Source: Thalassospira profundimaris
GTDB lineage: Bacteria > Pseudomonadota > Alphaproteobacteria > Rhodospirillales > Thalassospiraceae
Length of the DNA stretch: 64,000 nt
Assembly (NCBI RefSeq): GCF_003326675.1
Contig: NZ_JPWF01000001.1
Span: 1-64,000 of the forward strand
Direction of reading: 5' to 3'
This document shows, piece by piece, positions 1 to 64,000 of this stretch (the stretch's first letter is position 1; every line of letters begins with the position of its first letter). Below the pieces are notes generated by a model. That model was given only the letters and a program-made list of their open reading frames with translations. It was not told where the DNA came from and ran no database searches. The position numbers and the translations under genes were made by a program.

Positions 1-40
1 AAGGTGACAACGTATTTCAGGACGAGACAGAAAAGAAACA

Positions 41-71
41 AAGGGCGCGGCCAACCGGTCGCGCCCTTTTT
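41..71 (+). terminator. Intrinsic terminator of the gene to the left
   Basis: A 9-bp stem, AAGGGCGCG with CGCGCCCTT, encloses about 10 bases and runs into TTTTTATT. The T tract is on the plus strand, so it most likely ends a plus-strand gene whose coding part lies left of the window. It also sits just past the stop codon of the minus-strand thioesterase and may serve both. Confidence 0.8.
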
Positions 72-91
72 ATTCCTGCCACCAAAGAAGT

Positions 92-541
92 TCACGCATC
101 GCGTGGCAATCCATCGGGATCATCACTGCCGCGGTGATACTTGAATGTGCCGGTTGCTGTCCCGATCACATCACCATCGGCGTTATAGGCCACCGCCTCG
201 GTAAAGACGATCTTGCGGCCACCGCCCTGTTTGCGGGCAACAACCCGCACCAGCCCACCCTTGGCCATGCCAATGAAATTGGTGGTCAGAGACAGGGTCA
301 TGGTTTTTCGAATATTGCCCGCGACCGGACAGAAACACACCGCATAACCCGACGCCGTATCCATCAGCGTGGTCAAAATCCCGCCATGCAAGATGCCAAC
401 ACGATTGCGGTGAAATTCCTGCATTTCCAGTTCGACCACCGCATGGTCCTCTGCCCATTCCACCAAACGGTAACCAAGATGATCCTGAACAGCACTGCCG
501 TGGGCCTGTTCATAAGCAAGATTATCGTCAATTGCGTTCAC
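92..541 (-). CDS. PaaI-type hotdog thioesterase
   Basis: This is probably an acyl-CoA thioesterase of the PaaI hotdog family, which hydrolyses acyl- or aryl-CoA esters in the cytoplasm. The sequence shows the family core: an H-G-G-I segment in the first hotdog helix (NRVGILHGGILTTLMD), then a central strand around TTNFIGMA and a C-terminal strand ending GTATGTFKY. From the chosen GTG the protein has 149 residues, normal for the family. The frame stays open upstream to 709, but that extension is rich in Arg and Ser and does not look like hotdog sequence. The GTG at 541 has AAGGG about 9 bases before it; GTG at 550 and ATG at 595 are alternatives. The substrate cannot be read from the sequence. 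Confidence 0.85.
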   Translation of the reverse strand: MNAIDDNLAYEQAHGSAVQDHLGYRLVEWAEDHAVVELEMQEFHRNRVGILHGGILTTLMDTASGYAVCFCPVAGNIRKTMTLSLTTNFIGMAKGGLVRVVARKQGGGRKIVFTEAVAYNADGDVIGTATGTFKYHRGSDDPDGLPRDA

Positions 542-864
542 GGATATCACCCTTGTTGTCGATGTTTTCCAAGCTATAGCAGAAATATGCCCCATCGGAA
601 AATGTGGGCCGCGTAACGGGAATGCGTGTGATGAGTCGCACCTGTTTACGGCCCTGCCCATGTCCGAAATAGCAGGTTTCACATCAAGATTTACAATCTT
701 ATTGCGCAACGCAACATCGAATAAATATTTATATTCAATGCATTAACATGACCGTTCTCCAAACAAGAACGGGATATCGGTGAAAGGAGAATAGTCGCGT
801 GACGGGGTGTCTGGTATCTCTGAATTCACCACAAAGACAGATGATGTCGCAAAGGATTAGAGCC

Positions 865-1041
865 ATGACGACGATTGCTTACAAAGACGCAACCAGCATC
901 GAACGTGAAGTCCGTACCGGCTGGTTTACCAGTTTTGTTCAGGCCCTTCAGGTTGCCGTAATCATGAAAGCATCCCACGCCAAAACCCACGCAGAACTGA
1001 CTGCGGACTGGAACAAGGCATGGCGTCAGGTTCAGGGTTAA
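865..1041 (+). CDS. Small orphan protein, 58 aa
   Basis: I do not recognise this protein. It starts MTTIAYKD and has a central hydrophobic or amphipathic stretch (SFVQALQVAVIM), followed by a polar helix-like tail with two Trp residues. The ATG at 865 is preferred because AGGA lies about 7 bases upstream; the same frame is open back to 799. It has no signal peptide and no cysteine. It stands alone between an AT-rich intergenic region and a LysR gene about 100 bp downstream. It could be a small regulatory or membrane-associated protein, or not a gene at all. Confidence 0.5.
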   Translation: MTTIAYKDATSIEREVRTGWFTSFVQALQVAVIMKASHAKTHAELTADWNKAWRQVQG

Positions 1042-1145
1042 TTACCCCCCTGTTTGAGGCGGGTGCGACGATCTGCACATCACCGCACCCTACTGCCTCA
1101 TGCAAACCACTTGACGCTACGGGCTGAACCACCGACAACGGTTCC

Positions 1146-2078
1146 ATGCAAAAGTTTGATATTGTGACCATTCGGCTTTTCGTCGCCATTGTGCGGGCGG
1201 GAAGCATCAATGAAGCCGCCAGACGCGAACATATCGCGACTTCGGCCGTGTCACGCCGCATTGGCGAATTGGAAGCCATGCTGGGAGTCACTTTGCTGCG
1301 CCGCCTGCCACGCGGGGTCGAACCGACCGAAGAAGGTACTATTTTTGCCCGATATGGCGAAAAGCTTCTGGGCGATCTGAACCATCTTTCCAATGAACTG
1401 CGCGACTATAATGCCGGTGAAAAGGGCAAGATTTATCTTGCCGCTGTGACATCGGCTATTCTGACCGGATTGCCGTCTTTTCTGGCCGATTTCGAACGCG
1501 ATTTCCCGCATATCACCGTTGATGTCCGCGAACTGACGTCGCGCGAAAGTGCGGAGGCCGTGCGCGAAGGCCGTGCTGATCTGGCCATCCTTGCCGATAA
1601 CAGCCCGCTTGGAAATCTGGCCCATGACGTGTTTTGTGATGACCCGATCTGGGTCGTCACCCCCAAGGGTCATCCCCTGATCCCCAACACTGATAATCCG
1701 CGACCGGTCAAATTCTCCGAAGCCGCGAAATATGACATCATTTCCCTGCATGAAGGCGGGGTTATTGATGATCTGATTTCCGAGGCAGCATCAAAAATGA
1801 AACTTGATATGCATCCCCATATCAAAGTGGTCCGTTTCGGATCCCTGCGCCAGATGATTGCGGCAGGACTTGGGATCGGCTTTTTGCGCAAAAGCTCGGT
1901 TGCGGGATATATCGGGCATATCAACATTGCGGGTGCGCCGATTGCAGATGACTGGGCCAAACGCCAGCTTTTGATCGCCCATGAAGGCGATGCCAATCTT
2001 ACCAGTGCTGCCCGTCTGTTCCGCGATTATCTTCTTAAGAAGTCATCGGAAACCAGCTTCAAGCCGGTCTTGGGATAA
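1146..2078 (+). CDS. LysR-family transcriptional regulator
   Basis: This is a DNA-binding regulator of the LysR family. The N-terminal winged helix-turn-helix (about residues 4-62) has the typical pattern: a first helix FVAIVRAGSINEAA, a recognition helix with ATSAVSRRIGELE, and LGVTLLRRLPRGVEPTEEG. The rest is the two-lobed effector-binding domain, including RADLAILAD and the GLGIGFLRKS segment near residue 240. Its length of 310 residues is normal. The nearest genes are the small protein upstream on the same strand and a convergent chelatase gene that ends 17 bp away, so its target is not obvious. The effector cannot be deduced. Confidence 0.92.
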   Translation: MQKFDIVTIRLFVAIVRAGSINEAARREHIATSAVSRRIGELEAMLGVTLLRRLPRGVEPTEEGTIFARYGEKLLGDLNHLSNELRDYNAGEKGKIYLAAVTSAILTGLPSFLADFERDFPHITVDVRELTSRESAEAVREGRADLAILADNSPLGNLAHDVFCDDPIWVVTPKGHPLIPNTDNPRPVKFSEAAKYDIISLHEGGVIDDLISEAASKMKLDMHPHIKVVRFGSLRQMIAAGLGIGFLRKSSVAGYIGHINIAGAPIADDWAKRQLLIAHEGDANLTSAARLFRDYLLKKSSETSFKPVLG

Positions 2079-2095
2079 GCACCCTTCAACAGTAT

Positions 2096-2896
2096 TCAGG
2101 CAGTGCGGGCCATATGGTCCGCCCGAATGTCATTGCCCGTCGGCCCCAATGGCACCACCAACCCGCCAAAGCGCGCAACATGTCTTCCGGCTTCGGCCAG
2201 AACAAGTTCCGGTAACTCTGCCCACTGACCAATTGGTGGTAAGATTTCGATATCTTCGCCGTCACGGGGATTAATCAGTTCCGGCAGGTCTTCACGTGCG
2301 TGGGTTCCACCACCAGCAAGCATCGGCACAAACAGTGTCTTGTTGCGCGATCCAAGATCACGCCAATCTGCCAGCGAAAATTGGCCTTCAATATTGCCAA
2401 TACAAATCTCGGCCCCGCGGCACAAGCGACCGACCTGTTGGCCAAAGCGGATCGTTTCCGGCAATGGTTCCGTAAGTGTCTTAAGGCCATGCGGCACAAG
2501 AAACACCGACGTTTCATCAGCACCCCATTCCCGCCGGGCAAGAACAGAACGGACCCTCTGCGCCACCAGATCATCAAAACCCGGAAGATTAAGCGCGGGC
2601 GGCAAAATGACCGCATCGCCAAGTCCGGCGTGATCAAGTGCACGGGGCAGTTCTTCGAACACCAGATAGCCTTCGCTGAAAAACAGCGGAAAGATAATCA
2701 GGCGGTTGGCGTATCCCTTACGTTTCAAGGCTTCGAGCTGATCAGGAAATGACGGCTGGCTTCGCATATAGCCATGGGCAACCGGCCCGTTCCAATCGGG
2801 CGCAACCGATCTGGCAAGATCCCCTGCCGGATCCCCGCCATTGCCGCTGTTGCCATGCGACACCATCATCAAAGTTGGCATTTCAAAATCAGACAT
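2096..2896 (-). CDS. CbiX/SirB-type chelatase-like protein
   Basis: This looks like a class II tetrapyrrole chelatase of the CbiX/sirohydrochlorin chelatase group, which inserts cobalt or iron into sirohydrochlorin-type rings. It has two lobes. The first begins with the metal-site motif SHGNSG near residue 11. The second has FVPMLAGGGTHAREDLP near residue 200, which matches the usual H-x-x-x-D-[LI]-P segment. The length of 266 residues is that of a two-domain protein. The ATG at 2896 directly follows an in-frame GTG at 2899 and has GGAC upstream. No cobalamin or siroheme genes are next to it, so the metal and ring substrate are open. It converges with the LysR gene before it. Confidence 0.75.
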   Translation of the reverse strand: MSDFEMPTLMMVSHGNSGNGGDPAGDLARSVAPDWNGPVAHGYMRSQPSFPDQLEALKRKGYANRLIIFPLFFSEGYLVFEELPRALDHAGLGDAVILPPALNLPGFDDLVAQRVRSVLARREWGADETSVFLVPHGLKTLTEPLPETIRFGQQVGRLCRGAEICIGNIEGQFSLADWRDLGSRNKTLFVPMLAGGGTHAREDLPELINPRDGEDIEILPPIGQWAELPELVLAEAGRHVARFGGLVVPLGPTGNDIRADHMARTA

Positions 2897-2990
2897 CACG
2901 TCCAGCCCATCATGCTTTCTTGCAAAAACCTAATAATTGATACGCAAGATGCAAGCATCCGGATCGCCACCACGGGAAATTCCCGGTGAT

Positions 2991-3902
2991 CTACTGCACC
3001 AGATCCCAATGCGGTTGTCCGCCAAACCGGTCATGCATGAAATCCACCAGAAGCCTGATACGTGATGAAAGCTGTCGGCTGGGCGGATAGAGCAGATAAA
3101 GGAAAATCTCGGGCGGGGTATAATCGCACAGCACCGTGACAAGACGTCCGGTCTGCAATTCCGGGCCGGCGATGAAGGTTGGCATTTCCGCCAGTCCCAA
3201 ACCGGCAACCGCCGCATCACGCAACACTTCGGCATTGTTACAGCAAAACACGCCATTAACCTGTACCGATACCGGCCCGTTCGGCCCGGTCAGTTTCCAG
3301 GTCGATCCGGCGGGCAAATTGCCATAATGCAAACAGGGCAAGGTCGCCAGATCACGGATGTCACGTGGTTCGCCATGTTGATGCAGGAAATCCGGGGCGG
3401 CACAGATAACCCGGCGGATCGGGATGATTTCATGATCGATCAGGGCAAGGGTTTCTGTCGGGCGGCTGATGCGCACCGTCATGTCAAACCCGTCAGCAAC
3501 CGGATCAATGAAATGGTCATTCAAGGCCAGTTCAATCCGGATGTCGGGATACAAGCGGGCAAAATCGACAAGTGCCGGTCCAAGATGCAGGGTGCCAAAC
3601 GACATCGGTGCATTGATGCGAATATCACCTGCCGGCTTTTCCTGATTCTCGCGAATGGATTCTTCGGCTTCGTCCAGATCGGTCAGGATGGCCTTTGCCC
3701 GTTGATAAAAGGCCTGCCCGCTTGGCGTTACCGATACTGTGCGCGTGGTCCGGTTCAGCAATTGCACACCCAGATCATCTTCAAGGGCCACCACTGCCCG
3801 GTTGACCTGTGATCGCGATTGTCCAATCGCCCGGGCAGCGGCGGCAAAGCTTCCTTCTTCAACGACACGAATAAAGCTTTGCAAACTGGCCATTTTATCC
3901 AT
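2991..3902 (-). CDS. LysR-family regulator divergent from pirin/DoxX
   Basis: This 303-residue LysR regulator has the N-terminal helix-turn-helix (FIRVVEEGSFAAAARAIGQS, then SQVNRAVVALEDDLGVQLLNR). The effector domain resembles the AaeR/CrgA-like branch, with DIRINAPMSFG near residue 93 and GFDMTVRIS near residue 140. The start ATG has AAGGG about 9 bases upstream. It is divergent from the pirin and DoxX genes with a 165-bp gap that contains a LysR-type near-palindrome. In many proteobacteria such a LysR gene controls the neighbouring pirin/DoxX pair, often with a redox or quinone signal; here that is inference. Confidence 0.92.
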   Translation of the reverse strand: MDKMASLQSFIRVVEEGSFAAAARAIGQSRSQVNRAVVALEDDLGVQLLNRTTRTVSVTPSGQAFYQRAKAILTDLDEAEESIRENQEKPAGDIRINAPMSFGTLHLGPALVDFARLYPDIRIELALNDHFIDPVADGFDMTVRISRPTETLALIDHEIIPIRRVICAAPDFLHQHGEPRDIRDLATLPCLHYGNLPAGSTWKLTGPNGPVSVQVNGVFCCNNAEVLRDAAVAGLGLAEMPTFIAGPELQTGRLVTVLCDYTPPEIFLYLLYPPSRQLSSRIRLLVDFMHDRFGGQPHWDLVQ

Positions 3903-3988
3903 GTGTAAACGCCCTTGTTTCGATGGATGGTGACGCCATCCAGCCAGGAGACAACCGGAATGATTGTCGCGTATTATGCAACACTATG

Positions 3989-4009
3989 GACATTATTACG
4001 ATAATTGTC
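3989..4009. promoter_or_regulatory. Candidate LysR operator, pirin/LysR intergenic region
   Basis: GACATTATTACGATAATTGTC is a near-perfect inverted repeat with one extra base in the right arm. It lies between the divergent LysR gene and the pirin gene, about 60 bp before the pirin ATG. A second ATTGTC copy occurs at 3963-3968. LysR sites are commonly interrupted palindromes of this size, but binding is not shown by sequence alone. Confidence 0.4.
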
Positions 4010-4067
4010 TCATTTCATGAAAAGCGTATTGTGTCTTCAACAGCAAACAACCTCGTTGGAGGCAGAC

Positions 4068-4769
4068 ATGATTATCAAAGTAGATGCAGAAACCCGCGGC
4101 CGTGCACAGTTTGGCTGGCTTGATTCGAACCACACTTTTTCGTTCGGTCACTACTATGATCCGAACCGGATGGGCTGGGGCCCGCTGCGCGTCATCAACG
4201 AAGACCGCGTTATTCCGGGGGCCGGTTTTGACACCCACGGTCACAAGGATATGGAAATCATTTCCTATGTTCTTGACGGTGCTCTTGAACACAAAGACAG
4301 TATCGGAAACGGGTCGGTGATCCGTCCGGGTCGTCTGCAACGCATGACCGCAGGCACCGGTATCCGTCACTCGGAATACAACCATTCGAAAACCGATCCG
4401 GTTCATTTCCTGCAAATCTGGGTGATCCCGGAAGCTGCCGGACTGGAACCGGGTTACGAAGAAAAGGAAATCGCACGGGGCGATACCGGTTCGGGTCTGA
4501 CCCTGATCGGCAGCCGCGATGGCCGTGAGAATTCCATCACCATTCACCAGAATGTCGATCTGTATGTAGCCCACCTCAATGATGGTGAAACCGCACAGCA
4601 CAGCATCGAAAAAGGCCGCGTCGCCTGGGTTCAGGTCGCTCGTGGCAGCCTGAAAGTGAATGGCGAAACCCTTAATGCCGGTGATGGCGCGGCAATCAAG
4701 AATGAAGACGAACTTGTCTTCTCTGATGCCGACAATGCCGAAGCCCTTGTTTTTGACATGGTGGCGTAA
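4068..4769 (+). CDS. Pirin family protein
   Basis: This is a bicupin of the pirin family, a metal-binding group that includes the E. coli quercetinase YhhW. The N-terminal cupin carries the metal ligands: an H-x-H pair in TFSFGHYYDP and GFDTHGHKDMEIISYVLDG (about residues 45-65), followed by TAGTGIRHSEYN near residue 95. The C-terminal cupin is divergent and holds GDGAAIKNEDEL. The length of 233 residues is standard. The ATG at 4068 has a strong GGAGG 7 bases upstream; the frame is open further back to 4005 but without a site. The DoxX gene follows 40 bp later, so the two are probably co-transcribed and controlled by the divergent LysR. Confidence 0.93.
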   Translation: MIIKVDAETRGRAQFGWLDSNHTFSFGHYYDPNRMGWGPLRVINEDRVIPGAGFDTHGHKDMEIISYVLDGALEHKDSIGNGSVIRPGRLQRMTAGTGIRHSEYNHSKTDPVHFLQIWVIPEAAGLEPGYEEKEIARGDTGSGLTLIGSRDGRENSITIHQNVDLYVAHLNDGETAQHSIEKGRVAWVQVARGSLKVNGETLNAGDGAAIKNEDELVFSDADNAEALVFDMVA

Positions 4770-4809
4770 GCCGCGAAAAGCGTGCTCCCCCATATCTTGG
4801 AGAATTATC

Positions 4810-5283
4810 ATGACCTCGTTCAATGCAACTGACAAAACCCGTTCGATCATCCCTGCCCTTGGCAGTGTGACTTCCGCCCTGCAACCGCTTACCCCTGTGA
4901 TCATCCGTGTCACCACCGGCCTTCTGATGGTTCCGCACGGCGCACAGAAACTGTTTGGTGCCTTTGGCGGCTATGGCCTTGAAGGGACAGCTGGCTGGCT
5001 TGAAAGCATCGGCTTTGCTCCGGGCTTCGTCTTTGCCCTTCTGATCGGTCTTCTTGAATTCGTTGGCGGTTTGATGCTGACGGTTGGTCTTTTGACCCGC
5101 CCGGTTGCCGCAGCTGTTCTGGTCTTCATGGCTGTTGCCGTTTCGACCCATATCCCGGCGGGTTATTTCTGGAACAACGGCGGCTTCGAAATGCCGCTGA
5201 TGTGGGGCTTGCTGGCGCTGACCGTCCTGATCCAGGGTGGTGGCAAATTCTCGATCGACCGCAAGATCGGTTACGAATTCTAA
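4810..5283 (+). CDS. DoxX family membrane protein
   Basis: This is a small inner-membrane protein of the DoxX family. Four hydrophobic segments are visible: about residues 26-45 (PVIIRVTTGLLMVPHGAQK), 70-90 (FVFALLIGLLEFVGGLMLTV), 95-112 and 128-145. The HGAQKLFG and ETxxG-like EFVGGLML signatures fit the family. DoxX proteins have no settled enzymatic role; some act in redox or thiol stress complexes. The ATG at 4810 has GGAG about 9 bases upstream and lies 40 bp after the pirin stop. A strong terminator follows the gene, closing a pirin-DoxX operon. Confidence 0.9.
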   Translation: MTSFNATDKTRSIIPALGSVTSALQPLTPVIIRVTTGLLMVPHGAQKLFGAFGGYGLEGTAGWLESIGFAPGFVFALLIGLLEFVGGLMLTVGLLTRPVAAAVLVFMAVAVSTHIPAGYFWNNGGFEMPLMWGLLALTVLIQGGGKFSIDRKIGYEF

Positions 5284-5313
5284 GAATTTCGGTTCCCTCA
5301 ACCGAGCATTTCT

Positions 5314-5346
5314 AACGGGTTGCTGAAACAGCAGCCCGTTTTTTTG
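5314..5346 (+). terminator. Terminator of the pirin-DoxX operon
   Basis: A 12-bp stem (AACGGGTTGCTG with CAGCAGCCCGTT, one G-T pair) encloses AAA and runs into a tract of seven or more T. It lies 31 bp after the DoxX stop codon on the plus strand. Confidence 0.92.
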
Positions 5347-5441
5347 TCTGCGCTCCCCATATGAGGATATTGAAACAGTGGCAAAACAACAAAGATTAGA
5401 AAGAGCCCGAATGGTGATCACCAAGAACTGTCAGCAGACCC

Positions 5442-5915
5442 ATGAATATTGCCAAACAAAGCAACAGCCAGAATGATATTGAAATTGCCGACGGCTTGCG
5501 CCGGTGCAAGGGCGACAGCGCGCACGGCAAAAGCAACGCCGAAAAGCGCTTTCTGATCGTTGATGACAGTATTGAAGTTCGGTTTTCAATTCGCCGAATG
5601 TTGCGCAGCGCCGGAGCAACCCATGTTGATGTTGCTGAAAACGGCGAAGCCGCCCTGCAAATGATGTCCCAGATGGCCCGCAAGCAAACGGGATATGACG
5701 TCATGATTCTGGATTATATGATGCCAGCAATGAACGGCATCGAAACACTTTATGAAATCAAACGGCGCAACATCAAAAGTGCGGATCAAACCCGCAAGAT
5801 CATGCTGACCGGCTTCTACGACCAGGATGTGATCAACGAAGCCAAATCGGTCGGCGCTTCCTTTGTCCTGTGCAAGCCTTGCGACGCAGCAAGCCTGACA
5901 GCCGCCATTTCCTGA
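5442..5915 (+). CDS. Single-domain response regulator (REC only)
   Basis: This is a CheY-like receiver protein with no output domain. A polar N-terminal tail of about 36 residues precedes the receiver fold. The acidic pair is in FLIVDDS (about residues 37-43), the phospho-accepting Asp in VMILDYMMP (near 95), the conserved Thr in KIMLTGF and the Lys in VLCKPC. All key residues are present, so it should accept phosphate. It probably shuttles phosphate or competes for it within the signalling group that starts here. The next gene, REC-HDOD, begins 17 bp after its stop, so they are co-transcribed. Confidence 0.93.
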   Translation: MNIAKQSNSQNDIEIADGLRRCKGDSAHGKSNAEKRFLIVDDSIEVRFSIRRMLRSAGATHVDVAENGEAALQMMSQMARKQTGYDVMILDYMMPAMNGIETLYEIKRRNIKSADQTRKIMLTGFYDQDVINEAKSVGASFVLCKPCDAASLTAAIS

Positions 5916-5932
5916 AGCCACAGGGACAGATC

Positions 5933-7162
5933 ATGCCGCACAATGCTTCGATCATATTTGTTGATGACGATCCCAACGTGTTGCGCGGATTGCGTCGGCG
6001 CATGATGGGTCAGCGTCCCAAATGGTCACTGCGTTTTTACGAACGCGCCGAACAGGCATTGGTCGGTCTTGAAGAACAACCCGCCGATGTGGTGATTTCC
6101 GATATGCGGATGCCCGAAATGGACGGTGCGGAGTTTTTGCGCATCGTTGCGACGCGCTACCCGCAAACATCCCGTATTCTTTTGTCGGGATATGCTGATG
6201 AGGTCGCCATTCAGAATGGTACGGCCGCGACCCAGCATTTCCTGACCAAACCCTGCAAGGATACCGATATCATCCATGCAGTCGAACGCGGATTGATCAT
6301 GCGTCGCTACCTTCATGATCCGTTGTTGATCGACCTGCTTTCCCGTATTCCCGAAGATCTTGTCTGGCCAAAAACCTTTCAACGCCTGCACACGATCTTG
6401 CAGTTCACCGGCCCCAAAAGCCGCGATGAACTGAACGAATTTGCACGTGAATACCCTGCCCTTACAGCACTGGCACAGGAACTGGCGCGGCGTGAAAAAC
6501 TGATTTCCCCGGAAAGCCAGCCTGACCTGATCGGCCTTGTGAAGCTGCTTGGCATCGAAACAATCAAGGCACTGTGCATCCTTTGGGCAGAACTTCGTCA
6601 GCCTGACTGCTTTGATCCCAGCCAGATGGATGTTGAACTGCATCGCCCGATGGTGCTTGGCCAGATGGCGGCCAACATTGCCCGATTGCAAAACCTGACC
6701 TTTGAAACGGTTGATCAGGTCCGCGCGGCCGCCCTGCTTAGTCACATTGGCGATATCATCATCAAGCATGTCAAAGCGGACGGATATCGTGCCAGCCGCG
6801 AACGTGCCGACCGGGATGAATGCGATATTATTTCTGCCGAGATCGCAGAAATGGGTTTTGCCCATCCTGCGGTTTCGGCCTGTATCTGCGCCTATTGGGG
6901 TTTTCCGCATGAAGTGGTTGAAGACATTGCCTTCCACCACCGTCCGGAAGCCGCCCCGACCCGGAATTCCAAGACCCTTCTGATCGTATATGCGGCACAG
7001 CATTTTGCACGTCTGGTCGGGGTTGATGGCGCCCGAATAGCGCGCAAATATGATCTTGCAACCACCTTCATTTCGCGTTGCGGAGCCGAAGATGTCTGGC
7101 CGATCTGGCAGAATGCCTGCATCGAGAATCACACACCGCGTGAACGCAGTCTTCATTCCTAA
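5933..7162 (+). CDS. Response regulator with HDOD output domain
   Basis: The first 120 residues are a complete receiver: IIFVDDDPN, the phospho-site in VVISDMRMPEMDG, then ILLSGYAD and FLTKPC. Residues from about 150 to 400 form an HDOD domain, an HD-related helical fold without phosphodiesterase activity in most members. It shows LVKLLGIETIKALC, LLSHIGDIIIKH and the HPAVSACICAYWGFP motif followed by VEDIAFHH. HDOD regulators are linked to two-component signalling and cyclic-di-GMP circuits. The ATG at 5933 has CAGGGACAG just upstream. The gene is convergent with the histidine kinase gene, whose stop is 48 bp away. Confidence 0.93.
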   Translation: MPHNASIIFVDDDPNVLRGLRRRMMGQRPKWSLRFYERAEQALVGLEEQPADVVISDMRMPEMDGAEFLRIVATRYPQTSRILLSGYADEVAIQNGTAATQHFLTKPCKDTDIIHAVERGLIMRRYLHDPLLIDLLSRIPEDLVWPKTFQRLHTILQFTGPKSRDELNEFAREYPALTALAQELARREKLISPESQPDLIGLVKLLGIETIKALCILWAELRQPDCFDPSQMDVELHRPMVLGQMAANIARLQNLTFETVDQVRAAALLSHIGDIIIKHVKADGYRASRERADRDECDIISAEIAEMGFAHPAVSACICAYWGFPHEVVEDIAFHHRPEAAPTRNSKTLLIVYAAQHFARLVGVDGARIARKYDLATTFISRCGAEDVWPIWQNACIENHTPRERSLHS

Positions 7163-7210
7163 GACAGCGTTCAGCAATCCTTCTTAAACAACGACAAAAT
7201 CGGGAAGGTT

Positions 7211-8734
7211 TTAGCGCAACAGTGCGTTCAGATCGCCCGGCCCCTGCATGGCGCCATTTACGGGTTGCGTCGAATAGGAGGGATTGGCGATTGGCAGGCG
7301 GATCACAAATTCCGCCCCGTCGATATAGTCGCTCGACAGCGTCAGATCACCGCCAAAGTCATCCTGAATAAGCTTGCGACAAATCGGAAGCCCCTGACCC
7401 GTGCCAACACCCCGTTCCTTGGTCGTAAAGAAGTAATCAAAGATACGATCGCGCAATTCTTCGGGCACGCCGCTGCCATTGTCACGCAGACGGATATAGA
7501 CATTGTCATCGTCAGAAGTAACAGACAGTTCAATCCGTCCCCGACGCTGATCGGTTTCACGGATTGCCTGCGATGCATTGACAATCAGATTGATCAGGGC
7601 CTGCGACAGATGGTTGCGTCGACCATTAACGTCCGTGACGTTGGAACGAATATCAACTTCCAGATCAGCAACATGTTTGACCTGGTTGCGTGTCAGGGTG
7701 ACCGCCGTGTCGATTTCCTCGGTGATTGAAATCAGTTCGATGGCATCATTGGCCGGATGGGCAAACTTTCGAATGCCGCGCACAATTTCGGCAATCCGTT
7801 CAAGTCCCTGAATGCTTTCATCAATCGCAAGCGGCACTTCCTGAACCAAAAAGTCGATCTTGTCCTGATCGAAGTCGATTTTTGCCGATGGATCAAGTTG
7901 CTGTCGACGCACAGCATCGACCAGTCCCGAAAAGCTGTCAGACAGGAATTCCAGATTGTTCTGGATATATTGGGCAGGTGTATTGATTTCATGGGCAACG
8001 CCGCCGGCCAGCGTCCCAAGCGCATGCATTTTGGCGTAGTCGGCGGCCTCTTCGATGACTTCCTGTTCCTGGCGCGCCTTCTGGGCGGCGATATCAGCGG
8101 CAAAAACACGCTGGCGCTGACGGATCATGAACCCGCCAAGAACCGCCATCGCAACGACCCCGACAAAGAACAGATAGGTCAGAAGCTCGATATGCCATTT
8201 TACGGTGCGAATATTCTCTGCATTGTAAACCGACACAAAATTGGTCGTCCGAACAACGGCCTGCTGCAATGGTTCATCCATCGGATCCAGCAGACGATAA
8301 AGTTCTTCAAGCTTGCTGCGTGGACCATTTGCTGCGGCAACCGCGCGGTCGATTTCTTCGATACGACGCTGCAGAACTTCGAGTGACGCCGCGACCTCAG
8401 GTACCGAAAGAAGGACTCTGAACCCTTCTCCATCGCGCAATAAAAAGACGCGACTGACCAGAATCTCATACTCCAGCATGACTTCTTCGAGAGCATCCTG
8501 ATCAAGTCTGGACCTGCCAAATGCGGCCTCGATATCGCGCTGAATGATGAAATACTGGCGCTGAATCTGGAACACGGCCCAGACAAAATTCTCGCGATAG
8601 GTAAATCGCTCGTCTTCAAGCTGGCGAATGATCGCCGTCGACAGAACTGCATATAAACCGACAAACAGGACCAGTACAATGAACATGGTCCTGCCTGAAC
8701 GGTTAGACAGAAACGTCTTAATTCTTTGCATCAA
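7211..8734 (-). CDS. Membrane sensor histidine kinase
   Basis: This 507-residue kinase has a short cytoplasmic start, a first membrane helix at about 17-37, a periplasmic region of about 150 residues, and a second membrane helix at about 188-207. A coiled stretch leads to the phospho-acceptor box ALGTLAGGVAHEINTPAQY near residue 250; His in AHE is the predicted site. The ATPase domain has the N box LINLIVNASQAI, the G1 box DNGSGVP and the G2 region FFTTKERGVGTGQGLPI. The gene overlaps the end of the periplasmic protein gene before it by 17 bp, so the two are translationally coupled and that protein may be its sensor partner. It is the only kinase in a region with four receivers. Confidence 0.95.
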   Translation of the reverse strand: MMQRIKTFLSNRSGRTMFIVLVLFVGLYAVLSTAIIRQLEDERFTYRENFVWAVFQIQRQYFIIQRDIEAAFGRSRLDQDALEEVMLEYEILVSRVFLLRDGEGFRVLLSVPEVAASLEVLQRRIEEIDRAVAAANGPRSKLEELYRLLDPMDEPLQQAVVRTTNFVSVYNAENIRTVKWHIELLTYLFFVGVVAMAVLGGFMIRQRQRVFAADIAAQKARQEQEVIEEAADYAKMHALGTLAGGVAHEINTPAQYIQNNLEFLSDSFSGLVDAVRRQQLDPSAKIDFDQDKIDFLVQEVPLAIDESIQGLERIAEIVRGIRKFAHPANDAIELISITEEIDTAVTLTRNQVKHVADLEVDIRSNVTDVNGRRNHLSQALINLIVNASQAIRETDQRRGRIELSVTSDDDNVYIRLRDNGSGVPEELRDRIFDYFFTTKERGVGTGQGLPICRKLIQDDFGGDLTLSSDYIDGAEFVIRLPIANPSYSTQPVNGAMQGPGDLNALLR

Positions 8735-9203
8735 TCGACTTCACCTGCCAGACCGAGTAAGACCAGAAGGTATCTGTCTGCATCCGCGCATCCTTGTCAT
8801 AGGGGAAGACCACCCAGAACGGACCCTTTTCACGGACCGACATTTCCGCATCATTAAGGTGATAGGCCAGAATGGCGCCATCGGCACGCAGAACACTTGT
8901 TGGAACAATCACGTTGTAATCGTTCAAAGCTGCGACGCGAACCTGATCGGCATCAAGCCCGTAGGTATCAATCAGCAGATCGAACGATACCCCTTTGAAC
9001 TTCTGTACGCCGTTGGTCCAGGGGGTCGATGTGTAAAACTCGGTCGCGGGCAATTCCATCAGTTGGTCCATGGAAACCTTGACGGCCTCGCCATTCGGCT
9101 TGGTAAAGGTTACAGAACCACCGGCAGAGGCCGACACCGAGAAGAACCCGACCATTGCGACCACAATACCAAGCAACTTCACACAGCTTTTGAAAAGTCT
9201 CAT
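8718..9203 (-). CDS. Periplasmic protein, oxidoreductase molybdopterin-binding-like fold
   Basis: A signal peptide is clear: RLFKSCVKLLG, a hydrophobic run, then a cut after SASAG. The mature part of about 135 residues resembles small proteins related to the sulfite-oxidase-type molybdopterin domain (VSMDQLMELP, KFKGVSFDLLID, FPYDKDARMQ, WSYSVWQVKSI). Enzymes of that fold use one Cys as Mo ligand, but the mature protein has no Cys at all, so it is probably a binding or sensing protein and not an enzyme. The ATG at 9203 has GGGAG 7 bases upstream; an ATG at 9209 is too close to that site. Its stop overlaps the kinase gene, suggesting joint function. Confidence 0.75.
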   Translation of the reverse strand: MRLFKSCVKLLGIVVAMVGFFSVSASAGGSVTFTKPNGEAVKVSMDQLMELPATEFYTSTPWTNGVQKFKGVSFDLLIDTYGLDADQVRVAALNDYNVIVPTSVLRADGAILAYHLNDAEMSVREKGPFWVVFPYDKDARMQTDTFWSYSVWQVKSIDAKN

Positions 9204-9294
9204 ATCCATGCTCCCTTACATGCTTACAAGCGTGGCCACAGCATGTTGATTTAACAATAACTAACCGGCGAACTTACGCAACCAATCAATATAT

Positions 9295-10473
9295 TCACGC
9301 GCTGATCGGGGCGCTTGCCCGGGCCTCCCAGGTATCAAGTGGTGCCGGACTTCCAAGATAGAAGCCCTGCATTTCGGTGATGCCATAGATCTGCAGTTTT
9401 TCTGCAACCTTGCCGCTTTCAATCCCCTTGGCAGAGATCGAAAGCCCCATTTTCGAACAAACCTGTGCGATCCATTCAACAAAGGCATCATCGAGAAAAT
9501 CGGTCATGATGCCGGCCACCAGATCACGATCCAGTTTGATTCCGGCAAAAATCTCGTGGCGCAGCAGCTCCAGTGAATTATTGCCGGACCCGAAATCATC
9601 AATCAAAAGTGCAATGCCGCGTTCACGCAGACGGGTTGCACTTGCCAAAAGTTCCAGATCGTCCGGGCTTACCTGGCGTTCCGGTATTTCATAGGTGATG
9701 CTGATCCCGCGCATCCGCATTTTTTCATAAAAGCGGATCACCATTTCAAGGAATTCCGGGGTCTTGAGCGAATAGGCCGAAACATTCACCGCAAGATTGG
9801 CATTCTCGCCCAGCAACATCCGGTAACGCGGGGCCTGATCAATCATGATCGCCATCAATTGACTAGTAAGGCGATTGATAATCGGATGGTTGCGGCACAC
9901 CTCGAAAATTTCGTCGATGCCGAATTCTTTTTCAAGCGATGGCATGCGGCACAGAATTTCAACACCGCACAGGCCAAGGTCACTGGCACGGAAACGTGGT
10001 TGCAGGACAGTATAAAAATCGGCGCGATCAATGGCCGCATTCACCATCATCGGTGTCAGACCCGATACCGGCTTGACCACCGGCTTGCTGGTCATGATGA
10101 CGCGTTCAATCGCATCCTTTAGGACGGTCACTGAAACCGGCTTTGCCAGAACGCGGGTCACCATTGCCTGATTGATCGCTTCGCGCAGCGAGATGCTTGA
10201 AACGTTGCCCGACAACAACATACGGTTGACCATCGGCGCCATGCGTGCGGCCTGTTTCAGGAACGAAATACCGTCCAGGGTCGGCATCACCAGATCAGCA
10301 ATAATCAAATCGGCCCGGTCGCGATTAAGCGACAACCAATCCAATGCCGTCTGCCCATCAGCATAGGTGACGAATTCGAAACTGCTCGACAGGGTGCGAC
10401 GCACGGCTGCCAACAGTTTTTCATCATCATCTACCATCAGAATGACGGGACGTTTTTTACTGACCACATCCAT
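9295..10473 (-). CDS. Response regulator with EAL domain (c-di-GMP related)
   Basis: Residues 1-125 form a receiver: VILMVDDDEK, the phospho-site in LIIADLVMPTLDG, RMLLSGN and LAKPVS. Residues from about 150 onward form an EAL domain, the fold of c-di-GMP phosphodiesterases. Most catalytic positions are visible: GVEIL for the EAL motif, NVSA, YEIPE, IDDFGSG, KLDRDLV and MQGFYLG. The usual AEGVE motif reads AKGIE, so one conserved Glu is Lys, and activity is uncertain. It could hydrolyse c-di-GMP weakly or only bind it. The ATG at 10473 has GGAG about 10 bases upstream. It lies upstream of the periplasmic protein and kinase genes on the same strand, with an 91-bp gap. Confidence 0.9.
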   Translation of the reverse strand: MDVVSKKRPVILMVDDDEKLLAAVRRTLSSSFEFVTYADGQTALDWLSLNRDRADLIIADLVMPTLDGISFLKQAARMAPMVNRMLLSGNVSSISLREAINQAMVTRVLAKPVSVTVLKDAIERVIMTSKPVVKPVSGLTPMMVNAAIDRADFYTVLQPRFRASDLGLCGVEILCRMPSLEKEFGIDEIFEVCRNHPIINRLTSQLMAIMIDQAPRYRMLLGENANLAVNVSAYSLKTPEFLEMVIRFYEKMRMRGISITYEIPERQVSPDDLELLASATRLRERGIALLIDDFGSGNNSLELLRHEIFAGIKLDRDLVAGIMTDFLDDAFVEWIAQVCSKMGLSISAKGIESGKVAEKLQIYGITEMQGFYLGSPAPLDTWEARASAPISA

Positions 10474-10626
10474 AAATGGACAACTCCGGTATGCTCTGAA
10501 ATCTCTGTATCGCGTTGGGCCATCCGGCAAAATTGCGTCATACGCATAAGCCGGGGCTTTGAACGGTCACAGATTAGTGTCAGACTGTCCCTGTCCAATA
10601 TCCCCATTTGTGGAGGGCATTTTTGA
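10474..10626. promoter_or_regulatory. Shared upstream region of the two divergent regulator genes
   Basis: This 153-bp stretch separates the REC-EAL gene (minus) from the REC-PAS-LuxR gene (plus) and must hold promoters for both directions. I see no confident sigma-70 hexamers or clear palindrome. It is the natural place for the LuxR-type regulator to act on its neighbours; that is inference. Confidence 0.4.
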
Positions 10627-11595
10627 ATGGCTGAAAAAACGCCGGTGCGGATTGCCTTTGTTGATGATGACGAACACCTTTTGTCGTCGCATCGGCGCAA
10701 TTTTGCGCGCCTGCGCCCCGCATGGGATGCGGCCTATTTCAATGACCCTTACAAGGCACGTGATGCAATTTCTGCCGATTCCGGCATTCATGCGGCCGTA
10801 CTGGATATCCATATGCCGGGCATGTCGGGGCTTGAACTGGCGGCTGAGCTGCGCAGACTGCGAAGTGATCTGATCATTGTCATGCTGACTGGCTATGCCG
10901 ATCTGCAATCGGCCCTTCTTGCCGTCAACGAGCTGGGCGTTTTCCGGTTTTATCCAAAACCCACCAACCTTCAGACCATCCTTGAAGGACTGGAAAGCGA
11001 GATCGAAGCACGCCAAGGCCACGTCGAAGAATCCCTGCCGACCGATTTTCTTGATCTGTTTGAACTCGGTGTCGTTGCCGTCGATGATGCAATGACCATT
11101 CTGCACATGAATGCGCAGGCCGCCGAATTGATGCGCGGATCATCGCTTGTAAAGTCGGGCTCCCAGGGAAAACTGATCCTGGAGCCAACCCCGGACGGAC
11201 TTGCAGCCTTCCTGCATCCGCCGTCAAACATGACACCGCGTCCCCATCAAAGCTATGCGATTGAACGCGATGGCGAAAAACTGTCGGTCCTGATCCGGCG
11301 TGTCCCCAAGAAGACCGATGGCAAAACAACCTTCATGGTCATTCTGGTCGATCCGGCACAACAAAAACCACCCGCTATTGATGACCTTATGGATTTGTTC
11401 GGATTGACCCGTTCCGAGGCGAAACTGACCCAGAAACTGGCCGAGGGACTTGCCCTTGATCAAGCTGCCGAACTTGTCGGGATTTCGCACAGTTCGGCCC
11501 GCACCTATCTTAAAACCATCTTCTCCAAGACCGGTGTCAACAGACAACCGCAATTGATGAAGACGGTGCTGTCATCTATACCATCGCTCCGCTAG
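10627..11595 (+). CDS. Response regulator: REC, PAS-like linker, LuxR-type HTH
   Basis: The receiver spans about residues 5-125 (IAFVDDDEH, AAVLDIHMPGMSG with the phospho-Asp, IVMLTGYAD, FYPKP). A middle region of about 110 residues (FELGVVAVDDAMTILHMNAQ, then RRVPKKTDG) looks like the PAS-like segment found in some LuxR proteins. The C-terminal helix-turn-helix covers about 258-315: DLFGLTRSEAKL, GLALDQAAELVGIS, SSARTYLKTIFSKTGV. It is therefore a DNA-binding output for the signalling group. It starts a plus-strand run with the outer-membrane protein and polysaccharide export genes 109 bp downstream, which are plausible targets by position only. Confidence 0.93.
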   Translation: MAEKTPVRIAFVDDDEHLLSSHRRNFARLRPAWDAAYFNDPYKARDAISADSGIHAAVLDIHMPGMSGLELAAELRRLRSDLIIVMLTGYADLQSALLAVNELGVFRFYPKPTNLQTILEGLESEIEARQGHVEESLPTDFLDLFELGVVAVDDAMTILHMNAQAAELMRGSSLVKSGSQGKLILEPTPDGLAAFLHPPSNMTPRPHQSYAIERDGEKLSVLIRRVPKKTDGKTTFMVILVDPAQQKPPAIDDLMDLFGLTRSEAKLTQKLAEGLALDQAAELVGISHSSARTYLKTIFSKTGVNRQPQLMKTVLSSIPSLR

Positions 11596-11704
11596 GAAGA
11601 TGGAACATCAATAGAAACAATCCCCTATCGACCCAAGGCCACCGTATATTTGCTTGAAAAACAAACCCATTGATCTACCTTGGGTTATGTTGATTTGAAA
11701 AATC

Positions 11705-13009
11705 ATGCATGTCTGGGGGGCATCAGGATTGATCAGGGGCAGGGGCAATCACTGGCCAAGCTGTGGCACGGCAAAACGCGCGTTGCCCCTTATGTTTGTG
11801 GTCATCGCTGCAACCTGCTTTCCCCTTTGCAATGCATCCGCCCAAACCGCGACCGGCAACGGTTCGCGCCAGGAAGTGCCAGAAGATCAAACCCATATCC
11901 GTCTGGGTCGAATTGTTCTGACACCGGCCCTGACCCTGCGCAGCGGATTTGATGACAATATCTTTCAATCCGAAAACAACCCGACATCCGATGTGGTGTC
12001 GACCATTGCCCCGCGCATAACCCTGGAAGGGGAATGGCAGGATTTCCGCGCCGATATCAGCGCCGGCATGGAACTGGGATTTTTTGCCCAATCTTCGGAC
12101 GATGATTATCAGGACGCCGATATCAGGATCACCAGCAACATTGATCTTGATACATCGACCATCGAAGGCGGGATCAGTTGGCAGCAAAGCCACGATCCAC
12201 GCGGCGGCAATGACGTGGCATCCAACGCCCGTGAACCGGTAATTTATCAGGATATCAACACCCATATCAGCGGGAGATATGTGGCGGACCGACTGCGTTA
12301 CGAATCCCGCCTGTCCCTTCGACGCCTTGAATTTGATGAAAGTACCGCCCTTGACGGCACAGCAATCCGCAATGATGACCGCAACCGGACAGAAACCACC
12401 GAAACCCTGCGTGCCTTGATCGCACTTGATCTTGATCGCGAGGCATATGGCGAAATCACCCTGAACCAGCGACAATATGACCGCACCCCCGACGATACCG
12501 GACTGACCCGCGACTCTGCCGGATTTGCGCTTTATGGCGGGGTGCGATTTGATCTGACCGATCTGGTCAAGGCTGATCTTGCGGCGGGCTGGATGACGCG
12601 AACCTATGCCGATCCCGCCTTTGGCAATATTGGCGATTATACGCTTCGCGGGGATATCGACTGGTCGGTTACCCGCCTGACCAGTCTTAATTTCAACGCC
12701 GCACGTGCGGTTCGTGAAACAACCGTCACCGGGGCAAGCGGCATTCTGGCCTTTGATTTCGGGATGGGGGTTTCCCACGAATTGAGGCGCTGGCTGCAAA
12801 TCGGGGCCACGGCAAGCTATAGCAACGAACAGTTTCAGCAAACCACACGACGCGATCAAACCGGCCAGCTGGGTGCCACAATCGAATACCGGATGAACCG
12901 ATTTACTCGCCTTACAGGTGCGATTGATCATGACATGCGCCAATCGAACACAAACGGCGAAAGTTACCGCCGTTTTCAAAGCCTGATCAGTCTAAAGCTG
13001 GAGATTTAA
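11705..13009 (+). CDS. Outer-membrane beta-barrel protein of a polysaccharide export locus
   Basis: The protein has a signal sequence (hydrophobic run near residues 28-45, cut near NASAQ) and then about 390 residues of alternating beta-strand pattern with many Asp, Thr and Arg, ending in FQSLISLKLEI, a typical barrel C-terminus. It resembles the BBP2-type outer-membrane barrels found beside polysaccharide genes. The start is uncertain: ATG at 11705 gives a long n-region, and ATG at 11792 is an alternative. The stop TAA is followed directly by the ATG of the Wza-like gene, so the two are one transcript. It may be a secretion pore or outer-membrane partner for a polysaccharide. Confidence 0.75.
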   Translation: MHVWGASGLIRGRGNHWPSCGTAKRALPLMFVVIAATCFPLCNASAQTATGNGSRQEVPEDQTHIRLGRIVLTPALTLRSGFDDNIFQSENNPTSDVVSTIAPRITLEGEWQDFRADISAGMELGFFAQSSDDDYQDADIRITSNIDLDTSTIEGGISWQQSHDPRGGNDVASNAREPVIYQDINTHISGRYVADRLRYESRLSLRRLEFDESTALDGTAIRNDDRNRTETTETLRALIALDLDREAYGEITLNQRQYDRTPDDTGLTRDSAGFALYGGVRFDLTDLVKADLAAGWMTRTYADPAFGNIGDYTLRGDIDWSVTRLTSLNFNAARAVRETTVTGASGILAFDFGMGVSHELRRWLQIGATASYSNEQFQQTTRRDQTGQLGATIEYRMNRFTRLTGAIDHDMRQSNTNGESYRRFQSLISLKLEI

Positions 13010-13564
13010 ATGCGCATCTTCACGTTCCAGAACCTTTACCCGCCAATCGCCATTCTGATCATGCTTTTGGCCATCGTCTTTGGCACAGCAAACAGCTTTG
13101 CCCAAACCATCCATCAGATCGAGCGCGGCGATACGGTGCGCGTTACCGTATTTGGCGAACCCAATCTTTCCGGCGATTTTATCGTCGACACCCAAGGAAG
13201 ACTTAACCTTGCCCTGATCGGGCCGGTTTCGGTCGTAAGCCTGACCCCGGATCAGACGCGGACCATCATTCGCGATGCCTATCAGGATGGCTATTTGCGC
13301 CACCCGGATGTGGCGGTCGAAATCATTGCCTTTCGCCCGATATTCATCGTTGGCGAGGTCAATCAGCCGGGGTCTTATGACTATGTACCGGGGATGAATG
13401 TCCTGAATGCCATCGCGCTGGGTGGTGGCATGACCTATCGCGGCAAGGAAGACGATATTGAAATTCTCCGCGGTGCCGAGGACAATCGCATTTCCATCCC
13501 GGCAAGCCTTGCCACCGCTGTCATGCCCGGTGACACCATCCGTATTGCCGAAAGATATTTCTAG
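13010..13564 (+). CDS. Wza-like polysaccharide export protein
   Basis: This is a short member of the polysaccharide biosynthesis/export family. After a signal peptide that ends near NSFAQ come the poly-export domain (IERGDTVRVTVFGEPNLSG, DTQGRLNLALIGPVSV) and one SLBB-type domain (PIFIVGEVNQPGSYDYVPGMNVLNAIALGGG). There is no lipobox Cys, unlike classic Wza, and with 184 residues it lacks the C-terminal helix that forms the outer-membrane pore. The barrel protein encoded directly before it may supply the pore instead. Its ATG abuts the stop of that gene. No glycosyltransferase, polymerase or flippase genes are next to it. Confidence 0.88.
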   Translation: MRIFTFQNLYPPIAILIMLLAIVFGTANSFAQTIHQIERGDTVRVTVFGEPNLSGDFIVDTQGRLNLALIGPVSVVSLTPDQTRTIIRDAYQDGYLRHPDVAVEIIAFRPIFIVGEVNQPGSYDYVPGMNVLNAIALGGGMTYRGKEDDIEILRGAEDNRISIPASLATAVMPGDTIRIAERYF

Positions 13565-13592
13565 GTCATATCAACTGGCAAAATCGATCCAA

Positions 13593-13617
13593 GCAGCATG
13601 AAATTTTGCCATGCTGC
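13593..13617 (+). terminator. Hairpin after the export gene, possible terminator
   Basis: A perfect 8-bp stem (GCAGCATG with CATGCTGC) with a 9-base loop lies 29 bp after the export gene. No T tract follows at once; CTTTTT comes about 15 bases later. It may be a weak terminator or an RNA-stabilising hairpin. The rest of the 234-bp gap up to 13799 shows nothing else that I can name. Confidence 0.4.
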
Positions 13618-13798
13618 ACTGCAAACCATCACTTTTTAGAATACTTAAACACAACGTTGAATTTTTCACCTGTTCATCGCGCTGGCATCTTTACCTTGGC
13701 CCCGAATTCGTGATGAAATCGTGTTTGCGCATCCACCGCGCCAAAAAATGAACAACGCAAATCACGTATTTTGCCCCACCATACGGAGTTCTTCATAC

Positions 13799-15475
13799 AT
13801 GTCCGGGAAAACGGAAAAGCACCACCTGCGCCACGGCGGTCGTATTCTGGTTGATCAATTGGCCCTGCACGGCGCAGAGCGTGTCTTTCTGGTGCCAGGT
13901 GAAAGCTATCTGGCGGTTCTTGATGGTCTGGTTGATCATCCTGCCATTGATCCCATCATCTGCCGTCAGGAAGGCGGTGCCGCCATCATGGCAGAGGCCT
14001 ATGGCAAACTGACCGGAAAGCCCGGCATTTGCATGGTCACCCGCGGCCCCGGTGCCACCAATGCATCGGCTGGCGTACATGTTGCCCATCAGGACAGCAC
14101 ACCCATGATCCTTCTGGTCGGGCAGATCGGGCGTGACATGGTGGACCGCGAAGCGTTTCAGGAAGTCGATTATCGCAAGATGTTCGAACCGCTCGCCAAA
14201 TGGGTTGGCCAGATTGATGATATCAACCGCATCCCGGAATATATCAGCCACGCCTATCACATCGCGACTTCGGGTCGCCCCGGCCCGGTTGTTCTGGCCC
14301 TGCCCGAAGATATGCTTTCTTCAAGCTCAGAGGTTGCCGATGCCAAGCCCTATGTCCCGATTGAAGCCAAAACAGCCCCCGAAGACGTGGCCCGTTTCCG
14401 CGACGCCCTTTCCAGGGCCAAACAGCCGATCATGATCGTTGGTGGTGGCGGCTGGACCCGCGAGGCCACCGAAAACCTTAAATCCTTTGCGCTGCGCAAC
14501 AATGTCGCGATTGCCACGTCTTTCCGCTGTCAGGATTATATCCCCAATACCCATAGCCACTTTGTCGGCGATGTCGGCATCGGGATTAACCCGAAACTTG
14601 CCGAATTTATCCGCGACAGTGATCTGGTGATTTTGGTTGGATCGCGTATGGGTGAAATGACCAGCAGCGGCTATAGCCTGCTTGATATCCCCTGCCCCAA
14701 ACAGAAACTGGTCCATGTTTATTCGGGGCCCGATGAGTTGGGCCGGGTCTATCGCCCGGATGTCGCAATCAACGCGTCACAGCGATCCTTCCTGCGCGCT
14801 ATTGCGATGATGGAGCCGGTTGACGGTTCTGCTCGTGACGCGATGATTGAAACCGCACATGCGTCCTATATCGCCTTTTCCACCCCGCTTGATACACCGG
14901 GTGCCGTAAAAATGGCCCATGTGATTGCGGAATTGCGCGACAAGCTTTCAGATGATGCCATTGTCACCAACGGCGCCGGGAACTATGCCGCCTTTCTGCA
15001 TCGTTTCTTCCGCTATCGGGAATATCGCACCGAACTTGCCCCGACGTCGGGTTCAATGGGCTATGGCCTGCCGGCATCGGTTTCGGCCAAGCTTGCCCAT
15101 CCGGATCGCCCGGTGGTTTGCCTTGCCGGTGACGGATGCTTTTTGATGCACGGACAGGAATTTGCCACCGCCGTTCAATACGGGGCCAATATCATCACGA
15201 TTGTGGTCAATAACGGCATGTTCGGCACCATCCGCATGCATCAGGAACGCAACTATCCCGGTCGCGTGTCGGGCACCGAACTCCATAACCCGGATTTCGC
15301 GGCCTACGCCGTTGCCTTTGGCGGACATGGTGAAACCGTCACACGGACCGAGGATTTCGGCCCGGCCTTTGACCGTGCAGTTGCCAGTGGCAAACCCGCG
15401 ATCATCGAAGTCCAGGTCGACCCACAGGCCTTAACCCCGATCAAAACCCTTGATCAAATCCGGGCAGGCGCCTGA
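13799..15475 (+). CDS. Thiamine diphosphate-dependent enzyme, acetolactate synthase-like
   Basis: This 558-residue protein has the three-domain layout of the acetolactate synthase/pyruvate oxidase superfamily. The N-terminal domain has the catalytic Glu in ICRQEGGAAIMAEAYGK (near residue 60) and VTRGPGATNA. The central domain has PIMIVGGGG. The C-terminal ThDP-binding domain has the motif GDGCFLMHGQEFATAVQYGANIITIVVNNG, that is G-D-G then about 26 residues to N-N. It is a catabolic-type or unassigned enzyme: there is no regulatory subunit gene (ilvN) nearby. Similar proteins are often called thiamine pyrophosphate-binding proteins without a known substrate. The ATG at 13799 has GGAG about 10 bases upstream. 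No operon partner is seen. Confidence 0.88.
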   Translation: MSGKTEKHHLRHGGRILVDQLALHGAERVFLVPGESYLAVLDGLVDHPAIDPIICRQEGGAAIMAEAYGKLTGKPGICMVTRGPGATNASAGVHVAHQDSTPMILLVGQIGRDMVDREAFQEVDYRKMFEPLAKWVGQIDDINRIPEYISHAYHIATSGRPGPVVLALPEDMLSSSSEVADAKPYVPIEAKTAPEDVARFRDALSRAKQPIMIVGGGGWTREATENLKSFALRNNVAIATSFRCQDYIPNTHSHFVGDVGIGINPKLAEFIRDSDLVILVGSRMGEMTSSGYSLLDIPCPKQKLVHVYSGPDELGRVYRPDVAINASQRSFLRAIAMMEPVDGSARDAMIETAHASYIAFSTPLDTPGAVKMAHVIAELRDKLSDDAIVTNGAGNYAAFLHRFFRYREYRTELAPTSGSMGYGLPASVSAKLAHPDRPVVCLAGDGCFLMHGQEFATAVQYGANIITIVVNNGMFGTIRMHQERNYPGRVSGTELHNPDFAAYAVAFGGHGETVTRTEDFGPAFDRAVASGKPAIIEVQVDPQALTPIKTLDQIRAGA

Positions 15476-15497
15476 TTAAACGGAAATGTGGGCGGGA

Positions 15498-16145
15498 TCA
15501 GCGTTTGGGAATGCTGATCCCGCCACTTTCAAGCCCTGCTTTCAGCGCATCAACCGCAACGGCCAGTTTTTCATCAATCACATGTAAATAGGCCGTCCAG
15601 TCAGAAAGCTTCTTAAGCTCTTCCTTGCCATCAGAAATTCCGCGAAGACCGATCAGCGGCACATCAAATTTGTGGCAGGCGCGTAAGATGGCAAAACTTT
15701 CCATATCGACCATATCGGCATCAATCAGATCATAGGCCGCACCCGACACCACATTGGCCCCGGTCGACAAACGCGCTTCAGGGATGCCCGGAATACGAAA
15801 TTCCATGCTGATCTCGGCAGGCAAATCCACAAACGGCGTGCAGCCCTTTTCAAAGCCCAGAACCGACGCATCCATATCGCGGTAAGATACCGAAACCGCC
15901 TGATAAACCTCGGCCTGCTCCAGCGTCCGCGACCCGGCAGACCCCAGCGTCACAACAAGGTCGGGCAGATCACCCGCCAACTTCAGCTCGGTCAAAGCTG
16001 CCGTCAGATTGATCGCAGCCTCCACCGGCCCAACCCCGATCATCAACGGTGTAAACCGCGCTTTGAGGAAATCCCCATATTCCGCCGGTGCCGCCATTGC
16101 GAACAACACGTTATGGCCCGCAAAATCGTGAAGGTAGCCGCGCAT
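15498..16145 (-). CDS. MTA/SAH nucleosidase-like protein (phosphorylase superfamily)
   Basis: The protein resembles 5'-methylthioadenosine/S-adenosylhomocysteine nucleosidase, which releases adenine from MTA or SAH in the methionine salvage and methyl cycle. It shows the family sites: FAMAAPAEYGDF near the start (E in the usual acidic position), LMIGVGPVEAA, VVTLGSAGS, VDMESFAIL with the substrate-binding Glu, and RGISDG with the catalytic Asp. With 215 residues it is a little shorter than E. coli MtnN, mostly at the N-terminus, where MRGYLHDFAGHN is probably near the true start. It is convergent with the ThDP enzyme gene, 22 bp apart. Confidence 0.82.
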   Translation of the reverse strand: MRGYLHDFAGHNVLFAMAAPAEYGDFLKARFTPLMIGVGPVEAAINLTAALTELKLAGDLPDLVVTLGSAGSRTLEQAEVYQAVSVSYRDMDASVLGFEKGCTPFVDLPAEISMEFRIPGIPEARLSTGANVVSGAAYDLIDADMVDMESFAILRACHKFDVPLIGLRGISDGKEELKKLSDWTAYLHVIDEKLAVAVDALKAGLESGGISIPKR

Positions 16146-16290
16146 ATACTTGTCTCATATCCTGAAGAAATCGATCTGATTGCCCATAACACCCTTATTA
16201 GATGGTATGGCCGAAACTCAGAATCGAACAACCGGATCAGTCATGCAAACAAAAACAGGTTCCGCCTTAAAAATCAGCTGCACCCCTCAC

Positions 16291-16794
16291 CTACTGACGG
16301 CTCTGTTCGCGTGTATATGTCACGCGCCAGTTCTTTGTATTTTCCAATTCTTCCAAGGTCAGGCTACTCACCCTGACACACGCAGTTTTCACATCTGCTT
16401 TCGCTTCGTCACCGCCGTAAACCGGTAGATATGAAAGAGTTGTCACAGGCTTTGCGCCAATTGCCAAAATTGCCGAGCGATTAAACTGCAAAGCTGCTCT
16501 TTGGAATTGGATACTACCGCTTGCAATGGAATATCCACAAACGCCAAAGTTACCATCGGCGAAGGTTTTCGGCCCCAAAAACACATCGAGTGTATGAGCC
16601 GTCGGCGCACCAAATTTCTGACCGTTTTGCTGCCTTGTTCCCTGATACGTCTTTGTAACTTTTACAAACTTGGTCAATGGCGCATTCGGGGTTGCATCCG
16701 GCATCAACTGAGCCCCGTACCCCGGATCGTAAGTGGTCTGACATGCCGACAGAACAAAAGCAGCAAAAACCGAGAAAACTGTTTTCTTAAACAT
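16291..16794 (-). CDS. Predicted lipoprotein of unknown function
   Basis: I do not recognise this family. The N-terminus MFKKTVFSVFAAFVLSAC is a clear lipoprotein signal with an L-S-A-C lipobox, so the protein of 167 residues is probably anchored in the envelope. The mature part has two further Cys residues (GVCGYS and KTACVRVSS), possibly a disulfide, and a beta-rich pattern. The start at 16794 is chosen over 16857 because it gives a proper signal peptide and has GGG just upstream. It stands alone, with 145 bp downstream and 180 bp upstream lacking genes. Confidence 0.65.
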   Translation of the reverse strand: MFKKTVFSVFAAFVLSACQTTYDPGYGAQLMPDATPNAPLTKFVKVTKTYQGTRQQNGQKFGAPTAHTLDVFLGPKTFADGNFGVCGYSIASGSIQFQRAALQFNRSAILAIGAKPVTTLSYLPVYGGDEAKADVKTACVRVSSLTLEELENTKNWRVTYTREQSRQ

Positions 16795-16974
16795 CCCAAA
16801 ATTACCCAAGATTGAAAATATACTTATACTTTCATCACAAGGTAGCATTTGCAACACTAAACCCCTAATATAAAAACAAAATCGGAGTCTTACTGGCTAG
16901 ACGCAAACTGGCCCTCCGACTGAGGCGAAAACGCAACCATCTGGCAATTCTACAGATATAGAGGTGGGGGAAAT

Positions 16975-17051
16975 TGGCGCACCCGACAGGATTCGAACCT
17001 GTGGCCTTTGCCTTCGGAGGGCAACGCTCTATCCAGCTGAGCTACGGGTGC
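16975..17051 (-). tRNA. tRNA-Arg(CCG)
   Basis: The complement folds as a full cloverleaf: acceptor GCACCCG with CGGGTGC, D arm GCTC with GAGC, anticodon stem TTGCC with GGCAA around the loop CTCCGAA (anticodon CCG), and T arm ACAGG TTCGAAT CCTGT. The 3' CCA is encoded at 16975-16977. The gene is 77 bases with CCA and reads Arg codon CGG. Confidence 0.97.
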
Positions 17052-17096
17052 GCAATAGAGGGGCCACGACTGGATCAAGTGGCCCGAATGCGATGG

Positions 17097-17125
17097 GTGA
17101 TACAGGTTTTGTCCCGAACGGGCAA
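17097..17125 (-). promoter_or_regulatory. Candidate sigma-70 promoter of tRNA-Arg
   Basis: On the minus strand TTGCCC (17120-17125) and TATCAC (17097-17102) are separated by 17 bp. The predicted start lies about 40 bases before the mature tRNA 5' end. Position and spacing fit; the hexamers match the consensus only partly. Confidence 0.5.
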
Positions 17126-17201
17126 GGGTTTTTGAACCCCGTGCCGTTACAGTATTATCACCATGTCGGGTTAAGGTAACCTTGTGCCCGAAACAGCACA
17201 A

Positions 17202-18938
17202 TCAGCTTTCGACATCGCGCCGGTCATAGGGATCGCGCACGACCCAGGTGCCGTTCCATTCACGGTCCTGTTCGCGGCGTTGCAGACGTTCCATGCGATT
17301 CATCATCAGCTGGGCGGCAAAGTCGCTGTCATCAAGTTCCAGAACCGCCTCGTAAAGCGGTTTGGCCTGATCAAATGCGCCTTCGCGGTAATGGGTCATC
17401 GCGGTTTCGTATTTGGTGCGCCAGTCGCGACGTTCATCCGTAAGCTGCCCGCCCGGTGCAAGCACTTCGTATAGATAAACCACATGTTCGGTACCCAGAA
17501 GCACCACATGGTCAAGATCGCGCATCTCGATCTCGCCCGCCGCCATATTCGCCGTGACATGCGATGCCAGAATGCGCGTGCCATACACCCGGTTGGCTTT
17601 TTCCAGACGGTTGGCATAGTTCACACAATCGCCAACCACCGTATAGGCGCGCGATTTATCGGTTCCGATGGAGCCAACAACCACCTCGCCAGTCGCAATA
17701 CCGATACGGATATCAAGCCCGTGATCGCCGATCAGATCTGCATATTTGGTCTTGAGCGCGTTAAAGCGTGCCACCTGTTCCAAAGCCGCCTGACAGGCAT
17801 GGCGAGCATGGGCATTTTCCCCGCAAAACGGCGGCCCCCAGAAGCCAATCACCCGGTCACCGACAAAGTTGTCGATGATGCCGCTTTGATTGGCGATGGG
17901 TTCGGTCATCGCCGTCAGATAGTCATTAAGGAAATCGACAAGCTTTTCAGGCGGCGTATGTTCGGCCAACCAGTCAAAGCCGGTCAGGTTGACCACACTG
18001 ACGGTCATCACGCGCTTTTCGGAGTTTTCAAGCGCGGTTTCCTGATTGATCAGATTGTTGATGACCTTGGGATCAACATATTTGCCAAACCGTTCGCGCA
18101 TTCGAAACCGCACACGCAATTCACGCGACATGCGGTTAAAGGCATCGGCAAGACGGGCAAAGTCGCCCTTGCCCTTGAAATCAAGATTGGTATCAAGTTT
18201 GCCCGACTGAATATCGTTAAGGGCATTGGTGGTCTTGCGGACCGCCACCACCACCGCATGGGCCAGGTAATAGGCCAGCGAAACGCCGATAATCACAGCA
18301 CCGAGCATCATGATGAATTCGGCCTGGATCAGGAAATCCTCACTGCGCGAAACGCTTTCGACCGTATCGGCCGCATATTTCTCAAGCAGCAAAATCTCGT
18401 TGCGCAGATCAAGGACGATGGTGCGGTGAAGGCCGCGTACAATGTTTTCCTGACGCTGGGCATCGACAAGATCGCCATCCCCCACCCGGCCAAGCAACCG
18501 TTCCATACCCAGCGAGAACTGCGCGGACACATCGGCGAATTCGCGCATTCGAACATCAAGGTCAAGCAACACCCCGTTGCCAAAATGGCCCGATGCCTGC
18601 GCCCGGCCAAGGGCGGCAAAGGTAAAGGTCTTGCGGAAGGCCTGTTCGATCTGGGTCTGCTTGGCACCGATTTCGATTTCAATGCCGTTCAAAAGCGGGG
18701 CATTCGGGCCGTCATTTTCGACCACCCGCATATAGCGATCCAGAAGGGAAATCTGTTCAAGCTGACGGGCACGCACATCGGAAAGCGCATCCTTGACCGG
18801 CGTCACATAGCGCGACACCGCTTCAAGATCACCGTTAATGCCAAGGGACTGGATCACGGAAAAGCCGGTCGCGACAACAAGCCACACGACAAAAAAGGCC
18901 GCAACACCCAGGAACTTTGCCCGAATGGTCCTTAGCAT
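17202..18938 (-). CDS. Membrane class III cyclase-like protein with HAMP; active site altered
   Basis: Two membrane helices (about residues 8-30 and 210-232) flank a periplasmic region of about 180 residues. A HAMP linker (TTNALNDIQSGKLDTNL, DFARLADAFNRMS) leads into a class III nucleotide cyclase domain at about 300-480. The fold is clear from VGDRVIGFWG, IRIGIATGEVVVGSIG and YTVVGDCVNYANRLEKA, and a C-terminal TPR-like tail follows. Key positions differ from active adenylate cyclases: the metal Asp of the usual DIRGFT is Asn (VNLTGF), the Lys before the GD motif is Asn (DNFVGD), and the Asp before YTV is Ala. The second metal Asp and the Asn/Arg transition-state pair remain. It may be inactive, use another nucleotide, or work as a sensor. 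Confidence 0.85.
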   Translation of the reverse strand: MLRTIRAKFLGVAAFFVVWLVVATGFSVIQSLGINGDLEAVSRYVTPVKDALSDVRARQLEQISLLDRYMRVVENDGPNAPLLNGIEIEIGAKQTQIEQAFRKTFTFAALGRAQASGHFGNGVLLDLDVRMREFADVSAQFSLGMERLLGRVGDGDLVDAQRQENIVRGLHRTIVLDLRNEILLLEKYAADTVESVSRSEDFLIQAEFIMMLGAVIIGVSLAYYLAHAVVVAVRKTTNALNDIQSGKLDTNLDFKGKGDFARLADAFNRMSRELRVRFRMRERFGKYVDPKVINNLINQETALENSEKRVMTVSVVNLTGFDWLAEHTPPEKLVDFLNDYLTAMTEPIANQSGIIDNFVGDRVIGFWGPPFCGENAHARHACQAALEQVARFNALKTKYADLIGDHGLDIRIGIATGEVVVGSIGTDKSRAYTVVGDCVNYANRLEKANRVYGTRILASHVTANMAAGEIEMRDLDHVVLLGTEHVVYLYEVLAPGGQLTDERRDWRTKYETAMTHYREGAFDQAKPLYEAVLELDDSDFAAQLMMNRMERLQRREQDREWNGTWVVRDPYDRRDVES

Positions 18939-19069
18939 GGCGGTCCCGATCCTCCGAAATTCCGTTTACTGCTGGCATATCGGGGCTCCAACACGATTAG
19001 ACAACCCGTGAAAGGCCCCGCAACTGTTTAAAAATGCTACCTGATCACCGATCAGCGGTCAAAAAGCAA

Positions 19070-20050
19070 TCAAGATTGCGTACAGGAATAATTTTCCGCA
19101 CCACCCCCGCCCGCGATCCAGCGACCAATATCGGCAATCACCACCGGCCCGTTCAGATCACGCAACAACATATGATATCCCGCATCATAAAGGCAGCGGT
19201 GATAGAACACGATCCCGGCCTCTGCCAAATCACGATCAAGGGCCGTCACCGCATCGGGCGGAATGACCTGATCCTGTGCGCCGGACAGCAACAATGTCGG
19301 AACGCTGATATCCACCGCACGCTTGTGCGCCAGATCCATGATATCGGCGACCCCGGCAATCAGATCAACGCGCACGGACGACATCATATTGGGATCACGT
19401 GACAGCCGGCGCAGCATCTCGATATTATCCGACGGCCAGATATCAAGCCCCTTTCCGGTCAGGGGCAACCACGGAAAACTGTGCGACATGACGGCAAGCG
19501 AAGCCGTCTGATACCAGGGCATCATGTCGCGGTTCCACACCGCCGGGGCAACGAGGATCAAACCATCCATCAGATGCCCGCGGCTGGCGGCTGTAACAAT
19601 CGCCACCGCCCCGCCCATCGAATTACCCAAAAGATAAACCGGCTTGCCGGGATATCGGGCACGCAACAGTGTCAGAACATCAGATGCATCATTGACCATG
19701 GTGCTGATCCCGGCCCAGAACGGCCGCGACGGACTGCGCCCGAACCCGCGCTGATCAAAGGCATAAACCGCAATTCCGATGCGGTGATTCTTGCCCAGCC
19801 CATCCCCCAGTTCCATGAATGCATTGGCGTAATCCCCCATCCCGTGCAGGGCAAGAATCACCGCATCGGGATTTTCAACATCGCCCCAATGTTGCAACGG
19901 AAGCTCCGTTCCGTCAGCAGCGCGGAACATATCGGTTTCCAGCGATGTTTGCGCAATCGGCGGACCTGCGGGCCTGATCTTCGGCGCACAGGCAGAAAGC
20001 CCGGCCAGAAACGCAAAGACCGCAAAAAGGCGCATGAAAGATCGGATCAT
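19070..20050 (-). CDS. Lipoprotein alpha/beta hydrolase (lysophospholipase-like)
   Basis: This is a serine hydrolase of the alpha/beta fold, close to the monoacylglycerol lipase/lysophospholipase group. A signal peptide with lipobox LSAC (near residue 20) makes it an envelope lipoprotein. The oxyanion-side motif is LALHGMGDY, the nucleophile Ser is in GNSMGG, the acid Asp in LSGAQDQVIP and the His in DAGYHMLLRD. The length of about 326 residues is typical. The start is uncertain among in-frame ATGs at 20077, 20050 and 20035. Its likely substrates are lipid esters at the cell envelope. The gene ends close to the cyclase gene start but is separated from it by 131 bp. Confidence 0.85.
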   Translation of the reverse strand: MIRSFMRLFAVFAFLAGLSACAPKIRPAGPPIAQTSLETDMFRAADGTELPLQHWGDVENPDAVILALHGMGDYANAFMELGDGLGKNHRIGIAVYAFDQRGFGRSPSRPFWAGISTMVNDASDVLTLLRARYPGKPVYLLGNSMGGAVAIVTAASRGHLMDGLILVAPAVWNRDMMPWYQTASLAVMSHSFPWLPLTGKGLDIWPSDNIEMLRRLSRDPNMMSSVRVDLIAGVADIMDLAHKRAVDISVPTLLLSGAQDQVIPPDAVTALDRDLAEAGIVFYHRCLYDAGYHMLLRDLNGPVVIADIGRWIAGGGGAENYSCTQS

Positions 20051-20126
20051 GGAACGTGGCATCCAGATGCGGGGCATGGAAAACCCGGTTTTAACAATGG
20101 CATCAGCCAGTTAAGGCCAAAAAGAA

Positions 20127-20152
20127 AAACCCCGCAAGCAATTGCGGGGTTT
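20127..20152. terminator. Bidirectional-type terminator hairpin
   Basis: A perfect 11-bp stem AAACCCCGCAA with TTGCGGGGTTT encloses GCAA. A and T tracts flank both sides. It lies downstream of the ABC ATPase gene (minus strand) and upstream of the hydrolase gene, so it probably ends the ABC transcript. Confidence 0.85.
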
Positions 20153-20191
20153 CGTAACGTTCGGGCAAACAAGGAATGCGTCCTGATTTTA

Positions 20192-21154
20192 TCAGGCTGC
20201 CTCGCCTGCACGCAGCTTGTCATTATCGCGGGTCAGCATCAGGAAGATGTCTTCAAGATCGCCTTCCTCGGTCGACAAATCCTTGATCGCAAGGCCACTG
20301 CCCTGCACGGCCTGAAGGATTTCGGCCATCTGGGTGTTGCTTGGACGGTAATGCAGGGCAATCTGGTTTTCGGATTTAAGTTCGCCACCCCATTGTGCAA
20401 ACACATCGGGGACCGCGTTCAATTCGTTGTTCACGGTCAGAACCAGAGTCTTGTGATCAATCCGGCGCAGCAGGCTGCGCTTGTCTTCATGGGCAATCAC
20501 ATTGCCTTTGTTGATGATCGCGATTTCATCACAAAGTTCTTCGGCTTCTTCAAGGTAATGGGTGGTCAGAATGATCGTCACCCCGGCATCATTAAGCTTT
20601 TTGACATAGGCCCAAAGCTGCTGACGCAGTTCGATATCGACACCCGCGGTCGGTTCATCAAGAACCAGAACCGGCGGGGTATGAACCATTGCCTTGCCAA
20701 CCAGAAGACGGCGACGCATCCCGCCCGAAAGCGATCTGGCGTGCGAGTCTGCCTTGTCGGCAAGGCCAAGGGCGGCCAGAATCTCGTCCGTGCGGCGTTC
20801 GGGTTTGGGCACACCATAAAGGCCTGCCTGCAATTCCATCACCTGACGCGGGGTGAAAAATGCATCAAGATTCAGTTCCTGGGGCACAATCCCGATCGAG
20901 CAGCGCGCAGCACGCATCTGGGCTTCGATATCGTAACCCCAGATTTTTGCCGTCCCGCTGGTCTTGGTAACGAGACCCGCCAAGATATTGATAAAAGTAG
21001 ATTTTCCGGCACCATTCGGCCCCAGAAGGGCAAAAAACGAACCGCGCGGGATTTTCAGGGAAACATTATCAAGGGCCAGTTTTTCGCCATTTGACCCCTT
21101 ATAGATCTTTGTCAGCCCTTCGACTTCGATGGCATAGTCGGGCATTGCAGTCAT
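20192..21154 (-). CDS. ABC transporter ATP-binding protein (ABC-2/DrrA type)
   Basis: This is a cytoplasmic ATPase subunit of an ABC-2-type exporter, close to YadG and NodI. It has the Walker A motif GPNGAGKST (near residue 46), the Q loop GIVPQELNLD, the signature LSGGMRRRL, Walker B VLVLDEPTAG and the switch His in TTHYLEEAEELCD. A C-terminal extension of about 90 residues, typical of the DrrA/NodI branch, follows. The length is 320 residues. No permease gene lies next to it: the upstream neighbour is a divergent zinc protein. The partner must be encoded elsewhere, so the cargo is unknown. GGAG lies about 11 bases before the ATG. Confidence 0.92.
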   Translation of the reverse strand: MTAMPDYAIEVEGLTKIYKGSNGEKLALDNVSLKIPRGSFFALLGPNGAGKSTFINILAGLVTKTSGTAKIWGYDIEAQMRAARCSIGIVPQELNLDAFFTPRQVMELQAGLYGVPKPERRTDEILAALGLADKADSHARSLSGGMRRRLLVGKAMVHTPPVLVLDEPTAGVDIELRQQLWAYVKKLNDAGVTIILTTHYLEEAEELCDEIAIINKGNVIAHEDKRSLLRRIDHKTLVLTVNNELNAVPDVFAQWGGELKSENQIALHYRPSNTQMAEILQAVQGSGLAIKDLSTEEGDLEDIFLMLTRDNDKLRAGEAA

Positions 21155-21348
21155 AAGTCAGTGATCTCCACTCTTTTCCACGTCGCCGGTTTGCGCTAAG
21201 ACGATGGGGCGCCATGCGATGCGGAAGTATTGATTGAATATGCCCAATCGGTATCATTCCCGGGAAACCGGGGTCAATGCTGAGCTCAGCACGCGGCCAA
21301 TCCCGATGGTCACACAAGCCTGAAACAGGCAAACTTGGAACTGGATAT

Positions 21349-21528
21349 ATGAAGATCACCGAAGAAATCAAAGTCGGCACCCTCAATGTTGCTTGCGACG
21401 GCGGTAAAGGCCACCTTGGTCACCCGACTGTTTACCTCAATCTCGAGGACAAGGGCGAGGTGGTCTGCCCGTACTGCTCGAAAAAATACATCTTCGACAA
21501 ATCCCAGGCTGATCACGCAGCACATTGA
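21349..21528 (+). CDS. Zinc-finger protein of the NDUFS6/CHCC type
   Basis: This 59-residue protein matches the bacterial relatives of the complex I subunit NDUFS6. The zinc ligands are C-x8-H (ACDGGKGHLGHP) and C-P-Y-C near the C-terminus, with HPTVYLNL between. In alphaproteobacteria these small proteins are common and are thought to accompany complex I or act in zinc-dependent assembly. The ATG at 21349 has GGAACTGG upstream and gives the expected length; the open frame back to 21277 does not. It stands before trpB and is divergent from the ABC ATPase gene. Confidence 0.88.
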   Translation: MKITEEIKVGTLNVACDGGKGHLGHPTVYLNLEDKGEVVCPYCSKKYIFDKSQADHAAH

Positions 21529-21668
21529 TCTGCCCTGCTCGTAAACGAGTACAAGCATTGCGCGGGGGCCGACAGGCCCCTATCTGACGCAGGCTTTTGC
21601 GGATCATACTCTGTCACCTGCCTAATGCTGTCGTGATCCCATCACGGCCAAATCCACGGGGAACTTCC

Positions 21669-22892
21669 ATGACGTCTTCATCGCCCACGCTCAACAGCTA
21701 CCGCGCTTTGCCGGACCCGGAGGGACATTTCGGCAATTTCGGTGGTCGCTTTGTCGCCGAAACCCTGATGCCGCTGATCCTTGAGCTGGAGCAGGCATAT
21801 AAAGACGCCAAAAGCGACCCCGCCTTCAAAAAGGAGATGGATTACTATCTCCGTCACTATGTTGGCCGTGCGAACCCGCTTTATTTTGCCGAACGCCTGA
21901 CCGAGGAACTCGGCGGTGCAAAGATCTATTTCAAGCGTGAAGACCTGAATCATACCGGCGCGCACAAGATCAATAACTGCATCGGCCAGATCCTGTTGGC
22001 CAAGCGCATGGGCAAAACCCGTATCATCGCCGAAACCGGCGCCGGTCAGCACGGCGTTGCCACCGCAACGGTTTGTGCGCGTTTTGGTCTGCCCTGCACG
22101 GTCTATATGGGTTCAAAGGATATCGAGCGTCAGTCACCGAACGTCTTCCGCATGCGTTTGCTGGGTGCCGAAGTCAAACCTGTTGTTTCGGGTTCCTGTT
22201 CGCTGAAAGACGCGATGAACGAAGCCCTGCGCGACTGGGTCACCAATGTTGAGGATACCTTCTACATCATTGGCACGGCTGCTGGTCCGCACCCCTACCC
22301 GGAACTGGTACGTGATTTCCAGTCGGTAATTGGCAACGAAGCCAAAGAACAAATCCTTGAAGCCGAAGGCCGCCTGCCCGATCAGGTGCTTGCGGCCGTC
22401 GGTGGCGGATCGAACGCCATCGGCCTGTTCCATCCTTTCCTTGATGACAAGGATGTCGAGGTTGTCGGCGTAGAAGCCGCCGGTCACGGCATTCATACCG
22501 GCAAACACGCTGCCAGCCTGTCGGCGGGCAAGCCGGGCGTTCTGCATGGCAACCGCACCTATCTTTTGATGGATGACGATGGCCAGATCAAAGAAGCCGA
22601 CTCGATTTCGGCGGGCCTTGATTATCCGGGCATCGGGCCGGAACATAGCTGGCTCAAGGATATCGGGCGTGCCCGTTATGAACCGATTGGCGACAAAGAG
22701 GCGCTTGAAGCCTTTAAACTTTGTTCCGAACTTGAAGGCATCATTCCGGCACTGGAATGCAGCCACGCCATCGCCCAGGTGATGAAAGAAGCACCGAAAA
22801 TGGGCAAGGACAAAATCATCCTCATGTGTCTGAGTGGCCGGGGTGACAAGGACATCTTTACCGTGGCCGAAGCACTGGGAGTAGAATTGTGA
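21669..22892 (+). CDS. trpB: Tryptophan synthase beta chain
   Basis: TrpB condenses indole with serine to form tryptophan, using pyridoxal phosphate. The PLP Lys is in [13 protein letters not shown] (near residue 97), and the phosphate loop is [20 protein letters not shown] and the C-terminal CLSGRGDKD are also standard. The length of 407 residues is normal. The ATG at 21669 has GGGGAA about 7 bases upstream; an in-frame ATG at 21597 lacks a site. It overlaps trpA by 4 bp and forms trpB-trpA-accD-folC, a gene order widespread in alphaproteobacteria. The other trp genes are not in the window. Confidence 0.98.
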
Positions 22893-23737
22893 GCGACGCT
22901 ATCATTGGCGGCCAGGACCGCATCGCCAAACGTTTTGCCAAACTGAAGGAAGAAGGCCGTGCCGGTCTTGTAACCTTTATCACCGCTGGCGACCCGGACC
23001 CGGAAGCTTCGTTCGAGATCCTCAAAGCCCTGCCCGAAGCAGGTGCCGATATCATCGAACTGGGCATGCCGTTCACCGATCCGATGGCCGATGGCCCCGC
23101 GATTCAGGAGGCATCCAACCGTGCGCTTGCCGCCGGTATGCATATGCGCAAGACCCTGTCGCTGGTCCGCGGTTTCCGCGATCAGGACCATGAAACGCCG
23201 ATCATTCTGATGGGCTACTACAACCCGATCTATATTTATGGGGTTGCGGAATTCCTTGAAGATGCGCGCAATGCCGGGGTTGATGGCCTGATCGTGGTCG
23301 ACCTTCCGCCGGAAGAAGACGCCGAATTGTGCGTTCCGACGGTCGAAAAAGGTCTTTCCTTCATCCGTCTGACCACGCCGACCTCGGATGACAAGCGTCT
23401 TCCGAAACTTGTTCAGAATACATCGGGCTTTGTTTATTATGTGTCGGTTGCCGGGGTTACCGGTGCCGGTTCGGCAAGCAATGACCAGATTATCGAAGCG
23501 ATGGCACGCCTGCGCCGTCATACCGATCTTCCTATTGCTGTCGGCTTTGGCATCAAAACCGCCGAACAGGCCGCCGACGTTGCCAAACAGGCCGATGCAG
23601 CCGTGGTCGGATCGGCAATCGTATCAAAAATTGCCGAAAGTCTTGACGAAAACGGCAAGGCCACCGATAAGACCGCCTCTATGGTTACCGGCCTTGTGCG
23701 CGAACTTGCAAACGGGGTCAGAAACGCGCGCAAATGA
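22889..23737 (+). CDS. trpA: Tryptophan synthase alpha chain
   Basis: TrpA cleaves indole-3-glycerol phosphate to indole and glyceraldehyde 3-phosphate and passes indole to TrpB through a tunnel. It is a TIM barrel of 282 residues with the catalytic Glu in [18 protein letters not shown] and the Asp in [12 protein letters not shown]. The phosphate site GFGIKTAEQ and VVGSAIV are present. It starts with GTG, which overlaps the trpB stop codon region by 4 bp, so the two subunits are translationally coupled. accD follows after 55 bp. Confidence 0.98.
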
Positions 23738-23792
23738 TGTGCGGCGTTTGTAATAGAACCGATATAGACAGAACCAAGGATCAGTATCCGAT

Positions 23793-24719
23793 ATGTCGTG
23801 GCTGACTGAATTCGTCCGTCCAAAGATTCAGAAACTCGTTCGCCGTCCTGATGTGCCAGAGAACCTTTGGCACAAATGCAAATCGTGCGAACAGATGATC
23901 TTTCACCGTGATCTGGCAAAGAACAATCATGTTTGCCAGCATTGCGGACATCACATGCGGATTTCCGCCAAGGAACGTCTTGAGCTTCTGTTTGATGGCG
24001 GGAACTACCAGACCATCGAACTGCCGAATGTTCCGGTTGATCCGCTGAAATTCCGCGATCAGAAGAAATACACCGACCGCCTCAAAGCAGCACAGGCCAA
24101 GGCAACCTACAAGGATGCACTGGCCGTTGCCCATGGCGAGGTTGGCGGTCATCCGACCGTGATTGCCGTTTTCGACTTCTCCTTCATGGGCGGCTCGATG
24201 GGCATTGCCGTTGGCGAAGGCATTGTTGCCGCCGCCGAACTGGCAACCGTTCAGGATGCTGCACTGATCATCGTTCCAGCATCTGGCGGTGCGCGTATGC
24301 AGGAAGGCATTCTCAGCCTGATGCAGATGGCACGTACCACGGCCGCGATCGAGAAGGTCAAGGAAAAGGGCCTGCCCTATTTCGTGCTTCTGACCGATCC
24401 GACCACTGGTGGTGTTTCCGCATCCTTTGCCATGCTCGGTGATATCCAGGTTGCAGAACCGGGTGCACAGATCGGCTTTGCCGGTCGTCGCGTGATCGAA
24501 AGCACCATCCGCGAAAAACTGCCCGATGATTTCCAGACTGCCGAATATCTTCTGGAACACGGCATGGTCGATATGGTTGTGCCACGTAACGAACTGAACG
24601 CGACCTTTGGCCGTCTGATTGACATGATCCGCCGCACCAAACCGGGTGCTGCCATCGTGCCGATCAAGGATGCCAAAACCAAGGCTTCCAAGTCCAAAGA
24701 CCTGAGTGCGGACAAATAA
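23793..24719 (+). CDS. accD: Acetyl-CoA carboxylase carboxyltransferase subunit beta
   Basis: AccD is the beta half of the carboxyltransferase that makes malonyl-CoA for fatty acid synthesis. The N-terminal zinc ribbon is complete: CKSC near residue 29 and CQHC near residue 48. The crotonase-like core follows, with GGSMGIAVGEGI and the oxyanion-type segment ASGGARMQEG, DPTTGGVSASFAM and GFAGRRVIE. The length of 308 residues is standard. It lies in the trpBA-accD-folC operon; the folC start overlaps its last 14 bases if the GTG at 24706 is used. Confidence 0.98.
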   Translation: MSWLTEFVRPKIQKLVRRPDVPENLWHKCKSCEQMIFHRDLAKNNHVCQHCGHHMRISAKERLELLFDGGNYQTIELPNVPVDPLKFRDQKKYTDRLKAAQAKATYKDALAVAHGEVGGHPTVIAVFDFSFMGGSMGIAVGEGIVAAAELATVQDAALIIVPASGGARMQEGILSLMQMARTTAAIEKVKEKGLPYFVLLTDPTTGGVSASFAMLGDIQVAEPGAQIGFAGRRVIESTIREKLPDDFQTAEYLLEHGMVDMVVPRNELNATFGRLIDMIRRTKPGAAIVPIKDAKTKASKSKDLSADK

Positions 24720-26010
24720 CTTGGCCCGAAGCGACGCAATTCTTGCTCGCCTTGGCAAGCTGCACCCGAAAGTCATCGATCTTTCGCTAGGGCGGATTAC
24801 CCGGCTTTTGCAAAAGCTCGGTAATCCGCACCTTTCCTTGCCCCCCGTCATTCATCTGGCAGGTACCAACGGCAAGGGATCGACACAAGCCTATCTGCGC
24901 GCCATCTATGAGGCCGCCGGACTTACGGTCCATTGTTCGACTTCGCCGCATCTTGTGCGTTTTCATGAACGCATCACCCTTGCCGGTGACATGATTTCCG
25001 AAGATGTCCTGTGCGACCTTCTTGAAGAAGTCGAAACAGTTAATAACGGCGAATCCATTACATTCTTTGAAATCACACAGGCCGCCGCATTCCTTGCATT
25101 TGCGCGCACCCCTGCCGATGTTCTGGTGCTTGAAACCGGACTTGGCGGACGGGTGGATGCATCCAATGTGATTGACAGGCCTGCGGCCACCGTGATCACC
25201 CCGATTTCACTCGATCATCAGGGTTTCCTTGGCGATACGATTGCCAAGATCGCCTTTGAAAAGGCCGGGATCATGAAACCCGGCGTAATCAGTGTTCTGG
25301 CTCCGCAGATGCTGGAAGCCTTCAACACGCTGGTGACCCACGCCAACAGCATCCATGCCCCGATCTTCTGCGATTTCGCGATTACCGATGAACGCAAAGA
25401 CGGCTTTGGCCTGCGGATCGAAGACGATCACATCAACCTTCCTTTGCCCGCCCTTCCGGGCCGTCATCAGTTTGTGAATGCCGCAACCGCGATTGCCGTG
25501 GTCCGCAAGGCCGGAATTCCCGGCTGTGACGGCATGAACACGGATATTCTGGCCACAGGCCTTAAAACCGCCAAATGGCCTGCACGGCTGCAAAAACTGA
25601 CCTCAGGGCCGCTTTTTGATGCCCTACCCGATGGCTGCGAGCTTATTCTGGATGGCGGACATAATATTGCCGCCGCCGGGGTTATTTCCGACTGGTTATC
25701 ACGTCAGGAAGCTGGCGATACCGTGGTCATGATGGGAATGCTCGATAACCGCGATGCAACGGCATTCCTCGAACCGCTTGCCGATCAGATCACCGCACTT
25801 GCCGGTGTACCGATCCCCGGCGAACATCAGGCGCATCTGCCCGCAACCCTGCGTGATGCGGCAGCTGCCTGTGGCATCAAATCGGCTTTTGCCTGCGATG
25901 ATTTTGATCAGGCGATGACGGCCCTGCTATCTGCCTGTCCGAACCCGAAACGCGTTTTGATCCTTGGGTCACTGTATCTGGCTGGTTTGATTCTGGAACG
26001 TCACGACTGA
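24706..26010 (+). CDS. folC: Folylpolyglutamate/dihydrofolate synthase
   Basis: FolC joins dihydropteroate with glutamate and adds further glutamates to folates, using ATP. The ATP loop is HLAGTNGKGST near residue 50. The omega-loop and Mg-site segments ETGLGGRVDASN and SLDHQGFLGDT and the C-terminal LILDGGHN are all visible. The length of 434 residues is normal. The start is uncertain: GTG at 24706 overlaps accD, and TTG at 24721 lies directly after the accD stop; neither has a clear ribosome site. Coupling to accD translation would explain this. Confidence 0.95.
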   Translation: MRTNNLARSDAILARLGKLHPKVIDLSLGRITRLLQKLGNPHLSLPPVIHLAGTNGKGSTQAYLRAIYEAAGLTVHCSTSPHLVRFHERITLAGDMISEDVLCDLLEEVETVNNGESITFFEITQAAAFLAFARTPADVLVLETGLGGRVDASNVIDRPAATVITPISLDHQGFLGDTIAKIAFEKAGIMKPGVISVLAPQMLEAFNTLVTHANSIHAPIFCDFAITDERKDGFGLRIEDDHINLPLPALPGRHQFVNAATAIAVVRKAGIPGCDGMNTDILATGLKTAKWPARLQKLTSGPLFDALPDGCELILDGGHNIAAAGVISDWLSRQEAGDTVVMMGMLDNRDATAFLEPLADQITALAGVPIPGEHQAHLPATLRDAAAACGIKSAFACDDFDQAMTALLSACPNPKRVLILGSLYLAGLILERHD

Positions 26011-26122
26011 TTGGTCTTGACCACCTCCAGCACCCATGATTGCATCCTTTCTTGCGTTTTCCCGGTCAAATATCTATACCACCGTATAGATATTTCTCCA
26101 TCCCAAGAAGAGGACTTGTCGA

Positions 26123-27775
26123 ATGTCGACCCATAGCAGCGGACTTTTAAAAGAACAAAGAACCGACAAGGTCCTTTCAATAAAGGCTGCTGCTTATCCA
26201 GCCTCTTTCAAATCGCAAATAAGCAAAAACCTGCAAACGGTTGCGACGGATTTCTTACAGAGATTCAGTCTGACAGAGTGTCAGAACGATCTGCTCGGGT
26301 ATTGGGGGTTTGTCATTGGCTTTGAAACAAAGCTTGATGTCGCCAAGACAAGTGAAAGTCTGGCTGCCAACTTCCATTCTACGCAAATAAGCGGAAGTGA
26401 CATTGCGCAGTTGTTCAGCCTGGCGCTTGAAAAAGTTACAGAAGCCGCACTGGCAGGATCGCGCTGGAAGCCGGGTCAGGCAATGACACTTGTGAAGTCA
26501 GCTCAGACGGCCTTCCTTCAGGCGCAGGAAATTCTGACACATAAACTATGCGAACATCGCTTCGCCAGCCTGCAAGCCAATGCCGGTAGCCAGTTCGCGG
26601 ATGGGATGCTTGATCAAAACGTTGATCTGTCCATGTCGATTAACGAGGTTGCCATTACCAATTCGACACTTCTTAAGGAAATGGCCGATATTGATGGCCA
26701 GGCCCAGTCAATTGCAGCAGCCGTTGAAGAAATGGCAACAGGCATTGCAACCATCAGCGAAAACTCACGCGCAGTTGCCGAAAAATCCCAGAATGCCCGC
26801 GAAACAGCACATGCCGGGGCGGCAACAATTTCTGAAACAGCAACCAATATGCGTCGCGTTGCCGATGCAGTGAATGATGCGACCCGACGCGTCGAATCCC
26901 TTGCAGAAACGTCGGAAAAGATTGGCGCGATGGTCGAAACAATCGAAAATATTGCCTCTCAAACCAATCTTTTGGCCCTGAACGCGACGATTGAGGCTGC
27001 CCGCGCAGGTGAAGCCGGGAAAGGATTTGCCGTTGTCGCGGGCGAAGTTAAAAACCTGTCAAGTCAGACAGCCAAGGCTACTGTTGATATTCGCGATAAT
27101 ATTGTGATGTTGCGCGAAGAAATTACCGGCATTGTCGATGCAATGCGTGCAGGCGCCGAAGCTGTAGAAGCTGGCGATGCATCGATGAACGAGGCCGTCG
27201 GATCAATGAACGGGATTGGCGATATGGTGGCCGATGTCACTGATCGCATGGCCGACGTGGCTGCCATCCTCGAACAACAACAACAAGTTGCTTCAGAAGT
27301 ATCAGACCGGGTTGGCAATATCGCTGCGGATACTGCAGATAACGTCAGGCGTATCGAAAACAGTATCAGCGCAACCGATACCGTGGTCACCAAAGTCGGA
27401 CAGCAAATCGGTGCCCTGGCAGAGTTTGACGTCCCCAAAAAGGCAATCCGTATCGCAAAATCCGATCACGTCATCTGGAAGAAACGTCTGGCGGATATGC
27501 TGGCCGGGCGCGAAGCCCTGTATGCTGATGAACTCTCCAGCCATATGAGTTGCCGACTTGGCAAGTGGTACTACAGTGAAGATGGCAAGAAACTTGCCGG
27601 TAGCCCGGCCTATCGGGAAATTGAGGGACCGCATAAAATTGTTCATGAATGCGGGATTAATGCCGTCAAGCGTTACAACGCCGGGGATATCGACGGGGCA
27701 CTGAAGCAATACGCGAAAGTCGAGGAAGCATCACGAGAAGTCGTTCGTCTGCTTGATGCTTTGGTGAAAAGTTGA
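26123..27775 (+). CDS. Soluble chemoreceptor: helical sensor, MCP signalling domain, CZB domain
   Basis: This 550-residue receptor has no membrane segment and should be cytoplasmic. Residues 1-160 are helical and could be a protoglobin-like sensor: a His at about 85 lies in a context (ANFHSTQIS) similar to the proximal-His segment of globin-coupled sensors, but the match is weak. The signalling hairpin is clear, with the tip [26 protein letters not shown] split around residues 273-300. The C-terminus is a zinc-binding CZB domain: [10 protein letters not shown], the C-R-L-G-K-W-Y motif and [11 protein letters not shown] domains bind zinc and are linked to metal or hypochlorite sensing. No che genes are nearby. 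Confidence 0.92.
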
Positions 27776-27817
27776 TTGAAGAACAGATCATAACTGGCTG
27801 ATATAAAACCTGATTGA

Positions 27818-27880
27818 AAAATACCCGGAAAAAGACTGTCCTTCCTTGCGGGAGATATCAGTTAATTATCCGGGTATTTT
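27818..27880 (+). terminator. Possible terminator with large loop after the chemoreceptor gene
   Basis: AAAATACCCGG (27818-27828) pairs perfectly with CCGGGTATTTT (27870-27880), with a 41-base loop between. It is followed by CATAC and not by a long T run beyond the stem's own TTTT. It sits between convergent genes and could end either. Confidence 0.45.
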
Positions 27881-27956
27881 CATACATAGATAAAATAAAA
27901 TTCCCTAATATACTGAACGGGAAAAGATTTCTCAGCAACCAACACGTACTTATGAA

Positions 27957-28727
27957 TCACACATCCGGCAGTTTGACTCTGGGCTTATCCCCGCTACCAG
28001 CAAATTGATCTTGGCCATCTGTCCGGCGCAACCGCAAATTGCCTGCCGTGTGGACGCGACGACGATCACCTTTGACCGGGGGTGGCAAGCCATCTCGACT
28101 ACCGGATGATCCGGCCGCCGGGGATGTTGAAAGATCACCATATTTGGCGGTTTCACGTTTTACTTTCTGGCCGGTGATCCACGTATATCCAAGGACATAC
28201 AGCAAAAATCCCCCGACCCCGACAGTCAGGATCAGGAATTGCAGAACCGGGATGAAGCTGCCGAAAACCTGCCCGCCGCCATAGATCATGAATATGCAAA
28301 GGGCTGCGACCGGGGCAAGCGCCAGGAAAAAGATCCCCCTGACCTTGTGGCGGATCGGCCCGTAATGCATCAGCATCGCATAGAACAGATACATCAGTGC
28401 GACAAACACCACGAGTTTGATCAACAGAATGAAATGATCAAAGTTGGCCAGATTTTGGTTCCGCTCATAGATGCCGAATACCTTGAACAGACCATGGACA
28501 ATCAAACCGAAACTGCCAAAAGTCAGGATAAAGCGCAGCCAAACACCGACGCGAAAAAAGCTGCGCCATCCTGTGTCACCCGCATCCGATCCACGGCGAC
28601 CTTTTTTGTTTTTTTTGCGCTGCCGACTGGCAAGCTTCATGTCATCTGAAAGCTCACGCGCCGGACCTGCGGTCTCCACCCCGATGCCCTTGGGGGTGAA
28701 AATCGGTTTGTCTGATTTCCGGGCCAC
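27957..28727 (-). CDS. Predicted membrane protein of unknown function
   Basis: I do not recognise a family. The first 55 residues are basic and disordered (RKKNKKGRRG). Four hydrophobic segments follow at about residues 60-82, 100-120, 130-150 and 160-182, with short loops. The last 70 residues are polar and Arg/Gly-rich. The protein of 256 residues is therefore an inner-membrane protein with charged cytoplasmic tails. The start ATG has GGGAGA upstream. It is convergent with the chemoreceptor gene and divergent from polA across a 301-bp gap. Confidence 0.65.
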   Translation of the reverse strand: MARKSDKPIFTPKGIGVETAGPARELSDDMKLASRQRKKNKKGRRGSDAGDTGWRSFFRVGVWLRFILTFGSFGLIVHGLFKVFGIYERNQNLANFDHFILLIKLVVFVALMYLFYAMLMHYGPIRHKVRGIFFLALAPVAALCIFMIYGGGQVFGSFIPVLQFLILTVGVGGFLLYVLGYTWITGQKVKRETAKYGDLSTSPAAGSSGSRDGLPPPVKGDRRRVHTAGNLRLRRTDGQDQFAGSGDKPRVKLPDV

Positions 28728-29028
28728 GAACCCGTTCTCCCATGTCCCTTGGGATTAACTTATTTGCTACCATAGCAATCCCGGACAAAACTGATAAGCA
28801 CAAACAGACAACCGCAATTAAATCATCGGAAATCCGCGTGTTACCTTATATGTTTCGGGTTCGGAACATTATCAAATTCCGCAAACAATCATCAGACAAA
28901 TATACTGACAAATTCTGTCAGCAGGTCGGGTCTTTTTGGGGTATCGGGTCAGGCTATACTCGACTTGGCAGCCCGGATCGGGCATTCTGCGAACCATCAT
29001 TTTCCCTCAAGACAAGAGCACGAAACGT
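28728..29028. promoter_or_regulatory. Upstream region of polA and the divergent membrane gene
   Basis: This 301-bp stretch has no convincing gene. It is AT-richer than its neighbours and holds a perfect inverted repeat, CTGACA-AATTC-TGTCAG (28905-28921). A possible weak promoter for polA has TATACT at 28955-28960 with TTTTTG 16 bp before it. No binding protein can be named. Confidence 0.4.
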
Positions 29029-31848
29029 ATGACTGATTCTGCCCCGTCCAACCCCGATACTTCTGCCGGCTCCCCGCCGCGCCGCGTCGTACTGGTTGAC
29101 GGTTCCGGCTTTATTTTCCGCGCTTTCCATGCCCTGCCGCCAATGACCAGCCCGGACGGGACCCCGGTCAATGCGGTTTATGGCTTTTGCACCATGTTGA
29201 TGAAGCTGCGCGAAGATACCAAGCCCGACCATATGGCAGTCATTTTTGACACCAAGGGCAAGTCATTCCGCAACGATTTCTTCGCCGATTACAAGGCACA
29301 TCGTCCGCCACCCCCAGAAGAACTGGTTCCGCAGTTCGGCTTGATCCGCGATGCGACACGCGCCTTCAATCTGCCATCCATCGAACTCGAAGGATACGAG
29401 GCCGACGATCTGATCGCCACCTATGCCCGTCAGGCCGAGGCACAGGGTTCAGACGTAATTATCGTATCTTCGGACAAAGACTTGATGCAACTTGTCACTG
29501 ACAAGGTGCAAATGTTTGATGCGATGAAGAATCGCACCATCGGTGCTGCCGAAGTCATGGAAAAGTTCGGCTGCGCGCCGGACAAGGTTATTGATATTCA
29601 AGCCCTTGCGGGTGATTCCGTCGATAACGTGCCGGGCGTTCCGGGAATTGGCATTAAAACAGCAGCCCAACTTATTGATGAATATGGCGATCTTGATTCT
29701 CTACTGGAGCGCGCAGGCGAAATCAAACAGCCGAAACGCCGTGAAAAGCTGATCGAGAATGCCGATCTTGCCCGTATTTCCCGTGATCTTGTGACCCTTA
29801 AAACCGATGTTCCGGTTGTCGAGGATCTTGATGGTTTCGATCTTAAAGAACCGGATCCAGAAGTTCTTTTAAGCTTCATCGCAAGTCACGGCTTTAAATC
29901 ACTGCTTTCTAAAGTAAAAGCCAAGTTCGGCGGTGACGTTGAATTTGAAAGCCCGACCCAACCCGGCATTGGCGTCAATGAGGTCAAGGTCGAAAAGGCC
30001 GAGTACGAACTGGTACAGGATGAAGAACGCCTGAAACACTGGGTCGCGCAGGCTGAATATCTTGGCACCGTCGCCGTTGATACCGAAACCACATCGCTTG
30101 ATGCCCATCAGGCCAAGCTTGTCGGTGTGTCGCTGTCGACCGAACCGGGTAATGGCTGCTATATCCCGCTGGGTCATGTCAGTGGTGAAGCCCAGGGCGG
30201 CTTTGACTTTGGCGATAATCCGGCCGAAAGCAAGGACACGCCAAAGCAGATCAAGCTTGAACGCGCGATCGAGATTCTCAAACCGCTGCTTGAAGATCCG
30301 GGTGTCCTTAAGGTCGGTCAGAACCTGAAATATGACATGATCGTTCTGGCCCGCCACGGCATTACTGTTGCGCCGATGGATGACACCATGGTGCTGTCCT
30401 ATGTCCTTGATGGCACCAGCCACGGCCACGGCATGGACGAACTGGCTGAACTGCATCTGGATTACAAACCGATCAAGTTTGCCGATGTTTGCGGATCGGG
30501 CAAAACCCAGATCACCTTTGATCAGGTGCCCCTCGACAAGGCGCTGGATTACGCGGCCGAGGACGCCGATATCACCCTTCGCCTGCATCGCTTGTTAAAG
30601 CCGCGCATCGCACAGGAACATATGGCAAGTGTCTATGAGACGCTTGATCGTCCGCTGGTGCCGGTTCTGGCACAGATGGAGCGTCTTGGCGTCAAGGTCG
30701 ATGCCGAAATCCTTAAAAACCTGTCCGAAGATTTCGCCAAACGCATGGCAAGCCTTGAAATCACCATCCATGAAATGGCGGGTGAGCCGTTTAACCTTGG
30801 CAGCCCCAAACAGCTTGGCGAAATCCTGTTTAATAAAATGAGCCTGCCGGGCGGCAAGAAAACCAAAACCGGTGCATGGCAAACCGGGGCGGACGTCCTC
30901 GAAGGTTTGGCTGCCCTTGGTCACGATCTTCCGGTCAAGCTTCTGGAATGGCGTCAGCTTTCCAAACTGAAAAGCACCTATACCGACGCGCTTGCAAACC
31001 ATATCAATCCGCAAACCGGGCGCGTTCATACCAGTTACGGTCAGACCAACGTCAATACCGGGCGTTTGTCCTCGAACGATCCGAACCTGCAAAACATCCC
31101 GATCCGCAGCGAAGAAGGCCGTAAAATCCGTACCGCTTTTGTCGCAGAACCGGGTCACAAGCTTATTTCTGCCGACTATTCGCAGATCGAGCTGCGCCTT
31201 CTTGCCCATGTTGCCGAGATCGAAGCCCTGCGCACAGCCTTCAAAAACGGCGAGGACATTCACGCCGCAACCGCATCAAAGGTCTTTGGTGTGCCGATCG
31301 AGGGCATGGACCCGATGGTTCGTCGCAAGGCCAAGGCGATCAACTTTGGCATCATTTACGGCATTTCGGCCTTTGGTCTGGCCAATCAGCTTGGCATTCC
31401 GCAAAAAGAAGCCAAGGCCTTTATCGAAGCCTATTTCGAGATTTATCCGGGCATTCGCACCTATATGGACGAAGCCAAGGCATTTGCCACCAAACACGGA
31501 TATGTCCGCACCCTGTTTGGCCGCAACATCCATATCAGCGGCATCAATGACAAAAACGGCATGCGTCGTAGCTTTGGCGAACGTGCGGCCATCAACGCCC
31601 CGATTCAGGGCGGTGCGGCCGACATCATCAAACGGGCAATGATTGCAGTTCCGGATGCCCTTCTTGATGCCGGGCTTAAAACCCGGATGCTGTTACAGGT
31701 CCACGATGAATTGATCTTTGAAGCCCCGGAAGACGAGGCCGAAAAAGCGATCAAAGTCATCCGTGACGTCATGGAAAACGCCGCCCACCTGTCCGTACCG
31801 CTGATCGCGGAGGCCGGTATTGGCGATAGCTGGGCGGATGCGCATTAA
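29029..31848 (+). CDS. polA: DNA polymerase I
   Basis: PolA fills gaps and removes RNA primers in replication and repair. The protein has 939 residues and all three domains. The 5' nuclease starts VVLVDGSGFIFRAFHALP. The 3'-5' proofreading domain keeps its D-x-E in AVDTETTSLD (near residue 350). The polymerase domain has motif A DYSQIELRLLAH, motif B KAINFGIIYG and motif C LQVHDELIFE. ATG at 29029 is used because it stands just before the nuclease core; the frame is open to 28936 without a ribosome site. A strong terminator follows. Confidence 0.98.
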   Translation: MTDSAPSNPDTSAGSPPRRVVLVDGSGFIFRAFHALPPMTSPDGTPVNAVYGFCTMLMKLREDTKPDHMAVIFDTKGKSFRNDFFADYKAHRPPPPEELVPQFGLIRDATRAFNLPSIELEGYEADDLIATYARQAEAQGSDVIIVSSDKDLMQLVTDKVQMFDAMKNRTIGAAEVMEKFGCAPDKVIDIQALAGDSVDNVPGVPGIGIKTAAQLIDEYGDLDSLLERAGEIKQPKRREKLIENADLARISRDLVTLKTDVPVVEDLDGFDLKEPDPEVLLSFIASHGFKSLLSKVKAKFGGDVEFESPTQPGIGVNEVKVEKAEYELVQDEERLKHWVAQAEYLGTVAVDTETTSLDAHQAKLVGVSLSTEPGNGCYIPLGHVSGEAQGGFDFGDNPAESKDTPKQIKLERAIEILKPLLEDPGVLKVGQNLKYDMIVLARHGITVAPMDDTMVLSYVLDGTSHGHGMDELAELHLDYKPIKFADVCGSGKTQITFDQVPLDKALDYAAEDADITLRLHRLLKPRIAQEHMASVYETLDRPLVPVLAQMERLGVKVDAEILKNLSEDFAKRMASLEITIHEMAGEPFNLGSPKQLGEILFNKMSLPGGKKTKTGAWQTGADVLEGLAALGHDLPVKLLEWRQLSKLKSTYTDALANHINPQTGRVHTSYGQTNVNTGRLSSNDPNLQNIPIRSEEGRKIRTAFVAEPGHKLISADYSQIELRLLAHVAEIEALRTAFKNGEDIHAATASKVFGVPIEGMDPMVRRKAKAINFGIIYGISAFGLANQLGIPQKEAKAFIEAYFEIYPGIRTYMDEAKAFATKHGYVRTLFGRNIHISGINDKNGMRRSFGERAAINAPIQGGAADIIKRAMIAVPDALLDAGLKTRMLLQVHDELIFEAPEDEAEKAIKVIRDVMENAAHLSVPLIAEAGIGDSWADAH

Positions 31849-31876
31849 TCTGCGTGTACTGATCCAATGCAGATGC

Positions 31877-31904
31877 AAAAAGGCCGGGCATATGCCCGGC
31901 CTTT
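31877..31904. terminator. Bidirectional terminator between polA and dapB
   Basis: AAAAGGCCGGGCAT and ATGCCCGGCCTTTT form a perfect 28-base palindrome between two convergent genes. T tracts on both strands make it suitable to end polA and dapB transcripts alike. Confidence 0.92.
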
Positions 31905-31928
31905 TCATTTATCAACGAACTTGAGTTC

Positions 31929-32729
31929 TTAAAGACCAAGAACTTCGCGCATGGAATAAAGCCCCGGTGCCTTGCCCTCGGCCCATTTCGCGGCACGAAC
32001 CGCACCCTTGGCGAAGACTTCGCGCGATGATGCCTTGTGGGTGATTTCAATACGCTCGCCCTCGCAGGCAAAGACAACTGTGTGATCGCCAACCACATCG
32101 CCGCCGCGCAGGGTTGCAAAGCCGATGGAGCCGTCTTCGCGCGCGCCGGTAAAGCCATCACGGGTGCGAACCGCAACATCATCAAGATTGACCCCGCGGC
32201 CCTTTGCCGCAGCTTCACCCAGACCAAGGGCAGTACCGGACGGTGCATCTACCTTGTGCTTGTGATGCATTTCGACGATCTCGATATCGGCAACATCCTT
32301 ATCAAGGATGCTTGCAACCTTTTCGACCAGCGCAAAGGCCAGATTGACACCGACACTCATATTCGGGGCAAAGATGATCGGGGCCTTTTGGGCGGCCACT
32401 TTCAACTCGTCTTTCTGGTCATTCGAAAGTCCAGTGGTGCCGACCACAAGGATCGTGCCGGTTTCGGCCGCAAGCTGTGCGTGTTTCATAGTGGCTGCCG
32501 GTGCAGTGAAATCAATCACCGCATCGACAGTTTCAAAAAGCACCTTGGCATCGTCGCCAACCAGAACGCCACTTTCTTCAAGACCGGCAATCAGGGTGAC
32601 ATCCTTGCCGATGAACGGGCTTCCGGGCAGATCGGTGCCGCCACCAACCTCAAGGCCCTTGGTCTTTGCGGTTTCATTTACCAGCATTCGACCCATACGG
32701 CCCGCACATCCAACAATCCCGATCTTCAT
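31929..32729 (-). CDS. dapB: 4-hydroxy-tetrahydrodipicolinate reductase
   Basis: DapB reduces hydroxytetrahydrodipicolinate with NAD(P)H in lysine and diaminopimelate synthesis. The N-terminal nucleotide motif is GIVGCAGRMGR. VVGTTGLS and APNMSVGVNL are present, and the family signature with the catalytic His and Lys reads EMHHKHKVDAPSGTA. The length of 266 residues is standard. GGAGACCGG stands just before the ATG. It is followed by the polA/dapB terminator, and the interrupted reductase gene lies upstream on the same strand, 102 bp away. Confidence 0.98.
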   Translation of the reverse strand: MKIGIVGCAGRMGRMLVNETAKTKGLEVGGGTDLPGSPFIGKDVTLIAGLEESGVLVGDDAKVLFETVDAVIDFTAPAATMKHAQLAAETGTILVVGTTGLSNDQKDELKVAAQKAPIIFAPNMSVGVNLAFALVEKVASILDKDVADIEIVEMHHKHKVDAPSGTALGLGEAAAKGRGVNLDDVAVRTRDGFTGAREDGSIGFATLRGGDVVGDHTVVFACEGERIEITHKASSREVFAKGAVRAAKWAEGKAPGLYSMREVLGL

Positions 32730-32831
32730 TTCCGGTCTCCAACGATCAAAGCATCAAACATGCAAATGCTTTAACACATGCCGCGCCGTGATGACATCAC
32801 CGGAAATGCCGATCTGGCTGTTTCCCGCAGC

Positions 32832-33716
32832 TTAATGGGCCGGGATGGCCTGTGCTGCAATCCCGTCAAGTTCGGCAATCGCATCGGCAGGCAATGAAAG
32901 TTCCGCCGCGGCAAGGTTTTGCGCCAAATGTGCCCGCGAAGATGTGCCCGGAATCAAAAGGATATTGGGCGAACGTTGCAACAACCAGGCAAGGGCAACC
33001 TGCATTACCGTCGCGCCAAGACGGTTGGCAACGTTCGAGAGAATGTCTGATTGCAGCGGTGAAAATCCGCCAAGCGGGAAGAACGGCACATAGGGAATGC
33101 CATCCGCTGCCAACTCGTCAATCAGGGCATCATCTCCGCGATGGGCAAGATTGTACTGGTTCTGGATACATACAATGTCACAGATTTTACGGCCCTCTGC
33201 GATTTGGGCGGCAGTCACATTCGAAAGCCCGATATGGCGAATAAGACCCTATTGCTGAAGTTCGGCCAGAACAGTCAGCTGTTCTTCAATGGAGCCTTCT
33301 GCCGGGCCATGCAAACCGTGCATCGAGCGGAAATTGACCACATCAAGCACATCAAGACCAAGATTGTGCAAATTGTCATGCACAGCCGCACGCAGTTCAT
33401 CGGCAGAAAGGGCCGGAAGCCATGACCCGTCCGCACCCCGCTTGGCGCTGATTTTGGTCACGATGGTCAGATCATCACCATACGGATGCAGGGCTTCGCG
33501 GATCAGTTGATTGGTAATGTGCGGGCCGTAAAAATCGCTGGTGTCGATGTGATTGACACCAGCCTTGATCACCGCACGCAAGACGGCAATCGCGCCATTA
33601 CGATCCTTGGGCGGGCCAAAGACACCCGGACCGGCAAGCTGCATGGCGCCATAGCCCATACGTTTAACGCGACGATCACCGATCATGAATGTTCCGGCCT
33701 GATCAAGATTGCTCAT
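32832..33716 (-). pseudogene. Aldo/keto reductase gene interrupted by one amber codon
   Basis: The reading frame from 33716 to 32832 encodes a full aldo/keto reductase of about 294 codons, an NADPH-dependent carbonyl reductase. A single TAG at 33249-33251 cuts it after 155 codons, in the segment LAELQQ-stop-GLIRHIGLSN, where relatives continue without a break. Both halves are in the same frame and otherwise intact: the catalytic Asp and Tyr are in HIDTSDFYGP, the Lys in IVTKIS, and the cofactor loop in LIPGTSSRAHL. It could be a recent nonsense mutation, a sequencing error, or rare readthrough. A LysR gene is divergent from it and probably regulated it. Confidence 0.88.
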
Positions 33717-33797
33717 GAATTTCTCCTCACCCGGGACGGGTTGAATGATTGGGGGATTGGTCTGCGCAAAAGGTAGGCGCTGGCTGCCTGATCAACA

Positions 33798-33828
33798 ATC
33801 CGGTACAATTGATACAGACTGTACGGAT
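33798..33828. promoter_or_regulatory. Candidate LysR operator between the reductase and LysR genes
   Basis: ATCCGGTACA (33798-33807) and TGTACGGAT (33820-33828) form an inverted repeat with one base missing in the right arm and a 12-base centre. It ends 9 bases before the LysR ATG, a common place for autoregulation. Confidence 0.45.
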
Positions 33829-33837
33829 TATCGAACA

Positions 33838-34746
33838 ATGAAGCTTGATCTTGGCAATATCACGGCCTTTGTCACCGTCGCGCGCGCGGGCGGTTTCCGC
33901 GAAGGGGCACGCCTAAGCGGCAATAGTGCATCGCGACTAAGCGAACAGGTCAGGCGGCTTGAAAGCCAGCTTGGCGTGCGCCTGTTTAACCGTTCAACGC
34001 GCAGTGTTGCCTTGACCGAGGCCGGGGAAAGCCTTTTGGCCCGTCTGGCCCCGGCACTTGGCGAGATGGAGCTTGCCCTTGATGTCGTCAACAGTTTCCG
34101 CAATCGTCCGGCCGGAAACCTTAAACTGAATGTGCCGACCGCCGTGGCAAGGCTGGTTCTGCCACATATCATTCCCGATTTCCTGGCAGCCTATCCCGAA
34201 ATTCGGGTCGATATCATCGTCGAGGAAAGCTTTGTCGATGTTTTTGCCGAGGGGTGCGATGCCGGCATCCGTTATGACGAATCCCTTGAACAGGACATGA
34301 TTGCCGTTCCGATTGGACCGCGTTTTCAGCGCTTTGCAGCCGCAGCATCACCGGAATATCTTGCAAGATGCGGGACCCCAAGCCATCCACGCGACCTTCT
34401 GGAGCATGCCTGTATTCGGGGCCGCTTTGCCAGTGGCGCAACCCATCCCTGGGAATTTGAACGCGGCGACGAAAGCCTTGCCCTGCATACAAACGGGCCC
34501 TTGATTGTCCGTCCGGGCGGGGGCACGGACCTTGCCGTTGAAGCCGCCTGCGCGGGCACAGGGATTGTTTACCTTTTTGAGGACTGGTTGCAGCCCTATT
34601 TTGCCAACGGACGTCTGGTGCCGATCCTACGCGACTGGTGGCCCCAATTTCCGGGACCGAAGCTTTATTATTCCGGCCGACGGCTTGTGCCCACGCCGCT
34701 GCGTACCTTTATCGACTTCATCAAGGCCAATCCGGCCCGGTCATAG
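33838..34746 (+). CDS. LysR-family regulator divergent from the aldo/keto reductase
   Basis: This 302-residue regulator begins MKLDLGNITAFV and has the helix-turn-helix with ARAGGFREGARLSGNSASRLSEQ split around residues 13-36, then LGVRLFNRSTRSVALTEAG. The effector domain shows GNLKLNVPTAVARLVLP and GCDAGIRYDESL. It looks like the group of LysR proteins that control adjacent aldo/keto reductases. The ATG at 33838 immediately follows a palindromic site. If the reductase is truly inactive, this regulator has lost its main local target. Confidence 0.92.
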   Translation: MKLDLGNITAFVTVARAGGFREGARLSGNSASRLSEQVRRLESQLGVRLFNRSTRSVALTEAGESLLARLAPALGEMELALDVVNSFRNRPAGNLKLNVPTAVARLVLPHIIPDFLAAYPEIRVDIIVEESFVDVFAEGCDAGIRYDESLEQDMIAVPIGPRFQRFAAAASPEYLARCGTPSHPRDLLEHACIRGRFASGATHPWEFERGDESLALHTNGPLIVRPGGGTDLAVEAACAGTGIVYLFEDWLQPYFANGRLVPILRDWWPQFPGPKLYYSGRRLVPTPLRTFIDFIKANPARS

Positions 34747-34763
34747 AAAGTCTGAGGCAAAAG

Positions 34764-34796
34764 AAAACCCCGCCGCGGATAACCGGGCGGGGTTTT
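34764..34796. terminator. Terminator between LysR and dnaJ
   Basis: AAAACCCCGCC and GGCGGGGTTTT pair over 11 bp around an 11-base loop, between the convergent LysR and dnaJ genes. It can work in both directions. Confidence 0.9.
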
Positions 34797-34834
34797 ATCT
34801 TTAATGCTCCACACAAAGAAACACCTGGAAAACC

Positions 34835-35968
34835 TTAATCAGTCAGGTCTTTCCAGATTTCCTTCATCTTGGAGAAGAAGCCTTCGCTTTCGGGGCTTGA
34901 GCCTTCTTCGCGGGAAATCTCGTCAAATTCGGCCAGCAGCTCTTTCTGACGTTCCGTCAGATTGACCGGCGTCTCGACGCTGATTTCAACAAACATATCA
35001 CCACGGGCCTGCGAACGCAGAATGGTCATACCCTTGCCGCGCAGACGAAGCTGCTGACCCGATTGGGTGCCCGCCGGGATGTTGATCCGGGTGCGCGTGC
35101 CTTCGATGGTCGGAACTTCGATGGTTCCGCCAAGCGCGGCCTTGCTCATCGGGATCGGAATCCGGCAATAGAGGTTGGCACTTTCGCGCTGGAAGAAGCG
35201 ATGATGGGCGATATCAAGGAAGATATAGAGATCACCCGGAGGTGCCCCGTTTGTCCCTGCTTCGCCTTCGCCTGCCAGACGAATACGCGTGCCGTCTTCG
35301 ACACCGGCCGGAATGGTGACCTGAAGGGTCTTTTCCTTTTCAACGCGACCAACACCGTGGCAAGCCTTGCACGGGTTTTTGATGATCTTGCCTTTGCCAT
35401 GACAGCTTGGGCAGGTGCGTTCAATCGTAAAGAAGCCCTGCTGTGCGCGAACCTTGCCGTGACCATTACAGGTCGGGCAATTGACCGGCTGCGAACCGGC
35501 TTCGGCACCAGTGCCATCACATTCGTCACAGGAAACAGAACCCGGAATGGTGATCTCGGCCTTTTTGCCTTCGAACGCTTCTTCAAGCGTGATCGCCATA
35601 TTATAGCGCAGGTCCGCCCCGCGAGACGATCCGCCGCCACGGCGTCCACCGCCCATGGCACCGAAAATCTCGTCAAAGACGTCGGCAAACCCGCCGCCGC
35701 CGAAACCACCGCCAAAGCCGCCACCACCGCCGGGGCCACCCTGTTCAAAGGCAGCATGCCCGAAACGGTCATAGGCCGCGCGCTTTTCCTCGTCCTTAAG
35801 GACTTCGTAGGCTTCGTTAACCTGTTTGAATTTTACTTCGGCCTCGGCATCGCCCGGATTTTTATCCGGATGATACTGCATCGCTTTTTTACGATAGGCG
35901 CTTTTCAGCTCGGCTGCGCTCGCCCCTTTGGCGACACCCAACAGCTCGTAAAAATCTTCTTTCGCCAT
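34835..35968 (-). CDS. dnaJ: Chaperone protein DnaJ
   Basis: DnaJ is the Hsp40 co-chaperone that delivers clients to DnaK and stimulates its ATPase. The J domain has YHPDKNPGD near residue 33, followed by a long Gly/Phe-rich linker. The zinc domain has all four C-x-x-C-x-G-x-G repeats: [24 protein letters not shown] and CKACHGVG. The length of 377 residues is standard. The ATG at 35968 has GGAG about 6 bases upstream; the open frame to 36004 is not needed. It follows dnaK by 103 bp, with a hairpin between the two. Confidence 0.98.
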
Positions 35969-35987
35969 CTGTAACTCCGAAATACGG

Positions 35988-36027
35988 TCGGGCCGTTCCC
36001 GCAATCCTTGCGTCCGGAACGGCCCGA
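35988..36027 (-). promoter_or_regulatory. Hairpin between dnaK and dnaJ
   Basis: A 12-bp stem, TCGGGCCGTTCC with GGAACGGCCCGA, and a 16-base loop lie between the two genes. The T tract (TTTTTC) is on the plus strand, so in the dnaK-dnaJ RNA the hairpin is preceded by A and has no T run after it. It is more likely an mRNA-stabilising or processing hairpin that raises dnaK over dnaJ than a simple terminator. Confidence 0.6.
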
Positions 36028-36071
36028 TTTTTCTTTACAGGGCGTCGTTCAAGACGACCTCTGCGGTCGTC

Positions 36072-37988
36072 TTACTTGTCTTTTTTGCTGTCATCGACTT
36101 CTTCGAAGTCGGCATCAACAACACCATCATCAGCCTGCGAAGCAGATGCACCGGCGTCTGCGCCTTCAGCACCTTCTTCGGCCTGCTGTGCCTGATACAT
36201 GGCTTCGCCAAGTTTCATTGCAGCCTGCTGAAGTTCATTGACCTTCGCGGTGATGGCATCGGCATCTTCGCCGTCTTTGGCTTCTTTCAAAGCCGAAAGG
36301 GCGTTTTCGATTTCCGACTTGGTACCTGCATCAACCTTGTCGCCATGCTCCGAAAGGTTCTTTTCGGTTGCATGAATGACGGCTTCTGCCTGGTTGCGGG
36401 CTTCGACAAGTGCCTTGCGCTTTTTATCAGCTTCGGCATTGCTTTCCGCATCCTTGACCATGTTTTCGATTTCGTCGTCCGAAAGACCACCAGATGCCTG
36501 AATGCGGATCTGCTGTTCCTTGTTGGTCGCCTTGTCTTTGGCGGACACGTTGACGATACCGTTGGCATCAATGTCAAAGGTCACTTCGATCTGCGGAACG
36601 CCACGCGGTGCCGGCGGGATACCAACCAGATCAAACTGGCCAAGCATCTTGTTATCAGCAGCCATTTCACGTTCGCCCTGGAAGACGCGGATGGTCACGG
36701 CCGTCTGATTGTCTTCAGCGGTCGAGAAGGTCTGCGACTTGCGGGTCGGGATCGTGGTGTTACGGTCGATCAGGCGGGTGAAGACACCACCGAGCGTTTC
36801 GATACCAAGTGACAGCGGAGTAACGTCAAGCAGAAGAACGTCTTTGACGTCACCCTGAAGAACGCCACCCTGAATTGCTGCGCCAAGGGCAACAACTTCG
36901 TCCGGGTTCACGCCTTTGTGCGGTTCGCGACCGAAGAACTCTTTAACGCGTTCCTGAACCTTCGGCATACGGGTCATGCCACCGACCAGAATAACGTCGT
37001 CGATTTCACCCGCGGTAATGCCGGCATCTTTCAGAGCCGCTTTACACGGGGTCATGGTGCGTTCGATCAGATCACCAACCAGACCTTCAAGCTTCGCACG
37101 CGACAGCTTGATGTTAAGGTGTTTCGGACCGGATGCATCAGCCGTGATGAACGGCAGGTTGACGTCGGTCTGCATCGACGAGGAAAGCTCGATCTTGGCT
37201 TTCTCAGCAGCTTCTTTCAGGCGCTGAAGGGCCAGACGGTCTTTACGCAGGTCGATCTGCTGTTCTTTTTTGAACTCGTCGGCAAGGTAATCAATGATCT
37301 GTTTGTCGAAGTCTTCACCACCAAGGAAGGTATCACCGTTGGTCGATTTAACTTCGAAAACGCCATCGCCGATTTCGAGAACAGAAACGTCGAAAGTACC
37401 GCCACCAAGGTCATAAACAACCACGGTGCCGCCGTCTTTCTTGTCCAGGCCATAAGCCAGTGCAGCAGCAGTCGGCTCGTTGATGATACGTTTGACTTCA
37501 AGACCCGCAATCTTGCCGGCGTCTTTGGTTGCCTGGCGCTGGGAGTCGTTGAAATATGCCGGAACGGTAATAACGGCTTCGGTTACCGGCTCACCCAGAT
37601 GGGCTTCTGCGGTTTCCTTCATTTTCTGAAGCACCATGGCTGCGATCTGGCTCGGCGCCATTTTCTCGCCATTGACTTCAACCCATGCGTCGCCGTTTTC
37701 ACCAGCAACGATTTTGTACGGGACGAGGTCTTTGTCTTTTTCGACTTCCGGATCACCATAACGACGACCGATCAGACGTTTGATCGCGAACAGGGTGTTT
37801 TCCGGGTTGGTCACAGCCTGACGTTTTGCCGGCTGACCGACAAGGCGCTCACCATCACCGGTGAATGCGACCATCGACGGGGTGGTACGGGCACCTTCAC
37901 TGTTTTCAATCACGCGGCCTTCTTTGCCGTCCATGACTGCGACGCAGGAGTTGGTGGTGCCAAGGTCGATACCAATAATCTTACCCAT
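36072..37988 (-). CDS. dnaK: Chaperone protein DnaK (Hsp70)
   Basis: DnaK is the ATP-driven Hsp70 chaperone. The N-terminal ATPase begins [15 protein letters not shown] and contains [12 protein letters not shown] and [10 protein letters not shown]. The substrate-binding domain starts after [14 protein letters not shown]. The C-terminal lid ends with an Ala/Gly/Asp-rich tail and [10 protein letters not shown]. With 638 residues it is of normal length. GAGGA lies 7 bases before the ATG. A heat-shock-type promoter candidate and a structured leader lie upstream. dnaJ follows on the same strand; grpE and hrcA are at the other end of the window. Confidence 0.99.
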
Positions 37989-38011
37989 AGTAAGTTCCTC
38001 TTTTAGCGGCC

Positions 38012-38063
38012 GGTCCGTCCCGCAGCCTCCAAACTGAAGCGCCGCGCAGGACCTCCTGGGACC
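38012..38063 (-). promoter_or_regulatory. Structured 5' leader of dnaK
   Basis: In the dnaK leader two nested stems can form: outer GGTCC/GGACC (38012-38016 with 38059-38063) and inner GTCCCGC/GCAGGAC with one G-T pair (38017-38023 with 38046-38052). They stand 24 bases before the start codon. This may affect translation or RNA stability; a temperature-sensing role would be speculation. Confidence 0.35.
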
Positions 38064-38114
38064 AATGGTTATAATACACGCAAATTTTCTGGGGTCTCTT
38101 TATCACCCCGCGCA

Positions 38115-38146
38115 CCTATATATGAAAGTCCCCACAAAGTCGCAAG
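38115..38146 (-). promoter_or_regulatory. Candidate heat-shock (RpoH) promoter of dnaK
   Basis: On the minus strand CTTGCG (38141-38146) is followed after 16 bases by CATATATAGG (38115-38124). This resembles alphaproteobacterial sigma-32 promoters, which have a CTTG -35 and a C-x-TATAT -10. The predicted start gives a leader of about 120 bases. The remainder of the 327-bp gap 37989-38315 shows no gene and no CIRCE repeat. Confidence 0.5.
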
Positions 38147-38315
38147 CGGTCAAAGTGGGGAATCTTGGGTGATTTTGGCATTCAAAGTGCAATTTTTATC
38201 CAATGACGGACAATATCACCGGGTCGAGTGGGCCATTCCGATGATTTGAGCCCCTTTTCCACCCGTAAAGCTCTGCTTTTCAAATCCTTCATGACCGGGT
38301 TGCAAAACCCTCAGA

Positions 38316-38849
38316 TCACCGGGCGCGGGCCGCAATATCGGCAGGATTGCAGCGGGTATGACGCAACACATCATCAAGCTTGTCGGCCAGATCGGCTTTT
38401 TCATCCGCCCCCAAAAAACCGGCAATTTCGAATTTTTCGCCATGCGTTCGCAAAAACAGCGCGCATTGATCATCTTCGCCGCGTTCAAGAACAACGCGCA
38501 GCCAGTATGGTTGAAAATCAAACTCCTGCCGGTCACCCCGCACCGAAATCCGCGTCACCCGCAAATTCCCGGTGGATAATTCAATGCGTTCTTCCTGACG
38601 GGCAGACCGGAAACTGAAATAGAACGCAAGCGACAGCAAAACCACATCCACCCCCAGAAATCCGATCACCGGCCACGCCCCCACCGACCAGAAAACCAGA
38701 CCGATACAGGTGGTCAGGGTTGCCAGCATCAGGACAATGTTGCGGGCCGCCCGGCGCGACAACGACCGGGGCGGAAACAAATCCACCCGATAGATCGGCT
38801 TGGCACTGCGTGGCACGGCTGTCATTTGATGTGACGTCCTGTTGGTCAT
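38316..38849 (-). CDS. DUF2244 membrane protein
   Basis: This matches the DUF2244 family of small inner-membrane proteins of unknown function, common in alphaproteobacteria. Two hydrophobic segments lie close together near the middle of the N-terminal half (VLMLATLTTCIGLVFWSV and VIGFLGVDVVLLSLAFYF). A soluble domain with the family-typical RISVRGDRQEFDFQPYWLRVVLERGE follows and ends near FLGADEKADLADKL. The ATG at 38849 gives 177 residues; 38897 and 38825 are alternatives without clear ribosome sites. It is divergent from nth. Confidence 0.8.
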   Translation of the reverse strand: MTNRTSHQMTAVPRSAKPIYRVDLFPPRSLSRRAARNIVLMLATLTTCIGLVFWSVGAWPVIGFLGVDVVLLSLAFYFSFRSARQEERIELSTGNLRVTRISVRGDRQEFDFQPYWLRVVLERGEDDQCALFLRTHGEKFEIAGFLGADEKADLADKLDDVLRHTRCNPADIAARAR

Positions 38850-39038
38850 AACGGGACTTTGCAATAGCCCGTCAAACTCGACATGGCTTAGAGTCATATA
38901 TAATCAGAGTTCGATTTTTCATCCCGCCCCCTTTATATATTGTCAGAACAGGAGATCGGATCAGGGACAGCATGTACTCACTGCTTACTGTCCCAAAATC
39001 GGCTGAAAATCAGCCCGCAAAACAAGAGATTAAAGTCC

Positions 39039-39692
39039 ATGGCCCGCCCGATGAACAAAGCCGCCATTGAAGAGTTTTTCCAGCGTCTGTCCGATGCAGA
39101 CCCGGAACCCAAAGGCGAGCTGGATTACACCAATCCCTACACGCTGCTTGTCGCTGTTGCCTTGTCCGCACAGGCGACCGATGTCGGGGTCAACAAGGCG
39201 ACCAAAAAGCTGTTTCAGATTGTCGAAACCCCGCAGGATATGCTTGATCTCGGGGAAGAAGCCCTGATTGATCACATCAAGACCATCGGGCTTTATCGCG
39301 GCAAGGCCAAGAACGTCATGGCGGCGGCCAAAATCCTTGTTGAAAAGCATGGCGGCGTGGTCCCCAACGATCAGGAAGCCCTGGAAGAACTGCCTGGCGT
39401 TGGCCGCAAAACCGCCAATGTGGTGCGCAATATCGCCTGGGGCGAACATACCATGGCGGTTGATACCCATATTTTCCGCCTTGGAAACCGGACGGGTATG
39501 GCCAATGGCAAAACGGTTCTGGCTGTGGAAAAGGGCCTTTTGAAAAAGGTGCCGTCGCGCTTTATGACCCATGCCCACCACTGGCTGATCCTGCACGGGC
39601 GTTATATCTGCAAGGCACGCAAACCGCGTTGTGGTGACTGCATCGTCAACGATCTGTGCAATTTCAAAGACAAAACGCCTGCCGAAGCATAA
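39039..39692 (+). CDS. nth: Endonuclease III
   Basis: Nth is the DNA glycosylase/AP lyase that removes oxidised pyrimidines. The helix-hairpin-helix LPGVGRKTANVV with the catalytic Lys is near residue 120, and the catalytic Asp is in AVDTHIFRLGNR. The C-terminal iron-sulfur cluster has the right spacing, C-x6-C-x2-C-x5-C (CKARKPRCGDCIVNDLC). The length of 217 residues is standard. The ATG at 39039 has AGAG upstream; the frame is open back to 38940 but that part is not Nth-like. The last codons overlap a hairpin that serves as terminator for the convergent lpoA gene. Confidence 0.97.
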   Translation: MARPMNKAAIEEFFQRLSDADPEPKGELDYTNPYTLLVAVALSAQATDVGVNKATKKLFQIVETPQDMLDLGEEALIDHIKTIGLYRGKAKNVMAAAKILVEKHGGVVPNDQEALEELPGVGRKTANVVRNIAWGEHTMAVDTHIFRLGNRTGMANGKTVLAVEKGLLKKVPSRFMTHAHHWLILHGRYICKARKPRCGDCIVNDLCNFKDKTPAEA

Positions 39693-39705
39693 TCCGGCAG
39701 GCGTT
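39674..39705 (-). terminator. Terminator of lpoA inside the 3' end of nth
   Basis: AACGCCTGCCG and CGGCAGGCGTT form an 11-bp stem around a 10-base loop. On the minus strand it is followed by TTTTG, fitting a terminator for lpoA. It covers the last codons and stop of nth on the other strand, so its sequence is constrained by both. Confidence 0.7.
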
Positions 39706-39750
39706 CAAAATCATTCAGATCAACTTGACCGTAACCGGCATATTGCCAGA

Positions 39751-41199
39751 TCAGAAAACCTGATCAAAGCTTGCCGGTGCCGGGGCTACAACCTTTGCCC
39801 CTTCGGGCTGGATTTGCATGATCGCATAGCCGCGTTCCGATTGCCCGTCGGCGGTCAGACGGAAAATGCCATCCACACCGACAAAGCCGCTTGGATTGGT
39901 CAGGGCATCACGCGACATATTGTTTTCATCGCGCGCCATCAATGCCGCCAAAGCAGCACTGTCATAGGCTAGGCTTGAAATACGCGGCGGCGGGTTGCCG
40001 AATGTGCGTTCAAACCGGCTGGCAAACAGGGTCCAGTTTTCCGGGTTCGGGGCGGCAAAGATGCCACCCTTCAGGGCCGGCTCGGTAAACAGGCCCGGAT
40101 CGTTCCAGCCAAAGGTGCCGATAAACTGCACGACCGACGGATCGATGTCAAAATAGGCCAGAAGGGCTGATACCTGACGCAGATCACCGCCGGTTGCCGG
40201 CAGGATCAAAGCATCAAAATCAAGCTCGCCATAGGTGTCAACACCTTCAAGGCGGCGAAGCGCACGTTTGGCCCCTGCACTGCCATCGGCTTCAAGTTGA
40301 GCCTTATGGGCACGCAAATTGGCGCGACGTGCGTCATAATTGGCAAAATCACGAATGGTTTTCTGCAAGTCTTCCGAACCCGGCTGATAGAACGCCACCC
40401 GGCCCAGAGACCCGCCGACACGCGATACCAGCCCGCTCAGCGCACCGGCAATCTGGCGACCGTAATCGTTTTGCGGCAACAGAGCGGCGAACCGGAAATG
40501 CCCCTGACTGGTGGCATAGCCGACAGCGCGGGCAATCTGGTCTTCGGGGATCAGGCCACTGACCCAAACACCGTTTTCGGCAACCCGGCGGTTATTCGAA
40601 AAAGCAATCACCGGGACATTGGCCGATTTGGCAACTTCGCTTGCACCGCTTACCGATTCGGAAAACAGCGGACCGAGGATCATTTTTGCACCGGCCTCAA
40701 CCGCCTGACGGGCGGCGTTCTGCCCACCCTGATAGGTTCCGGCCGTATCAATCGGCATCAGGACAAAGTCATCACCGGCAATGTCAAACATCGCCAGCTC
40801 GGCGGCATGGCGCATGGCACGACCAAGATCGGCATGCTGCCCCGAAAGGGGTAACAAAAGCGCGACCCGCTTTTCAAAAACCGCGGCTTCGTCATTATAA
40901 AGTGCGGGAAGTTCGGCCCCCTCGCCTTCGGGCAAGGCGGCGTCACTTGGCCAAGGGTTGGCATCGGGAATCAGACCCTGATCCGGCGCACCCATCGGAT
41001 CGACGGTTGGCTGATTGGCGGTTTCCACCGGGGCACCACGTTGCGTACCAAACAGGTCCGTGATACTCGTGGTCGCATTACATGCGGCAAGCCCGACAGA
41101 GAGGACAACAACAGATGCCGTCCGGCGTGCAATCCGGCCCCAGGCCGAACCCCCATTCAGATTCTGCAACGCCTGACGCGGCAGCGCCTCATTCTGCAT
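39751..41199 (-). CDS. Penicillin-binding protein activator LpoA-like lipoprotein
   Basis: This belongs to the LppC/LpoA family of outer-membrane lipoproteins, which in E. coli activate the peptidoglycan synthase PBP1a. A lipoprotein signal is clear: TASVVVLSVGLAAC. A Pro/Asp-rich linker follows, then a periplasmic-binding-protein fold beginning KRVALLLPLSGQHADLG and including GAKMILGPLFSESV and VPVIAFSNN. There is no N-terminal TPR domain as in E. coli, so this is the short alphaproteobacterial form of 482 residues. The ATG at 41199 is only 9 bp from the assumed start of the divergent rsmI. The order lpoA, rsmI, yraN matches the E. coli yra region. Confidence 0.9.
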   Translation of the reverse strand: MQNEALPRQALQNLNGGSAWGRIARRTASVVVLSVGLAACNATTSITDLFGTQRGAPVETANQPTVDPMGAPDQGLIPDANPWPSDAALPEGEGAELPALYNDEAAVFEKRVALLLPLSGQHADLGRAMRHAAELAMFDIAGDDFVLMPIDTAGTYQGGQNAARQAVEAGAKMILGPLFSESVSGASEVAKSANVPVIAFSNNRRVAENGVWVSGLIPEDQIARAVGYATSQGHFRFAALLPQNDYGRQIAGALSGLVSRVGGSLGRVAFYQPGSEDLQKTIRDFANYDARRANLRAHKAQLEADGSAGAKRALRRLEGVDTYGELDFDALILPATGGDLRQVSALLAYFDIDPSVVQFIGTFGWNDPGLFTEPALKGGIFAAPNPENWTLFASRFERTFGNPPPRISSLAYDSAALAALMARDENNMSRDALTNPSGFVGVDGIFRLTADGQSERGYAIMQIQPEGAKVVAPAPASFDQVF

Positions 41200-41207
41200 C
41201 CGATTCT

Positions 41208-42155
41208 GTGACGGATGACGTTTCGGACAACCCAATCTCACCTCCCGATAAGTCGTTTCGCACGCAGGGTAATGCGGGCGAGGATGCAAGTAAACATGAT
41301 GAAAGCCATTTGCCGCTTTCATCCGGTCTTTATCTTGTTGCTACTCCAATCGGAAATTTGGGCGATATTACGTTCAGGGCACTCGAAATCCTGAAACGCG
41401 CCGATGTTATTCTGTGCGAGGACACCCGCACGTCGGGCAAATTGCTGTCACGTTATGGCGTCAAGACCAAGCGAATCGCCTATCACGAACATAACGCCGC
41501 CAAGATGCGCCCCGAAATCATGGAACGCCTTGGCAAAGGCCAAGGACTGGCACTGATTTCCGATGCCGGAACGCCATTGATCAATGATCCGGGCTATAAA
41601 CTGGTGCGCGACTGCAAGGCAGAGGGCTTTAACGTCACCGCCGCACCGGGCGCGTCATCGCCGATTGTCGCCCTTATTCTTTCGGGATTGCCCAGCGATC
41701 ATTTCTTTTATGCCGGTTTCCTGCCGCCCAAAACCATGGCCCGGCAAAAGGAACTGTCACGTTTTACCGCCATTCCGGGCAGCCTGATCTTCCTTGAAAG
41801 CCCCAAGCGACTGGCGGCAAGCCTTGCGGATATGGCAAATGTTCTGGGTGCATCACGTGAAGCCGCCGTTACCCGCGAACTGACCAAAATGTTTGAAGAA
41901 GTACGCAATGGCACCCTTGGCGAACTTGCCGCCCACTACGAAGAAGCCGGCGCACCCAAGGGCGAGATCGTGATCATTGTCGGCCCGGCCGATGCCGCCG
42001 ACAATGAACCCAGTGCCGATGACATTGATGCCCGGCTGCTTGAACTGATCAAGACGCACCGGACCAAAGATGCGGCCGATATCCTTGCCAAGGAAACCGG
42101 CCTTAAAAAGCGCGATCTGTATAACCGCGCGCTTGAACTGGCCAAGACGGAGTAG
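41208..42155 (+). CDS. rsmI: 16S rRNA (cytidine-1402-2'-O)-methyltransferase
   Basis: RsmI methylates the ribose of C1402 in 16S rRNA with S-adenosylmethionine. The conserved part begins GLYLVATPIGNLGDITFRAL, with CEDTRTSGKLL and the AdoMet loop LISDAGTPLINDPG, then AAPGASSPIVALILSGLP. A C-terminal helical domain ends the protein. The start is unclear: the frame is open upstream across the beginning of the divergent lpoA gene. GTG at 41208 avoids that overlap; ATG at 41115 has an AGAGGA site but would overlap lpoA. Everything before about residue 44 is Asp/Ser/Pro-rich and not conserved. yraN begins 2 bp after its stop. Confidence 0.9.
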   Translation: MTDDVSDNPISPPDKSFRTQGNAGEDASKHDESHLPLSSGLYLVATPIGNLGDITFRALEILKRADVILCEDTRTSGKLLSRYGVKTKRIAYHEHNAAKMRPEIMERLGKGQGLALISDAGTPLINDPGYKLVRDCKAEGFNVTAAPGASSPIVALILSGLPSDHFFYAGFLPPKTMARQKELSRFTAIPGSLIFLESPKRLAASLADMANVLGASREAAVTRELTKMFEEVRNGTLGELAAHYEEAGAPKGEIVIIVGPADAADNEPSADDIDARLLELIKTHRTKDAADILAKETGLKKRDLYNRALELAKTE

Positions 42156-42157
42156 CC

Positions 42158-42538
42158 ATGCCCCGAACCCGTCGCGCACCTGATAAACAATCAAGTCGCA
42201 AGCGGGCGGAAAAGGCCGGACGCCGTGCAGAAATACTATGCGCCCTGTTTCTGCGCCTGAAGGGATATCGCATCCTTGCGACCCGCTATAAAAGCCCGGT
42301 CGGTGAAATTGATATCATAGCCCGGCGCGGAAAGGTCCTGATCGGGGTGGAGGTCAAAAACCGCCCCGACCGTGACACCGCCCTTTATGCATTGCGCCCC
42401 GACCAGCAAAACAGAATTGCCCGCACCCTTGCCGCCTATGCCGGTCGGATCGGCCATCATGGTGACATGCGATTTGATCTGATGATTGTGCGGGGCATCC
42501 GGGTCGAACATCTTAGCAATGCTTGGCATGTCAGCTAG
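42158..42538 (+). CDS. yraN: YraN family (UPF0102) endonuclease-like protein
   Basis: This small protein has a restriction-endonuclease-like fold. The nuclease pattern is visible: GYRILATRYKSPVGEIDIIARRG with the Glu/Asp, then VGVEVKNR in which E-x-K is the usual metal site. Its cellular role is not settled; it is often encoded next to rsmI. The length of 126 residues is standard, with a basic N-terminus (RKRAEKAGRRAE). It is almost certainly co-transcribed with rsmI, only 2 bp apart. Confidence 0.93.
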   Translation: MPRTRRAPDKQSSRKRAEKAGRRAEILCALFLRLKGYRILATRYKSPVGEIDIIARRGKVLIGVEVKNRPDRDTALYALRPDQQNRIARTLAAYAGRIGHHGDMRFDLMIVRGIRVEHLSNAWHVS

Positions 42539-42558
42539 CTGCGACCCGCGTCATGCCC

Positions 42559-42966
42559 CTAGGGATGCATCTTTGCACCCTTGGTAATTTTATCGACAAG
42601 GCGCTTGTCTGCATGAATGCCAATGCCGACAAATTTTGCCTGATCGGGATCGACAGCGGCAAAGACATCGCGATTGGCCGCATCATGCCCGGTGGCAAAC
42701 ATTTCTTCGATATAGCCCGACGCACGAATACCCCGATCAAGCACCCGACGGTGAATTTTGGCCATGGTGGCATCATCAGCTGCCAATACGATGGCGGGTT
42801 GTCGCGACAATGGATTGAAAATATTCTGCTTCGCATCGACATAGGGTTCACCGATGATATCGGGTGTCTGGGCGACAATACCGCTCATCAGAAAGGCAGT
42901 CACATTCAGCGATTGCCAGGCTTCAAGATCGTTGCGCAAAACCAGTGCGACTTTGGTGTCAAACAT
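42559..42966 (-). CDS. DUF2000 family protein
   Basis: The protein matches the DUF2000 family of unknown function: VALVLRNDLEAWQSLNVTAFLMSGI at the N-terminus (split here at residue 5-29), then AIVLAADDATMAKIHRRVLDRGI. The C-terminal part ends in a segment rich in Asp and Lys. The family fold is a small alpha/beta domain related to peptidyl-tRNA hydrolase 2. It has 135 residues and no signal peptide. It is divergent from an AraC regulator with a 32-bp gap, a pairing that suggests the regulator controls it. Confidence 0.85.
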   Translation of the reverse strand: MFDTKVALVLRNDLEAWQSLNVTAFLMSGIVAQTPDIIGEPYVDAKQNIFNPLSRQPAIVLAADDATMAKIHRRVLDRGIRASGYIEEMFATGHDAANRDVFAAVDPDQAKFVGIGIHADKRLVDKITKGAKMHP

Positions 42967-42998
42967 ATGCGTCCTCCAACGGGTCGGATAATCAGGTG

Positions 42999-43862
42999 AT
43001 GAAAGAAGCAGTAAGTCAGAACCCGGATCCCGGTATTGAACGTTTGTGCAAAAAGCGCGAACAATTCATTGCTGCACCGACCAGCGACGGGATCGAGCGG
43101 ATCGAAGCCCGGTTTTACGGCAATATGTTCAGTCCGCACCGCCACGACACCTATGCACTGGGTATTACCATGCACGGTGTTCAGACCTTTAATTACCGTG
43201 GCGCATTTCGTGCCAGCAATCCAGGCAACGTGATCATCCTGCATCCCGATGAACTGCATGACGGCGGGGCCGGAACAGAGGACGGCTTGCAATACCGGAT
43301 GCTTTATATTGAACCGGCATTACTGCGATGTGGCCTTGATCATGACAGCTCACCTTTGCCCTTTGTCGATGATCCGGTGATCCGGGACCCGCTGTTATGG
43401 GCGACACTTGCATCGGTTCTGGGGGAACTTGATAGCGACGTTGATCCGTTGCTTCGCGATCAGTTTGTTGCCGATATCGCCCAGCGCCTTTCGCTTCATG
43501 CCAAAGCCCCCTTGAAACAATCGCGCTTTAACGCAAGCCGGAACATGGATCAGGTCCGCGCCTTTCTGGAAGATAATTTTGATCGACCGGTTGCATCGGG
43601 TGAACTTGAACAGGTTGCCGATATGGATCGTTTTCGTCTTATCCGGCATTTCCGGGCGCGGTTTGGCACAACCCCGTACCGATATTTGATGATGCGTCGT
43701 TTGCAAAAGGCGCGCGCATTAATCGCCCTGGGTCAACCATTGGCCGGAATTGCCGCCGAAACCGGTTTTGCCGATCAAAGCCATTTCAATCGCCACTTCC
43801 GCCAAACCTATGGCCTGACACCAGGACGCTGGGCCGGATTGACCGGCATGGAAACCAACTGA
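42999..43862 (+). CDS. AraC-family transcriptional regulator
   Basis: This 287-residue regulator has an N-terminal cupin-like effector domain (FSPHRHDTYALGITMHGVQTF, split around residues 45-65; then GNVIILHPDELHDGG) and a C-terminal double helix-turn-helix. The first helix pair is in VASGELEQVADMDRFRLIRHF, and the second in LAGIAAETGFADQSHFNRHFR, followed by the standard GLTPGRW. The ATG at 42999 has AGG just upstream; the frame is open back to 42864. It is divergent from the DUF2000 gene with little room, so promoters overlap. Confidence 0.92.
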   Translation: MKEAVSQNPDPGIERLCKKREQFIAAPTSDGIERIEARFYGNMFSPHRHDTYALGITMHGVQTFNYRGAFRASNPGNVIILHPDELHDGGAGTEDGLQYRMLYIEPALLRCGLDHDSSPLPFVDDPVIRDPLLWATLASVLGELDSDVDPLLRDQFVADIAQRLSLHAKAPLKQSRFNASRNMDQVRAFLEDNFDRPVASGELEQVADMDRFRLIRHFRARFGTTPYRYLMMRRLQKARALIALGQPLAGIAAETGFADQSHFNRHFRQTYGLTPGRWAGLTGMETN

Positions 43863-43993
43863 AGCATGTGGTTTCACCACGCACACAAAAATGCATTTTT
43901 GCTGATAAACTGGTCCGGATTTTAAAACTCTTTAACCCCATGGCGCGATGATGGTTCTTCGGGATTGAGGGAATCGGGGCGAGACATCGTCAT

Positions 43994-44656
43994 ATGTCAT
44001 CGGGAAAAGAAACAGGTTGGCGTCCAAACGCCAAACCGCCGAGCTATTCGGAAAACAGACTGCGCCAGATCTGCATGCTGATTTTTGGTGGGTTGTGTCT
44101 GCTTTCCCTTTCGGGTTGCGCATCCTTTGTCATCGGGGCAGGTGCGACAGCAGGTGTTGCCGCCATGCAGGAACGCGGCATCGGCGGTGCGGTCAATGAC
44201 ACAGCGATTACTGCAGAAATCTGGCAGAAATTTCTGGCGCAAGACGAAAAGCTGTTTCTCGATGTTGAAATTGAAGTGGTTGAGGGCGAAGTTCTGCTTG
44301 CAGGACGTGTACCATCGGTTGCCGATCAGCTTGAAGCCGTACGCCTGACCTGGCAGGTTGGTGGCGTTCGCAGCGTGATCAATGAAATTGATGTCGGATC
44401 GGGCAAGTCACTGATGGACAGTGCCGGTGATCTTATCATCACCACCCGGATCAAGGCCGCGCTGATGTTTGATGGCGATATCTATGCGATCAATTACAGC
44501 ATCGAGACCGTAGACGGGACAGTGCATTTGATGGGCATCGCCCAAAATGAACGTGAACGCGAACGAGTCATTTCGCACGCCCGCGAGACCAGCTATGTCA
44601 AACGCGTGGTTAGTCATATTCGCCTGAAAGACGACGCAAACCGGCAAGGAACCTGA
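43994..44656 (+). CDS. BON-domain lipoprotein, DolP/OsmY-like
   Basis: This 220-residue protein has a lipoprotein signal (ICMLIFGGLCLLSLSGC, C near residue 42) and two BON domains, at about residues 65-130 (FLDVEIEVVEGEVLLAGRV) and 140-210 (INYSIETVDGTVHLMGIA). It matches E. coli DolP (YraP), an outer-membrane lipoprotein linked to envelope integrity. The E. coli yra order rsmI-lpoA-yraN-diaA-dolP is thus partly kept here, with the DUF2000/AraC pair in place of diaA. The SirB1-family gene begins 4 bp after its stop, so both are co-transcribed. Confidence 0.88.
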   Translation: MSSGKETGWRPNAKPPSYSENRLRQICMLIFGGLCLLSLSGCASFVIGAGATAGVAAMQERGIGGAVNDTAITAEIWQKFLAQDEKLFLDVEIEVVEGEVLLAGRVPSVADQLEAVRLTWQVGGVRSVINEIDVGSGKSLMDSAGDLIITTRIKAALMFDGDIYAINYSIETVDGTVHLMGIAQNERERERVISHARETSYVKRVVSHIRLKDDANRQGT

Positions 44657-44660
44657 TCCA

Positions 44661-45719
44661 ATTAGTACCGTAAGCCACATTATCGCACCGACCGATCCGG
44701 ATCGACAATGGCTTGTCGATTACGCCAAAGGCAACAAACCGGAGGCCAGCGTCGCCGAAGCGGCCCTTCATTTCGCACGGCTTAATCAGTCGGCAGAAGA
44801 TGGCAGGCGCGATATTACCCCCTATTTGCATCATCTTGATGATCTGGCCGACCAGCTGCGCGCCGAACTGGCACGCGCAACATTGCAGCCGGATTTTGCA
44901 TCTCTTGCGGAATCATCGCGGCTGCCGGTCGATGACAAGGAAGCAGAACCCACCATCGAACAGGTGGTTAAAAGTCTGCAGACCGTGATCGCCGAGCGCA
45001 ACGGTTTTCAAGGCGATATCGATAACTATGACGACATGGCCAATGCCGATCTGTTGCAGGTCATCGAACGCAAACGCGGTCTGCCGGTTGCTCTTGGCTT
45101 GCTTTACATCCATGCGGCCCAGCGATGCGGAATTACGGTTACCGGTATCGATTTTCCGGGGCATTTCCTGTTACGGGTTCAGGTCAACGGCAAACGCCGC
45201 ATGGTCGATCCGTTTCATGGCTGCATCACCCTCGGACCGGCCGAGTTACGTGAATTGTTGAAGTCTTTTAGTGGCCTTGATGCCGAGTTGGAGCCACGTC
45301 ACTACCGCCCGTCCTCTGATGTCGATATTTTGTTGCGACTTCAAAACAACATAAAGGTTCGGGCCCTTCGCGCCGGTGAATTGACACTTGCAACCCGCGT
45401 CATCGAGCACAGTTTGCTGATCGCGCCAGAGCATGAAGGGCTTTGGCATCAGCTTGGCGCGCTATATGCCCGCCTCAATCAGGATCACAACGCACTTGGT
45501 GCGTTTGAGCAGTTCGTCAAACGATGTGAAGATCCGCTTCATCGTGCCCGGATCGAGGCCGTGATCGAAGAATTGCGTGAACGTCTTGATCAGGACGTCG
45601 CCAATCGGGACGACCAAAAGGAAGTATTGGCAAAATCGGAAAATGCCGAGCAATCCAACAAGGGTCAGCCGCAAAATATCAACGCACCAATCCCGCTTTT
45701 CCCTGATCTTGATGCCTGA
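44661..45719 (+). CDS. SirB1-family transglutaminase-like/TPR protein, probable ATT start
   Basis: The protein belongs to the SirB1 family: a transglutaminase-like domain (ERKRGLPVALGLLYIHAAQR near residue 145, DFPGHFLLRV, RRMVDPFHG) followed by TPR-like helices. The family role is uncertain. Its N-terminal helical part (WLVDYAKGNKPEASVAEAAL, then HFARLNQ) lies upstream of the first TTG at 44826. In that stretch back to the stop at 44625 there is no ATG, GTG, TTG or CTG. The best start is ATT at 44661, with AAGGA 10 bases before it and 4 bp after the BON gene stop. TTG at 44826 would remove 55 family-like residues. Confidence 0.85.
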   Translation: MSTVSHIIAPTDPDRQWLVDYAKGNKPEASVAEAALHFARLNQSAEDGRRDITPYLHHLDDLADQLRAELARATLQPDFASLAESSRLPVDDKEAEPTIEQVVKSLQTVIAERNGFQGDIDNYDDMANADLLQVIERKRGLPVALGLLYIHAAQRCGITVTGIDFPGHFLLRVQVNGKRRMVDPFHGCITLGPAELRELLKSFSGLDAELEPRHYRPSSDVDILLRLQNNIKVRALRAGELTLATRVIEHSLLIAPEHEGLWHQLGALYARLNQDHNALGAFEQFVKRCEDPLHRARIEAVIEELRERLDQDVANRDDQKEVLAKSENAEQSNKGQPQNINAPIPLFPDLDA

Positions 45720-45780
45720 TTAGCGGGATGCACCCGCTCATTTTCCGATAAAAAACCTACTCACTCCGTGACCTCGAATT

Positions 45781-45795
45781 ACGGTCACAGACCGT
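45781..45795. repeat. Inverted repeat ACGGTC-ACA-GACCGT
   Basis: Two 6-base arms are perfect reverse complements around ACA. It is 20 bp before a second inverted repeat in the AT-rich stretch, about 60 bp after the SirB1-family stop. It is long enough for a dimeric regulator half-site pair. Confidence 0.5.
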
Positions 45796-45814
45796 TGATT
45801 CACGCTCAAAATGG

Positions 45815-45832
45815 CCTATTTTACAAAATAGG
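45815..45832. repeat. Inverted repeat CCTATTTT-AC-AAAATAGG
   Basis: Perfect 8-base arms are separated by two bases. It looks like an operator site for a dimeric protein, but could also be the stem of a weak terminator for the SirB1-family gene. No known regulator motif is matched with certainty. Confidence 0.5.
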
Positions 45833-45910
45833 ATCATTTATTTATATCTAAAAATAAAACAATAAAGATAACTGTTTTTGCCTAAATACAGACAAACCGG
45901 TCCGTCCGAA

Positions 45911-45947
45911 TTTCAGACCTCGAGGAACCACCGTTATTTCAGACCTC
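45911..45947. repeat. Direct repeat of TTTCAGACCTC
   Basis: The 11-base word occurs at 45911-45921 and 45937-45947, with starts 26 bases apart. The spacing of about two and a half helix turns and the small size suggest a binding site or chance. No mobile element borders it. Confidence 0.45.
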
Positions 45948-46384
45948 AACGTCACTTAAAAACTCTTGTTCGACCATTTTTTGCGGTATTTGGGCGTTAG
46001 AGCGCGGATTTCCATCAGAAAACACTGAACAACCGTCAACCCCGCAGAAACAGGGGATTTTGGACGCCCGGTATTTTCTTCCGGATGAAAAATCCCCGCA
46101 TCATCCGTAACAAGACGAAAATTCGAACCGGATGCAGATCGATTTATCCGGATAACCAACCGAAAAAACATCTTTTGCAGTTTTTCCCTATTCTTAACGG
46201 CAGGTTAAACAACCGGGCACGAAACGGTCGCAAGACTTGCACCCTGATCTGCAATGCATATACTCCGCGCCAGACAGATTTCAGGGGTCTTGAACACGGT
46301 AAATTGCCGGTTTGGGACACCGGTGCGGCACACCGGACTTTTCACGGTGCCGTTCAAACCGACCATATTGCAGGAATGAACTAG

Positions 46385-47374
46385 ATGAACGACACCACGG
46401 TCGACGTTGTTGGTATTGGCAACGCCATTGTCGATGTCCTTGCCCATTGCAAGGAAGAAGACCTGACCCGCCTGAACCTTGTTAAAAATGCCATGACCCT
46501 GATCGACGCGGAAACCGCCGACAGCCTGTATGAGCAGATGGGTCCGGGCATGGAAATGTCTGGCGGCTCGGCCGGCAACACCATGGCAGGCATTGCAGCC
46601 CTTGGCGGCAAAGGTGCCTATATCGGCAAGGTGCGTGATGATCAGCTTGGCCAGGTCTTCCGCCACGATATCCGTGCAATTGGTGTTCAGTTCAATTCTG
46701 CACCGGCCACTGCCGGCTCGCCGACTGCACGTTGCCTGATCTTTGTGACCCCGGATGGCCACCGCACCATGAATACCTTCCTTGGTGCCTGCACCGAGCT
46801 TGGCCCGGACGATATCGACGAGGATCTGATCAAGTCGGCCAAAGTGACCTATATGGAAGGCTATCTGTGGGATCGCCCGGAAGCCAAGGAAGCCTTCATC
46901 AAAGCTGCAAAGGTTGCCCACGAAGCCGGTCGCCAGGTTTCAATCAGCCTGTCTGATTCCTTCTGTGTCGATCGCCATCGGGATTCATTCCGCGAACTGG
47001 TGCATAATCATATCGACGTGCTGTTTGCCAATGAAGACGAAATCAAGTCGCTTTACGAGGTAGAGACCTTTGAAGAAGCCCTTGCCGAAGTCCGCAAGCA
47101 TTGCAAGGTCGCAGCCCTGACCCGTGGCGAAAAGGGTGCCGTAATCGTTGCCGAAAACGAGCTTTATGAAATCAGCGCCGAACCGGTTGCCAAGGTGGTT
47201 GATACCACCGGGGCCGGCGATCTGTTCGCATCGGGCTTCCTGTATGGCTATACCCAGGGCCATGAACTGCCGGTTTGTGGTCAGCTTGGTGCTATTTGCG
47301 CATCCGAAGTCATTTCCCATATGGGTGCACGCCCGGATGCCGATCTTAAGGAACTGACTGCCAAGGCGATCTGA
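46385..47374 (+). CDS. Adenosine kinase (PfkB family sugar kinase)
   Basis: This is a ribokinase/PfkB-type kinase, most like bacterial adenosine kinases that phosphorylate adenosine to AMP. It starts DVVGIGNAIVDVLAH, has the first PfkB signature in GGSAGNTMAGIAALGGKGAYIGKV (split near residues 60-83) and the second with the catalytic Asp in VVDTTGAGDLFASGFLYG near residue 275. The length of 329 residues is standard. The substrate is inferred from family likeness; other nucleosides or sugars are possible. It stands alone after the AT-rich gap and is closed by a strong terminator. Confidence 0.9.
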   Translation: MNDTTVDVVGIGNAIVDVLAHCKEEDLTRLNLVKNAMTLIDAETADSLYEQMGPGMEMSGGSAGNTMAGIAALGGKGAYIGKVRDDQLGQVFRHDIRAIGVQFNSAPATAGSPTARCLIFVTPDGHRTMNTFLGACTELGPDDIDEDLIKSAKVTYMEGYLWDRPEAKEAFIKAAKVAHEAGRQVSISLSDSFCVDRHRDSFRELVHNHIDVLFANEDEIKSLYEVETFEEALAEVRKHCKVAALTRGEKGAVIVAENELYEISAEPVAKVVDTTGAGDLFASGFLYGYTQGHELPVCGQLGAICASEVISHMGARPDADLKELTAKAI

Positions 47375-47414
47375 TCGGATTTTCTGACGGTTATCTGTCA
47401 CATCAAAAGATTTC

Positions 47415-47452
47415 ACGGGACGGCAACAATCCATTGCCGTCCCGTTTTTTTT
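47415..47452 (+). terminator. Terminator of the adenosine kinase gene
   Basis: A perfect 12-bp stem, ACGGGACGGCAA with TTGCCGTCCCGT, with a 7-base loop runs into eight T. It lies 41 bp after the stop codon. Confidence 0.95.
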
Positions 47453-47823
47453 CGCCAATTGCGCACATTAGTCACCGGTTTCCGGGCATTGCAGCGCAAC
47501 ACAAACATTGACTTTATTCAAACTTTAGCGCAAACAGCCCGCATTGCAGAAAAATCAACCCCGCATGGCGCGCACAAAGCTGGTCATTCGCCTTCACATT
47601 GGCTATGACAAGGCGGCCTTCGGGCAAGATGCACGAAGCCCGGACCAGTAAACATTCAGCATGCGCCGCGTTTTAAATGGATCACGCGGGAGTGGTGACC
47701 TTGTTGATCGAACGATATCGGTCATATGGCTGCTGAATATCTACTGGCCTTGATACGTTTTACTGACCGATGCGCATGGGCAGCCCCCGGCGCGCGGCAT
47801 TTTTATTTCTGGAGTCCGCGCCC
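47453..47823. promoter_or_regulatory. Long upstream region of typA
   Basis: About 370 bp between the kinase terminator and typA have no convincing gene. The stretch must hold the typA promoter and leader. A GC-rich run just before the start codon ends in ATTTTTATTT. I see no conserved riboswitch. A cold-regulated leader would fit what is known of typA but is not shown here. Confidence 0.4.
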
Positions 47824-49635
47824 ATGAGCTTGCGCAATATCGCCATCATCGCACACGTTGACCACGGCAAAACCACGCTGGTCGATTCCATGTTCCGTCA
47901 GTCCGGTGTTTATCGTGACAACCAGCGCGTTGATGAACGTGCAATGGACAGCAACGATCTGGAACGTGAACGTGGTATTACCATCGTTGCAAAACCGACC
48001 GCTGTTCAGTGGGGCGAAACCCGCGTGAACATCGTTGATACCCCGGGCCACGCCGATTTCGGCGGTGAGGTCGAGCGTATCCTGTCCATGGTCGAAGGTG
48101 TTGTTCTGCTTGTTGACTCTGCCGAAGGCCCGATGCCGCAGACCAAATTCGTTCTGGGCAAAGCCCTGAAACTGGGGCTGAAGCCGATTGTTGTCATCAA
48201 TAAGATCGACCGCCCGGACCAGCGCGCAGAAGAAGTTCTCGATGAGATTTTCGACCTGTTCGTATCGCTTGAAGCATCTGAAGAGCAGCTCGACTTCCCG
48301 GTTCTCTACGCATCGGGTCGTGACGGCTGGGCCGCTGAAAGCCCGGAAGGTCCGAAGGAAAACCTGACCCCGCTGATGGAACTGGTTCTGAACCACGTTC
48401 CGGCACCGGACGTCGATGAAAACGCACCGTTCGCGATGCTGGCAACCATGCTGCATGCTGACAACTTCCTCGGTCGTATTCTGACCGGCCGTGTCTATCA
48501 GGGCCGTGCGAAACTCAACATGCCGGTTAAGGTTCTTCGTGGCGACGGCACCGTTGAAACCGGCCGTCTGTCGAAACTGATGGGCTTCCGCGGTCTGGAA
48601 CGTGTCCCGCAGGACGAAGCTGTTGCCGGTGACATCATCGCGATTGCCGGTCTGACCGAAGCAACCGTTGCTGACACCATCTGTGCAACCGACAATACCA
48701 CCGCAATTGAAAGTCAGCCGATCGATCCGCCGACCCTGGCCATGACCTTCTCTGTTAACAACTCGCCGCTGGCCGGTCAGGAAGGTGACAAGGTTACCTC
48801 GCGTATGATCCGTGCCCGTCTTGAGCGCGAAGCCGAAGGCAACATCGCGATCAAGATCGGTGAAACCGCCGATAAAGACGCGTTTGAAGTTGCCGGTCGT
48901 GGTGAACTTCAGCTGGGCGTTCTGGTTGAAACCATGCGTCGCGAAGGCTTCGAGTTGTCGATCTCGCGTCCGCGCGTTCTGTTCCAGGAAGTCGACGGCG
49001 TCATGTCCGAGCCGTACGAAGAAGTTCAGGTTGACGTTGACGAAGAATATTCCGGCGTCGTGGTCGAGAAAATGAGCCTGCGCAAGGCTGAAATGACCGA
49101 CATGCGTTCTTCCGGTGGCGGCAAGACCCGTATCATGTTCCTTGCACCGTCGCGTGGCCTGATCGGTTATCACGGTGAATTCCTGACCGATACCCGCGGT
49201 ACCGGCGTTATGAACCGTGTGTTCCATTCCTATGGTCCGGTCAAAGGCTCGATCGCTGGCCGTCGTAACGGCGCACTGATCTCCAACGATCAGGGTGACG
49301 CAGTGGCATATGCCCTGTTTAACCTTGAAGATCGTGGCATCATGTTCATCGAACACGGCGAACGCGTTTATCAGGGCATGATCATCGGCGAACATAACCG
49401 TGACAACGACCTTGAAGTGAACGTGCTTAAGGGTAAGAAGCTGACCAACGTCCGCGCATCGGGCAAGGACGAAGCTGTTACCTTGACCCCGCCGCGTCGC
49501 ATGACCCTTGAAGAAGCCCTGTCCTACATTCAGGACGACGAGCTGGTCGAAGTTACCCCGCAGAGCGTACGTATCCGTAAACTGCACCTCGACCCGAACG
49601 TTCGTAAGCGCGAAAGCCGCAAGAAAGAAGGTTAA
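47824..49635 (+). CDS. typA: Ribosome-associated GTPase TypA/BipA
   Basis: TypA (BipA) is a translational GTPase of the EF-G/LepA group involved in ribosome assembly at low temperature and stress adaptation. The G motifs are AHVDHGKTT (G1), ERERGITI (switch I), [11 protein letters not shown] (G3) and NKIDRPDQR (G4). The C-terminal half has the BipA-specific segment with [19 protein letters not shown] (split) and [16 protein letters not shown]. The length of 603 residues is standard. The ATG at 47824 has GGAG about 9 bases upstream. Codon use is strongly biased, as in highly expressed genes. A terminator follows. Confidence 0.98.
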
Positions 49636-49658
49636 TCCTTTCTTCTGCGTCAGAATTC

Positions 49659-49690
49659 AAAAGGGCCGGTCCGATGGATCGGCCCTTTTT
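49659..49690 (+). terminator. Terminator of typA
   Basis: AAAAGGGCC pairs with GGCCCTTTT, with an inner continuation GGTCC/GGATC containing one wobble, and is followed by TTTTTTG. It lies 23 bp after the typA stop. Confidence 0.9.
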
Positions 49691-49804
49691 TGTGGTTCGG
49701 CTACCGGATTTCCCGCACCGCCTCTTCGCTGATTGCCGGATTGGCTATTCATTAACCTGTTTACACTAGCTTCTTCGCAGCGTGTTTCAGGTTGGGGGAA
49801 AGAA

Positions 49805-51370
49805 ATGCACAGCGCAGAAAAGCGAAGCTGGGGTGAGGCCTTTGTCGCCTTTATTCACCCACGTGTGATCACCATGCTGTTTCTGGGACTGTCGGCGGGT
49901 ATTCCCATCCTGTTAATCTTCTCGACCCTGTCGATCTGGTTGCGCGAAGCTGGCGTGGATCGATCCACGGTGACCTATTTTAGCTGGGCCGCGCTTGGCT
50001 ATTCCTTCAAATTCGTCTGGGCACCGCTGATTGACCGATTGCCTTTCCCGATCCTGCACGGGCTTTTGGGCCGCCGACGCAGCTGGTTGATCATTGCCCA
50101 ATGCTGCATTATTGCCGCTATCCTGTGGATGGGGCTGACCGATCCGGCCGAAAACCTGACCATGATGGCCTTTGCTGCGGTGGCGCTTGGCTTTGCATCC
50201 GCCACCCAGGATATCGTTATTGATGCCTATCGTATCGAGGCGGCCGATGCCGACCTTCAGGCGATGATGAGTTCGGCCTATATCGGCGGATATCGTATCG
50301 GCATGATTGTAGCTGGTGCGGGCGCACTGACGATTGCCGGGCTGTTTGAGGCCGAAGGCACCTATCAGCATTTTGCCTGGACGGTTGCCTATGGCTGCAT
50401 GGCCCTTGCCATGTGTGTTGGCGTCATTACCACCCTTCTGGTCCGTGAACCCGATGCCCCCAAAGCCGAAAGCAAATATTTCCACGAGACATCGGACTAT
50501 GTCCGCTTCCTGTTGATGTTTGCGGTCACCGTCATCGCCTTTATCACGGCCAACAGCTATGCCGGGGGCCTCACCGATCCGTTGAAAGCAGCATTGACCG
50601 ACGGCGGCATGATCAAGGAGCTGTCAGGCTTTATTGCCGGAACCCTCAAACTTGGCATTTCCGTCGCAGTTGCAATCCTTGTGGCCTGGCTGACCACGCG
50701 GGTTGGCCTGACCCCCACCGGCATGGTGCAGGAAACCTATATTTCGCCGGTGAAGGATTTCATTGATCGTTACGGCAAAACGGCAATCATCATTCTTGCC
50801 CTGATCGGGGTTTATCGGATTGCCGATATCGTCATGGGTGTGATGGCCAATGTGTTTTACACTGACCTTGGATACACCAAGGAAGATATCGCTTTTATTT
50901 CCAAGACATTCGGTTTGTTCATGACCATCGGTGGCAGTTTCCTTGGCGGGCTGTTGTCGGTACGTTATGGCGTGGTCAAGATCCTGTTTCTGGGTGCCTT
51001 GCTTTCGGCCATTACCAATATCCTGTTTGCCTTCATGGCGCAGCTGGGCCCGAATACCGAGATGTTCATTGTCGTCATCATGGCCGACAACCTGTCTGGC
51101 GGTCTGGCCACTGCGGCCTTCATTGCCTATCTGTCCGGCCTGACCAATATTTCCTTTACCGCCATGCAATATGCGATCTTCAGCTCGATCATGACCCTGT
51201 TCCCCAAAATCCTTGCCGGGTTCTCGGGGACTGTGGTCGATGCAGTTGGATATAGCTGGTTCTTTGTTGGTACGGCTGTGATCGGCATTCCCGTACTTTG
51301 GCTGGTGGTGCTGGCCGGACGCCTGACCGAGGTCAAGGATACGGTCCGAACCGAAACCGACCCCGCCTGA
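49805..51370 (+). CDS. ampG: AmpG-type muropeptide permease (MFS)
   Basis: This is a 12-14 helix major facilitator of the AmpG/PAT family, which imports anhydromuropeptides for cell-wall recycling and, in some bacteria, beta-lactamase induction. The N-terminal motif is LFLGLSAGIPILLIFSTLSIWLREAGVD (split), followed by FKFVWAPLIDR and the conserved ATQDIVIDAYRIE. A cytoplasmic loop near residues 215-235 is charged, and a longer insert of about 60 residues lies mid-protein. With 521 residues it is in the usual range. The ATG at 49805 has GGGGGAAAG 4 bases upstream. No ampC or ampR is nearby. Confidence 0.9.
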   Translation: MHSAEKRSWGEAFVAFIHPRVITMLFLGLSAGIPILLIFSTLSIWLREAGVDRSTVTYFSWAALGYSFKFVWAPLIDRLPFPILHGLLGRRRSWLIIAQCCIIAAILWMGLTDPAENLTMMAFAAVALGFASATQDIVIDAYRIEAADADLQAMMSSAYIGGYRIGMIVAGAGALTIAGLFEAEGTYQHFAWTVAYGCMALAMCVGVITTLLVREPDAPKAESKYFHETSDYVRFLLMFAVTVIAFITANSYAGGLTDPLKAALTDGGMIKELSGFIAGTLKLGISVAVAILVAWLTTRVGLTPTGMVQETYISPVKDFIDRYGKTAIIILALIGVYRIADIVMGVMANVFYTDLGYTKEDIAFISKTFGLFMTIGGSFLGGLLSVRYGVVKILFLGALLSAITNILFAFMAQLGPNTEMFIVVIMADNLSGGLATAAFIAYLSGLTNISFTAMQYAIFSSIMTLFPKILAGFSGTVVDAVGYSWFFVGTAVIGIPVLWLVVLAGRLTEVKDTVRTETDPA

Positions 51371-51392
51371 TCAGGATCACAAACCCCAAAAC

Positions 51393-51425
51393 AAAACCGG
51401 ACGCCCAATGAGCGTCCGGTTTTTT
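51393..51425 (+). terminator. Terminator of ampG
   Basis: AAAACCGGACGC pairs with GCGTCCGGTTTT (12 bp) around a 7-base loop, followed by further T. It lies between the convergent ampG and ptsN genes and may act in both directions. Confidence 0.93.
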
Positions 51426-51472
51426 AATATCTGGTCTGCGTTACGGGGACTGCCCGCCTTTTACTGACCGTT

Positions 51473-51979
51473 TCAGGCGGCCTGTTCGGCCTCGTCCTGG
51501 GTCAGAAGCGCGTAGATCGCGTCAGCGGATCCAGCCCCGCGCAGTTTGTCGCACATGCCCTGGTTACGCAGCAGACGAGAAATCCGTGCGAGTGCCTTGA
51601 GGTGATCTGCACCGGCTTCTTCTGGTGCGATCAGCATGCAAAACAGGTCGACCGGGTGTTCATCAACTGCATCGAACTCGATCGGGTTACCTGCACGGGC
51701 AAAGACCATGTAGAGCCGATCAAGATCATTCAGCTTGCCATGCGGAATCGCGACACCACCGCCTACGCCAGTGCTGCCTAGTTTCTCACGATCAAGCAGG
51801 ACAGAGAAAATCTCGCTTGCATCGCGTCCGGTAACTTCGGCTGCTTTTTCGGCAAGTTCCTCAAGCACAGCCTTTTTCGCACCGGACCGCAGTGCCGGAA
51901 TGACCCCGGACGGGGTAAGTATAGATGATATGTCCATTTTTCGCGTTGCGTTGTTTGGCTCGGAATCTGTGTTCGTCAC
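51473..51979 (-). CDS. ptsN: PTS IIA-like nitrogen regulatory protein PtsN
   Basis: PtsN (EIIA-Ntr) is the final phosphate acceptor of the nitrogen PTS, a regulatory chain that adjusts potassium, nitrogen and envelope processes without sugar transport. The phospho-His is in GGGVAIPHGKL near residue 80, and LFCMLIAPEEAGADHLKALA is the family core. It begins with GTG at 51979, overlapping the hpf stop by 4 bp; ATG at 51937 is an alternative that removes a polar 14-residue tail. It ends the rpoN-hpf-ptsN group, an order conserved in many proteobacteria. Confidence 0.95.
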   Translation of the reverse strand: MTNTDSEPNNATRKMDISSILTPSGVIPALRSGAKKAVLEELAEKAAEVTGRDASEIFSVLLDREKLGSTGVGGGVAIPHGKLNDLDRLYMVFARAGNPIEFDAVDEHPVDLFCMLIAPEEAGADHLKALARISRLLRNQGMCDKLRGAGSADAIYALLTQDEAEQAA

Positions 51980-52572
51980 GCGCCACCAGCATCACTATCG
52001 TTTGGATCAAGCCAACCGATATTGCCATCGGAGCGACGGTACACAACATTCAACCCGCCATGTTTGCCATTCCGGAACATAAGTGCCGGAATGTCCCCCA
52101 AGTCGAGCCGCATGACAGCTTCTCCGACAGAGAGCGTATCAATGCGATCCGGTGTCTCGGCGACAATCACCGGTTCATAGCCGTTTACGTGATCGTCATC
52201 CGAATGATCGTCATCTTCTTGTGCGATTACATAATGAACCGCTTCAAGGCGTGCCTGCTCGTGATAGTCCCGGCTTGCGTGATGATCACGCAGACGCCTT
52301 TTATAGCGCCGCAACTGCTTGGCCACTCTGTCGCAGGCTCCGTCAAAGGCCGGATAAACTTCATCCGCCGATGCCTTGGCCTGTATCATCATGCCCTTGC
52401 CAACATGGACCGAAATTTGTGCCTGATAGAGATGTGCCTGTTTGGTGATTGTCACCGTGGCCTCGATCGCGTGATCGAAATATTTCTCTACCGCAGGGTC
52501 CAAGGTCTCGACGACGTGCTGCCGAAGTGCATCACCGACGTCAAGTTGCTTACCGATAACCGTAATTTGCAT
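51976..52572 (-). CDS. hpf: Ribosome hibernation promoting factor, long form
   Basis: HPF binds the decoding region of the ribosome and promotes dimerisation in slow growth. The N-terminal domain (MQITVIGKQLDVGDALRQHV, to residue 100) is the ribosome-binding part. An acidic linker (EDDDHSDDDH) leads to the C-terminal dimerisation domain (AVMRLDLGDIPALMFRNGKHGGLNVVYRR, split), so this is the long form of 198 residues. The ATG at 52572 fits the family start; the frame is open to 52632. It lies between rpoN and ptsN and overlaps ptsN by 4 bp. Confidence 0.95.
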   Translation of the reverse strand: MQITVIGKQLDVGDALRQHVVETLDPAVEKYFDHAIEATVTITKQAHLYQAQISVHVGKGMMIQAKASADEVYPAFDGACDRVAKQLRRYKRRLRDHHASRDYHEQARLEAVHYVIAQEDDDHSDDDHVNGYEPVIVAETPDRIDTLSVGEAVMRLDLGDIPALMFRNGKHGGLNVVYRRSDGNIGWLDPNDSDAGGA

Positions 52573-52734
52573 GGATCGCCTATCCCCAGTTGAGTGACTT
52601 CCCAGTACATATGGATGTTTGGTGCCCCTCAATCAGGAGGCCGCACCATATTCCCTCGTCATTGCCAAGTCAAGATATGGGTGTATTTCGTTTGATTACA
52701 GTGCCTTACAGTTCAAATTCTCGATAAAACGATG

Positions 52735-54306
52735 CTAGGAAGCACGTGATTTTTTTTCGCGCCGACGCTGGACTGACGAAGGAATGCGCATCGCTTCCCG
52801 GTATTTTGCCACTGTTCGACGGGCAATGTCGATCCCTTCCTTCCCAAGCAGCTCAACGAGTTTGTCGTCTGACAGAATCTTTTTCGGATCCTCGTTATCA
52901 ATCAAAGACTTGATCCGGTGACGCACAGCCTCGGAAGAATATGCATCACCGCCGTCCGAAGACGAAATTGCCGTGGTGAAGAAGTATTTTAACTCAAACA
53001 TGCCCCGTGGTGTTGCCATGAATTTTCCGTTTGTGACCCGGGACACAGTGCTTTCATGCATTCCGATGGCTTCGGCAATATCACGCAAAATAAGCGGGCG
53101 CAGATGCGATACCCCGTGGGTAAAGAATCCGTCCTGTTGGCGGACAATTTCACTGGCGACCTTCATGATCGTCGTTGCCCGCTGATGCAGGGCCTTGACC
53201 AGCCAGTTCGCGGTTTGCAGCCTTTCACTCATGAAGCTGCGTTCTTCGCGGTCACGCAGGCCTGAACCGATCTGGGCGACGTAATCCTCATTGACCAGAA
53301 CACGTGGCAAAGCTTCGGAATTCAGCTCCAGATGCCAGTTACCATTGCCAGCAGACCGCATCAGCACATCGGGAATAACCGGGGTTGCAGCTTCGCCATC
53401 GGCGGTGCGGCCCGGGCGCGGATCAAGGGTTTTGATCTCGGCGATCATGTCATGAAGATCGTCGGCATCCACACCGCAAATCCGGCGCAACCGGTCAAAT
53501 TCACGTTTCGCCAGAAGATCAAGATTGGCCAGCAAAGCCGCCATCGCCGGATCAAAGCGGTTCTTGTCGCGCAATTGCAGGGCAAGACATTCAGAAAGAT
53601 CGCGGGCAAAAATACCGACCGGATCAAATCCCTGAATGACAGCCAGAACCCGTTCGACTTCGGCCATCGGGCATTCCAGCGCCTCGGAAACTTCATCGAG
53701 GTCGCCGCTTATATAGCCGTTTTCATCAAGCATATCGATCAGGTAACTGCCGATCATTCGCGACATCGCATCGGCAAAGGCAATGTTAAGCTGATCATCA
53801 AGCGACTGGCGCAGGGTTGCTTCGTCGGCCAGGGTCTGTTCCAGACCGGGAAGATCATCACTGCTGCCCGAACCGGACCCGCCGGTGCCGCTGCCATAAG
53901 GGGATGCGTAATCGTGATTGCCGGCAACCGGTTCGCCATTGCGCGAAATTTCGCCTTCGCCGTCGTAAAGCGCGTCACTAGATACATCAAGCGGACCATC
54001 ATCGCCGCCCATGGTTTCACTTGCGGTCAGACGATCCGTGCCAAACCGGTCATCGCGGTCAGCAAAGTTATCGCTGGATCGGCTGTCGATACCATCGTCG
54101 CCATTGCCAACTGCACCATCACCAGATTCGGCAAAGGTTTGGCCAGGATCTGCCCGCTCCAGCAGCGGGTTCTCCAGAAGTTCGCTATCGATGAAATTGG
54201 AAAGCTCAATATTATTGAATTGCAGCAGCTTGATCGCCTGCTGCAGCTGGGGCGTCATGACAAGAGACTGGGACTGACGTAAATCGAGCCGCGCCTTCAG
54301 GGCCAT
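52735..54306 (-). CDS. rpoN: RNA polymerase sigma-54 factor
   Basis: RpoN directs RNA polymerase to -24/-12 promoters that need AAA+ activators. Region I starts LDLRQSQSLVMTPQLQQAIKLLQ (split around residues 7-29), Gln-rich as usual. An acidic region II of about 100 residues follows. The core-binding domain holds DLSECLALQLRDK, the HTH region shows AEAIGMHESTVSRVTNGKF (split), and the RpoN box is ARRTVAKYREAMRIPSS. The length of 523 residues is normal. The gene follows lptB and is 162 bp ahead of hpf; nitrogen, flagellar or envelope targets are not visible here. Confidence 0.98.
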   Translation of the reverse strand: MALKARLDLRQSQSLVMTPQLQQAIKLLQFNNIELSNFIDSELLENPLLERADPGQTFAESGDGAVGNGDDGIDSRSSDNFADRDDRFGTDRLTASETMGGDDGPLDVSSDALYDGEGEISRNGEPVAGNHDYASPYGSGTGGSGSGSSDDLPGLEQTLADEATLRQSLDDQLNIAFADAMSRMIGSYLIDMLDENGYISGDLDEVSEALECPMAEVERVLAVIQGFDPVGIFARDLSECLALQLRDKNRFDPAMAALLANLDLLAKREFDRLRRICGVDADDLHDMIAEIKTLDPRPGRTADGEAATPVIPDVLMRSAGNGNWHLELNSEALPRVLVNEDYVAQIGSGLRDREERSFMSERLQTANWLVKALHQRATTIMKVASEIVRQQDGFFTHGVSHLRPLILRDIAEAIGMHESTVSRVTNGKFMATPRGMFELKYFFTTAISSSDGGDAYSSEAVRHRIKSLIDNEDPKKILSDDKLVELLGKEGIDIARRTVAKYREAMRIPSSVQRRREKKSRAS

Positions 54307-54385
54307 TTATGCACTACCCCGTGTCAATCCGATCGTCCCCCCCAAGACCATTATCCTCGTCTGGTGTTTTTGTCCGGTCTCTTTA

Positions 54386-55225
54386 TCAAAGGCTGAAACG
54401 GTCGCCCAGATAAACCCTGCGAACATCGTCATTTCTGACAATCTCGTCAGGACCACCTTCCATCAAAACCCGACCGTCATGCAAGATATATGCCCGGTCA
54501 ATAATGTCGAGAGTCTCGCGCACATTGTGGTCAGTAATCAAGACCCCAATGCCACGATCTTTCAGATGACGTACAAGATCACGGATATCGCCCACCGCAA
54601 TCGGGTCAATCCCGGCCAGCGGTTCATCAAGCAGAACAAAATTCGGATGGGCTGCAAGGGCACGTGCGATTTCGCAACGACGGCGTTCCCCGCCCGAAAG
54701 TGCCAGTGCCGGCGTACGGCGCAAATGTTCGATTGCGAATTCCGCCAGAAGGTCTTCAAGATTCTGTTCGCGCTTGATGCGGTCATCTTCAACCACTTCA
54801 AGGACGGCCATAATATTCTGTTCAACCGTCATGCCACGGAAAATCGAGGCTTCCTGTGGCAGATACCCGATTCCAAGACGCGCGCGCTGATACATCGGCA
54901 TCGCGGTAATATCGCGCCCGTCCAGGGAAATGGTCCCCCGATCCGATGCGATCAGGCCGGTAATGATATAGAAACTGGTGGTCTTGCCCGCACCGTTCGG
55001 CCCCAAAAGACCAACCGCCTCGCCGCGTTGAACAGAAACAGACACGTCTTTAAGAACAGGACGCTTCTTGAAGCTTTTGCCAAGATTATGCGCCACCAGG
55101 CCCTTGTTCGCGGTGATCAAACGCGGACCACCTGCGGTCCCCGTCCCTGAGGATGCTTGCGCACCGGCAGACGCTGCTTGCGTCTTTGCGTCATCGGATT
55201 TTACGCCCTTGCGCGACCAGAACAA
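54386..55225 (-). CDS. lptB: LPS export ABC transporter ATP-binding protein LptB
   Basis: LptB is the ATPase that powers lipopolysaccharide extraction from the inner membrane with LptF and LptG. Walker A is GPNGAGKTT, the Q loop [12 protein letters not shown], the signature [15 protein letters not shown], Walker [12 protein letters not shown] and the switch His in ITDHNVRET. The N-terminal 40 residues form an extra Ala/Ser/Gly-rich tail before [13 protein letters not shown], making it 279 residues against about 240 in E. coli. It lies downstream of lptC-lptA and upstream of rpoN, the classic order. lptF and lptG are elsewhere. Confidence 0.97.
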
Positions 55226-55240
55226 ATTACCGACCTTTCC

Positions 55241-56119
55241 TCAGTTACCGGTCCCGGCACCGGCCGGGTTCTTATTTTCGTCTTTTTCGGGAACCAGAAG
55301 ACCACGAACACGGGACTTTCCGCCGCCATTGCCATCCGCGGTCAAACGGCTGATGCCGGTATTGAGATCGACAACTGCGCGATCCCCGTTCAACTGATTC
55401 TCTCCGCGCGTGATCTTAACCGATCCGATCAGGGTCGCGATACCCGTTTTCGCATCATAAACGCCTTGATCCCCCACGACAAAGTCGGTGGGTGTGCGGA
55501 TATTTACATTGCCCTGACCATCAATACGGCGCAACTCATTTGCCCCGTTCTTACCAGCATCAAAACGCGCGGTCAGCGTATCACCACGAAGGGTACGTTC
55601 CTCGGACACCGCGACGGCATCGCCGCGCGCAACTGCAATCCGATCAGTTTCCCAATATTCCAGACTGTCACGTGCAGTCAGCGTTTCCTTGGGCGTGGTA
55701 TATTTCAGGTTATCACCGGTCAGAACCACGACCGCCTGATCAATGTCGTAAACCGCCTTGTCGCCAGTCGCAACATCGGTATCCGAGGACAGTTTGACAT
55801 TGCCGATCGCAATGATGCGGTAAATCTCGCTATTGCCGTCACGATCACGATAAAGCGCCTGAAGTTCATCGGCATCGACCCGCGACGTGCCGCGTTTGGC
55901 CACCGCATTGCCACGTGCAATCAGAAGCTGCTCATCGCGACGCCATTCAATGCCGTTATCAGACTCGACTTCCAGACCACCGCCGCCATTCTGTGCCAGT
56001 CCCAGCGGATTGGCCTGTGCAATGTTTGAAAGGCCATAAAGCCCCAGAACAGTCCCGCCAAGCATCAATGCAGCAACGAGTGTCCCGGCTTTGCGGGTCA
56101 GAAGCCCCTTCACGATCAT
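55241..56119 (-). CDS. lptA: LPS transport periplasmic protein LptA
   Basis: LptA forms the periplasmic bridge that carries LPS from LptC to LptD. A signal sequence (TLVAALMLGGTVLGLYG, then ANPLG) precedes an OstA-type beta-jellyroll of repeated strands: GNVKLSSDTDVATGDKAVYD and GVYDAKTGIATLIGSVKITRGENQ are typical pieces. With 292 residues it is longer than E. coli LptA (185), as in many alphaproteobacteria, with an extra Gly/Asn-rich tail. It overlaps lptC by 4 bp and ends 16 bp before lptB. Confidence 0.93.
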   Translation of the reverse strand: MIVKGLLTRKAGTLVAALMLGGTVLGLYGLSNIAQANPLGLAQNGGGGLEVESDNGIEWRRDEQLLIARGNAVAKRGTSRVDADELQALYRDRDGNSEIYRIIAIGNVKLSSDTDVATGDKAVYDIDQAVVVLTGDNLKYTTPKETLTARDSLEYWETDRIAVARGDAVAVSEERTLRGDTLTARFDAGKNGANELRRIDGQGNVNIRTPTDFVVGDQGVYDAKTGIATLIGSVKITRGENQLNGDRAVVDLNTGISRLTADGNGGGKSRVRGLLVPEKDENKNPAGAGTGN

Positions 56120-56823
56120 GACTTCCCTTTCATTGCGCTATCGAAAATCACCAGTTTCGATTTCCCCAAAAAGCGGATCACCGCCCCCTTGTTTTCTAGC
56201 TCGAACCCGGAATCGGATTTGATCGTGCCAAACGGCCCCTGACCATCGACCGGAACAGTACCGCTGGCATTGCCGGAATTCATAGCAATTTCAGCTTCTT
56301 CGGTATGAATTTCAAAGCCGTTATCGTGATACATATTGACCGTACCAACAAGGTCGAGCATCCCGTTTTCTTCGGTATAGAACCCTTCATTGGCGGTCAG
56401 GGCGATCCATGAACCGTCTTCAAGCGTAATGTCGGCCTGCGGCGCATCCAGATAGACATGCTGGGTGCGTTCCTGCGTTTCCGGCGACTCGATGGCTTCG
56501 CGTGCGGTCACGGTGAAGGGCTGCTTTTTACCATCCACGCCAAAGAAGCGCGGATTGGTCATGGCAACATTTTCCATCAGATCTTCGGGGGATGTCGAAA
56601 AACCAAGCCGGAACCCGCTATCCTGAACCTGTTCGATCTGCGGCCACAACACCACCAGCGCCATCAGCGTCAAGGCAATCAGCGGCAGCACAAACTTCAG
56701 CAAATTCACGATCATCCGTCTGAGCGGATTGATCCGGACCTCGCGCCGACCAGAAGGCAACCGGTCGCGTGAAAGGCCTTCGGCCCTTTGCGATGCGACC
56801 TTTGGCGTGCCTTCTGTGCTCAT
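56116..56823 (-). CDS. lptC: LPS export system protein LptC
   Basis: LptC is the inner-membrane-anchored partner of LptB2FG that hands LPS to LptA. An N-terminal cytoplasmic stretch of about 35 basic residues is followed by one membrane helix (MIVNLLKFVLPLIALTLMALV, here split). The periplasmic part has the OstA-like strands DITLEDGSWIALTANEG and GTVNMYHDNGFEIHTEEAEI. The length is 235 residues. It overlaps lptA by 4 bp and follows kdsD by 3 bp, so kdsD-lptC-lptA-lptB are one transcript. Confidence 0.92.
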   Translation of the reverse strand: MSTEGTPKVASQRAEGLSRDRLPSGRREVRINPLRRMIVNLLKFVLPLIALTLMALVVLWPQIEQVQDSGFRLGFSTSPEDLMENVAMTNPRFFGVDGKKQPFTVTAREAIESPETQERTQHVYLDAPQADITLEDGSWIALTANEGFYTEENGMLDLVGTVNMYHDNGFEIHTEEAEIAMNSGNASGTVPVDGQGPFGTIKSDSGFELENKGAVIRFLGKSKLVIFDSAMKGKS

Positions 56824-56826
56824 TGC

Positions 56827-57834
56827 TTATGCCACCCCTGAACGCAAAAGATCATGGATATGCACAAGACCAACCGGAATACCGGCATCATCAAGCACGA
56901 ACAGCGCAGTAATGCTGCGATCATTCATGATGGCAAGGGCCTCGACCGCCAGCGCGTCGGCATGGGTGACTTTCGGCCCGGCCGTCATGACATCACCAAC
57001 CTTCATCGCCACCAGATTATCGGCCATGTGACGGCGCAAGTCGCCGTCGGTTACAATCCCGATCAGGGCTCCGGCATCACCCAGCACCCCGACACAGCCA
57101 AATGAATGACCGGTCATAGTGACAAGGGCCTCGGACATCAGGGCATCACGGGCAATCAAGGGCAGGCTTTGCGCATCATGCATGACATCATGGACATGCA
57201 ACAAACGCTGACCCAGCTTTCCACCCGGGTGGAAAGTACGGAAATCTTCGGCACTAAAGCCGCGGCGCTCCATCAAGGTCACCGCAAGCGCATCGGCAAG
57301 CGCCAGCATCGCCGTGGTCGAGGTGGTCGGGGCCTGTTTGTTCGGGCAGGCTTCCGGGCTTGCCGGCAAGACAAGCGGGCAATCGGATTGCTTGGCAAGC
57401 GAGCTTTCCGGTTTGCGGGTCATGCCGATCAGCGGCACATTGAAACGGCGGGTAAAGGCGATGATATCGGAAAGTTCGGGAGTTTCGCCGGAATTCGACA
57501 GGGCTAGAACCGCGTCATCCTTGCCGATCATGCCAAGATCACCGTGGCTTGCTTCGGCCGGATGGACAAAGAAGGATGGCGTGCCGGTCGAGGCAAAAGT
57601 CGCCGCGATCTTTTTGGCGATATGACCACTTTTGCCCATGCCGGTAATGACCAGACGGCCCTTGAGCCCTTCGATCAGATCAATTGCCTTGCAGAAATCA
57701 CCATCAAGCGAAGCTGCCAGTTCGCGCAGCGCGGATGCTTCGATATCGAGAACCCGGCGCGCAATCGCAAGATCGGCGTCAGAAGCCGGAACCGGTACAT
57801 TTTTGGGGGTGGGAGCGTTCGTGGTCACTGTCAT
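56827..57834 (-). CDS. kdsD: D-arabinose 5-phosphate isomerase (KdsD/KpsF)
   Basis: This enzyme turns ribulose 5-phosphate into arabinose 5-phosphate, the first step of KDO synthesis for LPS. The SIS domain (about residues 40-175) has GMGKSGHIAKKIAATFASTG with the phosphate and zinc region and ALSNSGETPEL. Two CBS domains follow: VHDVMHDAQSLPLI and VGDVMTAGPKVTH mark their starts. The length of 335 residues is standard. The ATG at 57834 precedes the conserved part; the frame is open to 57873. It leads the lpt group and lies downstream of the rnd-like gene. Confidence 0.96.
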   Translation of the reverse strand: MTVTTNAPTPKNVPVPASDADLAIARRVLDIEASALRELAASLDGDFCKAIDLIEGLKGRLVITGMGKSGHIAKKIAATFASTGTPSFFVHPAEASHGDLGMIGKDDAVLALSNSGETPELSDIIAFTRRFNVPLIGMTRKPESSLAKQSDCPLVLPASPEACPNKQAPTTSTTAMLALADALAVTLMERRGFSAEDFRTFHPGGKLGQRLLHVHDVMHDAQSLPLIARDALMSEALVTMTGHSFGCVGVLGDAGALIGIVTDGDLRRHMADNLVAMKVGDVMTAGPKVTHADALAVEALAIMNDRSITALFVLDDAGIPVGLVHIHDLLRSGVA

Positions 57835-57987
57835 CTGTTTCTTGTTTGCGTTTCCTGCCCGGAGATAAGGCAATTGGCCCCTTATGCAAGGTCAATGCGC
57901 CAAAACTATGAACCTGCCGGGCGGAACGGTCAATTGCCGAGCCGCCCGAATACAGCTTCAATATTCACAGGCAGTTAACTGCCATGC

Positions 57988-58599
57988 TTAATGGGCAAAA
58001 ATATCGGTTTCTTCCCAACCCGACAGGTCAAGTGTCGCGCGAGCCGGCAGAAAATCGAAACAGGCTTGGGCAAGTTCGGTGCGCCCTTCGCGGGCCAGAC
58101 GACGATCAAGCTCTTCCTTGGCCTTGTGCAGATACAAAACATCCGACGCGGCGTAATCGATCTGTTCCTTGGTCAGCTCGGCTGCACCCCAGTCGGAGCT
58201 CTGCTGCTGCTTGGAAATCTCGACCCCGACCAGCTCACGCAGAAGGTCTTTAAGACCGTGACGGTCGGTATAGGTACGGATCAGTTTGGAGGCGATTTTG
58301 GTGCAATAAACGGGCGCACAGCGCACACCGAGATATTTGTCCATGACCGCAATGTCAAAACGCCCGAAATGAAACAGTTTCAGGACCGACGGATCGGCCA
58401 GAAGTTTCTTGAGGTTCGGTGCGCTGTAATCTTCTCCATCGAACTTGACCAGATGGGCATCACCATCCCCGCTCGAAAGCTGCACGACACACAGACGGTC
58501 GCGGTGCGGGTTCAGGCCCATGGTTTCGCTGTCGATTGCCACGACCTTGCCAAGGTCAAGATCGTCCGGCAGATCTCCGAGATGGAGGAAGTTGGTCAT
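57988..58599 (-). CDS. Ribonuclease D-like 3'-5' exonuclease
   Basis: The protein is a DEDD-type 3'-5' exonuclease of the RNase D group without the C-terminal HRDC domains, 203 residues against about 375 in E. coli Rnd. The metal residues are in VVAIDSETMGLNPHRD (D-x-E), the middle Asp in FHFGRFDIAVMD, and the last in QIDYAASDVLYLHKA. This short form is typical of alphaproteobacteria. The ATG at 58599 precedes the conserved core. It stands at the head of the kdsD-lpt block, 153 bp before kdsD, and may be transcribed with it. Confidence 0.92.
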   Translation of the reverse strand: MTNFLHLGDLPDDLDLGKVVAIDSETMGLNPHRDRLCVVQLSSGDGDAHLVKFDGEDYSAPNLKKLLADPSVLKLFHFGRFDIAVMDKYLGVRCAPVYCTKIASKLIRTYTDRHGLKDLLRELVGVEISKQQQSSDWGAAELTKEQIDYAASDVLYLHKAKEELDRRLAREGRTELAQACFDFLPARATLDLSGWEETDIFAH

Positions 58600-58744
58600 C
58601 GCGGTTCTCCAAATTTTCAAATTTGCCTGTTCTTAACACAGCAAACCATCCATCGCACCGCAAAAGTCATACGAATTGAAGGGTTTTTCGCACTTCTGTG
58701 CGGGTTTGAACGGCAAAATCACAGAAATTTAGGCCAAAACGACA

Positions 58745-58776
58745 ATACCCCAGCACATCAGAAATGTGCTGGGGTA

Positions 58777-58777
<1 letters not shown>
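58745..58777 (-). terminator. Terminator of tRNA-Leu
   Basis: ATACCCCAGCACAT and ATGTGCTGGGGTAT form a perfect 14-bp stem with the loop CAGAA (complement TTCTG). It starts directly at the encoded CCA end of the tRNA; on the minus strand TTGTCGTTTTGG follows. The stem is AU-capped and strong. Confidence 0.85.
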
Positions 58778-58863
<86 letters not shown>

Positions 58864-59031
58864 ATAGGGGCTTCTGGTTTGTTCGGGCGGTGTCCGCCGG
58901 AACGGGGCGGAATATACGCGGTCAGCTTAAAGTGTCAACCAACTTTTTGATGGTTTGGTGAAACTAAATCACGCAAAGCCGCCTTGGGCCGAAAACACAA
59001 GGATTTTCCTTGGTTTTCGGGGATTTTCACA

Positions 59032-60225
59032 TCACGCGGAATGGTCGAACAAATAGCCCAATACACCGTTCAACCGGTTTCTGCCCTGCTGCGTCGCCCG
59101 AAGACCCGCAGAATCACAGACCAGATCACCCGAAACGATCAGGGTTTCGAGCCGTTCCGAATCCAGCACATCGCGCGGCGCCTTGCCAATAATCCGTTCG
59201 AACCGCGATACAGGAATGGTTTCATTAAGCCGCAACCCCATCATCACCATTTCAAGCAAGCGTTCATCGGCATCAAGTACGGTTTCTTCCTGGGTGCCGT
59301 GACCATGCTTTTCCACCCGATCCATCCAGATTTCCGGCGCACGGTGGCGGCGCACGGCCATCGGCACGGTGCTGCCATCGGGTTGGATCACGGCTTCGCG
59401 GCCATGCGCACCCGGGCCAATGCCCAGATAGTCGCCATAACGCCAATAAACCAGGTTATGGCGGCTTTCCTGTCCCGGTTTGGCGTGGTTGGAAACCTCG
59501 TAACAGCGATAGCCCGCCGCCTCGGTTTCTTCCTGGGTGATTTCATAAAGCTCGGTGGCAAGGTCTTCATCGGGCACCACCAGTTCACCACGTTGATGCA
59601 GGGTATAAAACTGTGTGCCCGGCTCGATGGTGAGCTGATAAAGCGAGATATGACCGTTGGCGATATCAAGCCCTTCGCGAAGTTCCTTGCGCCATGCCTT
59701 GGGGTCATGTTCCGGGCGGGCATAGATCAGATCAAACGAGAAACGGTCAAATACCGTGGTCGCGACATCCAGGGCACGCAACGCTTCCTTGGCGGAATGC
59801 ACCCGCCCAAGGAATTTAAGATCACGATCATTAAGGGCCTGAATACCGATGGACACCCGGTTGATGCCATTCGCCGCAAAGGCCGAAAACCGGTCAATCT
59901 CCACCGTGCCCGGATTGGCCTCCAACGTGATTTCAAGATCGTCGGTGACCTTCCAATAGGTCTTGATATCAGCAATCAGCGCACCTGCGGTTTCCGGGTC
60001 CATCAGCGACGGCGTGCCACCGCCAAAGAACACCGAGCCAACAACACGGCCCGGATGGCGTGCGGCACCCGCAGCAAGTTCTGCACGCAGCGCCTTGCGC
60101 CAGCGAGCATGATCAACACTGTTCGCAACATGGCTGTTGAAATCGCAATAAGGGCATTTCGACAGACAGAACGGCCAGTGGATATAAATGCCAAAGGGCA
60201 CGGTTTCAGAAAACGGTGCAGACAC
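59032..60225 (-). CDS. hemW: HemW-type radical SAM protein (coproporphyrinogen III oxidase-like)
   Basis: HemW is a radical SAM protein now regarded as a heme chaperone; it was formerly annotated as oxygen-independent coproporphyrinogen oxidase. The cluster motif is C-x3-C-x2-C in WPFCLSKCPYCDF near residue 20. FFGGGTPSLM, ITLEANPGTVE and RVSIGIQALND follow, and a HemN C-terminal domain starts near residue 300. The length is 397 residues. It lacks the extra N-terminal Cys-rich part of true HemN. The start is GTG. It is last in the rph-rdgB-hemW group. Confidence 0.93.
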   Translation of the reverse strand: MSAPFSETVPFGIYIHWPFCLSKCPYCDFNSHVANSVDHARWRKALRAELAAGAARHPGRVVGSVFFGGGTPSLMDPETAGALIADIKTYWKVTDDLEITLEANPGTVEIDRFSAFAANGINRVSIGIQALNDRDLKFLGRVHSAKEALRALDVATTVFDRFSFDLIYARPEHDPKAWRKELREGLDIANGHISLYQLTIEPGTQFYTLHQRGELVVPDEDLATELYEITQEETEAAGYRCYEVSNHAKPGQESRHNLVYWRYGDYLGIGPGAHGREAVIQPDGSTVPMAVRRHRAPEIWMDRVEKHGHGTQEETVLDADERLLEMVMMGLRLNETIPVSRFERIIGKAPRDVLDSERLETLIVSGDLVCDSAGLRATQQGRNRLNGVLGYLFDHSA

Positions 60226-60338
60226 GCGGAACTCTTTTCAAATGCAGGTCAATATGCGGGAGGCAGTGCCCATAAACTAACACGCACCGCCGATCATGAC
60301 ATCAGCGATGCGTGCATGGGTTCGATGCAGCGTTTTGC

Positions 60339-60935
60339 CTATTCGAAGCAGGCTTTGACCAACTGGGCAAAAGCATCGGCACGGTGGCTCATTTCATGCT
60401 TTTTGGACGGATCCATTTCGCCAAAGGTTTCGTCATATCCCTTGGGCTGGAAAATCGGGTCATAGCCAAAACCATGACGCCCGCGTTTCGGCCAGACGAT
60501 TTCACCTTCAACCTTGCCTTCGAAATTCTCGACATGCCCGTCCGGCCAAGCCAGTGACAGCGCACAGATAAAGGATGCCCGACGGTCAGGATGATTACCG
60601 ATCCCGTTCTGGACCTTTTCCATCGCCATGTCGAAATCCTTGTCTGGCCCGGCCCAGCGTGCCGAATAAATACCCGGTGCGCCATCAAGGGCTGAAACCG
60701 CAAGACCACTGTCATCGGCAAGAGCCGGAAGATTTGCACCCGTTGCCGCAGCCATCGATTTCAGCTGCGCATTGCCGATAAAGGTCTTTTCGGTTTCTTC
60801 GGGTTCCGGAAGATCAAGTTCGCCAGCCGAGAAAACCTCGATCCCGAACGGTGCGAGCAACTCGCCAATTTCCTTGATCTTGCCTTTGTTGTGACTGGCG
60901 ATCACCAGTTTCTTTTCCGTAAAACGACGGGCCAT
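60339..60935 (-). CDS. rdgB: Non-canonical purine NTP pyrophosphatase RdgB/HAM1
   Basis: RdgB hydrolyses dITP, XTP and similar damaged nucleotides to monophosphates and keeps them out of DNA and RNA. The substrate-binding signature is [13 protein letters not shown] near residue 10. The catalytic part has [26 protein letters not shown] (split) and [20 protein letters not shown] closes the protein. The length of 198 residues is standard. The ATG at 60935 precedes the conserved strand; the frame is open to 60998. It lies 113 bp before hemW. Confidence 0.96.
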
Positions 60936-61011
60936 TTTTCTGCCTGGGATACAATAAGGGTCAGATGCGAAAAGCGGCAGGTGGGATGCCTGCCGCAAAT
61001 TTCATTTTCAA

Positions 61012-61728
61012 TTAAAGGCCAAGGGCCTCGCGCTGTTTGGCAAACAGCTCTTTGCAGCCTTTTTCGGCCAGCGCGAACATCTTGTCATAAGACTCGCGAT
61101 CAAACGGTACGTCTTCGGCCGTGGCCTGAACCTCGACGATGCCGCCATTGCCTGCCAATACAAAGTTGGCATCAGCACCGGCATTGCTGTCTTCGGCATA
61201 ATCAAGATCAAGGACCGCTTCGCCGTTATAGATACCGCACGAAATGGCTGCGACCGGCTGGGTCAGCGGGATTTCCTTGATCAGACCAAGGCGACGCACG
61301 CCCTGAAACGCCAGATGGGCTGCAACATAAGCACCCGTGATCGACGCGGTACGCGTACCGCCATCGGCCTGAATGACATCACAATCCAGACGCATCTGCA
61401 TTTCACCCATCGCCTTCATATCAGCAACGGCACGGATCGAACGACCGATCAGGCGCTGAATTTCTTGGGTGCGGCCCGACTGACCGCCACGGGCTGCTTC
61501 ACGCTGCATGCGCGAATCGGTGGCACGCGGCAACATGCCGTATTCCGCAGTGATCCAGCCTTTACCGGAATTGCGCATCCAGCCCGGCACCTTGTCTTCG
61601 ACCGTCGCAGTACAAATGACATGGGTGTCACCGAACTTGATCAGGCAGGAGCCTTCGGCATATTTCGAAACACCGGTTTCAATGGTTACGTCACGAAGCT
61701 GATCAGGGGTACGGCCGGATGGGCGCAT
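61012..61728 (-). CDS. rph: Ribonuclease PH
   Basis: RNase PH trims tRNA 3' ends by phosphorolysis. The protein begins [19 protein letters not shown] and has [16 protein letters not shown], the phosphate-binding region [21 protein letters not shown] (split) and [19 protein letters not shown]. The active Asp is in [15 protein letters not shown]. The length is 238 residues. AGAGG lies about 9 bases before ATG 61728; the frame is open to 61944 but that part is not Rph-like. It is divergent from hrcA with 290 bp between, and rdgB follows 76 bp downstream. Confidence 0.97.
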
Positions 61729-61952
61729 GAGTGGGAACCTCTTGGTTGTCGGTCTGATACCGGGGTTTAAGCCGCGATTCAGACAGGCTTGAAATTTGGC
61801 CCAAAGTAAGATGACACCCGCCAAAGGTCCAGCAGTTTCCCCGTCAATTTCATCCCCGATTCGCCACATAACCGTCGCGATCATAAACAACGTTTTCAAA
61901 CCAAGTACTTGAAACCGGTGTGGCTTCGGGCTTTTGCGCTGCACCGCCGGAA

Positions 61953-61981
61953 TTGACGGATAAACAATGGCTGACTAAATT
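61953..61981 (+). promoter_or_regulatory. Candidate sigma-70 promoter of hrcA-grpE
   Basis: TTGACG (61953-61958) and TAAATT (61976-61981) are 17 bp apart, about 38 bp before the hrcA start codon. No CIRCE repeat is seen in the 290-bp rph/hrcA gap, so HrcA autoregulation at this site is not supported. Confidence 0.6.
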
Positions 61982-62018
61982 CTCGTTAGCTTGATCTGCA
62001 CCCGTTGGCACGGAACAC

Positions 62019-63077
62019 ATGGCGTATTTTGACGATACATTGCTGGGCGATATGAATGCGCGGTCACGTGAAGTGTTCCGCCAGATTGTCGATGCCTATG
62101 TCGAAACCGGCGAGCCGATCGGTTCGCGCTCTATCGCGCGCCGCATGTCCGAAAGCCTTTCGGCGGCAACCATCCGCAATGTCATGTCCGATCTTGAAGA
62201 TATGGGTCTTCTGGTCGCACCGCATATTTCCGCCGGACGCCTGCCCAGTGAAAAGGGATTGCGGCTGTTTGTGAATGCATTGATGGAGGTCGGCGACCTT
62301 CCCAACGCCGAACGCGATCAACTAACCAAGAATTGTGAACAGGCGGGCTATTCGCTTGATCAGATGCTGGGCGAAGCCACCACCATGCTTTCGGGTCTGT
62401 CGCGCTGTGCCGGATTGGTGGTTGCGCCGAAAACCGATGGCATCCGTCTTAAACAGATCGAATTTGTCGCACTTTCGCCGGGCAAGGTGCTGGCGGTTCT
62501 GGTGTCGCAGAACGGCAGTGTTGAAAACCGAATCCTTGATGTTCCGGTCGATTTGCCCGCCTCGGCATTGACAGAAGCGGCGAATTATCTAAATACCCGG
62601 TTGGCTGGAAAGACTCTTGATGACGCAAGAATTCTGATCACGCAGGAACGCGATCAGATCAAGCAGGAACTTGATGATCTTTCCGCCAATCTGATTGATG
62701 CGGGCCTTGCAACATGGGCCGGCGGGGTCAAGGGATCGTCCCTGATTGTTAAGGGACAATCCCAGCTGCTTGAAAATATCGACACGATAGAACAGCTTGA
62801 GACCGTTCGCCGCCTGTTTAACGTGCTTGAGGCCCGTGATCAGACGATTGAGTTGCTCGATGTGACCACGGATGCCCAAGGCGTTCAGATTTTCATCGGG
62901 TCCGAGAACAAACTGTTTGGCGGATCGGGTCTTTCGATGGTGATTTCGCCCTATCAGAATGCTGAAGGCAGCATTGTGGGTGCAATCGGGGTTGTCGGAC
63001 CGACCCGGATCAATTATGCCCGGATCATTCCGCTGGTCGATTACACCGCCAAACTGGTCGGTCGACTGATTGGATAA
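62019..63077 (+). CDS. hrcA: Heat-inducible transcription repressor HrcA
   Basis: HrcA represses groESL and dnaK-type genes by binding CIRCE elements. The N-terminal winged helix has EPIGSRSIARRMSESLSAATIRNVMSDLEDMGLL (seen across residues 28-62), then PHISAGRLPSEKGLRLFV, the family signature. The middle part and the C-terminal GAF-like domain (GVQIFIGSENKLF, GAIGVVGPTRINYARIIPLVDYTA) complete it at 352 residues. The ATG at 62019 matches family length. grpE follows after 50 bp on the same strand. No CIRCE was found at dnaK or hrcA in this window; groESL may be its target. Confidence 0.97.
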   Translation: MAYFDDTLLGDMNARSREVFRQIVDAYVETGEPIGSRSIARRMSESLSAATIRNVMSDLEDMGLLVAPHISAGRLPSEKGLRLFVNALMEVGDLPNAERDQLTKNCEQAGYSLDQMLGEATTMLSGLSRCAGLVVAPKTDGIRLKQIEFVALSPGKVLAVLVSQNGSVENRILDVPVDLPASALTEAANYLNTRLAGKTLDDARILITQERDQIKQELDDLSANLIDAGLATWAGGVKGSSLIVKGQSQLLENIDTIEQLETVRRLFNVLEARDQTIELLDVTTDAQGVQIFIGSENKLFGGSGLSMVISPYQNAEGSIVGAIGVVGPTRINYARIIPLVDYTAKLVGRLIG

Positions 63078-63127
63078 ATCGCGGCGCTGCGTGTCAGGCC
63101 GCATAACGTGAAAGTACAAGGTTAGCC

Positions 63128-63769
63128 ATGTCGGAAACCGCAAAGAACACCCCGGAAGATCTGCAGGACGTTAACGCCGCAGAAGAAACCGCCGCTGAAG
63201 AGGTCGCAGCAGAGGCGACCGCAGAAGCAGAAGAAATCATCATCGAAGACCCGGTCGCAGCCCTTGAGGCCGAAGTCGCCGAGCTGAAAGACCGTCTGTT
63301 GCGTCAGGCCGCCGAGGTGGAAAACACCCGCCGCCGCGCAAAAAAAGACGTCGAGGATGCCGGGAATTATGCGATCACCAAATTTGCCCGTGATCTTCTT
63401 GATGTTGGTGACAACCTGCGCCGCGCGCTTGATGCTGCAGGTGACACTTCCAATGCCGATCCGGCAATGAAGACCCTGTTTGACGGCGTTGAGATGACCG
63501 AAAAGGCGCTTCTCAAGGCGATGGAACAGAACGGCATCGAAAAGCTGGAGCCGCTTGGTGAAAAGCTTGACCCCAACATGCATCAGGCGGTGTTTGAAAT
63601 GCCGAACCCGGCATACCCGGACGGTCATGTTGCCCAGGTCATGCAGGCCGGCTACGTCCTTAAGGGTCGCTTGCTGCGCCCGGCAATGGTCGGTGTCACC
63701 AAGAACCCGGCGGGCGACCCCCCTGCCAAGGAAGAAGGTCCGGGCAGCAACGTTGATACCTCGGCCTAA
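63128..63769 (+). CDS. grpE: Nucleotide exchange factor GrpE
   Basis: GrpE releases ADP from DnaK. An acidic, Ala/Glu-rich N-terminus of about 40 residues is followed by the long coiled-coil helix (VAELKDRLLRQAAEVENTRRRAKKDVEDA, split) and the beta-wing domain with GVEMTEKALLKAME, GEKLDPNMHQAVFEMPN and the conserved Gly in YVLKGRLLRPAMVGV. The length of 213 residues is standard. It lies after hrcA in one transcript and has a terminator after it. Its partner genes dnaK and dnaJ are 25 kb away in the same window. Confidence 0.97.
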   Translation: MSETAKNTPEDLQDVNAAEETAAEEVAAEATAEAEEIIIEDPVAALEAEVAELKDRLLRQAAEVENTRRRAKKDVEDAGNYAITKFARDLLDVGDNLRRALDAAGDTSNADPAMKTLFDGVEMTEKALLKAMEQNGIEKLEPLGEKLDPNMHQAVFEMPNPAYPDGHVAQVMQAGYVLKGRLLRPAMVGVTKNPAGDPPAKEEGPGSNVDTSA

Positions 63770-63819
63770 GCCAGACAAAACAGAGATAAACCGGTTTTAG
63801 CGGATCGGGTTTATGAAAG

Positions 63820-63853
63820 CGGCCCTGCCAGACATACTTGGCGGGGCCGTTTT
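63820..63853 (+). terminator. Terminator of hrcA-grpE
   Basis: CGGCCCTGCCA pairs with TGGCGGGGCCG (11 bp, one G-T pair) around an 8-base loop and is followed by TTTTATTT. It lies about 50 bp after the grpE stop. Confidence 0.9.
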
Positions 63854-63911
63854 ATTTGCATTAGGCTATCTGATACGCGACGACCCAACCCGTTATCAAA
63901 GGATGCCCGAT

Positions 63912-64000
63912 ATGCCGCTTCGCCCTGATCTGATTGAAATCCTGCGCAATGAATGTGCGCCGATTGTCATTCTGACAGGTGCAGGCATTTCAAAAGAAAG
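63912..64000 (+). CDS. Sir2-type NAD-dependent deacetylase, N-terminal part
   Basis: The first 29 codons run to the window end. They contain the sirtuin signature IVILTGAGISKES, the start of the NAD-binding GAGxSxxSGIP motif, so this is very likely a CobB/SrtN-like NAD-dependent protein deacylase. ATG at 63912 is preferred because AAAGG lies about 9 bases upstream; ATG at 63903 overlaps that site. The gene continues beyond the window. Confidence 0.88.
   Translation, partial: MPLRPDLIEILRNECAPIVILTGAGISKE

Follow-up and report, generated by a model that had tools for sequence, protein, structure and literature searches.

A PruR-DTB kinase locus of Thalassospira with EAL, LuxR and HDOD response regulators as candidate partners

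Pairs of a periplasmic PruR protein and a DTB (DcpA-TorS-BaeS) sensor have been described and are reported to be widespread (PMC13259868). The hallmarks of PruR proteins are a signal peptide, a length of about 160-190 aa, a Trp that replaces the Mo-ligating Cys, and conserved Tyr and Asn residues, and the structures 7KOS and 7KP2 are those of the PruR of Agrobacterium and Vibrio cholerae, respectively; "the vast majority" of DTB sensors carry the WX7E motif (PMC13259868). The text of this review makes no mention of response regulators for the DTB kinases, which the primary PruR paper may describe. Branching from one kinase is known from Shewanella oneidensis, in which HnoK, assisted by an accessory sensor, passes its signal to an EAL protein (HnoB), an HTH protein (HnoC) and a degenerate HD-GYP protein (HnoD) (PMC6335343, PMC8846402). 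The locus described here occupies 6.2 kb of Thalassospira profundimaris contig NZ_JPWF01000001.1 and encodes one membrane histidine kinase, one periplasmic protein and four REC proteins. An earlier note had proposed it as a candidate for an undescribed system, and this wording is too strong because both PruR-DTB pairs (PMC13259868) and networks in which one kinase serves EAL, HTH and degenerate HD-GYP outputs, such as that of HnoK, are already known. We found no description of a PruR-DTB pair combined with branched EAL, LuxR and HDOD outputs.

The locus shares with the PruR-DcpA and PruR-DTB pathways (Agrobacterium; PMC13259868) a PruR-type protein whose gene overlaps, within an operon, that of a DcpA-domain membrane regulator, and a pteridine reductase in the genome; its kinase output is that of DTB. 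It differs in the WX7Q motif of its sensor, in a non-hybrid, HEINTP-type kinase core and in its predicted output, for which three or four response regulators encoded apart take the place of a fused GGDEF-EAL protein. Compared by gene set, it is similar to HnoX-HnoK/HnoS, in which a kinase with an accessory sensor also branches to EAL, transcriptional and HD-superfamily regulators. However, the sensor is a periplasmic PruR and not an H-NOX protein, HDOD takes the place of HD-GYP, and the EAL domain lacks the catalytic Glu while HnoB is active; the locus resembles the HnoK network but, with PruR as its sensor, is not a member of the HnoK system. As for the c-di-GMP regulators NosP-NahK-NarR/NosR, both REC-HDOD (116 bits) and REC-PAS-LuxR (60 bits) have the NosR family model NF053512 as their best NCBIfam match, and this model also scores on the receiver of REC-EAL (76 bits), but these matches lie far below the family cut-off and cover the REC domain only, and the locus has no FIST/NosP sensor.

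Pfam matched the domain content of all six genes, which lie at positions 5442-11595 of the 64,000-nucleotide stretch of this contig that was analysed (the window). The stand-alone receiver REC1 (157 aa, 5442..5915, plus strand; Response_reg, E 6.8e-24) and REC-HDOD (5933..7162) form a plus-strand pair. The kinase gene (7211..8731; HisKA/HATPase, two predicted TM helices), the gene of the periplasmic protein (8718..9209; Oxidored_molyb-like, secreted) and REC-EAL (9295..10473) lie on the minus strand and form a putative single operon. After an intergenic region of 153 bp (10474..10626), a putative common regulatory region, REC-PAS-LuxR (10627..11595, plus strand; REC and GerE) is transcribed divergently from REC-EAL. 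The start of REC-EAL was corrected to ATG 10473 from TTG 10530. These results bear out the gene and domain content given in the earlier note, and also its statement that no second kinase lies in the region, since of the 25 matches in a search for relatives of the kinase only its own lies in the 64-kb window. The gene overlap it reported holds for the periplasmic protein and the kinase, by 14 bp (8718-8731), but not for REC1 and REC-HDOD, which do not overlap when the latter starts at ATG 5933. All four receivers retain the phospho-acceptor Asp, the acidic pocket, the Thr/Ser and the Lys throughout Thalassospira. With the 72 REC domains counted in the genome, a Poisson estimate that assumes random placement predicts four within 6.15 kb about 0.002 times per genome, although signalling genes cluster biologically. 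A search of plasmids gave no near match.

The periplasmic protein has 163 aa, a hydrophobic N-terminal signal peptide and a fold of the SUOX-like family. It matched solved chains in phmmer searches (7kos/7kou, 1.6e-23; 7rkb, 2.6e-21; 7kp2, 1.1e-17; 7kom was also matched), and Trp64 at the position of the Mo-ligating Cys and the LNDY motif are kept in all 29 Thalassospira PruR-type proteins. By its homology to the solved chains together with the signal peptide, length, Trp and Tyr/Asn, this partner is a PruR-type protein of the pterin-binding family, and no second PruR was found in the genome, where the copy of this locus was the only match. The pruR and kinase genes adjoin or overlap across Thalassospira. 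The kinase, with residues counted from the TTG at 8734, is composed of TM1, a DcpA-like periplasmic helical domain, TM2, a DHp domain with H248 (GGVAHEINTPAQY) and a HATPase domain; no HAMP domain was detected, and the cytoplasmic part covers residues ~210-507. It retains the H, N and G boxes, with HEINTP, the N box, DNGxG and GTGQG conserved in the Thalassospira alignment. An iterative profile of the periplasmic domain reached the partners of nearly all class PruRs sampled, including a GGDEF-EAL DcpA-like protein. With this DcpA-type periplasmic domain and a gene that overlaps pruR, the kinase matches DTB sensors. Where DcpA/DTB sensors have WX7E, 29 of 29 Thalassospira kinases have WX7Q (W52-x7-Q60 in the kinase of this locus), while the kinases of the four outgroup loci L194-L197 keep WX7E. 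Because WX7E is assigned only to the vast majority of these sensors in the review, we take WX7Q as a deviation and not as an exclusion from the DTB class, and judged from their sequences the PruR-type protein and the kinase are a PruR-DTB system with this deviation noted.

As WX7Q is found in every Thalassospira, docking or the ligand response may differ in this genus. The periplasmic protein might have only the architecture of PruR and sense something other than reduced pterin, such as an oxidised pterin, a cofactor fragment or the envelope redox state, and the genus-wide WX7Q of the partner sensor would be in line with this, as would the report that ligand preference may vary among PruR groups via residues like N102 (PMC13259868). 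We nevertheless consider such a ligand improbable, given the match to four solved pterin-binding chains, the retention of the Trp and LNDY, and the presence of a pteridine reductase gene. The latter, a candidate FolM/PruA-type enzyme (L233), matched 5tgd with an E value of 8e-73 and NF006597 with 380 bits, above its cut-off of 281.

The closest relatives of the locus are found in Thalassospira genomes. Presence was counted with one genome per species, MAGs and contig ends included. The order and strands of PruR, the kinase, REC-EAL and REC-PAS-LuxR were identical in all 29 genomes; independent scattering of the genes in related genomes, named beforehand in the earlier note as what would speak against a single system, was not seen for these four. 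REC-HDOD was present in 24 of the 29, with one copy truncated by a contig end, and its five absences were scattered on the kinase tree; only paralogs of 30-34% identity were found elsewhere in the genomes without it. REC1 was present in 15 of 29, which needs at least five changes on the kinase tree, and in the other 14 genomes no copy was found at any other site. Outside the genus, genome contigs were scanned with the REC-LuxR alignment and then annotated for domains. REC-EAL, REC-LuxR, REC-HDOD, PruR and a DTB kinase occurred together in four alphaproteobacterial records, all with gene order and strands unlike those of Thalassospira: an alphaproteobacterial MAG (L194), a Rhodospirillales MAG (L195), a Rhodospirillaceae MAG (L196, the same record as L098) and Pacificispira spongiicola (L197). 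The rearranged locus of the last has an extra REC protein with a degenerate HD-GYP-like domain, a further likeness to the HnoK network. In Thalassobaculum litoreum (L201) and the genome G436 (L145), PruR, REC-HDOD and REC-LuxR lie with a DTB kinase whose core is of another, hybrid kind. The set is thus kept together despite changes of gene order and even of the core of the kinase, which is good evidence from comparative genomics that it behaves as a functional unit. Two kinds of match were not accepted as members: the REC1-like matches about 2 kb past REC-LuxR in L052, L053 and L055-L058, which belong to a different regulator gene (31-32%), and the neighbouring gene in L151, which at 25% identity is not a convincing ortholog.

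The alpha-1 helix of the receiver is the main contact with the kinase, and the alpha-1 helices were compared among 42 receivers of this genome, namely those readable from loci. Those of REC-EAL and REC-LuxR were mutually closest or joint closest, and those of REC-EAL, REC-LuxR and REC-HDOD grouped with the three receivers of a second cluster, encoded on contig 12, with REC1 falling outside that group. Overall REC identity among the four receivers of the locus was no higher than background, so that only alpha-1 was informative. The nearest paralog of the kinase in the genome (37% identity, contig 12, position 417934) lies in that cluster, whose receivers are two REC-HDOD proteins and one degenerate REC-HD-GYP protein. 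The alpha-1 grouping together with this paralogy makes REC-EAL, REC-LuxR and REC-HDOD credible partners of this type of kinase. The same similarity is common to the contig-12 cluster, so it does not single out the kinase of this locus, and cross-talk with the contig-12 kinase is possible.

The kinase might instead feed only REC-EAL of its own operon (and the divergent REC-LuxR), while REC-HDOD and REC1, which form a convergent operon of their own, receive phosphate from a different kinase, for example the contig-12 paralog. The alpha-1 helix of REC-HDOD is indeed closest to the contig-12 receivers (BLOSUM mean 2.4-3.0, versus 1.2 for REC-EAL and 0.8 for REC-LuxR of this locus), the paralog sits with its own two REC-HDOD and degenerate REC-HD-GYP proteins, and repeated loss has affected REC-HDOD and REC1 but none of the other four genes. 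But REC-HDOD stands beside PruR-DTB genes in L194, L195, L196, L197, L145 and L201 in differing orders, which is hard to account for without a functional link, and we regard two separate circuits as rather unlikely. The single circuit suggested in the earlier note holds in part: the core four genes are syntenic in all 29 Thalassospira genomes, the set including REC-HDOD recurs in the four outside records, and three of the receivers share the alpha-1 type. REC1 is not supported as an integral fourth branch, since it is present in only 15 of 29 genomes and has a different alpha-1 type, and the case for it as a branch of this kinase is weak.

On balance we favour a pterin-responsive PruR-DTB two-component module with one kinase, three ancestral outputs (EAL, LuxR and HDOD) and an optional fourth, and consider it the probable arrangement. 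A reduced pterin, made by the PruA/FolM-like reductase, would bind PruR in the periplasm, and the pterin-PruR complex would dock on the kinase at its helical periplasmic domain of the DcpA type. Through the long TM2-DHp helix the kinase/phosphatase balance would then shift, and the kinase would phosphorylate REC-EAL, REC-PAS-LuxR and REC-HDOD through one class of interface, with REC1 as an optional sink or modulator. REC-PAS-LuxR would be the transcriptional arm, which may regulate the divergent promoter of its own gene as well as the exopolysaccharide genes next to it, and REC-HDOD a protein-interaction arm, while in the clade that includes the window REC-EAL would probably act as a phosphorylation-gated binder of c-di-GMP and not as a phosphodiesterase. 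In this scheme the ligand, the direction of signalling, the phosphotransfer to each receiver, the binding of c-di-GMP and the target genes are inferred. WX7Q in place of WX7E, the scattered loss of REC-HDOD and patchy presence of REC1, an alpha-1 type common to the contig-12 cluster, and an overall identity of the four receivers that does not rise above background are features that run against this module. The locus represents a conserved set of candidate partners (EAL, PAS-LuxR and HDOD) for PruR-DTB kinases, in a genome in which one PruR was found.

The earlier note had assigned a c-di-GMP-type output to the locus, and degradation of c-di-GMP by REC-EAL as this output was not supported by the active site. 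In the alignment to RocR (3sy8), Lys349 of REC-EAL takes the position of the catalytic Glu (RocR E352), the essential glutamate of the ExxE motif; its codon is at 9427..9429 on the minus strand, within AKGIE. Thirteen active-site positions were scored against RocR in the clade of the window (the K clade), of which 12 were invariant and the E352 position was Lys in 17 of 17 genomes, so that the full catalytic set of active EAL domains, which includes the first Glu of ExxE, is not present in this clade. Six genomes of the sister clade have Val or Thr at this position and have lost D296 too, six basal Thalassospira genomes have Glu, with AEGVE as the motif of a basal-clade ortholog, and Glu is also found in the outgroup REC-EALs with a readable motif (L195, L098 and L197). 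When 16 EAL domains of this genome were aligned, Glu stood at this position in 14 and Val in one, and Lys occurred only in REC-EAL of this locus. REC-EAL is not decaying, because its mean pairwise identity within the K clade (0.78) equals that of the kinase (0.79).

This conservation, along with the retention of all other scored catalytic, metal and substrate residues in the 17 genomes, would also be expected of an enzyme that is still an active phosphodiesterase, in which Lys is tolerated or the base is provided by another residue. However, the equivalent Glu is a metal ligand in RocR (PMC7911125), and a Lys at the metal site is charge-reversed. The first Glu of ExxE is essential in TBD1265, in which its replacement with Ala abolished the activity (PMC12943098), and the sister clade has lost the same Glu along with D296. 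Retained hydrolysis is therefore quite unlikely in our view, and REC-EAL of the K clade is probably a receptor of c-di-GMP without phosphodiesterase activity. Proteins of the FimX/LapD type are catalytically dead EAL receptors. REC-EAL is similar to them in the EAL fold, in the conserved ligand residues and in the prediction of no hydrolysis, but differs in that its EAL domain is joined to a receiver in a response regulator, that one Glu-to-Lys change has become fixed in it and that c-di-GMP binding is putative. Tentatively, and with somewhat less confidence than we have in the module itself, the locus may integrate a pterin signal from the periplasm with c-di-GMP in the cytoplasm, in that a PruR-DTB kinase would phosphorylate REC-PAS-LuxR, REC-HDOD and a REC-EAL that was ancestrally a phosphodiesterase and was turned into a phospho-gated receptor by the Glu-to-Lys change. 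If this is true, the basal clade and the outgroups with an apparently active EAL form a natural before-and-after series from enzyme to receptor in an otherwise unchanged circuit. The clades with Glu, Val/Thr and Lys at one EAL position provide a comparative series for such a change within a fixed gene neighbourhood.

The REC-PAS-LuxR protein is a candidate DNA-binding output. Its GerE match is weak in the window (E 0.0096) and stronger in an outgroup ortholog (E 1.1e-4). Pfam gave no match for its middle domain, which has a PAS-like order of strands and helices in an AlphaFold model of middling confidence (mean pLDDT 78). Foldseek searches with this model and that of the kinase, also of middling confidence (mean pLDDT 74), listed only REC, REC-HTH or kinase-core matches, none of which classified the PAS-like or the periplasmic domain. 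Upstream of the gene, a 17-bp block, ATCCCCATTTGTGGAGG (10600..10616, plus strand), is nearly invariant in the clade and forms an imperfect inverted repeat over the ribosome-binding site; it is a candidate for an operator in autoregulation or for an element that acts on translation. No second exact copy of its 15-bp core was found in the genome, in which there were 14 matches in total, the others with one mismatch, versus 5 for the reversed control, and with a single exact site no regulon can be proposed. Any connection between the LuxR arm and exopolysaccharide in the K clade is no more than a lead. Sugar-transferase, BBP2 beta-barrel and polysaccharide-export genes lie downstream of REC-LuxR in this clade, and the V/T and basal clades do not have this neighbour set; in the window the sugar-transferase gene is missing.

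A hyper-conserved block, ATCCCCATTTGTGGAGG (window 10600-10616), is present 5' of the start of the gene for the REC-PAS-LuxR response regulator (REC-LuxR), and its conservation exceeds what a ribosome site needs. When the strain's own genome was searched, the 15-bp core of this block was found as a single exact copy. On the other side of REC-LuxR, relatives of the same clade, the Thalassospira genomes with Lys at the catalytic Glu of REC-EAL, carry a bacterial sugar-transferase gene (EPS priming; L172 9072-9830) that separates REC-LuxR from the gene for the BBP2 barrel. As compared with this locus, the window strain lacks the gene and has only a short spacer at 11596-11704, and no match to it was found at other places in the 64-kb window. 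Immediately upstream of the island, the pirin-like and DoxX-family genes (4065-5280) are syntenic across nearly all Thalassospira genomes compared.

The window strain's own genome encodes a second cluster with many receivers, paralogous to the island, on contig C12 (413588-418824, equal to L097 5588-10824). Its kinase is a PAS histidine kinase with 37% identity to the island kinase, and its receivers are two REC-HDOD proteins and one REC protein with a degenerate HD-GYP domain, in which HD is replaced and GFP stands in place of GYP. A PruR gene was not detected in the 18-kb stretch examined there. Among 16 EAL domains aligned from the genome, the sole other one without the catalytic Glu (L258, contig C49 194192-194896) has Val at this position, and the second Asp of its DDFG motif is changed too.

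A betaproteobacterial locus in a Rhodocyclaceae MAG (L202, JADCHQ010000035.1, 7944-14444) holds REC-LuxR, kinase and REC-EAL genes, and PruR was not found at this locus. The kinase, of 967 aa, has the same core type as the island kinase, and the AEGVE motif of the REC-EAL protein is intact.
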